Both the position numbers and the translations under genes were made by a program. The notes below the pieces were generated by a model that saw only the letters and a list, made by a program, of their open reading frames with translations, was not told where the DNA came from and did no database searches. A DNA stretch of 64,000 bases, from contig MU004240.1 in NCBI GenBank assembly GCA_010405405.1, forward strand, positions 574,217-638,216, in the 5' to 3' direction. Positions 1-64,000 of this stretch are shown here, piece after piece. How positions within the stretch are numbered: position 1 is the first letter of the stretch; each line of letters begins with the position of its first letter. Source of the DNA: Microthyrium microscopicum. Taxonomy: Eukaryota > Ascomycota > Dothideomycetes > Microthyriales > Microthyriaceae.

Positions 1-370
1 TAACGTAGCTACTGGCTCCCAATAGTACTGTACTCAGCAGATTGATTAGGAGATGCAGACCGAGACTGATGTTTTTCGTTTTCTTGCAACTTCCCTCGAA
101 AAGAATACGTTGGCCAGTTGTAGAGTCGTCAATTCTGCTGCCGTACCCAAATATTGCTACCAGTGTGAGCGCGATATTGATCAGCAATACTACTGAAGCA
201 GACGCCGCAGCAGCCAGAACGCCAAATCTCCAACCGTTGATATTTTGCCTTCGCCAATTTTTAATCGAAGAATTCGATGTATTTCCATGCTCTTTAGGGA
301 TAATCGACAACTGGGAGGATGCTCGTGAAAGCTGGTGCTTGCCATCTTTGAAAAACTCGTCCGGCGACAT
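1..370 (-). CDS. DUF6536 membrane protein, N-terminal part (cut by window edge)
   Basis: The minus strand is open from an ATG at 370 to the window edge, giving about 123 residues with no stop. A polar N-terminus (MSPDEFFKDGKHQLSRASS...) is followed by NGWRFGVLAAAASAS and a membrane segment, then a loop with FEGSCKKTKNISLGLHLLIN and the start of a second membrane segment. The GWRFGV, FEGSC and LHLLIN blocks are the recognisable opening of the fungal DUF6536 family, multi-span membrane proteins of unknown function. Upstream codons in this frame hold no further ATG before a stop, so the start at 370 is the best one. The rest of the gene lies to the left of the window. Confidence 0.75.
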   Translation of the reverse strand, partial: MSPDEFFKDGKHQLSRASSQLSIIPKEHGNTSNSSIKNWRRQNINGWRFGVLAAAASASVVLLINIALTLVAIFGYGSRIDDSTTGQRILFEGSCKKTKNISLGLHLLINLLSTVLLGASSYV

Positions 371-2916
371 CACTGAAGGCTTGTAGACCAACAACTCCAA
401 CAATGGACTCTTTTCTACTCTTCATGGGCGTCTTGACATTTTGAGAAGATGACGGGAATGTGGAAAAAACAAAATCTCACAATTGCAGCTTTTGCTAGTA
501 CTTGAAATGGGTCAAGTCTGAGCCATGAAACCTGCACAGAGCCTCCTAGACAAGGAACCCAGTGACTGGGCAGGTACCAAGCTGCACTGAAAGATTCAAA
601 TTGTCATGGATTATTCTTCGATTTTGCTAGAATATCGGTTCAGCTTCAGCGCAGTAAATCCTCCAGGATTTGAAGTTCATGCAAAGCAACAACTACTGGG
701 CTAGTTGAACGTTTCAATGGTTCATGTTTCGACTCATCTTCCACTCACGACTTGAAACTGTTTAGCCAGCATGACGATCAATTTTGAACAGCCAGAATCA
801 TTGCTCAACTAGAGAACGCAGTAAAAGCTATCTTCTTTGAGTGTACTAATTCGCACCAAATAGAATTGACATGTATCAACGGTATGCAATCGATGAGAAA
901 GAGCAGTAGTATCCCGTTGGTTTAGACAATACAGGAAGTCCTCGATGTTTACAATTTGAAAGACCTATCGATGAAACCCTATTGAATCAGTTGAATTTCT
1001 TGGATAGGATATTATGATTATGCTATCGATAAGCCAGCCTCAGGACGCTGCAAACCATGTACACTCACTGTACCCGCCGTAGTAAACATGAGCGCCTGCA
1101 AAGAAGGTAGCAAAGCCAACGAGGAAAAACATTGTAGAAAGGTTGGACTTTTCCCGCTACTGAGATTTCCATTTCATAAAAGCATCATCGAATGCTTCGC
1201 AACATGTATCGTAAGACACAAGCAATCACAGTTGAGCCACTTTCACCACTCATTCCGGAGGACAAGTTTCCATGTGGCGAAAAATAATCTTCATACTTGG
1301 CTCTTTCAGTCTCTGACTTCCAAGTTGCTAAGCGTCTATAGAAATCTTAGCACTCTTGAAAGTTGATGAGTTTAGGCAGATCAACAACACTGCCACACCC
1401 CACACATGTATGATACCCCTGAATGCAATCATTAATAGAATAACAAACCCCAAAAGCCAAGATCGACTAGCTAATATAACCTCTTGGGTGCTCGTCTTAG
1501 CAACTGACAGGTCAGTCTTGATCGAGGTCTTAGGGACTCCCCGTAGCAGACTTTCTCATCTTTTGGTTGGACTGGCAATAAAGTGGTCCGCTGTGAATTC
1601 GCACTCGCTTCCAGAGCTGTGTATTCGATCGCAAGTTACGTTACTTGGCTATGTGGTATAACATTGGCAGTTAAAGAAGCCTTTCCAACTCGGAAAATTC
1701 TTTGTTATCCTTGTTCAGCGGTGGTTGCCAAGAGCATTGAATATAGGGTCAGTTGTTGAAAAGAAACTCTTTCTGGTTGGGCTCGCGTGGTGGGAATTGA
1801 GTAAAAGCCGAGAATCTCATAAGACAAAGTAATCTAGTGTTTATGATCTTCTGCTGACCGCGTAGTTTCCCCACAGAATACACTATTATTAAAATTCAGT
1901 GATTCATGACCCTCACGCCACCGTATGCCGCATGTTCCCGCCCCTAAAAGACATGTGCTGATAATAAATCTTAAGTTTTAGCGTAGCTGAGACATGAGCA
2001 AGGCGCCCTAGTTAGAAATAGTCTTATAGAATGGTATAACAGACGTTGATATAGAGTCGAGTTCCTGAGATGACTAGGGTACCCAAGTACTTCCACGGCA
2101 AGGGTAAGTCCAGTCTATATAGGAGGCAAATGTGAACCCTTTCATATTTCGAGATTCAAATAGCCAAGAGTAGGATTGATGGGCATACAAGTGTATACTC
2201 GTAATAAGACATGTTCATAAACATCGACTGAAAGTCAATGATGAGAAAGTGTCAAGATATCGTGCCAGTATGCAGTGCATATTGATAAAGTCGAATCTGG
2301 ACCATTTCGCCGCATGTTTGGGTCATTCTAGAAATCGAAGCGAAAACGTGACAGTTCACCTTATCTGGCCATTTAATATATTCCACCCAAACCGCTGTGG
2401 CGATTACTTCGAGCTCATCTAATTGGGCATTGCGGCATGTTGTCGGAGATTGAAGCTTCTGGCCTGTCGGGAGATCCGGGGCTTGAGCAAAGACAGCTGC
2501 TTGAGATGTAGATTTCTGACAGCTACATATGAATTCAAGGATTGTACCGATTAGATTTTAGTCGGGGGTTCGAAATATTGGCATGGAGCAACCTGAAATA
2601 TGAAACACCATACCATCTGCTCCAGGCGCATCTGGGTGTATAGGGCACAGGCCCTTGGGTCTCTAGATTAAAGTAAAGAACTAACAGAGCTTTCGCCATT
2701 TTCACACTGAATTCCGGAGAATGGGCCGGTACTAGTGAGCAGGTTCAATTAAAAATTCCCCAGAAGTATTTAACTGGAGAATGGACCCCTTGTTGTGGGC
2801 CAAGCGTGAGAATAATACATAAGACCACGAGGGCCTTGAGTTTGCTAGACGATTTTGACTACCTGTCTACTTTGGTCCATTGTATAATCTTCAAGCCCAC
2901 GGGCCAAACGTCCACG
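371..2916. other. Gene-free stretch, 2.5 kb
   Basis: Open frames here (for example 1088-1366 and 1356-1661 on the plus strand) are short and have no recognisable motif, signal peptide or intron-joined continuation. The stretch is the divergent upstream region of the DUF6536 gene and the SURNod19-like gene. I see no repeat or RNA gene in it. Confidence 0.5.
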
Positions 2917-4667
2917 ATGAAATCCTTCCTTTTGGCTTTGGCTGTTGGCCAGACCCTCGCCGCCGCAGTACCACCGCAGCTTAATCAAGGAACGAAAATT
3001 GTCAAGAGACAGTCGGCGGATCTAGTATCAGCCCTATCAGCGCTCATGGGACCAAGTGGTGGACTTCTTGGTTCGACAATAAAGGGAACACTGGGAGAAT
3101 TCAAAGGAAGCGAGCAAGCCAGTAAGATTAGATTGTGGTAACAGGAATTCGACTTGAGAACTAACACTCTCTCAGCGGAAGCATACATGGAACTTGCGAA
3201 ATCGATGGGCGCCACTGAAGATAAGGCTGGTTATATGGGAGTTGTCAGCAATCTCTGGACGAATCGTATGTCGCAACTGTGCAATAAACTTGTGATTAAA
3301 ACTAATGTGAAACTAAAGAGGGATACGGAAAGGTACAGCCAAGTGCAGGATCAGCACCACGACGAGAAGACAAGCCCGCAAGAACAAAGGTTGCTGGTTC
3401 TCAATCGGTCAAGATGCGATACGGTCCTTACAAAGTTCAAAACTCTACGTACAAGAGTGCAATGGACGAATACGGAATGCTTGCCAACTATGTGGAAAGA
3501 AACATCGAGAAGTGAGTCCATTATCAGGCCCTAAGCAAAAGGGGTTTAAGTTAACAAAAATAGGCCCTGTGTAAGATGCACACTCCTCGGAATGACTGCA
3601 GGTCTCGAATACGAAAATGGTAAAAACGCCAACATCGACACCGGTCTGTGGCTGCACCAGTATGTTTCTCTCTAATATCATTTTGACCTCGATGCTAATG
3701 AAAATACAGCATGGTCATGTTCAACGTTGGAGACGACCGCCAGGATGCTACTTGTCACCAGAGAGAGATCTCGGTGCCTCACGTTTTCATCGGAGAGACC
3801 CCACGAAACTCCGAACGCTTCTTCCTCTCCGGTAATGAGAGAACTCCCGTCATGTTCACGGAGTGGGGAGTAGGAGATGCCGGATACAATATCAAAACCT
3901 CAGACAAGCTAGCAGTCATTATCGATATCATGAACGATACTCCTCGAGATGTCGTAACGTGGCTCACCATTCAATGGGATTTCATTGACGGCCATCCATA
4001 TGACTACGAAATCAAGCCAATTTGGCTTGATGCCCGACAATGTGGTACATCTGAAGTTAACCCACCCGCTGGACAAAGTAAGTGAATCAACCTTTCAACA
4101 CATACCAAATTCTAATTCCTATCCTAGAAAAGTTCACAATTGATTATAAGTGGAAATCTGATGTTGCCGGACAAATTGTTGGGACTATTGAGCATCTACA
4201 CGACGGTAAGATTTCTATCTTCCAGTTCAGAAGGTTATTGTTGCTAATAATCCGCAGGTGGTACAAACATGACAGTCTCTATCGACGGAAGACTGGCTTG
4301 CGACAGTGAATCCCTTTATGGAACCAAACCCGAATACATCAGTGCACCAATGGCACCAATGGCACCAGCTCCAGCTCCAGCAACAAGCGGTACTGCTGCT
4401 GCAGGAGGACACGCAGGTCACGGCAGCGCCACACCACCTGGGGCTGCTGGAGGAGGACATGGACATAGTATGGGTGCAGGAAAGCACATCAGTGTACAAA
4501 AAGCCTGCTATGGACCTTCGCTTTTAGAAAAAACGTTGAAGATTGGACAGACAGTAGCCATGTCAGGATACTACGATTACAACAAATACCCCGGCCAGGT
4601 CCATGAGGATGGCAAGCCAGATGAAGTTATGGGACTAGGCATTGTATATTACCGGGTCAGACGCTAA
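2917..4667 (+). CDS. SURNod19-family secreted protein with His/Gly-rich insertion
   Basis: Seven exons give 479 residues; introns at 3122-3175, 3266-3318, 3512-3563, 3660-3709, 4078-4127 and 4206-4257. The start is the ATG opening a signal peptide (MKSFLLALAVGQTLAAA); a dibasic KRQ follows, a possible propeptide site. The order LLGMTAGLEYENG, TGLWLHHMVMFNVG, ERFFLSGNERTP, KPIWLDARQC, EHLHDGGTNM, YDYNKYPGQVHEDG and VMGLGIVYY matches the fungal branch of the stress up-regulated Nod19 family (PF07712). The HH pair and the HLH motif recall the copper ligands of peptidylglycine monooxygenases, but a copper role is inference. A low-complexity Ala/Pro/Gly/His stretch at about residues 372-418 interrupts the C-terminal domain. 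The protein is probably extracellular; its biochemical role is unknown. Confidence 0.78.
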
Positions 4668-7562
4668 TTTGCATTTTTATTTTCATTAGCATTGTACAAA
4701 ATTACTTCTTGTTAGACATAGAAAGAATATTCAAAAAATAATTCTCAATATCAATTCAGTCATAATATCACAAGAACGAGTCAAACATTCGTTTGGGGCC
4801 AAAGCAAATATCATCTAGCAGACTTAACACCTTAATGTGGCCGAAAAGGGCAAGATGGCAGAACATTAGACTTTTTAGATGACCTGAGACTTGCTCTGGA
4901 AAGTCGTTCAATTTGCTGTTTCAGGACATTAGCCATGTGATTCCAGGGGTGTATACATGTCGGGGGCTAGACTCGCCTGGAAAGTCATATATATCAAGCT
5001 ATTCTTAAGGCGCTAAGGTTGGAGAGATTACTTTGGTACCTACATTATGCTGATAGCCGCATCGTCCTTTGTCTTGCCTCATGAAAGTCATCCCATGTAC
5101 TTCCTTTCTCAGGTGAAAACCTGCCTTTCTTCAAAGTTATGTCTCTAATGGTACAAAACGAACGAAGAAGTCTAGCTGGAACTATCACAGTCTTACCTGC
5201 TGATGTCTTTTTACTGGTTGTAGTTTACGCTTGAAAGGTTATGATTAGTCGTTCGTGGTTAAAGATAGTGCGCATTATAGATTGGCGGCGTAAAGGACTT
5301 CAAGTAGTACATTCGGTTATGAGGCCGCGTGAACCCTTGATGAAATTGGGGATGTTTAGTGGGGACTCTGAGAGGATTGAATGTCAAATGTTACGGGGGC
5401 GAGGCTCTCTGTTCCCAAACCCTGGGCAGCGGACGAGTTTATGAACGAGTAAACGAGGGCCAATGAGAATTCTATCGGATATTACTGACCGAGCACGAGC
5501 CTCATACGAGAGATAGGATATGGATCTAGGTCTCCTGCAGCATCAGAAATGTTCCTAAAAGGTGACTTTGCCACTTTCTCAAGAACTTCTCTTCATAACA
5601 TTCCAACCGGTGGACAAAATAACTGGCGTGCCCCAATCAACTCCAATGATTCCCACCAACGCTTCCAAACAGCGAATACTATAATTTCCATCACAATCGA
5701 TCGATAGTGGTAGACTAAACGTAGTCCTTGGGAAACAAAGCACTCGATAACAAAGCGTGGCAGATGGGAGCCATAGAAGTCGATGGGGGCACGCCAGTTA
5801 TTTTGTCCTTCGGTTGACATTCAATGAAATGAGAACTGAAAACACTTGGTTTCTGGGTAACCTGATGGATCACTCTCGGGTCCATACATTTTGAGGTATA
5901 GATACGTATCTGTCAGCTTAGCCTTGTATCAGGACCATGTCTTCAGGATAAATTTCGGAAATGCAGACTGCTGTGATCCGTGATTGCTTTAACTGGCTCA
6001 GTCTTGCTCTGAATTAGATTAGGAAGAGGCAGTATAAGTTAACTTCACGCTGCTGATGGGCCTAAGAGCCAGAAACCACTCTGGAAAGACATCTTTGTTG
6101 GTACTTGATGTGTTGTCAGTTAAGATGTCGTTGGAAAAAGCGGTGATGGAAGTGGTGTTGACAATGTGGCGTTCCCAGAACGGAAGTTGCGACCCATTTT
6201 AATTGTTGATGTTGCGTGAGAAACGCGTCGCTCGCCAACCTAACATGCCTCCCTACGGACTCGCCAGCAAGAGAGCGCGTTCATTTCTCACTGAGATAGT
6301 ATCTGCTCCCCAACTTCTACGCGGACGGGATGTCAACGGAATTTGAATGCGATGAAAACGCCCAGTGGACATTTGACTAACGACTGGTCGCCGCTTCTCC
6401 GCTACTTGTAGCATTCTGGGTTTAGGTCAAGCAATCAAAAGTTTGCTGCTGATGTACCAGATTTTCCGTGCATGAACTGCTTCAAAAGCCGACAAGCCAT
6501 ATGTTAAGAGAAGAACGCTCGCTGCCTGTGAGATTCGATGTCAATGTATCTTCCGTGGATAATTTACGATTTCCCCGGATTTTGAACCCTTGTCGCCACC
6601 CATTTGTATTGGCCCGAAGGTCGCATGGCGCCATCAGGCTTTTTACGTTATGGATCGCGCTGCCAGGATTCAATTCGATTTCTGAGACTATTTATTCGAT
6701 CTTGCTCTCTGAAATCCGGACCCTTAGCGTGATCTGGTAGGTTTTCTGAGTCAACGTTCAGAATGCACACAAATCACTGAGTATTGTTGAACGTGTGCTG
6801 CACTTGGATTCTCCAGGACCGACCGTTAAATCAATATGCTGGGTTTCGACAATCAACGAAGATTGCAAACCTGATTTCCGAACTCCCTGGGTGGATGCCC
6901 ATTCCTCTGCATGTTCTACTTAGACTTGAAGTCGAGTCTCATCAGCCTGTTTAGGCCTGTGCCAGGATCATTTTCGCTGGATCACGAAGGCGTCCTTGAA
7001 TGGCCATAGATCCTAACTTCACTCGATGAAGTGTAGTAGCGGTCAAGTTAGACTTGCAAATCAGGAGATATTCTCCCCCGACTGAAGGGTGCAAATTGTT
7101 CTACCTCGAGAATGAAATTAATTCCCTGTCTTACTCTGACTTCGAAGTTTATATCATCACAAAGATGGTACTTTGCGTGAAAGTTTCATAAGACTGAAGT
7201 TCTCGAAGCAAGACTGAAACTTCATGCGACTTCAGTGACACTTTTCAGTGGTACTTGAGAAATCTCCGCTCTCAAGACGGAGCTGCTTCAAGGTTTTGTA
7301 CAATGGCGGTGGCTTCACAAGGGATATCAGGGAAGTTATCATGCATGATTCAAATGTATTTGGTTGGGTATATGACCAGGTTAAACAAAGACTTCCCAGC
7401 CAAGAGTAGCAGTCACAACATGACATGATCCTCAACGAGACCACCTGCTACTCAACCAATTATACCCAACAGAGATACCGCTGAAATGGAGAGCACATCC
7501 TCATCCAGTCAGCATCTCAGATCTACCCCCATCGTAGATTTGCCAATTCACCTGAGCACAGC
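4668..7562. other. Gene-free stretch between convergent genes
   Basis: Nearly 2.9 kb separate the ends of the SURNod19-like gene (plus) and the RlpA-like gene (minus). Apart from the MITE at 5604-5816 I find no coding signal; the open frames at 6468-6740 and 7232-7444 have no motif and no spliced continuation. Confidence 0.5.
5604..5816. mobile_element. MITE copy A (213 bp family)
   Basis: The element has terminal inverted repeats of about 40 bp: the left end runs CAACCGGTGGACAAAATAAC and the reverse complement of the right end reads CAACCGAAGGACAAAATAAC, both going on into TGGCGTGCCC. It is flanked by the 6 bp direct repeat ACATTC (5598-5603 and 5817-5822). Length, internal sequence (ATCGAGTGC-like motif, WRAPI/RFVIECF when read through) and ends match the copies at 9526 and 13707. 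It has no coding capacity, so it is a non-autonomous DNA element. Confidence 0.85.
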
Positions 7563-8072
7563 TCAGATGAAGTCCCAGGTAAGCGAGGCTCGGCCAACGC
7601 CTAGGGGGACGCCTAGTGCACCCCAGACACCAGTAGTAGCGTCGAGGTCTCCAGGGTTGCAGCTAACGCCTACCATGAACTGTTAGCTATTTGAATTGTC
7701 TCCGAAATACCTATACTTACATCTATCCACAACAGTGGCGACGTAGTTCTGTCCTTGTCCATTCGCGGTGGTGATGTGAACCTTACGACCACAGTAAGGA
7801 TTGTTGTTTGGATTGCCACCAGGAGTGGCAGGGTCGAAGATTGCGTGAGAGATTGCGACAACGGCATCACCGTCGCCGTTGTTGTAGCCGCAGGCTCCAA
7901 GACCTGGGGCGTAGTAGGTGAGTTGGCCTGCCTCCTGGGCAGACTCGGTATTTCGCTTGAGCATGGCGCTAGAAATTGTTAATGCTTTCATTAGTCGTTG
8001 TAAAAGGGAAACTAACCGGCCGTTGACGGCGCTTACGACTAGAGCGACAAGGAAGGCTTTGAATGCAACCAT
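7563..8072 (-). CDS. Small secreted RlpA-like / barwin-like double-psi beta-barrel protein
   Basis: Three exons give 136 residues (8072-8017, 7968-7721, 7669-7563; introns 7969-8016 and 7670-7720). The start chosen opens a signal peptide, MVAFKAFLVALVVSAVNG. The mature part has GQLTYYAPGLGACGY, SHAIFDPATPGG, NPYCGRKVHI, YVATVVDRCVSC and NPGDLD, and ends TWDFI. This is the classic order of fungal RlpA-like DPBB proteins, with the four conserved Cys and the DRC-x-x-C...DLD motif rebuilt only by the 51-nt second intron. The expansin-like catalytic Asp position is present (DLD). Such proteins act in the wall or as secreted effectors or allergens; the function here is not known. An in-frame ATG further upstream exists but would bury the signal peptide. 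Confidence 0.88.
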
Positions 8073-9152
8073 GATGATCAAGTTGTTGGATGAGGTTGAG
8101 TTGATTGTATAAGAGAGGATTGCGTGAGGAGCTTTGGTTGATATAGTTTTGGCGGTGTTGTGCAAGTAGATGTTGTGTTTGAAAGATGGAGAAAGTTTGG
8201 AAAAGCTGTCAGAGCAATGGTTTAAATAGTGTTAAAATTGTCGAAATCGACGTGAAATTCACTTTGTGGTCCAGGACCAGTGACTGACGCAAACCGTGAC
8301 AGTTACCTCACGCTATTATTTGCTAAGGTGAAGGTGATCATGCTTCCGACCTCAAAATTGACGCCGCTGTGTTGGAATGGCGCAATCGATCAGAATGAGG
8401 AAATTCTCAGAATAACACGTGCGTTGACTTGAGCACGAAGGGAATAGCTTGAGCACGAAGGGAATAGCTTGCCGATATGTGACATTATTAGGAGCCGATA
8501 TGGAAGTAGCGGATGTTATTAGTATTTCAAGATTGGTCAATCTGGTCATTCACAACTTTGTCAAAGTACTCAAGACTTTTCACCTGTTTATAAGGTGATG
8601 AACTAGTTTGATTTAGCTTTAAACGAAGAAGGTGTTGGTCGAGTGTTGGCTGACACAACTCAAAGTGGCTGGTTGCCGTCACTGATCTGCCATCAACCAA
8701 CGAGGGAGATCTTCTTGTTTTAACTTAGCGACTGATGAATTGAGCGAACAGACAAATGCCCCACAGTTTCCTACCAGTCTCTCTGTGGAGTATAGATCCA
8801 CTAGACGATGCCTCTCTCAAGCCACCTCAGGGCGATGAACGAGCTTGCCTTTACCAAGATATCGAGGTAAATACAATAAGATATATAAGTTTCATTGAGA
8901 AGGGTTAAGAAAATGCGGTTCACTTGGACGCTTTCCAAAGAGCGGGCGAAAAAGTCAGAAGTACAATGTAGTCGGCCGCAACTCCTATGAAGATACTCCG
9001 TAGTGGAAGATAGTCGAACAGCTTATGTTTCACTCAATTTTCGTGGGATTCGAGACCTAAAAATGTCGCTTTATGACTGAAGCAATGAAAAAGGAGCATT
9101 CAAGAAGGCATTTTCGTAGGATATGTCTTTGTCTTATTGGCTAATGTTTGAT
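8073..9152. other. Gene-free stretch upstream of the RlpA-like gene
   Basis: This is the promoter region of the RlpA-like gene (from 8073) and unassigned sequence. Only a 20 bp tandem duplication (8431-8470) stands out. Confidence 0.45.
8431..8470. repeat. Perfect 2 x 20 bp tandem duplication
   Basis: The unit GAGCACGAAGGGAATAGCTT occurs twice head to tail. It lies about 360 bp upstream of the RlpA-like start codon. No function is evident. Confidence 0.95.
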
Positions 9153-9504
9153 CTACCAATAAACAGGCCCTTTTCTAAAACATTTTTTCTGTTGCCCCGG
9201 AGTTTGTATGTGGTCCAATTTGATTCCAATGACCTCAAAAGAAGCACTGTTGATGTACGCCTTGTACGTCCACTTTTTTTTGATGCAGCACAAATACTGT
9301 GGCCCGCCATTTCTTTTACAGAAGGCGCCGCACTTCTCCCCGTCGTAGCATGGCGGTTTGTTTGGTCCGCATTTGTCTATAGAAACAACTTAGGTTAGCA
9401 ATTCGTACGGAAGCTGAGAAGATCAACTGATAATAACATACCGCCAACATTATGTGAATTGATTCTATCGTCCTGAAGTTGTCCTACAATGTTTTGTGTT
9501 GTTA
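9153..9504 (-). CDS. Putative cysteine-rich small ORF, 5' end missing or displaced
   Basis: An exon at 9376-9153 reads KCGPNKPPCYDGEKC, then GAFCKRNGG, LCC and a lysine-rich tail with one more Cys, ending KGPVYW and TAG. A canonical intron precedes it (9377-9441; GTATGT donor, GCTAAC branch, TATAG acceptor) and joins in frame to QNIVGQLQDDRINSHNVG (9442 upward). That frame runs straight into MITE copy B at 9526, and no signal-peptide exon or convincing ATG is found beyond it; an acceptor-like TGTTAG just before 9504 would allow an intron that holds the MITE. The cysteine pattern C-x6-C-x5-C-x3-C-x8-CC resembles small secreted cysteine-rich proteins, but I recognise no family. It could be a gene remnant or chance. 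Confidence 0.35.
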
Positions 9505-10177
9505 CTAACAGGGGTAAATGATACCCAACGGGTCGGCAAAATAAATGGCGCGCTCCCATCAACCTTGTTGGCTCCCAGATGCTATGCTCTTTTATCGAGT
9601 GCACTATTTAACATAGAGGTTGTTCAGAATCGAATAATTTATCGAATACAATGGAAAATATAGCACCTTTTGCTTAAGAGCGTTGGTGGCAGCCATCAGA
9701 GTTCATGGGAGAAGGTCATTTATTTTGCAATGCCGTTGATACCTTATAAGAACTTGACTAGGTACTTAGCTCAAGATATGTGATCGCAGCAGGGAAATTG
9801 TTCTAATCTGACCAATAGTTGTGGAAGATTTTGGTCGGCGGGATCCTATAAGATCCCGTAGAATCCCGCAGGATGCAGAGGCTCAAGGTAGAGCAAGGTA
9901 GGGACTGCACTGCCACGACTTGACTGCCTTGGGCACAAAGATCGATGTTTCAGTACTACAAACGGACACTGTTGAGGATTCTAGGGTATAATCGAACGGT
10001 ATAAATCCTCACTGTTCCTTCGATCCGGATCTTTGCTATTTCCTGTGGCATTTCTCTACGGTTCTCAGGCGATAGAAGTCTCTTCCCAAATCCTGTATAT
10101 TACTACGGAAACATCATCTTCCAGCCATTAGATGCCCAACTGCACGCGATCATCATTGCTTCAAAAATTGAAGAATC
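9505..10177. other. Gene-free stretch with MITE copy B
   Basis: Holds the MITE at 9526-9738 and the upstream region of the Fig1-like gene. An imperfect palindrome of GGATCCTATAAGATCC type lies at about 9840-9856, next to short GATCCCG/AATCCCG repeats. Nothing coding was found. Confidence 0.45.
9526..9738. mobile_element. MITE copy B (213 bp family)
   Basis: Ends are CAACGGGTCGGCAAAATAAA (left) and, on the reverse strand of the right end, CAACGGCATTGCAAAATAAA. The 5 bp direct repeat ATACC flanks it on both sides (9521-9525 and 9739-9743). It has exactly the length of copy A and shares the CGCGCTCCCATC subterminal block and the TTATCGAGTGC internal motif with copy C. It is more diverged at its right terminal repeat than copy A. 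Confidence 0.85.
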
Positions 10178-11123
10178 ATGGCTGGTTGTAAGTGTACTCT
10201 CAGTTTGAGGATCTCGAAGCTAAACTGACCGTCCAAAGTTTGGGATTCCGTATCACAGCTTAGTGCTCATCATGGTGTAATGGTACTTCTGACTAGCTCT
10301 GTTGTTCTGCTCTGTAAGCCTACTTGAAGTAATATTTGTCTTCAAGACTTAACCGATATAGGCGTTACGGTGCTTGGATGTTCGCACTATCTTCCAGTAT
10401 CAGCCCTTCACATCGCGTCAATCACCTTTAGCAAGCCGACTATCGGTGCGACGCATAAGATGAACTCTGAATTCCGCATCGGGTACCTTGGACTGTGCTC
10501 CCGCAGTTTCAACAAGTCCTGGATATGCACCTCTCGTAGTGCACAATCACTTGAGACTGTCAACAAAAACTATTCCAATCAGTTACAGATTGCACTTCAA
10601 GCTTATCCTGGGACGGTCTATGCTATTGCTATGTAAGATTTTTTCTCAGAAACTATCTGATATCGTATATTAACAAGCGGCTAGAGCTGCGACCGTCTTG
10701 TTAGGCTGTATCTGCAATGCTCTGTTTCTGAGGTTTCCTGGCTGGCAAACTTTAGAACTTGATAAGCCGAAGACCTCTGAGTCAAAGCAGATTGGAACAG
10801 ACATCAATGGATCAAAAGGCGACGAATCGAAGGACGATATTATTTACGTCATGGAGTTTCCTTCATCATATCTTCAACGAGCTGTTGGGGTATCTCTAAT
10901 ACTGGCCATGTCAGTGTTATGGAGCGCACAGCTCTGGCAAGCTCTTGCAATATGGTCTGTCACCTCAGGGTTGAAAGATAAAGGTTCCAATATCGAAGCG
11001 AAGATTGGACTCCTGTCGATGGGTATGAATTGGGGCGCTTGTATCCTTTTAATTAGCGCGTCGATTCGATGGTGTTTTCAGTACACGTTGATGAGATCTG
11101 CTGAGAAATCGAAGGAGGACTAG
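10178..11123 (+). CDS. Fig1-like four-span membrane protein (Ca2+ regulator family)
   Basis: Four exons (10178-10187, 10239-10313, 10362-10632, 10685-11123) give 264 residues. The tiny 10 nt first exon MAG is supported by a GTAAGT donor and by frame closure. A first membrane segment lies at about residues 16-38. It is followed by an outer loop with FRIGYLGLCSRSFNKSWIC (residues 67-84), the G-x-x-G-x-C...W-x-C signature of the Fig1 family (PF12351). Three more membrane segments follow (YAIAIAATVLLGC; VGVSLILAMSVLW; GMNWGACILLISAS), with a charged loop between the second and third. In yeast Fig1 supports Ca2+ influx and cell fusion in mating; in filamentous fungi relatives act in hyphal fusion and fertility. 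The function here is inferred from family only. The C-terminus is short and charged (EKSKED). Confidence 0.68.
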
Positions 11124-12938
11124 CAAACATGATCACGTTGCACTAGCAGTACGGGTTTGAGTTCTTCATTCAAGACCAGTTTTATGACCTTTACAATCGA
11201 AATTGGGGATCAGTTTCGTTATCATACGGAGTAGTGCCAGAAAGTTGAATTACACTGTGGCCATTGATAAATACCAGGTACCTAAGTATAGGTACGGCAT
11301 CCCCGTTAGAGAGTGTGAACAAGACTTTTGACGCCTGACAGCCGGAAGCTCTAACCCCCAGTCATAAAATTATGAAAGAAGCACCAAAAGCGTGGCCAAA
11401 ATAAATGAATTGTCTGGCGAAAACTACCATCGACTGCAATGTCTGCCATAACACTTACTATAGAAAGACGCCTGTCATCCCCATCAAGTACCTACCTACG
11501 CTCCCTATGCCAACATCCATCGCATTATCAATGGCCACAGAAAATGCCTAACCGGGAGAAACAATTTCTAGAAACAATTATAAACAATTATCAGATTGCA
11601 CAGAAAAGAAAGAGTTGCAATGTTCAGCCTGATCAAGGGGTCGAAGTGGCGGCAAGTTCCGTTCAGCTGGGGAAAAGACAAGAATTGCTTTTTCCAAATG
11701 CTTGACTCTGCTTATGCCAGGGCGTGGGTCGGGTAACCCATTGGGTTCGACCCAAAATATGCGGGTTCTTGGCGTTGGGTCGGGTTTTCAAAATATTTTA
11801 CAAAACCCGTACCCAACCCAAGCCAATTAGGCTAGCCTTGGGTTAGACCTAAAGAACCCAAAGGACCCAAATTGGGGACCCATTGGATCAGTTTAGGTTT
11901 CCTTAAGTTAGAGCTAGGCCTAAAAGGGTAAAGGCTAAGCCCTTTTAGGCCTAGCCTAGACTAATTTTTAGGTCTTAGTAAGCGCTAAGCTACTTTAGGC
12001 CTTAGCTTCGACCCAAATGGGTTCTTAGTAAAGCCAAATCTACTTACTAAGCGACCCATGGGGCTAACCTAAAAAGATTAGGTTGGGTTGGGTCGGGTCG
12101 TAAAAGTTATAAAACCCGACCCACGTGGGTTGGGTTTTGAAATTACAATACCCGTACCCAACCCGACCCAACCCATGCCCAGGCATAACTCTGCTATTGA
12201 CTTCCAAGCATAACTTCGCGAAGACAACCTTACAGCTATGGGGGCTGTTCCTTTTTATCGTAAGGTAAAATGGCAGATTAAATTGCCCTCTCAAGCTACC
12301 ATATATAGAGTTCGGCGAAGAAATTATTTCCATACGATATTGTTTTAGTGAAGTTATCGTGAGGAACTATAACGGAGTCAACTCCGCGGCAGCAACAACA
12401 ACAAATTTATGACTTTTTCAGCTCAGGCGCGTCGACAAATCAAACCATGCGCCCAGCATTTCGGAGCGCCTTTGGCTTTTTATACACCATGCACCAGGGC
12501 GGCAATGCTCTAGATTTGTCTCTCTGTTCAATTCTTGGCGGCCTTCTTGTCACAACACCACTCACATCTCTTTCAACCCCCGCAACTGGCGTCACCCCTA
12601 GTGATGGCTGGCGTTAATGTCCAGCCTCGAACCTTTGTCCTCTATTCCGTTTTTACAGCCAAGCACCAGTGGTTTGCTCCGCCGTGTCAAGTGCGCACGA
12701 AGCAGTTGATGCCAAGTTTCAGCAGAGCCCCATGGCGATGAAGGTAGGCGAACCGCAAAAAGGGGAAGGTCCGCCGCAGATCTTGGTGTTTTGCGATGGA
12801 CCTTAATTCTTTCTTTGGCGCAGGTCTTTACAAAATGAGCAATACAATCATTTGAACTATACCCACACTCTTTGTCTATCGACTTGTTGAACTCCTATCA
12901 ATCGTTTCGAATTCTCGGGGCCTCTCTTAGGAGTCGAG
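11124..12938. other. Gene-free stretch with a foldback element
   Basis: Contains the 471 bp foldback element (11715-12185) and, from about 12400, pyrimidine-rich sequence typical of a fungal promoter and 5' leader for the DUF3433 gene. No coding signal was found. Confidence 0.5.
11715..12185. mobile_element. 471 bp foldback MITE with GGGT-rich terminal inverted repeats
   Basis: The left end begins TGCCAGGGCGTGGGTCGGGT; the reverse complement of the right end begins TGCCTGGGCATGGGTTGGGT. TA dinucleotides flank both ends (11713-11714 and 12186-12187), as for Tc1/mariner-type insertion. The whole element is built of short inverted blocks (GGGTTGGGTCGGGT / ACCCGACCCAACCC, AGGCCTAAAAGGG / CCCTTTTAGGCCT, several CTTAGTAAGC-like pieces), so it could fold into one long hairpin. 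It has no ORF of note and is unrelated to the 213 bp family. Confidence 0.8.
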
Positions 12939-15900
12939 ATGGCCAAGGAGTCGGAGTTTAACACTGGACAGAGGAACGTTAACGACGGAAAATTCGGATC
13001 GCGCCGATATCTCATCAAAATATACTCTCTTTTCGCTCTTTTAATCGTCACACTCGCTTTGATCGGAATCCTCGAGTATGCGAATCGAGGACTGCCAACC
13101 AACTCCGGAGCGCATTACAATCCATTGAGCACGGGAACCGAATCCATTTCTCATACAGCAAAAGCCACCTCTAGTGGCCAGAGTACTCTTTTGGTCACAA
13201 AGACGGGCAATGTTCGGAAACGACAAGTTCAGACTTTAGTCCCAGGAAATGTATCAGTCGACATAACTTCGACTTCTTCGTCCTCTTCGCTATCAACTTC
13301 ATCCTCTGCATCAATCACAGCAGCTACAACTGAGCTGTTTGTTCCTCCAGTAGTCACTGCCGCTCCAGCATCAACATGTCCAGGTGTCTCTCAAGGATGT
13401 ACTTGCCCATCTGACAACGAAGTCCCGGACTGTAGTTGTACTGTAAATTCTGCGGCCGCCATCTGCACTTGTACATTTCTCAGCGACACGCCAGATGAAT
13501 CTGGAGCCAACACTCATTACTTTCGACAATGTACCTGTCCCCCAGATCCATGTACAACGTGCATGTGTCCAGCTGGTAAGTAAATTCCCATATGACTCGT
13601 ACCCAACGTTGGCATCGTTCTGTGTTCTGGTGTAAATGCGCTATCGTTCGAGGCTAGCCGTCGAAACTCTAGCGAAATGTCATTCCTTTCTCAATTGCTA
13701 TGCGACCCACCGCATGACAAAATATGTGGCGCGCTCCCATCCACTACGATGGCTACTATAATTCACGCTTCGTTATCGAGTGCTTTATTTACCATACAAG
13801 ACGCTCGAGCTTTCACGCCTTATCGAATGCATTGGCAAATATAGCACCTCGTGATGAAAAGAGATACTGGAAGCCATCAGCGTTACTGGGAGCGTGCCAT
13901 TTATCTTTGCCATGCATTTTGCGGCTTCTCATCAACCCCCCTGATCAGCAAACAAAAACTAACAGGAATAGACCCGTCTGGAGTATCTTCCCGTAGAACG
14001 CCCTGTTCATGTCCTGAAGATCCAGTTGCATCAGGCTGCTCTTGTGTAAGCTCAGCTCCGTTCGACTCTACATTGACGATGTGTGATGGTGCTCGAACCT
14101 GTACATGTGGTGTACTTGTCAAGCAAGCGCAATGTGTTCCGCCAGTGGCCGTCTCAAGTTCGTCCAGTACTAGCACAACATCGACAACATCGACTCCTGA
14201 GCCCGTAACAAACTCTACGACATCATCTAGCACTATTTTCCCTTCCTTTACTCCAGTCATCAACACAACGGACATATCCTCAAGCTCTTTTCCATCTCCG
14301 TCTTCGAGCATAGTATCGAGCGTCACGCCCATTGCCACGTTGAATTCGACAACCCCTATAATTCGCCAGACGCCAATTCCGTCTATTGCTCCGAACTTAA
14401 CAACTACCTTCGATCCCACTGCCAATTGCCTCGGGGCAGAAACAGGTTGTGCCTCGATTCCCATGGTAATACTGACGACCACCATAAACGAGAATAACTT
14501 TACAACGGTTGTGCCAGTCACTATCATTCCATCTGGACCTGTTATCGCCAATAGCTCTTCCGTTCCAGCATCTCTTTCCAGCTCAATTGACCGGAGCGAA
14601 ACTCCGGTAATTCTTTCTGCATCCCCACCAACGAGATTACCACCAACGACTTCCGTATCTGTATCGTCCCTTCCAGTCTCTGTCCCTCCTGGCCAAACAT
14701 CGGTTACCCCTATCGTATCAATGGTGACGACCACCAATTCTCGAAACCAAGTTATAGTAACACCAATCACTGTAACTCCCAGTGTTATTGCGCCGATTAT
14801 ATCGCTATCTACCACTACGAATGCTGAAAGTAAAGTCATCGTAATCCCGGTGACGGTAGTCCCGAGCTTGCTGGCACCAATTGTGTCGTTATCAACCAGC
14901 ACCAATTCTCAGGGTCAAGTTTTCGTCAACTCAGTCACTATTACACCTACAGCAACTCCGTTGGCACCCTCCAGACCTCCAATCTTATCCCTTTCAGTTG
15001 GTACAAATAGTCTGGGTGTGGTGACAACCGGCACAATTACTTTGACTCCTGCAACAACGGCCCCAACTGGTATTATTTTCTTCGTTTCCAACTCGCAGAT
15101 AAGCAGTGATGGTAAGTTCTCGCAAAAGACTACAAGGTCTTTTTGAAGCGCATGGACTGTCATGGTAATCTTTTCTAACGAATTGCAGGTACGGTAATTG
15201 GCGTAACACCAGTCACTTTTCTTCAAGCGCAGGCAAATCCATCTCTTCCTGCCATCACTTCTTCTGGCTCGGTTCTTAGTATTCCTACAGCTTATATCGA
15301 GCCCAATGCAACGCCAGGCCCGCAAAGTGGTGGTTCTGGAGCGGGTGGAGGAGGAGGTGGTGGTGGCGGTACAAACACACCTGGAAAGACAAGTTCGTCA
15401 AAATTCACCCTTCGCGCCTGGCCACAAGCAAAGACTTTCTTGGGAGGTTACATGCCAGTTATACTTGCCAAGTTCTACAACATGGCCTGGGGAACGGTGT
15501 TCTATGCCGCTGTCGACTCTGCTGCGGTGAACATGCTCACCAATCCCAATGGAGCCACTGTCGCGCAATTGATTAGTGGCATGGATGGCGCTGCTTGGCT
15601 GTCTTTTGTTCCGTTCATTGCATCCATGGCTGCCGTGCCTTTTGTTACGGACAGCGTGTATTTCGACACTAATTATGGATGTGACAATCCCAATCCGTTG
15701 AACCCAACAAATCCGTGTTGGCCACCCAAGATGACTGCCAATACTTGGGTCATTCGAACCGTTCAGAGTTTATTATCAGTCACTGCCCTTTCTACGGTGG
15801 TGTTGATTGCCATGTGGTTCAAAAAGCCCCATGGAAGTACAAACGATCCAACGAGCATTGCGGCAGTTGCAGCGATTGCAGGCCATCCTGATGTGCAGCG

Positions 15901-16896
15901 AGACTTTGCTGTTGACGTCAATACCAGTGAAAGTGACTTGAAGAGGATGATGAAAAACAAGCGGTATACGTTGACAGAGTTCCCTGGCGATGGTACACAA
16001 CTTTACGGCTTGGTTCCCATGAATGTTCCAGATTCTGATGGGAAGGACAGTTTTCTTTCCAAAGTGAAGGGTTTCTTCGGCTCCATCTTTGGTTCAAAGT
16101 GGAAGAACAAGGCCTTTGCTTTGGATGTGATGTTCGTCGCCTACCTTATCGGTCTTCTGGCAATTGTTGGAGTTCACATTGCCAACGTGGACAAGACCTC
16201 TTTGATGGATATTTTCCAAGGTAGCTCGGTTGGCAAAAGGATCTTCTTCGCTGTCCTTGCTGCTGTGGTTTCAATCAATCTTGGGCGTATTGAACGAGGT
16301 ATGAAATCCAAAGCGTACCTACCGGATCTGCAAATAACACAAAGCTAACTATTCTTTCAGACACACAGACTTTGACCCCGTACGCGGAGTTACGAAATCT
16401 AAATGCGACGCCAAAAGAGACCATCCTGCTCCGTCGACACACCATACCCTTGACTTCAATACTTCCGATGCTCTTAAATCGACACTACTTTGCCTTCACC
16501 GTGGCGTTTGCTGCTTTGCTAGCAGAGTTTTTGATCATCACATTGAGTGGTCTTCCCTATAGGCCTGGCCAATTGCGTTCAGAGTTTGTCTTCTGCGCCA
16601 TCAGCTCATGTATCATATTGGTGAATCTGATCATCGTGATGATCGGATCGATGGTTTGGCGCGCCTTTGTTGTACCTGAACTACCTCGCAAACCAGACAA
16701 TGTGGCAAGTGTCATGACCTATGTGTGTGAAAGTAGAATGGTCCGCGATTTTGCTGGACTAGAGAGAGCGAGTCAGAAGGAAAGAGATAAAGCGATCATT
16801 TCATTGGATAAGAGATATGGCTATGGGATGGTTGAGAAACAAGTTGGGAAAAAGAGCTGGGCTGTTGACGATATGGGAGGAAATGCTGGGAGGTAA
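12939..16896 (+). CDS. DUF3433 membrane protein with Cys-rich and mucin-like ectodomain
   Basis: Four exons (12939-13575, 13972-15111, 15189-16298, 16361-16896) give 1140 residues. A short basic N-terminus leads to a membrane anchor at about residues 29-47 (SLFALLIVTLALIGILEYA), then a Ser-rich stretch. A cysteine-dense region (CTCPSDNEVPDCSCT, CTCPPDPCTTCMCP, CSCPEDPVASGCSC, ARTCTCG) spans the exon 1/2 joint. Next come a long Ser/Thr/Pro region with four 28-residue repeats, a poly-Gly linker, and two blocks like DUF3433 (PF11915) repeats: FTLRAWPQAKTFLGGYMPVI and, later, LTPYAELRNL, each followed by membrane segments. Heavy O-glycosylation and a plasma-membrane or wall-sensor role are inferences. 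Intron 1 (13576-13971) is 396 nt because it contains MITE copy C. An alternative acceptor at 13965 would add two residues. Confidence 0.88.
13707..13920. mobile_element. MITE copy C (214 bp) inside an intron
   Basis: The element lies within intron 1 of the DUF3433 gene. Its left subterminal block ATGTGGCGCGCTCCCATC and right block (reverse strand ATAAATGGCACGCTCCCAG) match copies A and B. Flanks GCGAC and GCGGC at the two ends are a likely 5 bp duplication with one change. Splice sites of the host intron lie outside the element (donor 13576, branch and acceptor 13956-13971), so the insertion should be tolerated. Confidence 0.82.
14709..15060 (+). repeat. Four 28-residue protein repeats within the DUF3433 gene
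   Basis: Successive units start PIVSMVTTTN, PIISLSTTTN, PIVSLSTSTN and PILSLSVGTN, each followed by a V/I/T-rich half such as VIVTPITVTPS. The first two are exactly 28 residues apart; the third carries a short Pro-rich addition. The pattern points to tandem duplication inside the extracellular stalk. Confidence 0.85.
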
Positions 16897-17392
16897 TCCG
16901 AAGAGTTCGATCCTTTTCGTCCTGATTTAATAATGTGAATATGGAAAACATGTTATCTGCTATATAGCGGTGCAGGACTATTTAAGTAATGTCAATGAAT
17001 ATATGGATGTAGGAAGTCGATATCATCTTCAACTCTGAGAAGCTCTGTGACCTCTTCCACAAGCTTAGTAGCAGATGCAATATCATGTAGCATTTAAAGG
17101 TATGTTTGCACTGGAATATGTCGGATTTTCCAAATTTGCTCAAAGGCTTTTTGTACTGGCTTTGACAAAATGGAGTGCTTTGTCGATCGTTACCAGGATT
17201 GAGATGATCAACAAGTGTTGGTGGATGCATCCATTGAGTGGCAAGATTGTGTCTGCCTGCTCCACCTCTCGTAGGTACTTACCTACTTAGGTAGTCAGTG
17301 ATCCAACTCTCGTCTTTGATGATCCAGACTTGCGTAAATAGGCCGACAAAATCAAATCACTACACTTACCTATTGACTGCTTTCGTATCTTG
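16897..17392. other. Short intergenic region
   Basis: This is 0.5 kb between the DUF3433 gene and the carboxypeptidase gene on the same strand. No further gene or repeat was seen. Confidence 0.5.
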
Positions 17393-19104
17393 ATGTTACT
17401 GCCACCTTGTCTCGTGTTGGCAGTTTCAACACTCCCTTTCGTAGTCTCTGCTATTCCAGCACTTCGCACATCGCAATGGCCAATTCAGATTCCCGAGGAA
17501 GACATTCGGCTAAGCCAAAGCAATCGTGTTATGGAACAAAACGACACGATATGTGATGCTGGGTCCAAGCAATGGAGCGGAACCGTAAATCTAGGAAAAG
17601 GAAGAGACATGTTTTTCTGTAAGATATCAATTGGCTACCTCTCAACAAGACCTGTCTGTACTGTAGTCTCATGAGCTGATGGTTCCTAAGGGTATTTTGA
17701 GAGCCTCAGTCATCCGAAAGATGACCCTTTAATTATCTGGTTGAATGGGTATGTTTATTCCTCAAGTACTTGGGTATATAACATCAGATTTATCCTCATC
17801 TGTTCATAGTGGACCAGGAGCCTCGTCTATGCTTGGCTCGTTCTATGAAATAGGGGCGTGTTTAGTTGACAAGACCCAGAATTCAACATATCGCAACCCA
17901 AACAGCTGGACAAATCTTGCAAATATCGTGTTTATTGAGTGATCAAGCACCCGCTTCATGTAGGGAAACATATTCGCTAACGTTCGCAGTCAACCCATTG
18001 GCACTGGCTTTTCATACACCGAGGATCGGAAACTCTGGGCTCAAACTCTTCAAGACGCAACTTTGGATTTCGACAAATTTCTGGACGGTTTCTTCGCCCT
18101 CTTCCCTCAGCTAGACAACGGAAAACGTGATGTTCACTTTGTTGGTGAATCATTTGGAGGCCAATATGCTCCTCATTATGCGGCTGCTACAAGGCGGGAT
18201 TTTGCATCGATCATTCTTATAAACCCCTGGATTGACCCTGTATATCACGTCCTAGCTCGATGGGAGCATATATGTGCTTCTGGTAAGGATTATATGCACT
18301 TTAATCAAACACTTTGCGTGCATATGGAAGAAGGCTATTCAACATGCGAGACTCATGGAAACGAGTGTCAACTCACGCAAAATCCAAGTATATGTCTAGA
18401 GGCGTTCAACGTATGCCTCTCTGGCATTCAAAAGTGGGTTGAAATGGGCATGGAACATCGGGATTGGTATGATGACAGGAACAAATGCTTGAAGCCTGAG
18501 GATTGTGATTCTGGTAAGGCTCGTCCTTCTCACTAATGCACATTTCGGGGGCCACTGACTTCTCCAAAATAGGATTCTCCCCTGTCAGACGATATCTTGA
18601 TTCAGACAGTGTGAAGAAAGCTCTCGGATTGAAATCATCTTTCAAATACGATCCAATGAATGAAGCTTTCAACGAAAAATGGACAAATGGTGTTGATGCT
18701 ACAGTTCCCTCAACCCGGCAGATCGCTACTTTACTGGACGCGAAAGATACCAAAGTTCTAATCTTGAACGGGAACAATGACATCTCAGTGTAAGTGTGCT
18801 CTCATCTATCTGATTGGTTCTAGGCGCTGACCAATATGTGTGTAGACCAACTGCAAGCCTCGTCAGAACGCTAGATAACCTGCCCTGGAGTAAGCACGCA
18901 GCTTATCTCACCAAAAAGCTGTCGCCCTGGTACTACAAAGATTCCAGTGGTTCTCAACAGCTCGGGGGCGAATTGAAGCAAGTTGGTAACTTGGCTTTAG
19001 TCACTGTCAACAACGCAGGACATATGAATGTTCACGATCAGCCGATAGCGACCTTATCCATCTTACAAAAATGGTTGAAAAGTAGGAAGTTATCAGTTGA
19101 GTAG
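17393..19104 (+). CDS. Secreted serine carboxypeptidase (peptidase family S10)
   Basis: Six exons (17393-17618, 17691-17748, 17810-17938, 17990-18513, 18573-18789, 18846-19104) give 470 residues. A signal peptide opens the protein (LLPPCLVLAVSTLPFVVSA). Family motifs come in order: WYFESLSHPKDDPLIIWLNG, GGPGASSMLG, FIDQPIGTGFSYT, the nucleophile motif VGESFGGQYAPHY (Ser at about residue 192), LILNGNNDISV with the catalytic Asp, and NAGHMNVHDQP with the catalytic His. All three catalytic residues are present. Several paired Cys lie in the middle (CVHMEEGYSTCETHGNEC). The enzyme should remove C-terminal residues from peptides in acid conditions, in the vacuole or outside the cell. Length fits the family. 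The segment after VGESFGGQ is shorter than in yeast CPY. Confidence 0.93.
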
Positions 19105-19797
19105 CAAGTGGTGCGGTATGAACAAAAGTCATGGTTGAATATGGTCATTACCTTTCAGTCCATCATGCGACCTTCGAATATAGCTCGCTGAACAATTTCC
19201 GCGTAATATCGAATGAATGCAGCCTCCTTAGCAATGTAATGTGTTCCCCAAGCAATCAAACAATTCTCAATAGCCTTATCTTGAAGTAGATGTCAACCTC
19301 TTGTCGTCTTTTGTGAGGAGGATGAACGGCCCGATTGAACCCTAAATTCCCAAGACTGACGGTCCGTTCCAACAAAACTACTACCTTCTACTATACCATT
19401 TGATTGATTTCTGTTCCCTAGAATACCAATATAAGCCAGGAATGCGAGCCAATGATCAGCTCAAGCCATGGTCAATGCCACAGGTCACAATTATCCGTGG
19501 AGCTCGTATATCTTGGATTCTTAGTTCAACATAATGAAATTAGCCAAATAGTATACGATCTCCCCAGATCGTACTAAGTGTCAGTCCAGTCAAATATACA
19601 ACTTCGATTCGTATCTGATATCTTGCGGGTACTTCGCGGGAGATCGACGAACTAGTGATTGATTATCACGCTTTCATATATATCTTGCTTCAAACTGCTT
19701 TCGGTTTCGTGAGATGTAGTGTTTGTGGTGCCTATTTTGACCTGAGTACTGTCTTTACCTACGTCGTAAATTTCAAGAGCTGTCGATCCCAACCGCC
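19105..19797. other. Intergenic region upstream of the monooxygenase
   Basis: 0.7 kb, with no coding signal seen. It should hold the promoter of the Baeyer-Villiger monooxygenase gene. Confidence 0.5.
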
Positions 19798-21968
19798 ATG
19801 GCTCCACCAGCTGCATTAGAGAATGCCACCGTTCCGAATACTCTGCCCAAGGAAGCCGCGAAAGAGATCAGTACCATTGCCGTCGAATCAGTTGATTCTA
19901 TACAAACAGATAACATACCAAATCTGGTTGAGAAACCAAAGACCGCCACTAGCACCACATCTGCCCCAGCAGCAGAGAAGCCTTCGATCACTGCCAAATT
20001 GGCCGCTACTCTACCCTTCTCCATTCCCGAAGTCAGAGCTAAATACATCACCGAACGCGACAAAAGACTGCGCCCCGACGGCAACAAACAATATGGCGAA
20101 TTCAAAGGCGACTTCGCCCACTATCTAGACGACCCATACATACCCAAAACACCCCGCGAGCCACGCACAGTAGACATAGACTTCCTCATCCTAGGCGGCG
20201 GATTCGGTGGTCTCTGTCTAGCTGCTGAATTGACTAAAGTTGGCGTCAATGACTTCTTGATTGTGGACAAAGCTGGTGACTTTGGAGGAACTTGGTACTG
20301 GAATCGCTATCCTGGCGCTGCTTGTGATATAGGTAATAACTCTCCCTCGCAGAGAGGAGTGTATGCTAACGTGGTTCAGAGAGCTACATCTACCTCCCTC
20401 TCCTCGAGGAAACTGGCTACATCCCTAGCGAGAAATACGTTCGCGCGCACGAACTTCTGGCTCATTGTACCCGCATTGGCAAACACTTTGACCTGCACCG
20501 CCGCGCGCTCTTCCACACTCAAGTTACTTCTCTCGTCTGGGACGACAAAGTGCATCGATGGACAGTTTACACTGACCGCGGGGATGTCATTCGTGCTCGC
20601 TTCGCCGCGAGTGCAAGTGGACCACTCAATATGCCTAAGCTCCCGGGCGTACCTGGCGTTGGCACGTTCAAGGGCCATAGCTTCCATACAAGTCGCTGGG
20701 ACTATGCGTATACGGGCGGCGATTCGGCGGGCGGACTGGATAAGTTGGCTAACAAACGCGTCGGCTTTATAGGGACAGGCGCGACAGGCGTGCAAGTTGT
20801 CCCGCATTTGGGCGCTGGTGTGCAGAAAGGTGATGGCAAATTGTTTGTCTTTCAGCGTACGCCGTCGACGGTATTTTGGCGGGGAAATAAGAAGACAGAT
20901 GAGGAGTGGGCGAAGAACCTCAAGCCTGGGTGGCAGAGGGGGCGGCAGGATGACTTTATGAAGGCCATGGCGGGTGGACAGGGCCAGGATCTAGTGGGCG
21001 ATGAGTGGACGGCGATCTCGCGTTGGATGAGAGAGAAAGAATTGGCGAAAATGGAAGGGTTTTGGGGCGAGTATGGGAGTTTGTTGGAGTTGGCGGATAT
21101 GTGGAATATGGATCGAGCGAGGGGGCGATGCGAGAGCGTTGTGAAGGATGGGAAGACAGCAGAGGCGTTAAAGCCTTGGTATCGCCAGTTCTGCAAGAGA
21201 CCGACGTTTCATGATGAATATCTAGAGACATTCAACTTGAGTAACGTAGAGCTGGTGGATACAAAAGGGCAAGGCGTGGATAGAATTACGGAAAAGGGTG
21301 TTGTTGTGGATGGGAAAGAGTATGAGCTTGATTGTCTGGTATATGGCACTGGATTCGAAGTCTGGACTCCTTATTCGCGTCGATCTGGCTTTGAGGTGTA
21401 TGGAAAGAACGGAGAGACAATGACAGAGAAGTGGAGCGATGGTGTACGGACACTGCATGGTCTTTTCATGAACAACTTTCCCAACCTCTTCATAATGACC
21501 AACGCACAGTCAGCTTTCACGGCAAACTTCGTTCATGCCATTGGGAGGCAGGCGGAACACATCGCCTGGATTATTCAACAGTCAAACGAAAAAGGAATTG
21601 AAACGGTCGAAGCAACAAAAGAGGCTGAAAATGCCTGGGGCGAAACAATCATCGCCACATCTCGTCTAAACCTGGAGTTCCAGCAGAACTGTACTCCGGG
21701 CTATTACAATCTTGAAGGCGATATTGATGGCTCTCTGCTATTCAAGAGAAGCGGCAACTATGGCCTTGGACCAATCGCGTTCTTCAAGCTAATGGAGGAG
21801 TGGCGAGAGAAGGGCGAGTTTGAGGGCCTACAGTTGACTGCTTTCGAAGGAAATGTAGTCGAGCCAAAGACACAGAGCGGTGGAAATGGCAACATCGAAG
21901 CTGGAGAGGCAAACGGAGTAACCAAGTTGAGCATGGCGACCGAACCGATAGTGGTCGCAGCAGCATGA
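19798..21968 (+). CDS. Baeyer-Villiger-type FAD/NADPH monooxygenase
   Basis: Two exons (19798-20332, 20380-21968) give 707 residues. After a low-complexity N-terminus of about 75 residues comes a helical region (KYITERDKRLRPDGNKQYGE), then the FAD Rossmann motif ILGGGFGG (residues 131-138), FGGTWYWNRYPGAACDIE, YIYLPLLEETGY, and the BVMO fingerprint FKGHSFHTSRWDY. The NADPH Rossmann motif GFIGTGATGVQVVPHL and GTGFEVWTPY follow. The intron splits the conserved GAACDIESY block, and only correct splicing restores it. The family uses NADPH and O2 to turn ketones into esters or lactones; the long N-terminal extension groups it with the steroid/phenylacetone monooxygenase-like fungal enzymes. The substrate cannot be told from sequence. 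It is convergent, 166 bp away, with an acyl-CoA ligase gene. Confidence 0.92.
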
Positions 21969-22134
21969 AGGACCTGCTTATCTTTCGTTGGTACAGAAGT
22001 TTAGTTCATCGATTCGATCTGTATATATTCTATCCTCCGTATATTCGCGAAACTGTCCTGTATATACATCAACACAACACATATAGCTTACATCGCAGTA
22101 CACATCCGAAAGCTGCAACTTGAAAAATGATAAA

Positions 22135-24041
22135 TCAAAGCTTGGCACCTTGCTTCTTTCTCTCCGCGCGATCTTTGTCCCGAAGGAGTCGACGCAAGAT
22201 CTTGCCACTTGGACTCTTTGGAATCTCGTCGATAAACTCTATGCCACCAGCAAGCCATTTATGCTTGCTCTTCTCTCTCTCGACATGACGAGCAATTTCT
22301 CGTTTTGTCATGCGCTCTGATTCCTCGAGACCAATGCTGTTGGACTTGACCACGTAGGCTTTTGGTACCTCACCAGCTCTGTCGTCCGGCACGGCTATGA
22401 CACAGCAGTCGGCAACTGCTGGATGCGTGAGAAGATGAGCCTCGAGTTCTGCTGGAGCCACTTGGAGACCCTGACGGAGTTAGCCAAGAACACAGCCTAA
22501 CCATGCAACTAATCTTACCTTGACTTTAATAAGCTCCTTGATCCGGTCGGTGATAAATATATGCTCGTTACCACTCGGAGCGATTCTCACAACGGCTTCA
22601 TCGCCTGTACGCATCCAACGACCTTGAGAATCAGTGATGTATGTTTCCTTATTCGCTTCTTCGCGCTTGAAGTATCCTAGTGTGACAGCTGGACTCTTTA
22701 CCCAGAGCTCACCAGGGGAATCATAGGCTGTAATTTCCTCCATGGAGACAGGATCGATAATCTTGCATTCCACGTGTGGTATTATGGAGCCCGATGAGCC
22801 AAACCAGATATCGTGACCGGACGAAGAACAAACCACAGTCGCCGTCTCCGTCAGGCCATATCCTTGACGAATTAACCATGATGGATATTGTTTTGAGAGC
22901 TCATCTGCAGTCTCCGCTCCTAGTGGAGCAGCCCCCGTGAAGATGATTTTCACACTGCTTATGTCAAACTTTTCGAGTGCAGCTTTGTTCTTGACCATGG
23001 CAATGATGATTGGCGGGACCAAGTAGAGCGAAGCAATTTTAAATTGTTGAATCGAAGTCAAGTACTGTACCATGTCAAACTTGGGCAAAACAATAACTCC
23101 GTCGCCGCGATATGGTGAGACATGGCAGATGACTACCAACGAGTAAATATGGCTCATTGGAAGGAGTCCTAGGCAATTCTCCTGGTACCGTTTGCCCTCT
23201 GTAAATGGAATCGTCTTTCGATAGAAGTTGTCGAACGAGGCAATTTGCAATGAGTTTGCGATCACGTTAGCATGCGATATCATCACGCCTTTCTGTAGGA
23301 CATTAAAAACAGACAGACCCAATCATTTGACATGAACTTACCGGTAATCCGGATGTTCCACTAGAATAGCATAGGAACGCCGTTTTCTTGGCGCCATCAC
23401 CTTTCTGCCAGTTCAACGACTCCAACTTTGGCAATTTCCCGCCACGCTCGACTAGATCGCTCACCGTCGTGAACCCTTCTGCTTTCGCACCACCTGTTAT
23501 CGCATCTGGTAGCTCGAGTATATAAACGCGATTTTTTGGAATGCCAGCTTTCGCGGCAGCCTCGAGCGTAGTCTTCAACAATGGCAGGCAAGTAAATATA
23601 CATTTGGCGCCACTGTCTTTCATCTGGAAAGCGACCTCGGCAGTGGAATATGCGGCGTTGGCAGGAGTCTGAAGGCCTCCAAGGAGATGGGTCGCCCAGG
23701 CGAGAGGAAGGGTATCGAGCTGTCTTGCATTAGAGACAGGACCGTCTACGGAAGATTTGACCTACAGTATTCACGCTGAACACGCCAACGACTTTATCCC
23801 ACTCGCTGCCTTGATTAACCTGCCATCCAAGCTCTTGTGCTAATCCGCGTGCAAGAAAATCGACGCGCTCTTTCAGCTCCACAGGCGAGACTGTTTGGCC
23901 TGTTACACCACAGGTGAAGAAGGGTCGCGATTCGCTGAGCGGTACTCGGCCATGCTCCTCATTGAAAATGAATTCTGGGATAGAGATGGAATCCGGGGGG
24001 CTGGGCATGGAAGGAACCCATGATGGCGGATAGAAAACCAT
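22135..24041 (-). CDS. 4-coumarate-CoA ligase-like acyl-CoA synthetase with peroxisomal signal
   Basis: Four exons (24041-23766, 23719-23342, 23292-22519, 22470-22135) give 587 residues. Start at MVFYPPSWVPSMP, the usual opening of this fungal subfamily; an in-frame ATG 39 nt upstream is less likely. Motifs of the ANL adenylating superfamily: YSSGTSGLPKGVMISH (ATP P-loop, rebuilt across intron 2), LGLLPMSHIYSL, QGYGLTETATVV, SPGELWVKSP, YITDSQGRWMRTGDEAV, DRIKELIKVKGLQVAPAELE, and the C-terminal catalytic Lys in PKSPSGKILRR. The last residues are GAKL, an AKL-type PTS1, so the enzyme is probably peroxisomal. It should activate an aromatic or fatty acid to its CoA ester. Its convergent neighbour is an oxygenase, so a shared catabolic route is possible but unproven. 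Confidence 0.93.
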
Positions 24042-25145
24042 GACTTTGGTGCTTTGAAGATGGATCTCTCTACCTACCACCTAAAATACATAGGCAGGCA
24101 AGATGTAAATAATGAACTTGTGATAAGAGGGACGGAGAAAAGGATGTGGAAGATAGCAAAACAGTCAGCAGGAGGAATCTACGATCTCCAAAGGGTACAG
24201 GTTGTCCACAAAGTGATGATATCCACCCGCCTCCACACGACGCTAAGTCGGCAAAAAGGGAGTGGAGTGTGGAGTGTGTGGGGAGCACGTTTCTAGAATT
24301 ATTACCGACATGCGGGGGTGGAGCTTGGACCTTTCCCCAGGATTTATATCAAACTCAGCCTGATACTGAAGTTTGCCAGACCTCGCGTTTCTGCTCTCAT
24401 TTTTGTATGAGGTTTTATGATGTGGCAATTCTAGTCATGACACCAGTCGACAACTAGACTGCTATGACTAGGTAGTGATATGGGCGGGTTCAATAAAAGC
24501 CCGTGATGGAAAAATTAGCATAAGCAAGTGGCATTTGTGAGCAGTAGGCTCATCTACAGCGGGTAATACCCTTTTCGGATAAGTTTCTTAGTCCTGTTGA
24601 TGGTATAAATCATGTTCCACATACTTTGAAATACTGCTCATCTAGAAGGAGAGTAGCAGCCATCGATATCCTATGTTTCACCTGTATCTACTTCCTCATG
24701 CGAAGGAACACCATGCTGCGACAGAAGGTAGGGAAATATTGAGGTTGAGGAAGCAAAGGTTTTTGGGCAGAATAGAGCTTCCATTCAGGCGGGAGATACG
24801 ACTCTACCTTTCATAATGCATTTGATCGCACTGATCTTTTTGCTTCAGCCTGCGCTTGTTGCACAGAAATTGCCACATCAGTATAGGACATGGCTGTCGA
24901 TTGTCTTTGCTATACATGTCCGCCAAGATCAGCTTCAGGTAAGAATGATGAAGTCTATTACATTTGATTAGGTCAGTCCCTAGTTATTGTGCTGGTGGTC
25001 TCCGTGATAATGAATAGTACATCTTGTTGATCCTGTTGCTTTCTGCTGTTTCTCTGGGACAGCGATCAATTTTAACTTCCTCTAACTTCCAGTTGCCTGT
25101 AACATGAAAATGTTAGTGCTCGTTGTTCCAAGCAAATAAAAAGGT
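24042..25145. other. Gene-free stretch, 1.1 kb
   Basis: Upstream region of the acyl-CoA ligase and downstream of the PEBP gene. The open frame at 24146-24457 lacks any motif. No repeat was seen. Confidence 0.5.
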
Positions 25146-25992
25146 TCAAGGCGGGCACTCTACCTTATTAAAAACAGCTTGACCGGTCATTGCCATGTTA
25201 TCAACCGCACTCTTCAGAGTACCGCCCACAAGCATGACCGTTGCAGCCACCACCTTGAGCTGCTTTTGTTCAAGCAGTTTTTGCGCATTGAAGCCCCATC
25301 TATCAATCAAATCCTGGCTTTGCTGTGACCCACTGAGAGCTGGGTAGTCTTTCTGCAACGCCTGAAGATCGTCGTGGCTGATATTGACCTGTCCCGAGGA
25401 ACTGCTTGGACGGCTGAGAATGAAGACGTAGCGATGTGGCCTTGCGGAACTGTGTTGAAGAAATTATCAGCGCGATGAATTGGAGGCATGGCCCCAAACA
25501 GGTTCGTACGTACATGTAGTTGGGCAGAGGAGCAGGCCCAATATATGGCGAGATGGCTGACTCTTTTGGTACAACAACCTTGCCGGAGGTATCAACAGAT
25601 ACGCCAGTAGCTAGCCAATGCCGTACTTGGCCAAAGTTCGCGTCATTCTCGCCCAGCAGGTCCTGCGATATGTCAGCTCTGAATTGGAAGTTAAAAGAGC
25701 AGTGTGGAACTAACAGGGTCGGCCATGATAAGTACGTAGTCGTCGTGCTTTTCATCAGGCTGAGAGTCATTAGCATTGTTCACTTTTCACGTCGCTCGAA
25801 TTTCCATACAGTTGGGTTCAATTGAAGCGTTGGCTCAGGTTGTGTAGCCTCGCGGTCCAACTCTTTTCCAGGGACGTCAATGCTGACATTTGGCCACTCT
25901 ACAATGAGGCCATATTCTACGGAAGTGCTTTCTGGTAACACATCTGGAATGACCTTGTTCTGGTGAAGTATAGCTGTTCGATCCTGCGACAT
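25146..25992 (-). CDS. Phosphatidylethanolamine-binding (PEBP/TFS1-like) protein
   Basis: Four exons (25992-25810, 25759-25715, 25662-25514, 25449-25146) give 226 residues. Key PEBP blocks are NKVIPDVLPESTSVEYGL, PTLQLNP, DDYVLIMADPD (ligand pocket), FGQVRHWLATGV, ISPYIGPAPLPNY and RPHRYVFILSRP, the last rebuilt across intron 3. The usual GxHRY motif is present as RPHRY. The C-terminal third departs from the core family, with a hydrophobic stretch (VVAATVMLVGGTLKSAVDN) and VFNKVECPP at the end. No signal peptide is seen from this start. Yeast TFS1 inhibits carboxypeptidase Y and Ras GAP; a serine carboxypeptidase gene lies 6 kb away, but a link is only speculation. An upstream ATG region (26146) is not needed for the fold. 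Confidence 0.85.
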
Positions 25993-28305
25993 GATGAGAG
26001 CAATCTAAGCCGGTTTGATATCTCGAACGGTGGTGAATGCGGTCTGGTTCACGAGATATGGGCAAACAATGCGTACCAAATTGATGACTGAATGGTGTAA
26101 ACGAAAAAGGTAAATTTTGAAGAGCGGCAATCGCCATCATACACATTCAGACAGGGACATTTGTTATGACGTTAACATGACGACAACGACCCTGAGGCCA
26201 AAGACTGTGGCGGATGAGCGTGTTGTGCTACTGACGCATGCATGCATGAAGATTATTCCATCTCGAATAGCAGAGTAGACAAGAATTACCACCTCAACAC
26301 GAAGAAAATACTGGACGCAGAATCGATAAGATCATTGGCGACACCGAATCGATCATGATCTCCACGTTGTGCCTAGCTTGATGGAGGTTCGGCTGTCAAC
26401 GAGGTCAGCACTCTTCAAGGCTGAGGCTCAGCTTCAGGTAAGATTCTAGGACACAAATAGCGAGGCAAATTGAGAAAGTAGCAAGTATTGCTCGTGATAG
26501 AAGATATACTTTTTTCTGTTTGGCAAACAACAATTGATGTAGAAAGAATGGCGCTAATCCTAAACAGGGGGTAACTAAAAGCTCGTTGTGCGTTCCTAAC
26601 GACGCGTCGTGCCTGACCCATCCTTTTCTCAAATGCCAATTGCCAGTGTCGGAATTACCTGTCTGCCTTTTGCAGCAAGCTGTCGTGCTCTACGCGCATA
26701 AAAATGTCAACTATGATACATGCCCTGGTAGCGACGACTTCAAGAACAAGGTGATAAGTACTGGTTCACGCGTTGTGCTGACCTTAGTCATAGAGCTCTT
26801 CATGTTTTAGCCAAAGTACAATTCATTACCTTTTGAATCCTCTACTCCTTCCTACCTTACCTCCATATTCTTGTGTTTGACCATAGAGCTTGGATCCGCA
26901 GGTTTTCCTGGCCAGTTGTGCAACTTGCTTGTGACATGTGCGCCATTCGCAATCAATTGTTGCCTGTTTGGCGCTAGGAGATACCCAATCGTGCCGGGTC
27001 CATCGCATATATACCTGGCCGACCAGTATGATACCAGAGAGGGGGATCAGAGGCTGATATTCTGCATATCTTGGGAGGCCTGGAGGTCGTGGCTTTCATC
27101 GATCTCATGATGACTCAAAGAGCATGGGAATGTTTATAAGGCCATGAATGGATTTCAAGTTCGGATCGATCAACGTATGCTATCAGGCAAAGGACCATGA
27201 GAAGCTCGGCTTCTTCATGGTATTGAGAATTTGTGATACATTGCCTCGGACTGGACATTGGCAACAGATCGTGCCTGGCCGTACTGTGTTTCAGCTAACA
27301 TATGGAATGAAACTTCCCAGATTCTACGATCAATTGGACTGGAGACTTTTCCTAGGTACTAATGCCGGAATGTATCGGCTTTTTAGTTCCCGCAACTCCA
27401 TTGGACTTCTCTGCTCCGACTTTGGAAGGAGCTTGAAATGTCAAATGTCCTCTATCCTTGAGTTTCTTCACCCAAACCTTCATCAAGTGGACACTCGCGA
27501 CTTGCAGGTCATGTTGATACTTAGCAAATTCCGATGAAAGAGGTGAAGACCAATGAGGAACAATGAATTCTATATGATTCGATGTCAATATGGCTCAGAT
27601 GTCCACGCGGGGTCTGTGTGCCTGCTCTTTCTATTTTCTACAGGCTTTCGCCAGGCGCTCTTTCCCTCTGCTGCGCGGCAACCTCAGCTCGCAATAGCGT
27701 GCTGGTCCTGGTGATGGAATCCGAAATCACTTGGACAAGATGACATGACCTCAATCAGTCACCTCTTCCCCACATGCACCTTGAAAACTCCTCATCCTCA
27801 TCAGCGGCGCTGATTATTGTTGAGCTTACTTGGCGAGAGTACTCTGGAGCCCGTCTCAGGCAGCCTATCCTCTACCTCATTAGCTGTTCTCCACAACTCG
27901 ACCTGTCAAAGCTCTCAAAGCTCTCAAAGCTCTCAATGACTCGCCTCAATCGCGAAACCAGCTTGTGGTGACCTGCTACCAGAAGTGAATTGAGACTAAG
28001 ATCGAAGCCTCGTATCGGCACTTAAAATATCCACCATTCATCCAGATCAATCCTCTTGTTCTGCAACTACATCCACGCCACAGACTCAAAATCGATTTGC
28101 CAAAAGCATCTTTGCTCCTTATATCAACTCGAGTCCTCCTGTTCTGTTCGATATACGCCCTGCGTTCTCGTATTTCGATTTCGTAGTTCGGATTTGGATT
28201 TGGATTTCGTTTGACCAACGCCTACGCGCACGCTCGTCTTTGCACTTTCCCATCTCAGCGCGCTCTCCCAAAACACGCATCGCCTTGCATCCACATCTAT
28301 ATAAC
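25993..28305. other. Gene-free stretch, 2.3 kb
   Basis: No convincing gene. The 129-codon frame at 27148-27537 and the minus frame 27352-27588 show no motif or splice support. A 3 x 9 bp repeat (TCAAAGCTC) lies at 27906-27932, and a GGATTT triplication (28190-28207) lies in the likely 5' leader of the first dioxygenase gene. Confidence 0.45.
27906..27932. repeat. 3 x 9 bp tandem repeat
   Basis: The unit TCAAAGCTC is repeated three times without change. It lies 0.37 kb upstream of the dioxygenase start codon. Confidence 0.9.
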
Positions 28306-30678
28306 ATGTCTCCACCTCGCCGCTCGTCCAAACGCGCGGCTGATCAAAACCCCGTCACTTCGTATTTCCTACCCAGCAATGCCACAAGCTCCTCCCCGGT
28401 CTCCAAAAAGCAAAAGATGATCGAGAACACAATCTCCTCTGCTGAAATTGTGCCTACTTTGAACCAAACTCTACCAATCCCTTCTTCTTCGACACTTTAC
28501 CCATTATCAGCGCACAATGGTACGACAGAGCCGTTCGAAGTCAGATTTGCGAGGGTGAAATCAATCGCTGCTCTGCCAAATGCAGAAAAACCACTGCCTG
28601 TCGGAGAGCCGCCTGTCTGGTCCAAATATCGCAACACGATGTGCGAAACCCTGGACTACTTTCGAGCATACCAGAGCGGAACTTCCTCCAAAGGCGAGCT
28701 GTACCGAGGCAGCTTGATAGCTGGCACCACTTATCCTGGTGACTGGCAGGACGCGAATCGAATCATCAGCCGGCATGGTGGATGTTCCGGAAAACAGGAT
28801 GGAAAGTCTGGGCTTATTAAGAGTCAAAAGTGGGACCTTCAGTCTACAGCCTTTCAGAGGCTCATCGACGACCAAATACCCATCCCCTTTATTGTCGGTT
28901 CAGATTATGAAGGTAGCATCTGTCAGCTTCCCAGCGATAAGCCGTTCTCTGTCATGGGACATTTTCTGCCACAGTATATGTGGATGGCCCGTCAAGGAAA
29001 GCACAACATCATCCGATACTCTCTGCGCCGGTTGCCAGATCAGCCGGCTTGGTGGAATGGTCAAGGATTACCAACTCTCGACGACGTACTACCTCCACCA
29101 CAGGAGCTAGAATGCGCGACGTGCTGCAAGTCATATCTTCAGGTCTATACCGCTTGGATGTGTCTAAATGAGAAATGTGCGGAGTTCTGCAAAGTTTCTG
29201 GCACCCAGCTTGATTGCGCCGTGCTGGAGTACAATCCGCATTTTCTGTGCATGGAGCTGCCAACACCCATTCCTCAGCCCACAGAACCACTTGTTCCACA
29301 CCAGTTTGTTCCCTCAACCGGTGAAAACTATGCCTTCAATCTCGCAGTTCGTGCAACTAAAGGCAATGTTTGTCCCACGTGCCGACAATGTGTTGGTCGA
29401 AGTCGTCTAGTTGGCAAAGCCTGGGAGTGTGACAATCCTGACTGTAACTATTCCATTACAGTGCCGCAAGGGGTGCTCACCGGCCCAAATGTTACTGCTG
29501 AGCAGCGTCCTTTATTATACAACGGACAGGCAAGATGTAACGACGTGGTTTGCCAGGACTTGAACTCGCCCATCACCATTCGCAAATTCTTCGACGGCGC
29601 ATACACGTACAAGCGCTATGACATCCCCGGGACAGACAGCTTCGTTGTTCATATTGCCCCGAATAGAAGTGGTCTGGAAGGACCAGCTCGTCCGCATGAT
29701 CTTTTCGAGTCACTACAGAAGGAGGACGTTGGAATGAAGCGCCGATTTGTGGGGCCACATCGCGGGCACACAGCCAAATTCACGGCACAATTCAGCACCA
29801 ACGTGGGCTTACCATACAACTATGTTGCTGCTGAACAGAATATCAACGAATCTACGACGTCTTTTGCTGAGTCTCCACAGGTTTTGCACGACGCTTTCGC
29901 TGGGTGCAACAACTGGGGTAAAGTAGCTGTCGGTGATGGCTATCTGAACTGCAATGAAATGCTGGCACTGGGATATCTGGAGAAAAATAAGATAGGCTAT
30001 CATTCAGATGGCGAAGAAACCCTCGGTCCAACGATCATCACCCTGAGCCTTGGTCACGTTGCCCAAATGAAGCTGCGGATGAAAGAAAAGTACTGGCAAG
30101 GATACAGCGATAAGAACGTCTACGCCGACAAGAAGAAGCCGGTACCTAATTGCTGCAACTATGAAGAGCGGCTCAAGGCCTGGGAGACGATTGCCAGTAT
30201 CCAGGCGGACCCATCGAAACTTCAGGCAAAGAAAATCGAAGAGATCCAGGCTATTCAGGCAGCCACTGTCGCCAGCTCCAAGAAGGCTAAAAAATCGCTC
30301 ACGCTCTTCTTGGACATGGAGCTCAACCATGGTGATGTTGTCATCATGCATGGCGAGCCATTACAGGAATTCTTTGAGGTGAGATATTATTGTTATTCTT
30401 CATCAGTCTAAAACTAACTTTCTTAGCATGGTGTTGAACCCAAAGGGAACATGAGATTTGCGCTGACTACCCGACACATTCTTCCACATAAGGTTCAGAA
30501 TGTACTTCCCGACGGTTTTGATGCATCAATTCCGACGGTTCAATTCACCCACCCTCTGGCTTCGTCTCCTGGTCAAGGCTTTGCAGATGGGGTCAATTAT
30601 CCCAAATGGCTTCATCCTGATGCGACCAGCCAAACAGACAATTCTGACCCTCCGCCCACTGAACAGAGCATTGTGTAG
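28306..30678 (+). CDS. AlkB-like 2OG/Fe(II) dioxygenase with zinc ribbons, paralogue 1
   Basis: Two exons (28306-30378, 30427-30678) give 774 residues up to TAG. The basic N-terminus is MSPPRRSSKRAADQNP. A zinc-ribbon region follows with CATCC...WMCLNEKCAEFC (about residues 267-290) and CPTCRQC...WECDNPDC (about 355-385). The C-terminal AlkB-type core has YHSDGEETLGPTIITLSLG (HxD iron ligands), GDVVIMHGEPLQEFFEHGV (distal His, split by the intron) and MRFALTTRH (the R-x5-R that binds 2-oxoglutarate). All expected catalytic residues are there, so it could demethylate or hydroxylate nucleic acid or protein; the substrate is unknown. After the in-frame TAG (30676-30678) the same frame goes on for 53 coding-like codons (EDTEIEEASPEYEKILVPNI) to TGA at 30838. 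The neighbour at 31599-34604 is a diverged, convergent paralogue. Confidence 0.88.
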
Positions 30679-30840
30679 GACTCTGATGCTCTTCAGATGG
30701 GAAAGGCGACAGTGCTGTCGGTCGAGGATACTGAGATAGAAGAAGCGTCCCCGGAGTACGAAAAGATCTTGGTTCCCAACATCGTGGAGGCACTGGGCAC
30801 CTACGGTCGTCCTGAAGATGAAGAGATGAAGGACATCTGA

Positions 30841-31598
30841 TTGCTCTTCGGAACAGGATGCGATGTAGAAGACTTGTAGGGAGCGGATGCTTGTTGATTG
30901 AATTTTGGATAACGCTTAACGCGAACATATATAGCAGAATAACAGCCAGGTTCAGACGCATTAATAGACGCATTACTTCACTTCTTCCTCCATCGATCTA
31001 CGCTGCATGATGTGACTCCCCTATGTTTTGGAATACAAACCTTTGTCTTGTGCCAGATGAAGGTTGCCCATGATTTATTGGGTTCCATGCCATAAGTGCC
31101 TGACTTCCTATAGTATTGATAATCACATGTACTTCAACTTTTGATCCTCACCTCTACACGTAATCTCGTTGTGCTGGAAGAAGGCCCTGCGTTGGTGGAT
31201 ATTCCGGCTGAAAATTCAATCCTAAAGATTGTAAATGAAAAGTTTGCGGACTGGACAGTGTTTGGCGTCGCGCATCGGCTAAACAGCATTAAGATTGGAT
31301 CTGATAGTCATGATGGATCACGGGCGCGTTGTTGAGTTTGCCACTTGGTGGCTACAGCAGTGGTGAGATATAGACTCCATATCCGGAGGGTCTATGAGGC
31401 GCAGGGAATCACGGGAAGATGGAGTAGCAGTCCAAGTCTAGATTGAAGAGTGCGTGTATCTATAAACCCAGTATCTACACAGCAGAAAGGTCTAAAGTCT
31501 TTTTTCCTTTTTTCTTCAGACATCAGACTAGACAATATACGGTTCACAAAACACAAAACATGATCATGCCTACCTCAGGCCCAACAAGCCGTCAACGC
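30841..31598. other. Spacer between convergent dioxygenase paralogues
   Basis: Apart from the ABC-transporter relic at 31144-31352 the spacer shows no coding signal. Confidence 0.5.
31144..31352 (+). pseudogene. Relic of ABC transporter nucleotide-binding domain (ABCC-like C-terminus)
   Basis: The plus strand reads RNLVVLEEGPALVD, KIVNEKFADWTVFGVAHRLNSI and then, in a different frame, DLIVMMDHGRVVEFA. Compared with the end of an MRP-type (ABCC) second nucleotide-binding domain these match, in order, the Walker B/D-loop (LILDEATSAVD), the helix before the H-loop, the H-loop AVAHRL and the terminal MDHGRVVE. The Walker B Asp-Glu-Ala-Thr is degraded, at least one frameshift separates the last block, and neither Walker A nor the ABC signature is found upstream. 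It is therefore the decayed 3' end of a lost gene, trapped between the two dioxygenase genes. Confidence 0.72.
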
Positions 31599-34500
31599 TT
31601 AAGGCCTTAGCCCTGATCGCGGATGGTGCTTGAAATACTCGGCCGCTTGCTTCCCATCATCACTCTCGCCCGCAGCATCCTCGTCAGAGCCTAGCTCTTC
31701 AGCGGGGGTAACCATTCCATTGCATATTCCGCGCGCGACGATCCCCGGGTGCAGTAGCTCTGCTGTAGAAGTAGAATCAGCACGGACACTGGCAGCAGGA
31801 GTAGTAGCAGGAGCATCACCAACCGGCTGTGAGGTTGTAGTAGCACTCGGCTTCCTCTCTTCATCTATATGCCGCTCTTTCATGAGTTTATAAGCGTGTT
31901 GCTGACCCAATACAAACCCTTGATCGTAGCCTTGTCCGCGACCGAGTGCGAGACCATCGTTGTAGCCAGCGCTGTAGCCCACGTGGTAGTCAGGATGGAA
32001 GCCAGCGGCTGCCTCGCGAGGGATCTGGCTCTGAGAGGGCGTGTCCTTTGCTTTTGTGGAAGGTCCCGACTCCTTGGCTTGGTTGCCGCTTGTAGTTGCT
32101 TGCCCAGCTGGAGGCTGCCAAGCTGCAGGAGAATTTGGCGGCGCATCAACGGACGTGGTGCTCGGCGGATCGATGGCAGTAGGCTGGCGAGCAACGTTGT
32201 TCTGACGACCACGCTCAGGACCATTGGCCGCCTTACCAGTAACAGTAGCCGTTTTCGATCTTGTAACCCGACCAGAAGCAGCAGTACGAGGATCAGGAGT
32301 CGGATGCACAGCAACAGTCCGACTAGAAACAACATCCCGAGAAGCCTCTGAAGGATCGCGCCACCAGGCCGCAGCGACTTGGCCCGTAGGCAAAGACCAG
32401 TTTGGCTTAAAGACGCCCTTCGCTGGAGGATGGTATTCTGTGGGGCCAACATCCATCTGGCGGGCCGTCACCGCCATTCTGAAAGGTCCCTTGAACAACA
32501 CCTGATGCTGAAAATACTCCTGGATGATTCTATTGTGCATCAACGAGAATCCACCATGCACCACAGGGAATACCAGTAGCTGTGTCGGACAAGCATTGTG
32601 TTTGTTGGTCTTCATCTTTGGATCCTTTTTCCACGTCAAGATCTTTTCTGCCCGCTCTTTGCCTGTCAGACCGTCTAGTTCGTCCTATCGTTCTAGACGT
32701 TTCCGCCAGTTGCAGGAGCCGATCAGGGGCTTTTCGTCTATCCACTTGCCACCTTTGGTATGACCAAAGTACTTTTCGTATTTCAGGCGAAAATACATTT
32801 TGCCAGAACAACCTAGGGACAGACTCATGATGTTATTCCCAACGGCAGATCCGCCAGTAGCTTCACTGTCATCGTGATAGGTCATGCCGGAATCTTCTTG
32901 GTATGCGGCGATGAGCATTTGATTGAATTGCTCGGTAGCGTTGGGGGCTGCTTTGTTTAAATAATAAGTCATACGATCGCGCAAATCATGGATGATTTCA
33001 GGTGCTTGTTCGAACGACGGCCCGCTTGAGGACGCCAGGTATTTGTAAGCTGCACCAATATTGAGTTGGAAATACTGGCTGTATGCTATACCATTGTCCA
33101 CTGCAAACATCTATTAGACCTCGAATCTTTTTGAAAGAGAACAGCGTTCAGGAGTAAAGCGTGTTGGAGGTGGAGACTTACTGCCATATGCACGAATCTT
33201 TGAGTTCCTTTGCACTTCGAAATGCTCTCCATTAGGTCTCTGTGGATCAACTGGTCCATAATCTGCAGCCTGGAGTTCTTTGAAATTCTGATTGACACCG
33301 CCTGGACCTTCTAATGGAGTTTTGTCGGGCGTGCCAACCATGATGAAAGCATCAGCAAGAACCGGATCCAAGAAGGTGTATTTGGTCAATTTGTAGGCGC
33401 CATCCCAGGTTTCCGTAGCTGCGATCAGGTCCTGGCCTGCCTTCTGAATACAATCGACTAGAGAAGGTCCCTCGCCCGTTCTGGGGCTATGATTTGGAAT
33501 ACAATCATTTATGCTCAGGATAGAACTTGGAAAGTCCCACGAGCGTGGTGTTGACCCATGATCACTTGGACATTGAATAGCTCCCTCAGCAATGCGTAGC
33601 CGAGGCACGACTTGATGACATCCTCCATCCCCAGCACATACCACTCCACGCATTGCTAATTCCGTCCAGTACTCAATGGCCGGATTCACGCCGGCTCTAG
33701 GTGTGAAGAGTGGTGGAATGAGATCACCCACAACATGTTGATTAGTGAGCTGTGTTTCTTGCTTCAAAAACCGAGGATCATACAGTGCCAAATCGTCGTT
33801 CTGAGGCTCTAACCTGTTTTGCAACTGCCAAAAGCTCTTGCAATTCCCATTGAGACACATCCAGTCGACCACAAAAATCTGCCAGCTGGGCTGTTTACAA
33901 GCCCCGCAAGTCTGTTTGACAGCAGGTGGGAAACCTCCGGAGGGAATTATCTCTGCCACTTCTTTAGCTTTCTCAGGCCACCAAGGGGGATGGCTCCGGT
34001 CCACTCGCTCCATCCGCATGACAGCTGTGGGCTTTAGTTTATCGTCACACAGTCTCATCTCATCCCAGCGATGGGTGACAATGAACCAGTCAAGAACATT
34101 GTATGTGTTTTCCTTGAAAGAGAACGGTGCACGTTCAAATCCTCCTTGTATTAGAACAGCGACAGGGCGTTGACTTTGAATAGCTTCTGTTACGGCAATA
34201 TCGTGACCTGGGCCACGCCCCGGGCCTCGAGTGATGATTGTATTGCCGTCAAAATAATCACGGTCAAAAGTGTTCTTGGCCATCAGCAAGCCGAGAAACT
34301 TGGACGATCCTATTTCCTTCGATGATTTATGGGTATAGATGCCACCATCCATGATTCTGAAGTACGGCACGCATGTGGTCAGGACTTGGCGACTGCTTGA
34401 CTGGACAGGAGGAGTAGATATCAGCGGTTTGGGTTCTTGTCTTACTGAATCATAGGCGAGCTTACTGGCCTCCCCCAGGGTCTTCTGCTCACCATTGATG

Positions 34501-34604
34501 GTGACTTGTATTGCAAAGGTAGGAGAATGTCGTACAGCATTGGGAATATGGAAAGGTCCGGTGGCTTGAGCCAACTGGTTCGTGGTGCGACGTCTAGGCG
34601 GCAT
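31599..34604 (-). CDS. AlkB-like 2OG/Fe(II) dioxygenase with zinc ribbons, paralogue 2 (in-frame TAG)
   Basis: Exon 1 is 34604-33182, intron 33101-33181, and exon 2 starts at 33100. The frame runs 612 residues to a TAG at 32685-32687 and then stays open for 361 more to TAA at 31599. The N-terminus MPPRRRTTNQ resembles that of paralogue 1. A zinc-ribbon region has CGACKQPSW...DWMCLNGNCKSF (W-M-C-L-N shared with paralogue 1) and CAGDGGCHQ...CPSDHG. The AlkB core has TYHDDSEATGG...MSLSLG before the TAG; FPVVHGGF, EYFQHQV (distal His) and FRMAVTARQM (Arg pair) come after it. Compared with paralogue 1, the TAG stands where NYEERLKAWE has Trp. The C-terminal tail is Pro/Ser/Thr-rich and holds a Gly-every-fourth-residue repeat. 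It may be a recent pseudogene, a read-through gene or a sequencing error; a 36-nt intron that would remove the stop is too short. Confidence 0.75.
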
Positions 34605-35882
34605 GGCTTGAAGACGAACAATAGAAGATACCGATCTCGCACAAGTAGACGGTGATCAGAAACTCTGTTGGGGAACCTATGAGTCGACGAAGAACGATGC
34701 TGGGAGAACTTGGCCTGTGGGCAAGTCCCCATATATACCTCCGTACTCCATATCAGTTCGCTCACTGCGTCTGTTTGACTTTACGGTGTCAGAATATTCA
34801 AGTTTCCATCTCCAGTGTTGGGACTTCCCAATGTAAACAATCCCATGTAAGAAATGACATTGTGTATAATTCCATCCAGGATTCAAGGAAGCTGGTGGTT
34901 TGATTCTGGAAGTGTTGTGAGCTCTATGTTTGCACGCAAGAGCTTCGAAGCAAGAGTCAACAACACAGAGATCCAGCAATTGCCACAGCTTGACAATGAT
35001 ATAGGTACTAGCAAGGAGCAATTGTAATTGTCAGACAACATAGAAGAACGCGACGCGATGATATTTTGATGTCGTTGAGGTCTGATTTGACGCTAGGCTT
35101 CTTCGGGACTAGCGTCATCAGATCATCTCGTTGTTATGAACTGCGTTCAATTGAACTTGTAAAGATCACGACCATTCCATCACCTCGAAATTACTCTCTT
35201 ACTGTGTCTTTTGGCTTTTGGACTTTCACGTCATACCGCATTGATCTGATTGCAGCCATCACAATGGGACCGAGAGCTCTCTCGCTACTTGAATGCGCCA
35301 TGAAGTCCCATCCACACGATGCCACCACCGCGATCTCTCAGAGCATTTAATGGCATCTGCCTTACCGATATGCTGTTGAGCGAGACTTGAACTCCATGTG
35401 GCAATCGATGGTTCAATTCGCAATGGTGGCTGTCTAGTGGAATGGGGACCTTCAAAGACTTTAGAACGTGTCCACAGACACGGAATATCATCATTGTGCC
35501 TCGATATCGGCCCGGCCAGTCTATGATCAAGTAGTATCTACAGTCCATCGACTTCCTCAAATGGCCACTGCACTCATGCTCGGGCTTCCTTGCAGCGAAT
35601 CTACAGGGCAGTGACCAGCGAGGGGCACCATCCATGCCCCGATTAATCTATCGTGACACTGCTATCAAGATGAGCACAAGGACAGAAGCACTGATCACTT
35701 TACTGACATGCCTAGATGGCTTGAGAGTTTTTAGCAATGGCTCGGCGACTGATATGCAAGCTTTTGCTAATTGTCTTTTCGTAGTCGAACAGTATAATGA
35801 CCGCTGAGTTCAGTATACAGCCAGACATATACTAGGTTTCAGTCAAATAATTCCTGCTCCTTAGTTCATAAAGCCAATAGCT
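34605..35882. other. Gene-free stretch, 1.3 kb
   Basis: Divergent upstream region of dioxygenase paralogue 2 and the Gfo/Idh/MocA gene. The open frames at 34677-35021 and 35285-35635 (both minus) have no recognisable motif. Confidence 0.5.
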
Positions 35883-37563
35883 ATGCCAGCAGCACCCTCT
35901 TCAACACTCACCCCATCGGGGGTCGGCCCTACACCTCCCTCCCACGCCCCACGCATCCTGTTCATCGGCGCTGGCTCTCAAGGTCATGCCTATGCCGCTC
36001 CAATCACACGTAATGGCCTTGGAACAATCGTCGGCATCTGCGAGCCAATACCATACAAGCGACAAGAGTTTGGCGGTCGATACATCTGGGGCAAACGACC
36101 ACCACTTGCCCACGAGCAGTTCTTGTTATGGGAAGACTTCATCAATTACGAGCTCAGCCGGCGGGAAGCTGTAAAAGCGGGCGATATTGGTGAGGATGAT
36201 GCGCAATACAAGGGTGTTGATGCTGCCTTTATCTGCGTTTTGGATGAACTACATATCAAGGTCGTGAAAGCATTGGCTCCTTTGGGGTTGCATATTATGT
36301 GCGAGAAGCCACTGGCGACGAATTTGCAAGACTGCGTCAGTATAATGAGCTCTGTGAAGAGGGAGTGGCAAGTTTTGGGCAGAAAGACGATCTTTGGAAT
36401 TGGTCATGTGCTACGCTACAGTCCGCAGAATATGATGTTGAGGAAACTTATACGGGAAGATAAGGTCATTGGGGATGTTGTCAGTTTGGAGCACACGGAA
36501 CCTGTTGGCTGGTGGCATATGGCGCATAGCTTTGTCCGGTATTTGATCATATTTCCTATGTTCTAGGTCGATACTAACGATATTCAGTGGTAATTGGCGT
36601 CGAGATGATACAACAGCACCAATCCTCCTCACAAAATGCTGCCATGATATCGACTTCCTCATGTGGCTCTTATGCTCTCCCGCATCCTCCACTTCGGCAG
36701 ATCCACCTCATGTGCCATCCTACATATTCTCCTCAGGCAATCTAACACACTTTCGCAAAGCACGCAAACCACTAGGCGCTGGCTCCGCAACAAACTGCAT
36801 GTCCTGCCCCATCCAGGAGAAGTGCGCGTACTCCGCCAAAAACATATATGTTAACAAACACTTCCGCAAGCGCGACTTTGACTGGCCCCTCAAGATTGTA
36901 GTCCCAGAAATCGAAGATCTCTATGAAGAGCAAGGCAAAGAGAAGGCCGAACAGCGCATCCTCGAAGTGCTCGCTGAAGACTATACCGCCGAAACCCCAG
37001 AGTCGGTGGTCAAAAGCAGGCCCTGGTTTGGCCGCTGCGTGTGGGAGTGCGACAACAATGTTTGTGACGATCAGACTGTTACGCTTACGTGGGAAGATGA
37101 TCCGCTATCTACCACGCCAGCGATAGATGGCGAGATTGTACAGCTCGGTGACAGAGCAGCTAAGACCGCCATATTTCACATGACTGCGCCAACAGAAAAG
37201 ATCTGTGAGCGCAGGGGCCGCATCTATGGCACTGAGGGCGAGCTCACCTATGACGAAGACTATGTGTCTGTTTATGACTTTGCAACGGACAAGAGCACGC
37301 GCTACAGAGCGAAAGCGGGTCAAGGCCATGGACATGGAGGTGGCGATGATGCATTAGCAGAGCACTTTTGCCGTGCGGCGCAAGCTGTTTTATCTGGTGA
37401 GATGGAAGTAGAGCTGGCACAAAAGACTTGGCTTGGTTGCGACCTCGAAGAAGTTGTGCGCAGCCATGTTGCTGTGTTCTTTGGAGAGATTGCTAGAACG
37501 GGACGGACGGTTGTGGACTGGCGGAAGATGTGGGCAGATATGGTGGAGAAACCACTTGCATAG
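35883..37563 (+). CDS. Gfo/Idh/MocA-family NAD(P)-dependent oxidoreductase
   Basis: Two exons (35883-36538, 36588-37563) give 543 residues. The N-terminal Rossmann motif is ILFIGAGSQGHAYA (residues 25-38), followed by GICEP, AAFICVLDELH and the family's MCEKPLATN. An HVLRYSPQN segment follows; HSFVRGNWRRDD is restored only by splicing. The cysteine group NCMSCPIQEKCAYSAKNIY is found in a fungal/bacterial subgroup of this family and may bind metal. The family oxidises or reduces sugars, inositols and related compounds. The substrate cannot be assigned. A Gly/His-rich loop (GQGHGHGGGDDALAEHF) replaces the usual G...D..AEHF loop. No signal peptide is seen, so it is probably cytosolic. Confidence 0.9.
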
Positions 37564-37999
37564 ACAGGAAGGGGAGGTGATTTTCGAGTAGTGCCAACTT
37601 CTGGTACTTGCTATCATACATTCCTTCAACTATTTTTATGAATCTGGATCGCTTCAGATGGGACTGATGTGCAAGCTCGGATTTTCTGCCTACCGTGACC
37701 CCGATCGCCAGGTCAGAACCAGGGGTATCAACCTTATTCTTGATGGCTGTGAATAGTGTCATGATGCAGGAAAGTCTGGTTTCTGTCAGCATATCTATCA
37801 TCGCATTTTATACCTCCCTAAGAAGGCAGGTCAGTGCTGGCCTCGGCCCAAAATTATACCCTCCCTCCACGTTATACTCAGCCCACTAAACGTATTTCAA
37901 AACATCCAGTTTCCTTTCATTCAATACAGCCTGCTAAATAGCAAGGCAGCCAGCTATTGATCAAAGTCTCACTGATTAGAGCAACAGAGCTCTTCCACA
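37564..37999. other. Short intergenic region
   Basis: 0.44 kb between two plus-strand genes; it should hold the GNA1 promoter. Nothing else was seen. Confidence 0.5.
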
Positions 38000-38644
38000 A
38001 TGGCTTCAGCAGATGCGCTCTTCTCACCGAACTTAGTGCCTGCGGCGGTACAGGAAAGTCTCCCCGATGGTTTGATCATGCGACCTCTTCAACGCGATGA
38101 CTATAAGCGCGGACACCTAGAGGTGCTAAAAGATCTTGCCCATGTTGGAGATATCACCGAAAGCGAATGGATAGACCGGTTTGACTGGATGGTGAACGCA
38201 AATGGAAGCTACTTCATTCTCGTAATTGTCGATGATAGTCAAGAAAGAGGAAGAATAGTTGGGACTGGTACTTTGATTGTAGAAAAGAAGTTGTAAGTAG
38301 CTGCCGTGGTACTTTCACATCATACTCGCTGACTTTGGAATAGTCTGTTCAAACTGGGTACCCAGGGACATGTAGAGGATGTTGGCATTATCAAAGCATT
38401 GCAAGGGAAACGTTTGGGGACGAAAATGATTGAGGCTCTCGACCATATCGCCTCTCAGCTCGGCTGTTACAAGGTATGAGTTGTGTTCTCATCCAGTGAG
38501 ACGGGTGAAACTGACTCAGCTTTCTAGACCATCTTGGACTGTTCGGGGACAAAGGAACACTTCTATGTAAAGTGTGGATATGAGAAGGCTGGAACTGAGA
38601 TGCATCACTACTACGACTCTGAGGCTCAGAAATATCGGGTATAA
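38000..38644 (+). CDS. GNA1: Glucosamine-6-phosphate N-acetyltransferase
   Basis: Three exons (38000-38292, 38344-38473, 38528-38644) give 179 residues, the normal size for fungal Gna1. Motifs are MRPLQRDDYKRGHLEVL, GDITESEWIDRFDWM, HVEDVGIIKALQGKRLGTKM (GNAT motif A, acetyl-CoA pyrophosphate loop Q-G-K-R-L-G) and DCSGTKEHFYVKCGY, then EMHHYY at the end. These residues match yeast Gna1 block by block. The enzyme acetylates glucosamine-6-phosphate with acetyl-CoA in the cytosol, a step on the way to UDP-GlcNAc for chitin, N-glycans and GPI anchors. Usually single-copy and essential. Confidence 0.95.
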
Positions 38645-39259
38645 AATCTTGAAAAGCCCGACGCATTGTACAAATCCAGTACATATCTTCGCCGAGCAGG
38701 ACACACTACTAAGTTCAAACTAGGTAGTTCTTCGCTGCCGCTCAATACTCAGCACTGTGCAGACCCCATGTTCGGGATTTTGGAGTCGCAACCCTCTCCA
38801 AAAGTGTGTTCTCCAGCCATTCTACAGTACTTGTAAAGGCTTTCGATTTAGTCTTGGAAGATTAGATTGCATTTCATCTTGGCAGTAATAACGATCCTCG
38901 TATAACACGTTTAAGCATTGATCTACTCTCTAGATTCAAGATCCAAATGCCAATTGCTGCCGGCCCCGACCCGATCGACTCATTATATTAGCCCTCGATC
39001 AATCATAATCGTTCTTTAGATTGATCCGGTACCTCATCACATTTGATTCGAAAAATAATAGCAGCCGTTTCAAGCGGTAGCTCCCTACGTTATCGCCAGC
39101 ACTCTACCTCCCACCTTTAGTTTCAATTCCAGGGGAACCCATTTCTCGCAAAATATCGAATATTGCCCAGGCATGTCTCAGGCTACATCTTAAACATTTG
39201 TGAGATAATAAGGTGTTAATGGGATTGCCACGTTTTTCAGACATGCAATAGCTTCCTTG
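38645..39259. other. Intergenic region upstream of the OPT gene
   Basis: 0.6 kb. A minimal upstream ORF ATG-CAA-TAG (39243-39251) ends 8 nt before the OPT start codon and follows a TTTTTCAG acceptor-like string, so it may lie in the leader or at a 5'UTR intron end. Confidence 0.45.
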
Positions 39260-42090
39260 ATGGCTACATCGAATCCTCTGGACAAGAAGCTAGAGCTTGA
39301 CCCGGATCTTGCGAATTCGCCGTATAGAGGTCACAGTCACGAGAGCAATCGTCCTTCTCTTCACGATGAAGAAAAAAGAGCAGGGCTAGGAACACTGGGG
39401 CTACCAGTCATTCTAGACGAAGATGGCGAAGAGCAATACAATGCTCCAGCTGAGACAGCAAAGGACCTCATTACAGAAGTCATTCATGTCACTGATGACC
39501 CAACGCTCAACCCATGGACTTTCAGAACCTGGTTTCTTGGTAATGACATATTCGTGTTTCTATTTACATGCTAACATTTTTGAAAGGGATTGGTTTATCA
39601 GTATTCGGTGGCACTTTAGCCACCATCTACTATTTCAAGCCTCAGACAGTAGTCATCTCTACAGTCTTCCTAGCAGTTATAAGCTATGTCTTAGGCGAAG
39701 CCATGTCTCTTTTCATTCCTAGAAAGTCTATTATTGGTAAATTGTTCAATCCACATCCGGTAAGTGACTTCCAAAGTTCCAACTGAGCGTCCAATTCTTC
39801 TGTACACTAACATATTATCAGTTCAATAGCAAAGAACATGCAGCAATCGTGGTCATGGGTTCTGCTGCGGCGAATGCTCCACTCGCCATCGAAGTTCTTG
39901 CAGTACAGAAACTTTATTATGACACGGTGCCAAGTGCTGTAGTCGGTGTCTTTCTAATTTGGTCTTCTCAATGCCTGGGCTATGGAATAGCTGGTCTCAT
40001 GCGACGTGTTCTAGTTTATCCAACGAAGGTAAGTCCCCTGAAATTGACCTCTACTTTTCGAGAAATTGCTAAACTCGGTAGATGTTGTTCCCATACAACT
40101 TGCCTCTGAATTCGTTGCTAGAAGCTTTACATGGAGAGAAATTCGCCGTCAAGAAAAAGCTTCGCGTTTTCTACATTGGCTTCACAGTTCTTTTTCTGTA
40201 TGAAATAATTCCAGAGTATATTATGCCTGTACTAGTTGGCGTTTCCGTGTTCTGCCTTGCGAAACGAGACAGTCTCCTCTTTACCAATTTATTTGGTGGC
40301 TCTAACGGCAACGAAGGCCTCGGAATACTATCGCTATCGTTCGATTGGCAATATATCTCTAATCCCAATCCTATGTGGTATCCACTCAATACATTGAATA
40401 ACAACTTCGTTGGTACGTCGGAAGCTTACGACAGCGAAAACTTGATTTCTAACTTCTGTCAGGGTATCTTCTGTGCATTGCCGTATTTACTGGAGTGTAC
40501 TACGGGAATATCTGGAACGCTTTAAAGTTTCCATTCATCAGTCAGCTTCTTTACACCGAAGAATCAAACGGCACCAACTTTGTGCAATTCAATCAGACAG
40601 CCGTTTTGAACGAAGACATGCAGATTGATATGGCAAAAGTTGCCGAGCAAGGTCTTCCCTACTTTGCTTCAACATTCGCGGTCTACATTCTAGCTACAAA
40701 CCTGTCCATCACGGCTACATTTTCTCATCTCCTGATCTGGAACTACGATGATATCAAGAATGCATGGGCTTTCCTAACGCCATCGAGTCTGAAGAGATTA
40801 ACCAAAGCACGGACCTGGCAATTCTGGAAGCATGATGATTCCAAATGGGGAGGAGAGAATGATCCAGAGACAGATCCTCATTATCGACTTTTGCTAGCAT
40901 ACAAAGACACGCCGAATTGGTGGTATGGGATTCTATTTGTAGCATCCTTATTCATTGGTCTGGGACTACTTTATGTCACAAAGTCAACATTACCATGGTG
41001 GAGTTATTTTATTGCATCTTGTGGACTTGCGCCTATATGCATCCTCTTCTTCGGGGTGCAATACGCCATCACTGGTTACAATTATAATGGTTGGTACAAC
41101 AACTTACTCCACTGGACTTTGCTGATCGTCATGACTAGTACAACCAGTTATTCAAATGATTGCAGGCTATCTTCACCCAGGTTGGTTGTCCGGCTTTGAT
41201 ATCCAAGTGATTAATATGCTAATTTTTCGTAGGTAAACCAATGGCAAATATGTATTTTGTGCTGTTCGGATACAACAGCGTCGTTCAAGGTCAGCTTCTT
41301 GTTCGAGACCTGAAGTTTGCTCAGTATGCGCATCTTGCGCCAAGGTGTACACTGGCGATGCAGCTGGTAAGTTGATTCCCTGAATGTGCTGTGAAAGTAT
41401 GGCTGATGAGGTTGCAGATGGGCACATTGATTGGCAGTATCGCTTCATATTTGATGATGGTATCTATCACTGACAGCCAGCGTACTGTCCTTCTCGATAT
41501 ACAAGGCACAAATATCTGGTCAGGCCAGGCGATTCAGACGTTCAATTCACAGGCAATTGCCTGGGGTGGTTTCTCCAAGTCTCTATTCCAAGTTGGTCAA
41601 CGATATCAATGGGTTACCCTAGCATTTTTGATTGGCTTCATTCTTCCACTTCCATTTTGGATCGCACACAAAGTCCTTGGTGCCAAATGGCGATTCGACG
41701 CAGTGAACACCGCGCTCATATCCAACTTCATTGGTCTACTTTCAGTAGGAATCAACAGCGTGACACTGGCTTGGTTTGCGGTAGGCTGGTTTTCGCAGTT
41801 CTATCTCCGAAAGTATCGGGCAAACTGGTTTATCAAGTACAACTACATTCTCGCAGCCGCCATGGATGGTGGAACTCAAGTGCTTGTCTTCATCCTTTCA
41901 TTTGCAGTATTTGGTGGTAGTGGAAAAGAGGTAAGTGCAACCACATATCAGCCTAGATCGCATAGATTTAACGTTGCTTTAGCATAAATTTCCAGCTTAT
42001 TGGGGCAACAACTTCCAAGATGGAAACAACGATTACTGTATGAAACTGCCAGGTGCTGATGCTGGAAACAGCACAGCTGGCGGTGGATAA
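39260..42090 (+). CDS. OPT-family oligopeptide transporter
   Basis: Nine exons (39260-39539, 39587-39759, 39822-40028, 40082-40412, 40463-41089, 41139-41180, 41233-41366, 41418-41930, 41983-42090) give 804 residues. A polar cytosolic N-terminus of about 85 residues ends in DDPTLNPWTFRTWFLGIGLSVFG, the usual entry to the first membrane helix. Landmarks follow: KSIIGKLFNPHPFNSKEHA, MRRVLVYPTKMLFPYNLP, WQYISNPNPMWYPLNTLNN, the conserved IAGYLHPGKPMANMYF (made by the 42-nt exon 6) and WFIKYNYILAAAMDGG. About 14 membrane helices can be seen. The family imports tetra- to hexapeptides or related compounds with protons across the plasma membrane. The C-terminus is YWGNN...DYCMKLPG, the common OPT ending. 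Confidence 0.94.
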
Positions 42091-43078
42091 AGTATGATAA
42101 TCACTGAGAAAGGATGCATGGAGCATATAACTATCCTAGATAATACCGGATAATGACTAGAAGTTCTGATTGATCACCTTCAAATCTGAACAACGCCATT
42201 CAATTTACGCGATATTTGGTTATCTGCACAATTAGATAGGTCAAAGTCGCTGAGTATGAAAATATCCAACACCAGTAGAGATGTTCTAGAAATTTGTATT
42301 GCCAGCATTACTGAGTAGCCGTCAAATCTAGACCTTGTGATTCTCTACCAATAAAATTAAACCAAACCTGGTGATCTACTGGCGGTCCGATGCGTAGATC
42401 TTAACTGCAACCCCATTATCTCCTAGGTCCAGGAAGAACATGTCCATTCTTGGCTAGCCTTCAAAAGCTTATCGTCCAAATGCTACAGGTCTTTACTGGG
42501 ATACGAAGTCAGTTGTGGGGAAATTGCTTGCTGGATGAACCTTGGTCTCCTAGATCGTGATGTGTCAGTGGCTTTCAACATGGGTCAGTACTCCATGATT
42601 CATTGAGTGCACAGCAGGATTTGCACGATACTCGAATTGCATTGAAGAACAGCAGATTCATTGGCACGAAGCGAGGTTGAGGATCTATACCTCGTTTCTT
42701 TGACCTGGATTACTTTCTCTATTCTTCGGCGTGTTCTGACTCAAGAATGGAGCTAATCATGATATTGGCTATGGAATATCCAATCCGGGATCGAAGTTTT
42801 GATCAGGTCAGTTCTGTAGCTGCTCTTGAACTAAGAGCCTGGCCGATCTGTAGTCCAAAGATCTGGGAACTTGCCCAGAGTCCGCTGTCATGACTGTTAC
42901 CTTCCAAAAGGCTCATTTTACCATCTCAAGTAGTCCGCTATTCATCTTGTCCCTACTGAGATGATTAACTATGAGATCGTATAAGATGTGAATCACGATC
43001 CCTTCAGTAAGCAGAGCGTGTCAATATCATTTCATCCATCTTCGCAAGTTAAACTACGAGCAACGCCCTTAGGTCATC
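42091..43078. other. Gene-free stretch, 1 kb
   Basis: Between the OPT and GH114 genes. No coding signal or repeat was seen. Confidence 0.5.
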
Positions 43079-44099
43079 ATGCTTCATCCTATTTCCAAAG
43101 CTCTTGCAGGCTTATCCCTTCTTGGTCTAACTCTTGCAAAGCCAATTGTTAGCAACCCGGACGACACTGGCGACAACGATGCTATTACTGCCGTTTGGCA
43201 ACCAGCTGTAGGCAGTTCCTATCAGATCATTCTTGAAGGCGTTCTTGATGTATCTAATGGAATCACTCCAAATGTCGATGTCTATGATATTGATCTCTTT
43301 TATCACCCTGCAGAGACAATCACCACACTTCATAATGCTGGAAAGAAAGTCATCTGTTACTTCAGTGCTGGTACCGCAGAAGATTGGCGCCCTGACTACG
43401 CTTCTTTCACCAGTGACACCAAAGGCAAATGTCTTCCTGACTGGTCTGGAGAAAGCTGGGTCGATTACACCAAGTCAGCTGTTTGGGATATAATGGCTGC
43501 CAGAATCAAGCTGGCAAGTGAGAAGGGATGCGATGGCATTGATCCTGACGATATGGGTATGATCAATTCCAATTCTGAAGCCGGCAATGATTACTGACGC
43601 GCATCAGACGGCTATGCTAACGACAACGGAGTTGGCCTCAGCGAGAAAGGTGCCACGACCTATCTCAAGAAGTTGGCGGCTGAAGCAGCAAAGTACGGCA
43701 TGGGCACCGGCTTGAAGAACGCACTTGAGATTCTCCCCTCGGTGAAGAATCAAGTCCAGTTCGCCGTCAACGAAGAATGCGTGCAGAATTCAGGAGATTG
43801 CGCTTCATACAAAAGCTTCGGAAAGCCGGTATATCACATCGAGTATGTTGACTCGCGCTCAGTGTCTTCAAGCAAGCTCTCTTCGGACTGCCTGAAGAGC
43901 AACAGTGCCGATTCAGTCGGCTTTACTACTGTTGTAAGTACAATTATTCCGGAGGAATTCTTGATCTAACTGTTCCCAGGTTAAGACTCTGAATCTCGAT
44001 GGCTGGGTAGCTTACTGTGACGGAAAGACCGCGTTGTCACCAACCACAGCTGATGGAGTGGTTAAGGGACAGAAGCAATGTAAAGCAGATTCACCATAG
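43079..44099 (+). CDS. Secreted GH114 glycosidase (endo-alpha-1,4-polygalactosaminidase type)
   Basis: Three exons (43079-43556, 43608-43933, 43980-44099) give 307 residues. A signal peptide is present (ISKALAGLSLLGLTLA) and the mature chain begins near KPIVSNP. GH114 blocks are WQPAVGSSYQIILEG, YDIDLFYHP, GKKVICYFSAGTAEDWRPD, CDGIDPDDMDGYANDNGVGL (catalytic-site Asp region, rebuilt across intron 1), GMGTGLKNALEILP, VQFAVNEECVQ, CASYKSFGKPVYHIEY and CLDKS-type Cys pairs. Family members cut galactosaminogalactan-like polymers of fungal walls or biofilms, so a wall-remodelling or biofilm-degrading role is likely. All expected acidic residues seem present. Confidence 0.92.
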
Positions 44100-45452
44100 A
44101 AAGTGGATATGATCTGAGTTTCTAGCTCTCACAAGTTGGAAGGAGCTCCGATTATAATAATTCGTAATTGTAATTGATGCGCACTGCAGCTGTTCTTACT
44201 CTGATCATGAGTTGAAAACGGATGAAAACATACCTAACGATGGAATCCAACAAGTCATATATTGCCCTCGATGGGTGTCTGAACTACTAGAACAACTGCT
44301 TGACAGCTGGAGCACCTGAATTCAGCCAATGAACTGTTCTGATTGTACTGGAAATAATATGGTATGAACAGAAGCGTTCAGTGATTGATGCCGTTCCATT
44401 AACCTGACATAAAGTGCCCACAACTCAATTGTTGCTAATATGAACTGTTGTCAATCCAACATAAAATCAAAGCTTCTGTATGAAGACATCATTCAATTTG
44501 TCACAATAGGCATCCGCAGTTCAAGCAAAGCATTTTGAAAGTTCAAGGATTTGGCGAGAATGTTTCTCGAAAAGTTGAAACATACGAAAATGATAGGTAA
44601 GATTTGGAACTCGGAAATCGTTCATGTAAGTTGATGTGGAGAAAGACAATCTTACAGCCGCTGAGCCTCGATTTTTCGACAAGGCTCCCACAGCTCTGGT
44701 TCCGTTCTTCTTTGTTGTCTTATTTCGGGATCTTCAAGCCATAAACGAAACATGTACAAAAAATCAACATTGCTGGCCAGACCAACATGTTGAGCGGCAA
44801 ACACCAACAACAAAACAACTATTATAATCACCAACCTCCCTCCCAATCCTCTCAACCATCGATTCAACAATGTCTCAGTGAAGTTAAAAGCCTCATTCCG
44901 CCATTATTATGATACTTTGAATGCCGTTGATCCAACCACTCGCCTCAGCCACAGCACATTCCTCATCTAGGCCTTCATTACCGCCCGTCCAACCACCAAG
45001 CAACCTTGCCCATAACATTTAGCGCCACCGAGTCCCAAATCTCCGGTCCACGGATTCTTTGCACGACCCCAACAATCGACAATTCTCGTCTGCCCAGCCT
45101 TGCCCGCCGAGGCTGGGGAAAAATATGCCACCTTCCGTACACGCAAGCAAATCAACACCAGGGATGTCCAATGTGGGCGGCCGTCAGGAAGGTCAACTTG
45201 TTGCTTTGCTGTTCACCCTGCAGCGTGCCAGGAGTCAAGCACGCGTTCCCCCCAGGAGCAAGGGAAAGGGCTATTTTGCCTTTGCCTTCCTTGCCACGGG
45301 ATCTGTATAGTGCAGTCTAAAGGAAAGTTTGTTCTATGCAGAAATATCCATCTGTCGTGCGGGCAAGAATCCAAGTCACCCAGGTCCGGCGGCGGGGATG
45401 CTGACTGGTCGCGGGCCGCAGAAGCGAGATTTCCAGGGGCGCTTTGTGCATT
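44100..45452. other. Gene-free stretch, GC-rich towards its right end
   Basis: No gene supported. The last 0.5 kb (about 44950-45450) is clearly more GC-rich than its surroundings and has several overlapping open frames (45006-45320, 45059-45310, 45100-45471) with no motif. It abuts the TA-rich relic. Confidence 0.45.
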
Positions 45453-48400
45453 GGGGACCGTCAGCCAGTAATTTTGGCGCCAGGATTTGAACTCCTCTGA
45501 ACTGAACAGATCTACAGATCTAGCCTAAAGTAGTGATTATATACGTTAGTGGTAATTTTGCGTAATATTATGTAGGGATAAATACTTATATATAAATTTC
45601 CTTTATATGCGTTTTTTAGCTATGATCTTACTTAAAATACTACTAAAATAGATACTATTAAATAGCGTTTAATAATAATTACTATAGTAGTAATAATTCT
45701 ACTACTTCTATATCTTATAATAGCTAAGGATTAAAGAGAGAGAGAACTACTACTAGAATACTACTATTTTAACTAGAATCTTAAGGATAGATTAGACTAC
45801 TAAATTGTTATTAAGTATTAGTATATTACGCTAAATCTATATTAAAGAATGCCTATAGTACTAATTTATATAGCGTAAATTTTTAAAGCAAGAGATCTTA
45901 AAGCTAGTAAAGCTCTTTAATCTTAAGAATCTTTCTCTACGAGATTATTTAAATCTATACTAAAAGAGGCCCTTTCTGCTTTATATAGTATTATATAGGT
46001 TAGCAAAAATATATACTTATAATAATATCTATTAGCACTTTAGTAAAAGTATAATATACCTAAAGACCTACTTTAATACTACTATTATATATCTTAACTA
46101 ACGTTATACTAAATTCCTACTTAAATTCTATCCTTTTTTAAACGTAGAAAGATGTTGCTAATACTCTAAAGTAATTAATTGCGCTAGTAGTAGTAATATC
46201 TTTTAGGGTTACATTAATAAGACCTATATTAATATCTATAGGCCTAAAGGACTAATTTAGTAGTTATTATATAGTAGATATGATAAAGCTTACTGTTTAA
46301 AACACTAGGTCGTTTGCTATCCTAATAAATTAATAATAGTAATAGATTTAGGATATCTAAGAGGTTTAAACAATCTAGGCATATTACTAGCGTTAGGTCT
46401 TAAAGATAAACTTTAATAAGTTAGTATTTATCCTATATAGATGTAAATATAACTTACTTCTTTTAAATATTTAATAAAGGCTTAAAATTACTACTATATA
46501 GTGACGTAGCCTATTTAAACAATGATTTAATTATATTACTATTCTAAGAGAATCTAACCTAAATTTAGTACGACTTTAATAAATAGATATCTAAATATCG
46601 TATTGCTATTAAGTAGGTATTTAGTAATATAAAAGCCCTCTTTAAGGGAGAGATATCTAATTTTAGATTAGGTCTATAGATAGGATTAATACTAGTTAAA
46701 GTGTATATATTAATATTATTCTTACTTACTAACTACTATACCTATTATTAAAGGAATGTAGTATTTTCTTGCTTTTAAATTAATCTACTAACTATTTAGT
46801 AGTATCTTAATCTAAATAGTATATTTAATAATATAGTAGATAAAGGGGATTTAGAAGATATTAAGTATTTATTATAGTGAAGGGTAGAAAAGAAGTTATA
46901 GAGTAAAGTTAGATATTCTTATTAAAAAAGGAGAAGTTAATAGGGTAGGGCTAGCTAATTATTTAACCCTAGTGTATACTTTTAAAGCTTTTAGTATCTA
47001 TTATAACATTTCTATAAAAACTAGCTTTTATATTTACTACTAATTTATATAAGAAATACTAGAATATCCTTCTTAAAGCCTATTATTGCAAAGACTCTTT
47101 AATATGCCCTTTATCTCTATTATCTCTAAGCGTATAATCTTTACCTCTTCCCTTAATTCTATAACTTTAATCCCTCTACTACTACTACTACTACTAATAT
47201 TCTTATTATTAATAATATTCCTATAATAAGTACTATCCCTATCTAAATTTATTCTATCTAACTAAAGAACTAGATAATTATAAATACCTATAACGCTATT
47301 GATTTTAGCTATGAATTTTTAAATTCTATAACCCTAAAGAATACTTATATTCCTACTTCAAACTAGTAGAGCCTATGACCTAGTGGGAGTTCTAAGAACT
47401 AGTCTAGAGCGAGAGGTAGTTGCTTTAATACTCTAATCTAGTGCTAGTAATAAAGATGTTAAAGGTAATAGTAATAATAGTAGATACGAAGTATCTTTAG
47501 GCTTAATGGTATTTATCTTAACATCTTTATCCTCTTTAATACTAATTAGAAAAGCTCGCTTCTTAGAGAACGTAAGGCTAAGTATTTCTTAAAGTTCTAT
47601 AGTATCTTTATAGCGTTAATGAATAGCATCTTATAGGGACCTCTTCTATTAAATAGTATTCTTATACCTTTAGAATGTCTTTATAAATAGGTCTAGGTTA
47701 ATGTAGAATTTATCTATTAGTATAATATATCTTAACTCTTTTTCTAGTTTAATAATCTATAGTTTAATAGCTTTCTTAATAGCCTATTAAAGAGCCTATC
47801 TAGAGAGGCCTTATAGTAAACTAGTATCACTTTTATACTTAGCTATAATATCTTTCTACTACTAAGTCTTCTATTTAGTAATAGCGTTACTACTATTACT
47901 ACTATACGCTTATCTATAATGATTTGTAACCCTAATAATATTAATAAGGGTGTAAGATTTGTATTCTAATTGCTAGCGTATTTCTTAACGTAAAGATATA
48001 GTTAAAGGTACCCTAGTAGACGCCTTAGTAGCTACTTAACCTCCTCTTCTATAAGAGTGCCCTCTAGTAGTAATTTAGCTAGTAGAGGGCTATATTAATA
48101 GAATTTAAAGAGCTTATAATAAGCTCTAAGAGTCGTTCTAGCTATAACTATCTAATACTATAGTGGTTTAATTTTATGAGTAGTTGTTAAGAATTGTTAT
48201 CTAATCTTTATGCTGCTATAACTCCTATTAAGACTTAAAATACGCTAGATTCTATGATATATTCTATAAGTCTAATATTGGCGTAGCCCTTAGAGATTAA
48301 GGCTATTATAATAGGAATCTTATTAGCTAAGAATTGTCTAGTAGTAGAGGAATTAAGTTATCTAACTCTAGATTAATTTGGATTAATAGGTATTAAAATA

Positions 48401-48831
48401 AAAGTAGTATTAAATTATTTAATATTAGCTATTATATCTTAAATGATTTACTAATGGTAGTAATAAGATTATCTAGATTTCTACTTTATCTATATAAACT
48501 ATAGTATTTTATACTCCTTTAATATTAAATTTAGCGTTATTAACATATTACTACTTTAGCGCGTTTAATGCGTAAAATCTACTATCTAAATATTAATATT
48601 CTATACTACTAAAGATCTATATCTTAAGATTATTATATAACGTTGAAATTACTATTATATCTAACCTATTTTGGTTAAAACATACGCTAAAAAGCTAGTT
48701 TAAACGAGTTTAAAGCCTTTGAACTGAGTTTAAATGGTTTAAACTAAGTTCAAAGCGCTATACCCTTTTTGGCGAAGATCTACCCCTTCGGCGTTCTCCG
48801 TTGGAAGTCTTTTAAACTGCTGACGGTCCCC
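45453..48831. mobile_element. TA-rich RIP-like relic bounded by inverted repeats
   Basis: From about 45500 to 48770 the sequence is almost pure TA-rich DNA (TAATA, TTAGTA, CTATTA) with no usable reading frame, the mark of old repeat-induced point mutation of a repeated element. Its outer ends are not degraded: left GGGGACCGTCAGCCAGT and, reading the right end in reverse, GGGGACCGTCAGCAGT. ATT stands outside both ends (45450-45452 and 48832-48834), a possible 3 bp target duplication. Inverted ends, 3.4 kb length and a 3 bp duplication would suit a DNA transposon such as PIF/Harbinger, but no protein remains to prove it. It looks old and thoroughly inactive. Confidence 0.65.
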
Positions 48832-49516
48832 ATTGCGGTGCCTGGGTCACCAAAGGTGAAGAATGGGGGTGTCACCCGAGGGTAGGGGGGCATTGTCCAG
48901 TGTGACGGTACAGAGTAAGTCTGTGTAAAGTTACGTAGTGTCGGGGAGGCTGAGTTGTAACGTCAACTCTAAATTTCAATAATCTGCGCAAGGAGGGCTA
49001 CTACATTTGGTGGCGAACAAGGAGTTTATTTTATGATTACCTGGTTCTAGAGTCAACGTCCAAGCAACGGTCATGGTAGATCACTTTAGAATGTTTGGAA
49101 GAAGAGTTTTTGATCAAATATTTTTGATTGTTTTTGCTAACCGCTGTGAAAGCGTTTTTGTAGCCGCTGTACAATGCCTTGGAGCAGATATGAGACTGCT
49201 GTGCTCAACATGTACAACTAGCTATGATCCAGGTGATTTCCCAAGGTATGTTATTTCTGTTTGCCAAAAATGCACCTTGCCAACCCGCCTAATTGCCGTG
49301 TCCCAACAAAAGTTCAAGAAGTGAAATGAAAGGCTATGCATGAAGCCGCGGAGGTGAAACGTGCCCTCGCGGGAATCTCCTAAGAGTAACAAGAAGTGAA
49401 AAATGAACTGTTATCTAAAAGTTAAACAACAAGAATTCATTCTCCGCAAGTCACAGACTAAACGGAGCAAGCTGTACGTGGTATAATGCTGGAAAAAAGT
49501 TCAAATCGCCAAGAGA
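48832..49516. other. Gene-free stretch downstream of the LPMO gene
   Basis: Normal base composition resumes. The plus-strand frame at 49073-49324 contains a few CxxC-like pairs but has no family resemblance I can name. It probably includes the 3' untranslated region of the minus-strand LPMO gene. Confidence 0.45.
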
Positions 49517-50752
49517 TCAGAAGAAAGAGAATCTCTTGTGAGCTTGTGCGTGGCGGCGGTGTGCGTGACGCTTGGTGTTTCCAAGCGCAATCGCTTTGAC
49601 GGCACCACCGGTGCACTGCGTACCGGCCGCCATGGCCATGGGTGTAGCACAGCCAAATGCGCACATGCCGAATTGTGTTGAACTGATGCAGTAGAAACCA
49701 GGAGTCGTGCAAGCTTGCTGACCGTTAGAGCAGGATCCTGAAATAGCACCACCAGTAGATCCTGAGGCGGGAGGAGAAGCTGGAGCAGCGGAGGCAGCAG
49801 CTGAGGGAGCAGCAGCAACGGACGAGGCGGCGGCTGGAGCAGCTGTTGCAACAGTAGCCAAAGTTGTGGCAGCAGCACTAGCGCCGGAGCCTTCAGCAAA
49901 GGCACCAGCAGAGGCGCTGGATGGAGCGGAAGACACAGCAGCAGGAGCGGCAGCAGTAGCAGATGAGCCAGAAGCAGGGGCAGCAGAAGCAGCTGACCCA
50001 GAGCTGGAGCCACTGCCAGCAGAACTTTCAGATGAACATACGCTGTTGAGCTTGAGCGGGTAGTTCAACTTGCTGTCTTGTGTAACGTATTTGCCCGGAT
50101 TGGGGAATTGAGTGTTGAAGTTCTCAACCGTTGCACATGTACCAGAGGGCGCTCCAATGTTGGCAGCGAACATTGTGGGAAGGCTGGTAAGATCGCCAGT
50201 GCCACCAGTAAAAGAAACCTTCGCGCAGTTCATGTACATCTCACGGTTGCCAATGTTGTTGAACCAAGTCCAGGAAAGTACGGCAGCACCATTCTTGACC
50301 TCTGGGGGGATTGTGAAGGTCAGATTCTGATTGACACAGTCAGTGCCGGAAGGATCGGTGCAGGCTCCGAAGCCGTCATTTAAGTTGCCAGGTGCGTTGG
50401 TTGGGCATCCTCCCAGAAAGCTGTGAATGACGTTCCAGTTTTCTGGCTTTGCTTGGTCTGCTTTGTCGGTTGCGTATGTGATAGAAATCTGGCATGACCC
50501 GCCACCGTGAACAGCAGTGTTGACACCACCAGCACCGAGGTCAAACTTCAAAGGTTGAACAGAACCTACGGCCATGTTGGTAACTGTACCTTGCGTGGTA
50601 TCCGCACCCTGGCAAGGAAAGTTGCTTCCAGACGCATCGAGTGGTGATTTGCTGAAGGAATTGGGAATTGGAACAGGTGTGTCGATGAAGAAATGGGCGG
50701 CAGCAGTGTTGATTGCAAGGCCCATAGCGGCCGCGATCATGGTAGTTCTCAT
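49517..50752 (-). CDS. AA11-like lytic polysaccharide monooxygenase with linker and C-terminal Cys module
   Basis: A single exon of 411 residues. The signal peptide MRTTMIAAAMGLAINTAAA leaves His20 as the mature N-terminus (HFFIDTPVPIPNSF), the first copper ligand. The second is His82 in AVHGGGSCQ. The axial Tyr lies in WTWFNNIGNREMYMNCA, with EGGCP-like FLGGCP and FTIPPEV between: the AA11 (chitin-active) pattern. From about residue 230 comes a Ser/Ala/Gly/Pro linker of some 110 residues. Then a cysteine module (CSNGQQACTTPGFYCISS, FGMCAFGCATPM, GTQC) like the small X278-type module found on some AA11 enzymes, and a basic His-rich end (KRHAHRRHAQAHKRF). An in-frame ATG 81 nt upstream would spoil the signal peptide. 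It is probably secreted and acts on chitin, perhaps in wall remodelling. Confidence 0.9.
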   Translation of the reverse strand: MRTTMIAAAMGLAINTAAAHFFIDTPVPIPNSFSKSPLDASGSNFPCQGADTTQGTVTNMAVGSVQPLKFDLGAGGVNTAVHGGGSCQISITYATDKADQAKPENWNVIHSFLGGCPTNAPGNLNDGFGACTDPSGTDCVNQNLTFTIPPEVKNGAAVLSWTWFNNIGNREMYMNCAKVSFTGGTGDLTSLPTMFAANIGAPSGTCATVENFNTQFPNPGKYVTQDSKLNYPLKLNSVCSSESSAGSGSSSGSAASAAPASGSSATAAAPAAVSSAPSSASAGAFAEGSGASAAATTLATVATAAPAAASSVAAAPSAAASAAPASPPASGSTGGAISGSCSNGQQACTTPGFYCISSTQFGMCAFGCATPMAMAAGTQCTGGAVKAIALGNTKRHAHRRHAQAHKRFSFF

Positions 50753-52793
50753 ATTGATGGATTTTGGTGTTGTGAAGAAATTGAGGGGTATCAAATCAAA
50801 GATGCTATACCGGATAGCGTCGTAGGTTTTCAAAAATCGAAAAGTTGGAAACGTTTAGATGGTTGTCTTGTGAGTTGGTTGAAGAACCTGTTGAGATAGA
50901 TTTGGCAAAGGTGCGAATGCTCTTTTTCTTCACAGAAGATTGAAAGGAAGGTATGCAAAGCCACAGGCTCGCTATGAAGGAATGACTGAACTTTTGTTGG
51001 GATCGCTGGGATGGGAGGAAAAGAAGAGTCTGGGCATGATGGGAAACATTCTTATATATGTTTTACAGCCTTCCAAGTTCGCCTCCCGTTAGAAACAATG
51101 AGAGAGCTAAGCTTTTGCAGGCAGGGGCACAATTCATCTCGACAGGGGATGGTGGTGCGTTCGCAATCCCGCCGCAGCAAGACAAAGGAGATCATCAACA
51201 ACCAATATCCAGCAGTGGATCCCCTCTGCAGTGGAACAGGCACGGAGGTGATGTCTGGCCTGAATCTAGTACAGACCAGATGCAGGCAAAGTATTCGCGG
51301 GAACAAGATGCGCGTGTTACCATGACTCTCCTGTTTCGGACAAGCTGCGTACTGAAGGCATCTCCCTAAGGTAAAAGTGGTGGGATTGGACAAAACAATC
51401 GCTGGGGTGCATGGTTTCGAAACAGCTGAAATTCCTTGTCCTGGAAGAATAAAACAAAAGTACTCAAGACACTGTCGAAGGCACCAGAAAAATTGAAAGT
51501 AAGCTGATCCACTTTCAGGAGATGGGACTGCACGACGTGTGACTGGTGGGCGAAGCTCTCCTGTGGCGTAAAAGCGCTGCAGGAACAAGGGCTTGCATGG
51601 TCATCTTGAGTGGTGATAGGTCCAGTGCACATCCGAATACTCTCTTGCCTGCCCAATCAAGCTACCCTGACAGTTCCGTTGACAATGTTTCTTCGGGCTT
51701 TTCCATCGTGTCTCTGCAAGGGAGCTGGTTTTTACGGTTTTGATTCTCTACTCTTTGCGCTCTTGAATCCACTCCGCTTCAGCTGCGCGTTTCGCCGAAA
51801 CAAATCTTTTGTCTAAGATGTTATTCTGCGAACCGCCGTGGGATGTGCACACGTATTGCTGATTTGGTTGGCTCTGATTTTGGCCAAGCTGAAACAATGA
51901 GTACGACTTTTTGACCCAGGCAATTCCGCACGATGTAGTCGTTCACTCTTTGAGATTTTCATTACGCACTGGAAATAGCAAGCTCGTGCTGCAAGGCTGC
52001 GAACATGTTGTATATCGGCCAGAAATAGGGTAAATGGCTGACAATTGCCCTGTTTTTGAGAACTCAAGGAGTTCCAGTCGTATGCATTCCATGTTTGGCA
52101 GTCTGCAAGGCAGCTTCTTTGCAGCTTTTACTGCAGAACAAACAGGTTGTCTAGTCACTGCGTGTCAGATTGGCCACACTTTGACAGATCTTTTTCATCA
52201 ACATCTCGAGGAAATAGGGGGAGAGTCAGTGTTGTTGAGACTCACGATAGACAGCGCCTAACGCAGGCGAATGGTAGAAACTAACCAAGTCAAGTCGCAC
52301 ATGCACCGCTACATCTGGTCGGCCAAGTCAAAGAGCGTCAACATGATTCTCCAATATTGGATAAGCGCTCGAAAATTGAGAACTGGTTGTGCGATGCAAT
52401 TGATGGAGTGAAGTTGGGCGGGCAGCTCACAAGCGTTCTACCGTATGGAGCAACCACGACTTCGCTCCTTCCCCAGGTGCCACATGGCCGGACCCTCCCG
52501 TTTTGACTCTCCCGCTTTGGGCGCAATTTTGAAATTTTTGAGCAATTGCACAAATTTAAAACGGACACCACGATCGGACTCGTGATAAATACCTCGTAGT
52601 TCATAGTTCGGCGGGGTTTTCATGTCATCGCTTTGCTGAGGTTGGAACTTGCCCGTTGGTGTGAAACAAAACACTTTAGAAACATGAACAAAATCATTGT
52701 AGAAAAGCTTAATCCATGAACGTACATAGTCTTGCAGCGGCAGAAATGGTAACCAATCCACCAAAATCTGACAGACCAGACTGCAGGTTTTCA
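50753..52793. other. Gene-free stretch, 2 kb
   Basis: Upstream region of the LPMO gene and downstream of the second DUF3433 gene. The 178-codon minus frame at 51052-51588 and others here have no motif or splice support. Confidence 0.5.
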
Positions 52794-55700
52794 TCAAAGC
52801 CACCCGCCTTCTTTTACACTGCCAGGCTGCCATTCAAACAACTTCCACGTAGAAATATTCGAGGAGTTCATGTTTTCACTTTTGAATGACAGCCCGGTTG
52901 TTGTTCTTGTTAGACCGATCACGTATGGGTGCTTTTCGATGCCAAGGTGCGATTGTTCGTCAGTGCCAATGAATGTGCCAAAGCCATACTTTTGGGCAGA
53001 TGTAGTGATGAGTGATTGTTGGTCTCCTTGAGTGGCAGTGGACCGATAGTCTTCGACTGCGTGACTTGCTGCATAGTAGGCTAAAACAGAACCGATGCTG
53101 GTTGGTAGTCGTGCCAGAATTTTCCAAGGCCTTCGTAGATAGAGCGCCACTGCCGTACATATGTAGAGACCTAGAATGACCTCCGCGATGATGAAAAGAG
53201 ATTTTGACATAAAAATCCGCACTTGTGGAGTACTCATACTGCCAATAATCCGAGCGTTTTTGTTTGCGTTGGGTTCAAGAAGACGGCCCATATTCTGGCT
53301 GATCATGATGGAAAAGAGTTTAGAGTATTGAGCTGCGACTGGTGCAATCATTTCTTTGGGGTTCGGGGGTGAACTGTTAGGATCCAGGAAAGCCGAAGAA
53401 TTTGTGTCCAACTCCAAAAGGTAGTTGTTGAAGTCTGACGGAAACGAATCATTGGCCCATGTGAAAGCCCTTAGCGGAAGCCAGTCAATGATGAATTGGT
53501 GCATTTGTCCTAGTAAGTCAGATGAAGATGTAGTAAAGAGGTTGCTGACGTTCTTGGAAACGTCTTTGACGGCGAGCTGTTGTAGAACATGGCCAGCGGA
53601 GTCAGTCAGAACTTCCGCGGTGCCAGTTTCAATGGCACCACGGCAGATAAGCGCGGATGATTTAAAAGAAGTCAGGTTGTAGCTTGGAATTCCGTTGCTG
53701 GTATCCAAGTAGCCGTCGTCGGATGCGTTCATTTTTGCTCTCAGCCACGCAGCGACAAAGTGCTCGCTACAGAAAACTTGGTTGGCTAAGGTATCATTGG
53801 CACTGGCAGCCAAAGCAAAATAACCTTCTGCATGTACGGAACCGTTGGCAGCTCCACCCATCTCTATATCTTTGGTAAAGTTACCAAAGGCTCGTGGCAG
53901 GCAGTGCACAGTCGAGCCATTGACATCCAGCTCAATCGGGATTTCTAGTAGGGCGGATTGGATAGTGAAATTATCAGACCTGATTCTATTGGCAGCTTTG
54001 ATGCTTGTTTGCAATACATCGCAATTGACTGATCCTCCAATTACTTGAGTCTCGGCACGATGAGTCCAGGTTGAATTTTGAGAGTCCCCAAGTGGAATGA
54101 AAGGAAGATAGAACCAATTCTTATCCGCCCAAGATGGCATTAGTGTGTGTGCAGTATCGTTGGACATTCCAGCAAAAAAAGGTTCAGAGAAGCCCTTAGC
54201 CTCAGGGGTAAAGGGCACCGCCAATCCATCCAAAGGAACAAAATGGAGTGAGTATGGACTGGAATAAGCGGCTGTGGTTGAGTGGAAGACGGTGTTTTCA
54301 AAGAAAAGGGCACTCAAGGCAATGGCAAAGACGTGAGCAAGAAGTGACATGAAGCAGACCATGGCGAGTAAAATATGCTTTCTCTTCAGAGCTTTCCAGA
54401 AGACGAACTGTGGGGGAAGGGAGGAGTAATCCAAAGCGATGCTGTTCTCTCCGGATTGTTGACCCTTTCGGAGACTGTCAATCGGTTCCAGTAAGCATAG
54501 GTTACGATTGAGAACGACCCAAAAAGGCTCAATTAGGGTGCCGACAGCGGTTGGAAGATAGTTTTCTATCAATTGTCGAATTATTTGATTCTGCGACGGT
54601 AATGGAAGACCTAAGAAATATTAGCTCATATAACGATGCTTTGGAAGACAATCAGCCATAATCACCATTGCTTGACATGATTTTCCAGTAAAGAATTGGC
54701 AGCAAGATGAACCCGAAGATCAAAAGGAAAACGAATGCGACTCCTGTTCGTAGTAGAAATTCTTTTGGGTAGATGCCGTTCACAGCTTGAGCGGAAGGCC
54801 TGTCTATGCTGCTTATTGATGATTGATCCGATGTATTATTCTCGTGGCGTGGTAAAGTCAGGGAAATTGCTGGAGCCAACGAAGAGGAGCGGTGTTGTAG
54901 CTGGTATCCGTCCTGCGAGAAGCATTCTTCTAACCTTTCGTTGCTTGCCTGGTCATGCGGCCCAAATTGCTGTAATAGAGCCTTGTCGTTTGCAGTGAGC
55001 TCCATGATACTGTTTATAGAGGCCGGATCTTCACATAAATGTAGAGGTCGTACATTTACCGACCGCCATATCCAAATAGTGGTTAACACAGTGGCCGCAA
55101 GTAGGCCTTGAGCAATGTAAGCAAATACTGGCACTACAACGATACCCTCGGTTGCGAATGTGCTGCTTCCTAAGGAAGACGATGCTGGGTCCGTATCCTC
55201 CGACACGACGGTCGACATTTGTAGTGCAAAAAGCAAGCTATACGCCGAATGAATCGATTGAACTAGAACGGTGGGATCTAGATAGTCCTCCGCGGGTCTT
55301 TGTGTAGATCCAATGGCGAAGGGTGTGATCTTGTCTAAGTTTGTCACACTGATTGATCTCCCATACAAGAAAGAGGATTGATCGGGCCAGGATGTAGTGG
55401 GGAAATTGGTTCTCTGCGAATTCTGCTGCGCACCTAGGTTGATAGCTTCCTCAAATCCAGTTATATTAAACATCTGTCCGGGTATTGAGACTGGAGTACC
55501 AATATGTCCAAAGTTTAGGATTTCGTGAGCCGGATTTGATATGGTGACTTCGGCATCCTGCACATAGAAGTTGGATCTGCACCATCGTCTGGTAATGTTA
55601 AAGTGTTTGAAGACGTCAGGTTCCGCCGTGTAGTTTTTCAAGGCCGCCGCGGATAACAGAGGCTTCGAGTATTGAATGAGGAAGGTGTTTGATTGGTTTT

Positions 55701-56812
55701 GGGGACAAGCGCCTCGATCCAAAGAGTATTGAGCGGAATCTCCACTCTTATAGCCAGCAAAAATCATCTGATATGGCCTCGATTCATCGAATTGTAGGGT
55801 AGGGGATGGAGCGGTCATGTGGCAGCCCCATGTACTATTCAAGAATGTAATATTGGACTGGTCAAGGTACTGAATAGGTTCTTCGCAGGAAATGTCCGCT
55901 CCATAGCGTTTGGTCATACCCGTCAGTGATCGAGTGGCCGCTGCAACCCCTACGTCAGACGTCTTGATATCTGTGAACGGAGCTACGGCATAATCTCTTG
56001 TTACGAAAGGGGGCAACGTCTCATTGAGCCAAAGTATGTTCATTGCTGAATAGACCGATTTTGTAGACAACGTTGTTTCTTGCTTACTCAGCGGAAGAAA
56101 CTGTGTTGATCGTTGCGTTGAGGTAGACCTGGTGATATTGACTGTACTGGTGGCAAAGATACCGGCTTGAACGGGTGTAAGTCCCCATGTCGTGAGCATC
56201 ACCGCCAAAGAGGCAACGAAGACAGCCCAGTGCTTGAATTTCAGCGCCTTGGTCGGCACCGAAGCAAGAAAATCCGAGGGATAATGGAGTAGCAATGACT
56301 CTCTTCCCGTCGCGCCTCCCGGCTTCGACAGTTGAAAGTATGGCTCCATTCGCCGTATATCCATGTCGATCCATGCCCAGATCATGCCGTAGGCGACGAA
56401 TATGATGCTTGGGAAGTTGTTATACAAGAAAGTTTTCGACAGAGGCAGTTCGCTAATGTTAGGAGCAAATATCAGTCCACCATTCTTCTGACTCTGCATA
56501 TGGAGCAACTGTATTGCTACTATCATCAATAGCGTAATGAAGATGACAGTCCCCAAGAAAATAGAGCGTAGCGTTTTGGGCTTCCATGGTTCTCCTGGCC
56601 CTGATCAGTCGAAATTTCCGGAGTGTTTGAATTGAATACTTACGCTGAGTTGTGCACTTTTCATCATCGAGCTCTGTCGCCATTCGGGTACCAGACCCGG
56701 TCAACGGCCATTTAGGCGTTGACGATGCTGAGTTTCCAGGACCACGAGGGGCACTGCTCCACGAGGTATGCATATTATCCGGCGAGAGAGGCGAGTAGAG
56801 GAACCGATTCAT
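52794..56812 (-). CDS. DUF3433-domain multi-span membrane protein
   Basis: Three exons (56812-56644, 56600-54666, 54610-52794; introns of 43 and 55 nt) give 1306 residues. A Ser/Pro-rich cytosolic start (MNRFLYSPLSPDNMHTSW) leads to PWKPKTLRSIFLGTVIF and the first membrane helix. Two copies of the DUF3433 pattern (PF11915) follow. The first has NISELPLSKTFLYNNFPSII, RRMEPYFQLSKPGGATG, HYPSDFLASVPTKALKFKHW and an ectodomain with many Asn-glycosylation sites. The second has LPTAVGTLIEPFWVVLNRNL, LDYSSLPPQFVFWKALKRKH and another glycosylated ectodomain, ending KLFEWQPGSVKEGGWL. This duplicated layout is usual for the family, whose function is unknown. An ATG at 56824 in frame could add four residues. 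Confidence 0.9.
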
Positions 56813-57970
56813 TTTCAATCGCAACCTGGGATGTCAAAGTTAAAGAGTAAAGCCACCAACATGACCATATCTCTGTACAGCGGTTATTATCAAAACGCCT
56901 CATTACTCGCGCTTCAGAAGTAAACATTTCTCTAGTTTGACATGTACTACCGCGAATAGATCTAAAAATAATCCACGAAGCCTTGTACCTACAGCCGCGT
57001 TTGGCACCACCAACCATGACTTTTTCTACGCCGCACTCAACGAATACCACTGCGGATGGGGACCAACATGGCCAAGACTTGATGTGCAGGCAGGTCTAGG
57101 TAGAAAGAGGCATATCATTAGTCCAGAGCCGCTGTGCGACAGATGATTTTCAACGGATGGCTTGAATCCCGCTGCATACTGCCTGTAATTGGAGTGTTGT
57201 TGAGTGCGGCGAGGTTCGGCGCTTAGCTGATCGATTGGTCGGTATACTGTGAAACCAACAACACCCGCGCGGACGGGATGCATGATAATAGGTCAGTTGT
57301 AGGTCTAGATTTCAAGATCCATTGCTGAAATAAAGATATCTACCTCTGGCAAGTTCTCAAATTCGATTTGCAGTGGTGGAATCAAACATAAGGAGGGAAT
57401 CGTTGATGACCACTTCATGTGCGAGCTGCTCTGATCCAGCTTAGACAACGATCGATACTCTACCTCTCACACATCAAAGTATTCCAAGGCTCTTTCCTTG
57501 ACTGGTGAGCCTGGTTCTTGCCGTTGCCGTAAAAGGCCGACATCTCGCCAGAAATCTTTTTTGTGGACGCTGGGGTAGTCAGGGTATTGTCGGTATCGCT
57601 AGGAGTTAGAGTGCATGGGGCTTTGCATTCCATCAACACCGGCGATGGTGCTGCGTTGCGAATCGTGAAGTGGCCGACCAGTCAACGAACACATCGCAGC
57701 AGATTCTGAGTTAGTCGATGACATAAGGCGAAAATATCTTTGAACATGCGAGAAGAGAGTTGAGCAGCGCGTCTTGAAACGTTGAAACGCGAGTGCATGG
57801 ACCGCCCATCACGCTCTCACGTGGTGTAAATTGCAGCGCGCTAATGCCAACAAGGTTAGACTCTCACGACGCGTCTCCTCTCTTCTCAGATTGACTTGCT
57901 ACGCGGGGAATTTCGTTCCTCACACTGAATGCTGCCTGCGCTCACTCCTACGAGGCGCTGACACGTCAAG
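56813..57970. other. Divergent promoter region of DUF3433 and SMC3 genes
   Basis: 1.16 kb with no coding signal. It includes an ACGCGT element close to the SMC3 start. Confidence 0.5.
57869..57874 (+). promoter_or_regulatory. ACGCGT (MCB-like) site upstream of SMC3
   Basis: ACGCGT lies 97 bp before the SMC3 start codon, with a related AACGCG string near 57788. In yeasts ACGCGT is the MBF binding site that drives G1/S genes including cohesin subunits. Function here is inference from position and motif. Confidence 0.4.
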
Positions 57971-61689
<3,719 letters not shown>

Positions 61690-61873
61690 ACTGCCACGGG
61701 GACTGGAGCAATGGACTGGGGGTATAAATAGGAGGCATGCAAGATATCCAACCGTGTGGGAGTTTTGCAAGATTCGTAATATTGTTACTGTGTATGATAC
61801 CTCGCTTTAGCGGTCTTTTGGACGGAAGTAATGATTAACTTGTTCCAATTATGCTACATGGTCTACCTGCTAA

Positions 61874-63545
61874 TTAACCTGGTGACCGACCGTCTGTGCC
61901 TCGACGGGGGCTATTTGTCGCTGATCCTCCAGGTTTCTTGATCAGGCTGGCGAAAAAGCTGGAGAGCTGCTCGTTTCGTGCCTTTTCATCTTCGACTTCG
62001 CCCGGTGGTGTCTTAGGCGGCTCTGAATCACCCTTGGCCGCGTTACGGTTCTATGAATATCAGGTTAGAAATGAGCTGGAATTTTGGGAGAAATTTCTTA
62101 CATTGAGCTGCTTCAGCGCCTGTTCAACATCCATTTGAATACCGCCAACGTTGAACTGCACATTGCCAATATGCTCTTGCACATCGCCACCAGTTTGACC
62201 TCCCGCTGCAGCAGATGGCTTCTTTGTCGTTTCCCGGATATGCAAGTTCGCGTCTTCCTTCGCAAGACTCTCAAGCTTCTCAGATTGTTCACTAAGGAAA
62301 GCTTGGACATCTTTGCTGGCCACATCAATACCGGTTTCGTCTTCCGACTGCTGCACGCCAACTAGATCACCTCGTCGGGGATTCTTAATAACCTCTTCGT
62401 ACATAGCAACAGCGTCTGTTGCAGACTGTGTCTTTTCGGGGGGAGTGTCCATTTCATTCTCCGTCAAGCCAGTGCTGATATCGTCTGTCCACGCCAAACT
62501 GACATCCTCTACATAAAAGCTTTCTGTCAGAATGCGTATCTTACCCCAACTATCAAAATTAGGTGGCACAAGTATATGGTCACGATCCGTCGTATTATGT
62601 TTCAGCGGCGTCTTCTTTTGCAACATGCTCTGAATGCCTAGACTGCTGTGGATGAGGGTTTGAAGTGTGCTTCCACTCGTCGTGCCAGGCAAATGGGGCA
62701 TTGCGTAAATCAGCGAGCCACCGTGCTTTAGCAGGATGGTACGCAGGAATTGTTGGACAAAATCAAATTGGGTGTCCCGCCAGCCTTGTTCTTTCTCGAG
62801 AACCTCAATCTTGTTGCTGTTTTGGCATACGACGCATAGCGGGACACCGAGGGGTGAGTCCCATTCTCCTGGACCGAGTGGAAGTGCGACATCTGCGTCT
62901 AGGGAGGCTGCGCCGTCTGCAGTAGTTTCGGTGTCTTTTGAGTCATTGCGCTTGTTGTCACGCCATTCGATGATGTTGTCTTCAAATGCTTGAACTGTGT
63001 CTTTCGGCAGCGATGGGAGAAGGGAATGTAGAAGCCTTATCCAGGACCTGAGTTGCCTTAGCCAGGTCCATGGGTCTGACCAGTCCAATAATATAACGAG
63101 AAGCATGTTTGGGATTGTCTGCGGTGTAAACAAAGGGCGGAGGAGCGGGATGAAATGCGGTGAAGGCTTGGAAAGGGTATATATCGAGAGGCGCGCGAGC
63201 ATATCTTCGTGATCGGTATCCAGTACATCTTGATAGGTATATCCGAGAGCGAAATCATTGGCAATGGGGGGTTTTTGCGACGTTTGATTTCGAGATGCGG
63301 GTGTTGGGGTTGCGTCGGTTTCTAGACTTGCGACGAATTCTCTTTGAGACTCTGGAGATCCGCCTTAAGGTGCCTGTTAGATTTCGCGCTTCTCAGTGTC
63401 AAGTGCTCATACCTAGGACGACTAATTGTTTTTCAGCTAACTTCTTTCCGCTGGATACAGACTTCAGGAGAGAGGACCATATCTCCTTCTTCGGCGCATT
63501 CGACATTGGGGAAGCTGTGGTGGACGGATTGAACTCTTCCTTCAT
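61874..63545 (-). CDS. Dynein light intermediate chain
   Basis: Three exons (63545-63413, 63363-62102, 62050-61874; introns 49 and 51 nt) give 523 residues. Blocks in order are IWSSLLKSVSSGKKL, QLVVLGGSPESQREF (rebuilt across intron 1, at the place of the Ras-like P-loop, here lacking GxxxxGK as is usual in fungi), KPPIANDFALGYTYQDV, LLVILLDWSDPWTWLRQLRS, PLCVVCQNSNKIEVLEKE, FDFVQQFLRTILLKHGGSL and HILVPPNFDSWGKIRIL. A disordered tail with NEQLSSFFASLIKKPGGS follows, matching the conserved effector-binding helix of DLIC. It belongs to PF05783 and links cytoplasmic dynein to cargo adaptors. A second in-frame ATG (MSNAPKKE) 39 nt downstream could be used instead. Confidence 0.94.
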
Positions 63546-64000
63546 CTGATGGTAGATTCAAAGCCCGGAGTTGTTCATGTCGTATAAGCTAAGCGAGGGA
63601 AGATTTTGTTATGGCGATATCAAAATACTGGATTGATGAAGTTGAATATCGCGTCTATTCACGCGTGGAATTGTTTCTTAGCGCGTCATGAGGCCGCCCC
63701 TTCCATTCTGACTAGTTTCACGTGATCCAAACTTTTTGATGCCTGTTGAAGCTCTTAGCTCGAGTTGTTTTCATTTCTCTACATCAACTCATGGCAATTG
63801 AACCTCGAAGCCCGACCAAAATACCATCAATCAATTAGAAAGAGCAAGGAATGAACCAACAGTGCAACTTTAGCCGTGAAGAAGCTTGACCGTCAAATTC
63901 TCTAGAAGGGCTTTAGGACCGCTGTTCCGCAAATAGAGGCGCGCAAATTACCTACCTTTCTGGGCCCACTGGAACTACGAGGAGATATTCTCTTAAAATC
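63546..64000. other. Upstream region of the dynein light intermediate chain gene
   Basis: No further gene start is visible before the right edge. An ACGCGT string lies at 63661-63666. Confidence 0.5.
63661..63666. promoter_or_regulatory. ACGCGT string upstream of the dynein light intermediate chain gene
   Basis: A palindromic ACGCGT 116 bp before the start codon, at a distance like that in the SMC3 promoter. It may be chance. Confidence 0.25.

Follow-up and report, generated by a model that had tools for sequence, protein, structure and literature searches.

The window analysed here, a stretch of 64,000 nucleotides of Microthyrium microscopicum DNA, contains two convergent genes (A and B) that lie tail to tail with 920 bases between them (Table 1). 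The host genome is 36.9 Mb in 20 contigs. Gene A (28306-30678) is on the + strand, has one 48-nt intron and codes for a product of 774 aa; gene B (34604-31599) is on the - strand, has one 81-nt intron and is composed of 974 codons including an internal TAG. This arrangement is as the original prediction had it, and the basic start, WMCLN-x2-C, HxD, distal His and R-x5-R motifs that it attributed to both proteins were all located in both A and B.

The two gene products share a common domain order: a basic start (MSPPRR in A and MPPRRR in B), an SRA-like domain, two Cys clusters, an AlkB-type core, and a C-terminal tail, which in B is about 280 aa long. Splicing of gene A brings FFE and HGV together, which restores the AlkB distal His and the R-x5-R motif.

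Table 1. Coordinates of the features of genes A and B.
Feature	Coordinates	Strand	Basis or comment
Gene A exon 1 (residues 1-691)	28306..30378	+	Open frame, ATG start, GT donor at 30379
Gene A SRA-like domain (~residues 119-250)	28660..29055	+	SAD_SRA match below cut-off, hhalign, PDB profile search
Gene A Cys cluster 1 (C270, C273, C286, C291; WMCLN)	29113..29178	+	Putative metal binding
Gene A Cys cluster 2 (C356, C359, C375, C380; also C362)	29371..29445	+	Putative metal binding
Gene A AlkB-type core (residues 502-700)	29809..30453	+	PF13532 match, spans the intron
Gene A intron, 48 nt	30379..30426	+	GT...AG; FFE joined to HGV
Gene A exon 2 (residues 692-774)	30427..30678	+	Stop 30676-30678
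Gene B exon 2 (residues 475-974)	31599..33100	-	Stop 31601-31599; internal TAG read as X
Gene B catalytic stretch, H550/D552 to R688	32460..32876	-	Interrupted by TAG
Gene B in-frame TAG, codon 613	32687-32685	-	Between HxD and distal His
Gene B intron, 81 nt	33101..33181	-	GTAAGT...GCAG; frame-keeping, AlkB core restored
Gene B exon 1 (residues 1-474 plus one base)	33182..34604	-	Open frame, ATG, GTAAGT donor at 33181
Gene B Cys/His cluster 2 (C323, C329, C345, H349)	33558..33638	-	Putative; matched to A cluster 2 by alignment
Gene B Cys cluster 1 (C233, C236, C250, C255; WMCLN)	33840..33908	-	Putative metal binding
Gene B SRA-like region (~residues 77-214)	33963..34376	-	Recognised through alignment with A

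Genes A and B contain AlkB-type cores

AlkB-type enzymes remove methyl groups from nucleic acids. Both A and B carry an AlkB-type 2OG-Fe(II) core with the iron and 2-oxoglutarate residues in place, as had been predicted. A failure of the cores to match any 2OG-Fe(II) family was checked for, and both match Pfam family PF13532 with scores (A, E 1.2e-12, 48.9 bits; B, E 3.2e-8, 34.5 bits) that reach the Pfam cut-off of 31.2; the match in B covers residues 503-581. The iron ligands are provided by an HxD motif at positions 566-568 in A (HSD; H566 and D568) and 550-552 in B (HDD; H550 and D552) together with the distal His residues H692 and H673, and the R-x5-R motifs are at 701-707 in A (RFALTTR; R701 and R707) and at 682-688 in B (RMAVTAR; R682 and R688). 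The iron and 2-oxoglutarate residues of B stand on either side of the TAG. All of these positions align with those of five other AlkB-type loci of the genome, but the distance from HxD to the distal His is 126 residues in A and 123 in B compared to 60-75 in the other five, and the A and B cores thus have a long insert in common.

When a joint profile of the two cores was searched against the PDB, ALKBH3 was the first match (E 0.013), in an alignment that takes in the HxD stretch as well as the distal His/Arg stretch, and ALKBH8 the next (E 0.36); five of the seven rows up to E 10 are ALKBH3 and ALKBH8. Whole A gave no match to the PDB by phmmer at E up to 10. Members of the AlkB family of the ALKBH2/ALKBH3 type (PF13532) likewise have the HxD...H iron site and the R-x5-R 2-oxoglutarate site, but A and B differ from these in their length (774 aa and 974 codons) and in that the core is preceded by an SRA-like domain and a pair of Cys clusters.

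A genome-wide search with PF13532 yielded seven first-look candidates, all of which pass the cut-off and which correspond to A, B and the five other loci, a count that is a lower bound. By eye, we take L001 to be ALKBH1-like, L003 to be ALKBH2/3-like, and L005 to be ALKBH6-like; L004 bears a GRF ribbon, and L002 was assigned to no subfamily. The locus closest to A and B is L003 by hhalign; by BLASTP it is L004 for A and L005 for B.

BLASTP aligns A with B over 669 columns, of which 26% are identical (E 4e-49 in this one pairwise comparison), and a whole-genome tblastn search with A as the query recovers, at E up to 1, nothing but A itself and B, the latter in two pieces. Chance motif matches are ruled out by this pairwise value and by the PF13532 cut-off having been reached. 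A and B are diverged paralogues side by side, in keeping with the earlier suggestion of diverged copies adjoining each other. An NCBIfam scan of A gave no match, and outside the genome the pattern matches in viral contigs (161) and prokaryote contigs (102) included no confirmed relative, as is expected for a fungal family.

Gene B is interrupted by an in-frame TAG

Proteins of about 770 and 970 residues had been predicted, and although the first of these agrees well with A, a clean 970-aa gene B is ruled out because codon 613 is an in-frame TAG, with no good intron around it. The corresponding codon of gene A is a sense codon. Among the 17 candidate introns that could remove the TAG (GT-AG, frame-keeping, 40-160 nt, with a donor no more than 150 bases before the TAG), none in our judgement has a good donor. 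Fifteen of the 17 would also delete the stretch CN[YW]xxRL that is common to A and B, and the remaining two, of 42 and 51 nt and with the donor GTCTAG, start where this stretch ends.

If the TAG is real and is obeyed, translation of B would stop short of its last catalytic residues, and B may therefore be inactive or produced only in part. That B is a recent pseudogene or has been mis-sequenced, leaving A as the sole working enzyme, is a serious possibility though short of an even chance, and it is compatible with any reading of A; the location of the TAG between HxD and the distal His, and the lack of a good intron to remove it, argue for it. However, the frame downstream of the TAG is open for 361 codons, which would be expected by chance with a probability of about 2e-9 at the composition of the window, and it carries the aligned distal His and R-x5-R. 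Any loss is thus presumably recent, or else the stop is bypassed or reflects an assembly error.

The Cys clusters are probably zinc ribbons

The WMCLN-x2-C motif lies at residues 284-291 of A and 248-255 of B, and the Cys clusters of both proteins are consistent with the zinc-ribbon region of the original prediction; they are probably zinc ribbons and would bind zinc. The clusters of A and B match no Pfam family above the cut-off, and the first Cys cluster of B has a weak Pfam match to CEBP_ZZ (E 0.019). A GRF identity for these ribbons was rejected, as a Pfam search of A and B gave no PF06839 row at E up to 10. The GRF ribbon is instead found at L004, which has an AlkB core followed by PF06839 (Pfam). 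The combination of an AlkB core and a zinc ribbon is therefore not new in itself. The L004 arrangement differs from that of A and B, since the GRF ribbon is behind the core, and the A and B clusters are in front of it and belong to no Pfam family above the cut-off.

The N-terminal domain is probably SRA-like

SRA domains have a PUA-like fold that flips out and reads 5-methylcytosine (5mC), and their known partners in SRA proteins are SET, RING or nuclease domains. The long N-terminal regions noted in the original prediction are present, and whereas their nature had been left open, the region in front of the Cys clusters is probably SRA-like. This assignment rests on the evidence from A and is below formal thresholds; no single line is sufficient alone, and we do not claim membership of the SRA family.

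A Pfam search with whole A has SAD_SRA as the second row (E 0.092), behind PF13532, and with the isolated 142-residue domain of A it is the first of two rows (E 0.0054), covering profile positions 43-148 of 148. The score of the isolated domain is 16.9 bits and does not reach the PF02182 cut-off of 30.7 bits. The isolated B domain gives no Pfam SRA match, and a genome-wide search with PF02182 at E up to 10 recovers only L011, with A absent.

In a search of 177635 PDB sequences with an A+B profile of the N-terminal half, three rows were returned, of which the first is the SUVH5 SRA domain (E 0.12), in a match that is colinear over the domain (chain residues 27-160 of 167). With the profile trimmed to the domain there are four rows, and SUVH5 is second (E 0.085), behind a crRNA-processing protein that matches over a short stretch (E 0.067).

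Comparison by hhalign of A+B with a profile of four SRA sequences gives a score of 34.8 (P 5e-5), which is reached by none of 400 column shuffles (highest score 22.6); the reversed profile scores 10.1. The scores against the same profile are 30.7 for A alone and 13.4 for B alone, and in a control with 105 fragments, taken from the window's long open frames and from five loci, only A's own domain scores above 18.1. The signal is weaker with a ten-sequence SRA profile, to which viral contigs contributed seven of the ten rows and from which L014 (which shares a contig with L013) and L020 (which has the same match statistics as L019) were left out: A+B scores 29.6 (P 4e-4), A alone 19.0 (P 0.025), and B alone 14.6, with none of 300 shuffles reaching the A+B score (highest 23.6). 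A search for further SRA sequences found none in prokaryote contigs, none in phages, and one in plasmids.

Unguided structure prediction (AF2) from A and B alone gave no fold (pLDDT 28.6). A model of A guided by SRA rows, with L011, L012 and TagI left out of the fold alignment, has a pLDDT of 66.5 and a pTM of 0.66, and resembles SRA structures; its identity with SUVH5, which is absent from the model alignment, is 23-26% (VIA-align).

Passages in two reports on UHRF1 describe Tyr466 and Tyr478 as sandwiching 5mC, Asp469 as bonding to it, and Thr479 as aiding cytosine preference (PMC5995235, PMC4157451). Tyr466 and Asp469 are kept in kind, aligning with Y143 and D146 in A and with F113 and D116 in B, and Tyr478 and Thr479 are replaced, by S155 and R156 in A and by T125 and R126 in B, with Arg at the last position in both; this alignment was read by hand from a weak match, and the places may shift. 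The YDG motif is lost, its place in the alignment being occupied by VMG (A) and VLD (B). With the 5mC pocket only part-kept and YDG lost, the N-terminal domain would be SRA-like but not a canonical 5mC reader. A thus appears to resemble the SRA domain (PF02182) in its weak colinear similarity, its first pocket aromatic and Asp residue, and its guided model, but A and B depart from it in falling below the family cut-off, in lacking YDG, in the replacement of the second stacking Tyr and the Thr, and in being joined to a dioxygenase.

DNA methylation in the host and possible roles of A and B

Five loci with cytosine-5 DNA-methylase domains were found in the genome (7 exon-level matches); the weakest match scores 22.8 bits, the cut-off being 22. 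A rescan of three of these loci revealed in one of them a BAH domain together with a DNMT1-RFD match that stays below threshold, a combination known from DIM-2. There is one MT-A70 locus. A genome-wide search with Tet_JBP (PF12851) gave no match, but control genomes were likewise silent, so this result does not establish absence; neither A nor B has a PF12851 row in a Pfam search at E up to 10.

We tentatively favour the interpretation that A and B are putative DNA dealkylases that are steered by a base-reading domain and that perhaps repair 3-methylcytosine (3mC) or another alkyl lesion, or else erase a mark. The predicted SRA-like domain and ribbons would grip the DNA where a base is modified or where the chromatin is methylated, and the predicted AlkB core would oxidise an N-linked methyl group and so restore the base. 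The putative substrate would be 3mC, or some other alkyl lesion, located where cytosines are methylated or close by. We favour 3mC because ALKBH3 is the core's best relative of solved structure and because 3mC arises as a by-product of DNA methyltransferases (DNMTs). The sections of PMC9246332 that deal with this describe both the by-product and a co-evolution of DNMTs with ALKB2 that is less strong in fungi, and together these give circumstantial grounds for directing an AlkB enzyme to methylated DNA.

We infer DNA as the target, the reader function and the substrate; a protein substrate is possible, and nothing was found pointing there. Several observations stand against a 3mC dealkylase with an SRA reader. 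The SRA cut-off is not reached, B alone is silent and A is missing from the genome-wide PF02182 search; phmmer finds nothing in the PDB for whole A, and a crRNA-processing protein outranks SUVH5 in one of the two PDB profile searches; the signal falls with the larger SRA profile; two pocket residues are replaced and YDG is lost; and the unguided fold failed, the better model being SRA-guided. The ALKBH3-like L003 is also already present in the genome, which therefore does not need a further enzyme for 3mC repair. Should the N-terminal domain be an SRA-type reader, it would constitute a direct physical link between the reading of DNA methylation and AlkB chemistry, and the fungal handling of DNMT-made 3mC could be tested with one deletable gene and one assayable protein.

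It is doubtful whether the pair also founds a fungal family in which an SRA-type reader and an AlkB dealkylase act from one polypeptide in methyl-DNA-targeted repair or erasure, in a host with several cytosine methyltransferases, and in which the pockets of the paralogues have diverged for different modified bases. We regard an SRA-like domain on an AlkB enzyme as a variant of the AlkB kind, and this domain is an addition to the first reading of the locus, which the TAG in B corrects. No SRA-AlkB fusion is described among the matches listed from titles and abstract starts of open-licence PMC articles, and such a fusion may well be described elsewhere.

A role as the eraser of a regulatory mark, in which the AlkB core would remove the very mark that the SRA-like domain reads (6mA, 5mC or an oxidised form) and so stand in for TET, we consider unlikely. 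Both kinds of writer are present in the genome (the five cytosine-5 methylase loci and the MT-A70 locus), and it has no Tet_JBP match, although the control genomes were silent too. The 5mC pocket of A and B is only part-kept, and we know of no AlkB-family enzyme that oxidises 5mC as TET does. A changed, diverged SRA-like pocket, that of PvuRts1I, is described in part of PMC4157451 as reading 5hmC. In the relevant portions of PMC13297926, the AlkB-family enzyme Dmt1 is presented as the genetically supported 6mA eraser of Mucor, which speaks for such a role; 6mA is there described as low in Dikarya, which argues against it. Dmt1 is likewise a fungal AlkB-family enzyme that acts on DNA marks, but those portions describe it as an NMAD-1 relative and mention no SRA-like part, and it is set apart from A and B by this description (PMC13297926). 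Given an SRA-type reader at the N-terminus, the question of how a fungus with no detectable TET removes DNA marks would become testable.

More unlikely still is that A and B are RNA-directed AlkB enzymes with ribbons that bind RNA and an N-terminal domain of generic PUA-like or unrelated fold. The SRA fold is itself PUA-like; the weak PDB matches of the N-terminal domain include a crRNA-processing protein; ALKBH8, which ranks second among the AlkB homologues that the core profile finds in the PDB, is a tRNA enzyme; and the Cys region of B weakly matches CEBP_ZZ. However, the most complete matches of the N-terminal domain are to SRA, and the Pfam scan of A and B reports no RNA-binding family above the cut-off.

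Just as improbable, in our view, is that A and B are ordinary diverged AlkB paralogues with a lineage-specific N-terminal extension that resembles SRA by chance, since although each single library SRA score is sub-threshold, B alone gives none and unguided AF2 yields no fold, two unguided library searches rank SRA at or near the top with matches colinear over the domain, and the profile-profile scores were reached in neither the 400 nor the 300 shuffles.

In-frame stop and C-terminal tail of gene B

The frame of gene B, the minus-strand AlkB-like gene, is interrupted by a TAG that has one half of the catalytic site on either side, and is then open for a further 361 codons. The TAG could reflect an inactivation of recent date, a stop that is bypassed, or an error in the assembly. 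The 286 residues beyond R688 form a tail that is apparently of low complexity and contains a run of GYxxG-type repeats; Yae1_N gives a sub-threshold match to it in a Pfam scan (E = 0.0099).

Related loci elsewhere in the genome

An AlkB core is followed by a GRF zinc ribbon at locus L004, so that this genome combines AlkB and a ribbon in a second way. The SRA domain of L011 scores above the Pfam cut-off (E = 3.6e-25) and lies in an open frame of 536 aa with no further Pfam domain at E 0.01. A profile search of the genome shows five loci with cytosine-5 DNA-methylase domains, a large number for a single fungus, and the open frame at one of these is given as 2126 aa.

Other genes of the window

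The secreted-looking protein has an Ala/Ser low-complexity stretch and a Cys-rich end, with no Pfam match at E 0.001. Two adjoining open frames each contain a DUF3433 domain (Pfam; E = 6.1e-25 and 5.2e-26), and are perhaps a further tandem pair within the window. The SMC protein, matched in its N-terminal and hinge domains, is presumably SMC3-like, and beyond its gene lies a dynein light intermediate chain frame.

Features of the window and related loci of the genome
Feature	Location	Strand
Gene B in-frame TAG	window 32685-32687	-
Gene B C-terminal tail	window 31599-32459	-
Secreted-looking protein	window 49517-50833	-
DUF3433 frames	window 52794-56556	-
SMC protein	window 57971-60883	+
Dynein light intermediate chain	window 62060-63202	-
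AlkB-GRF (L004)	C4:1083242-1083763	
SRA (L011)	C7:1433945-1434361	
Cytosine-5 DNA methylases (L022-L028)	contigs C3, C4, C6, C11
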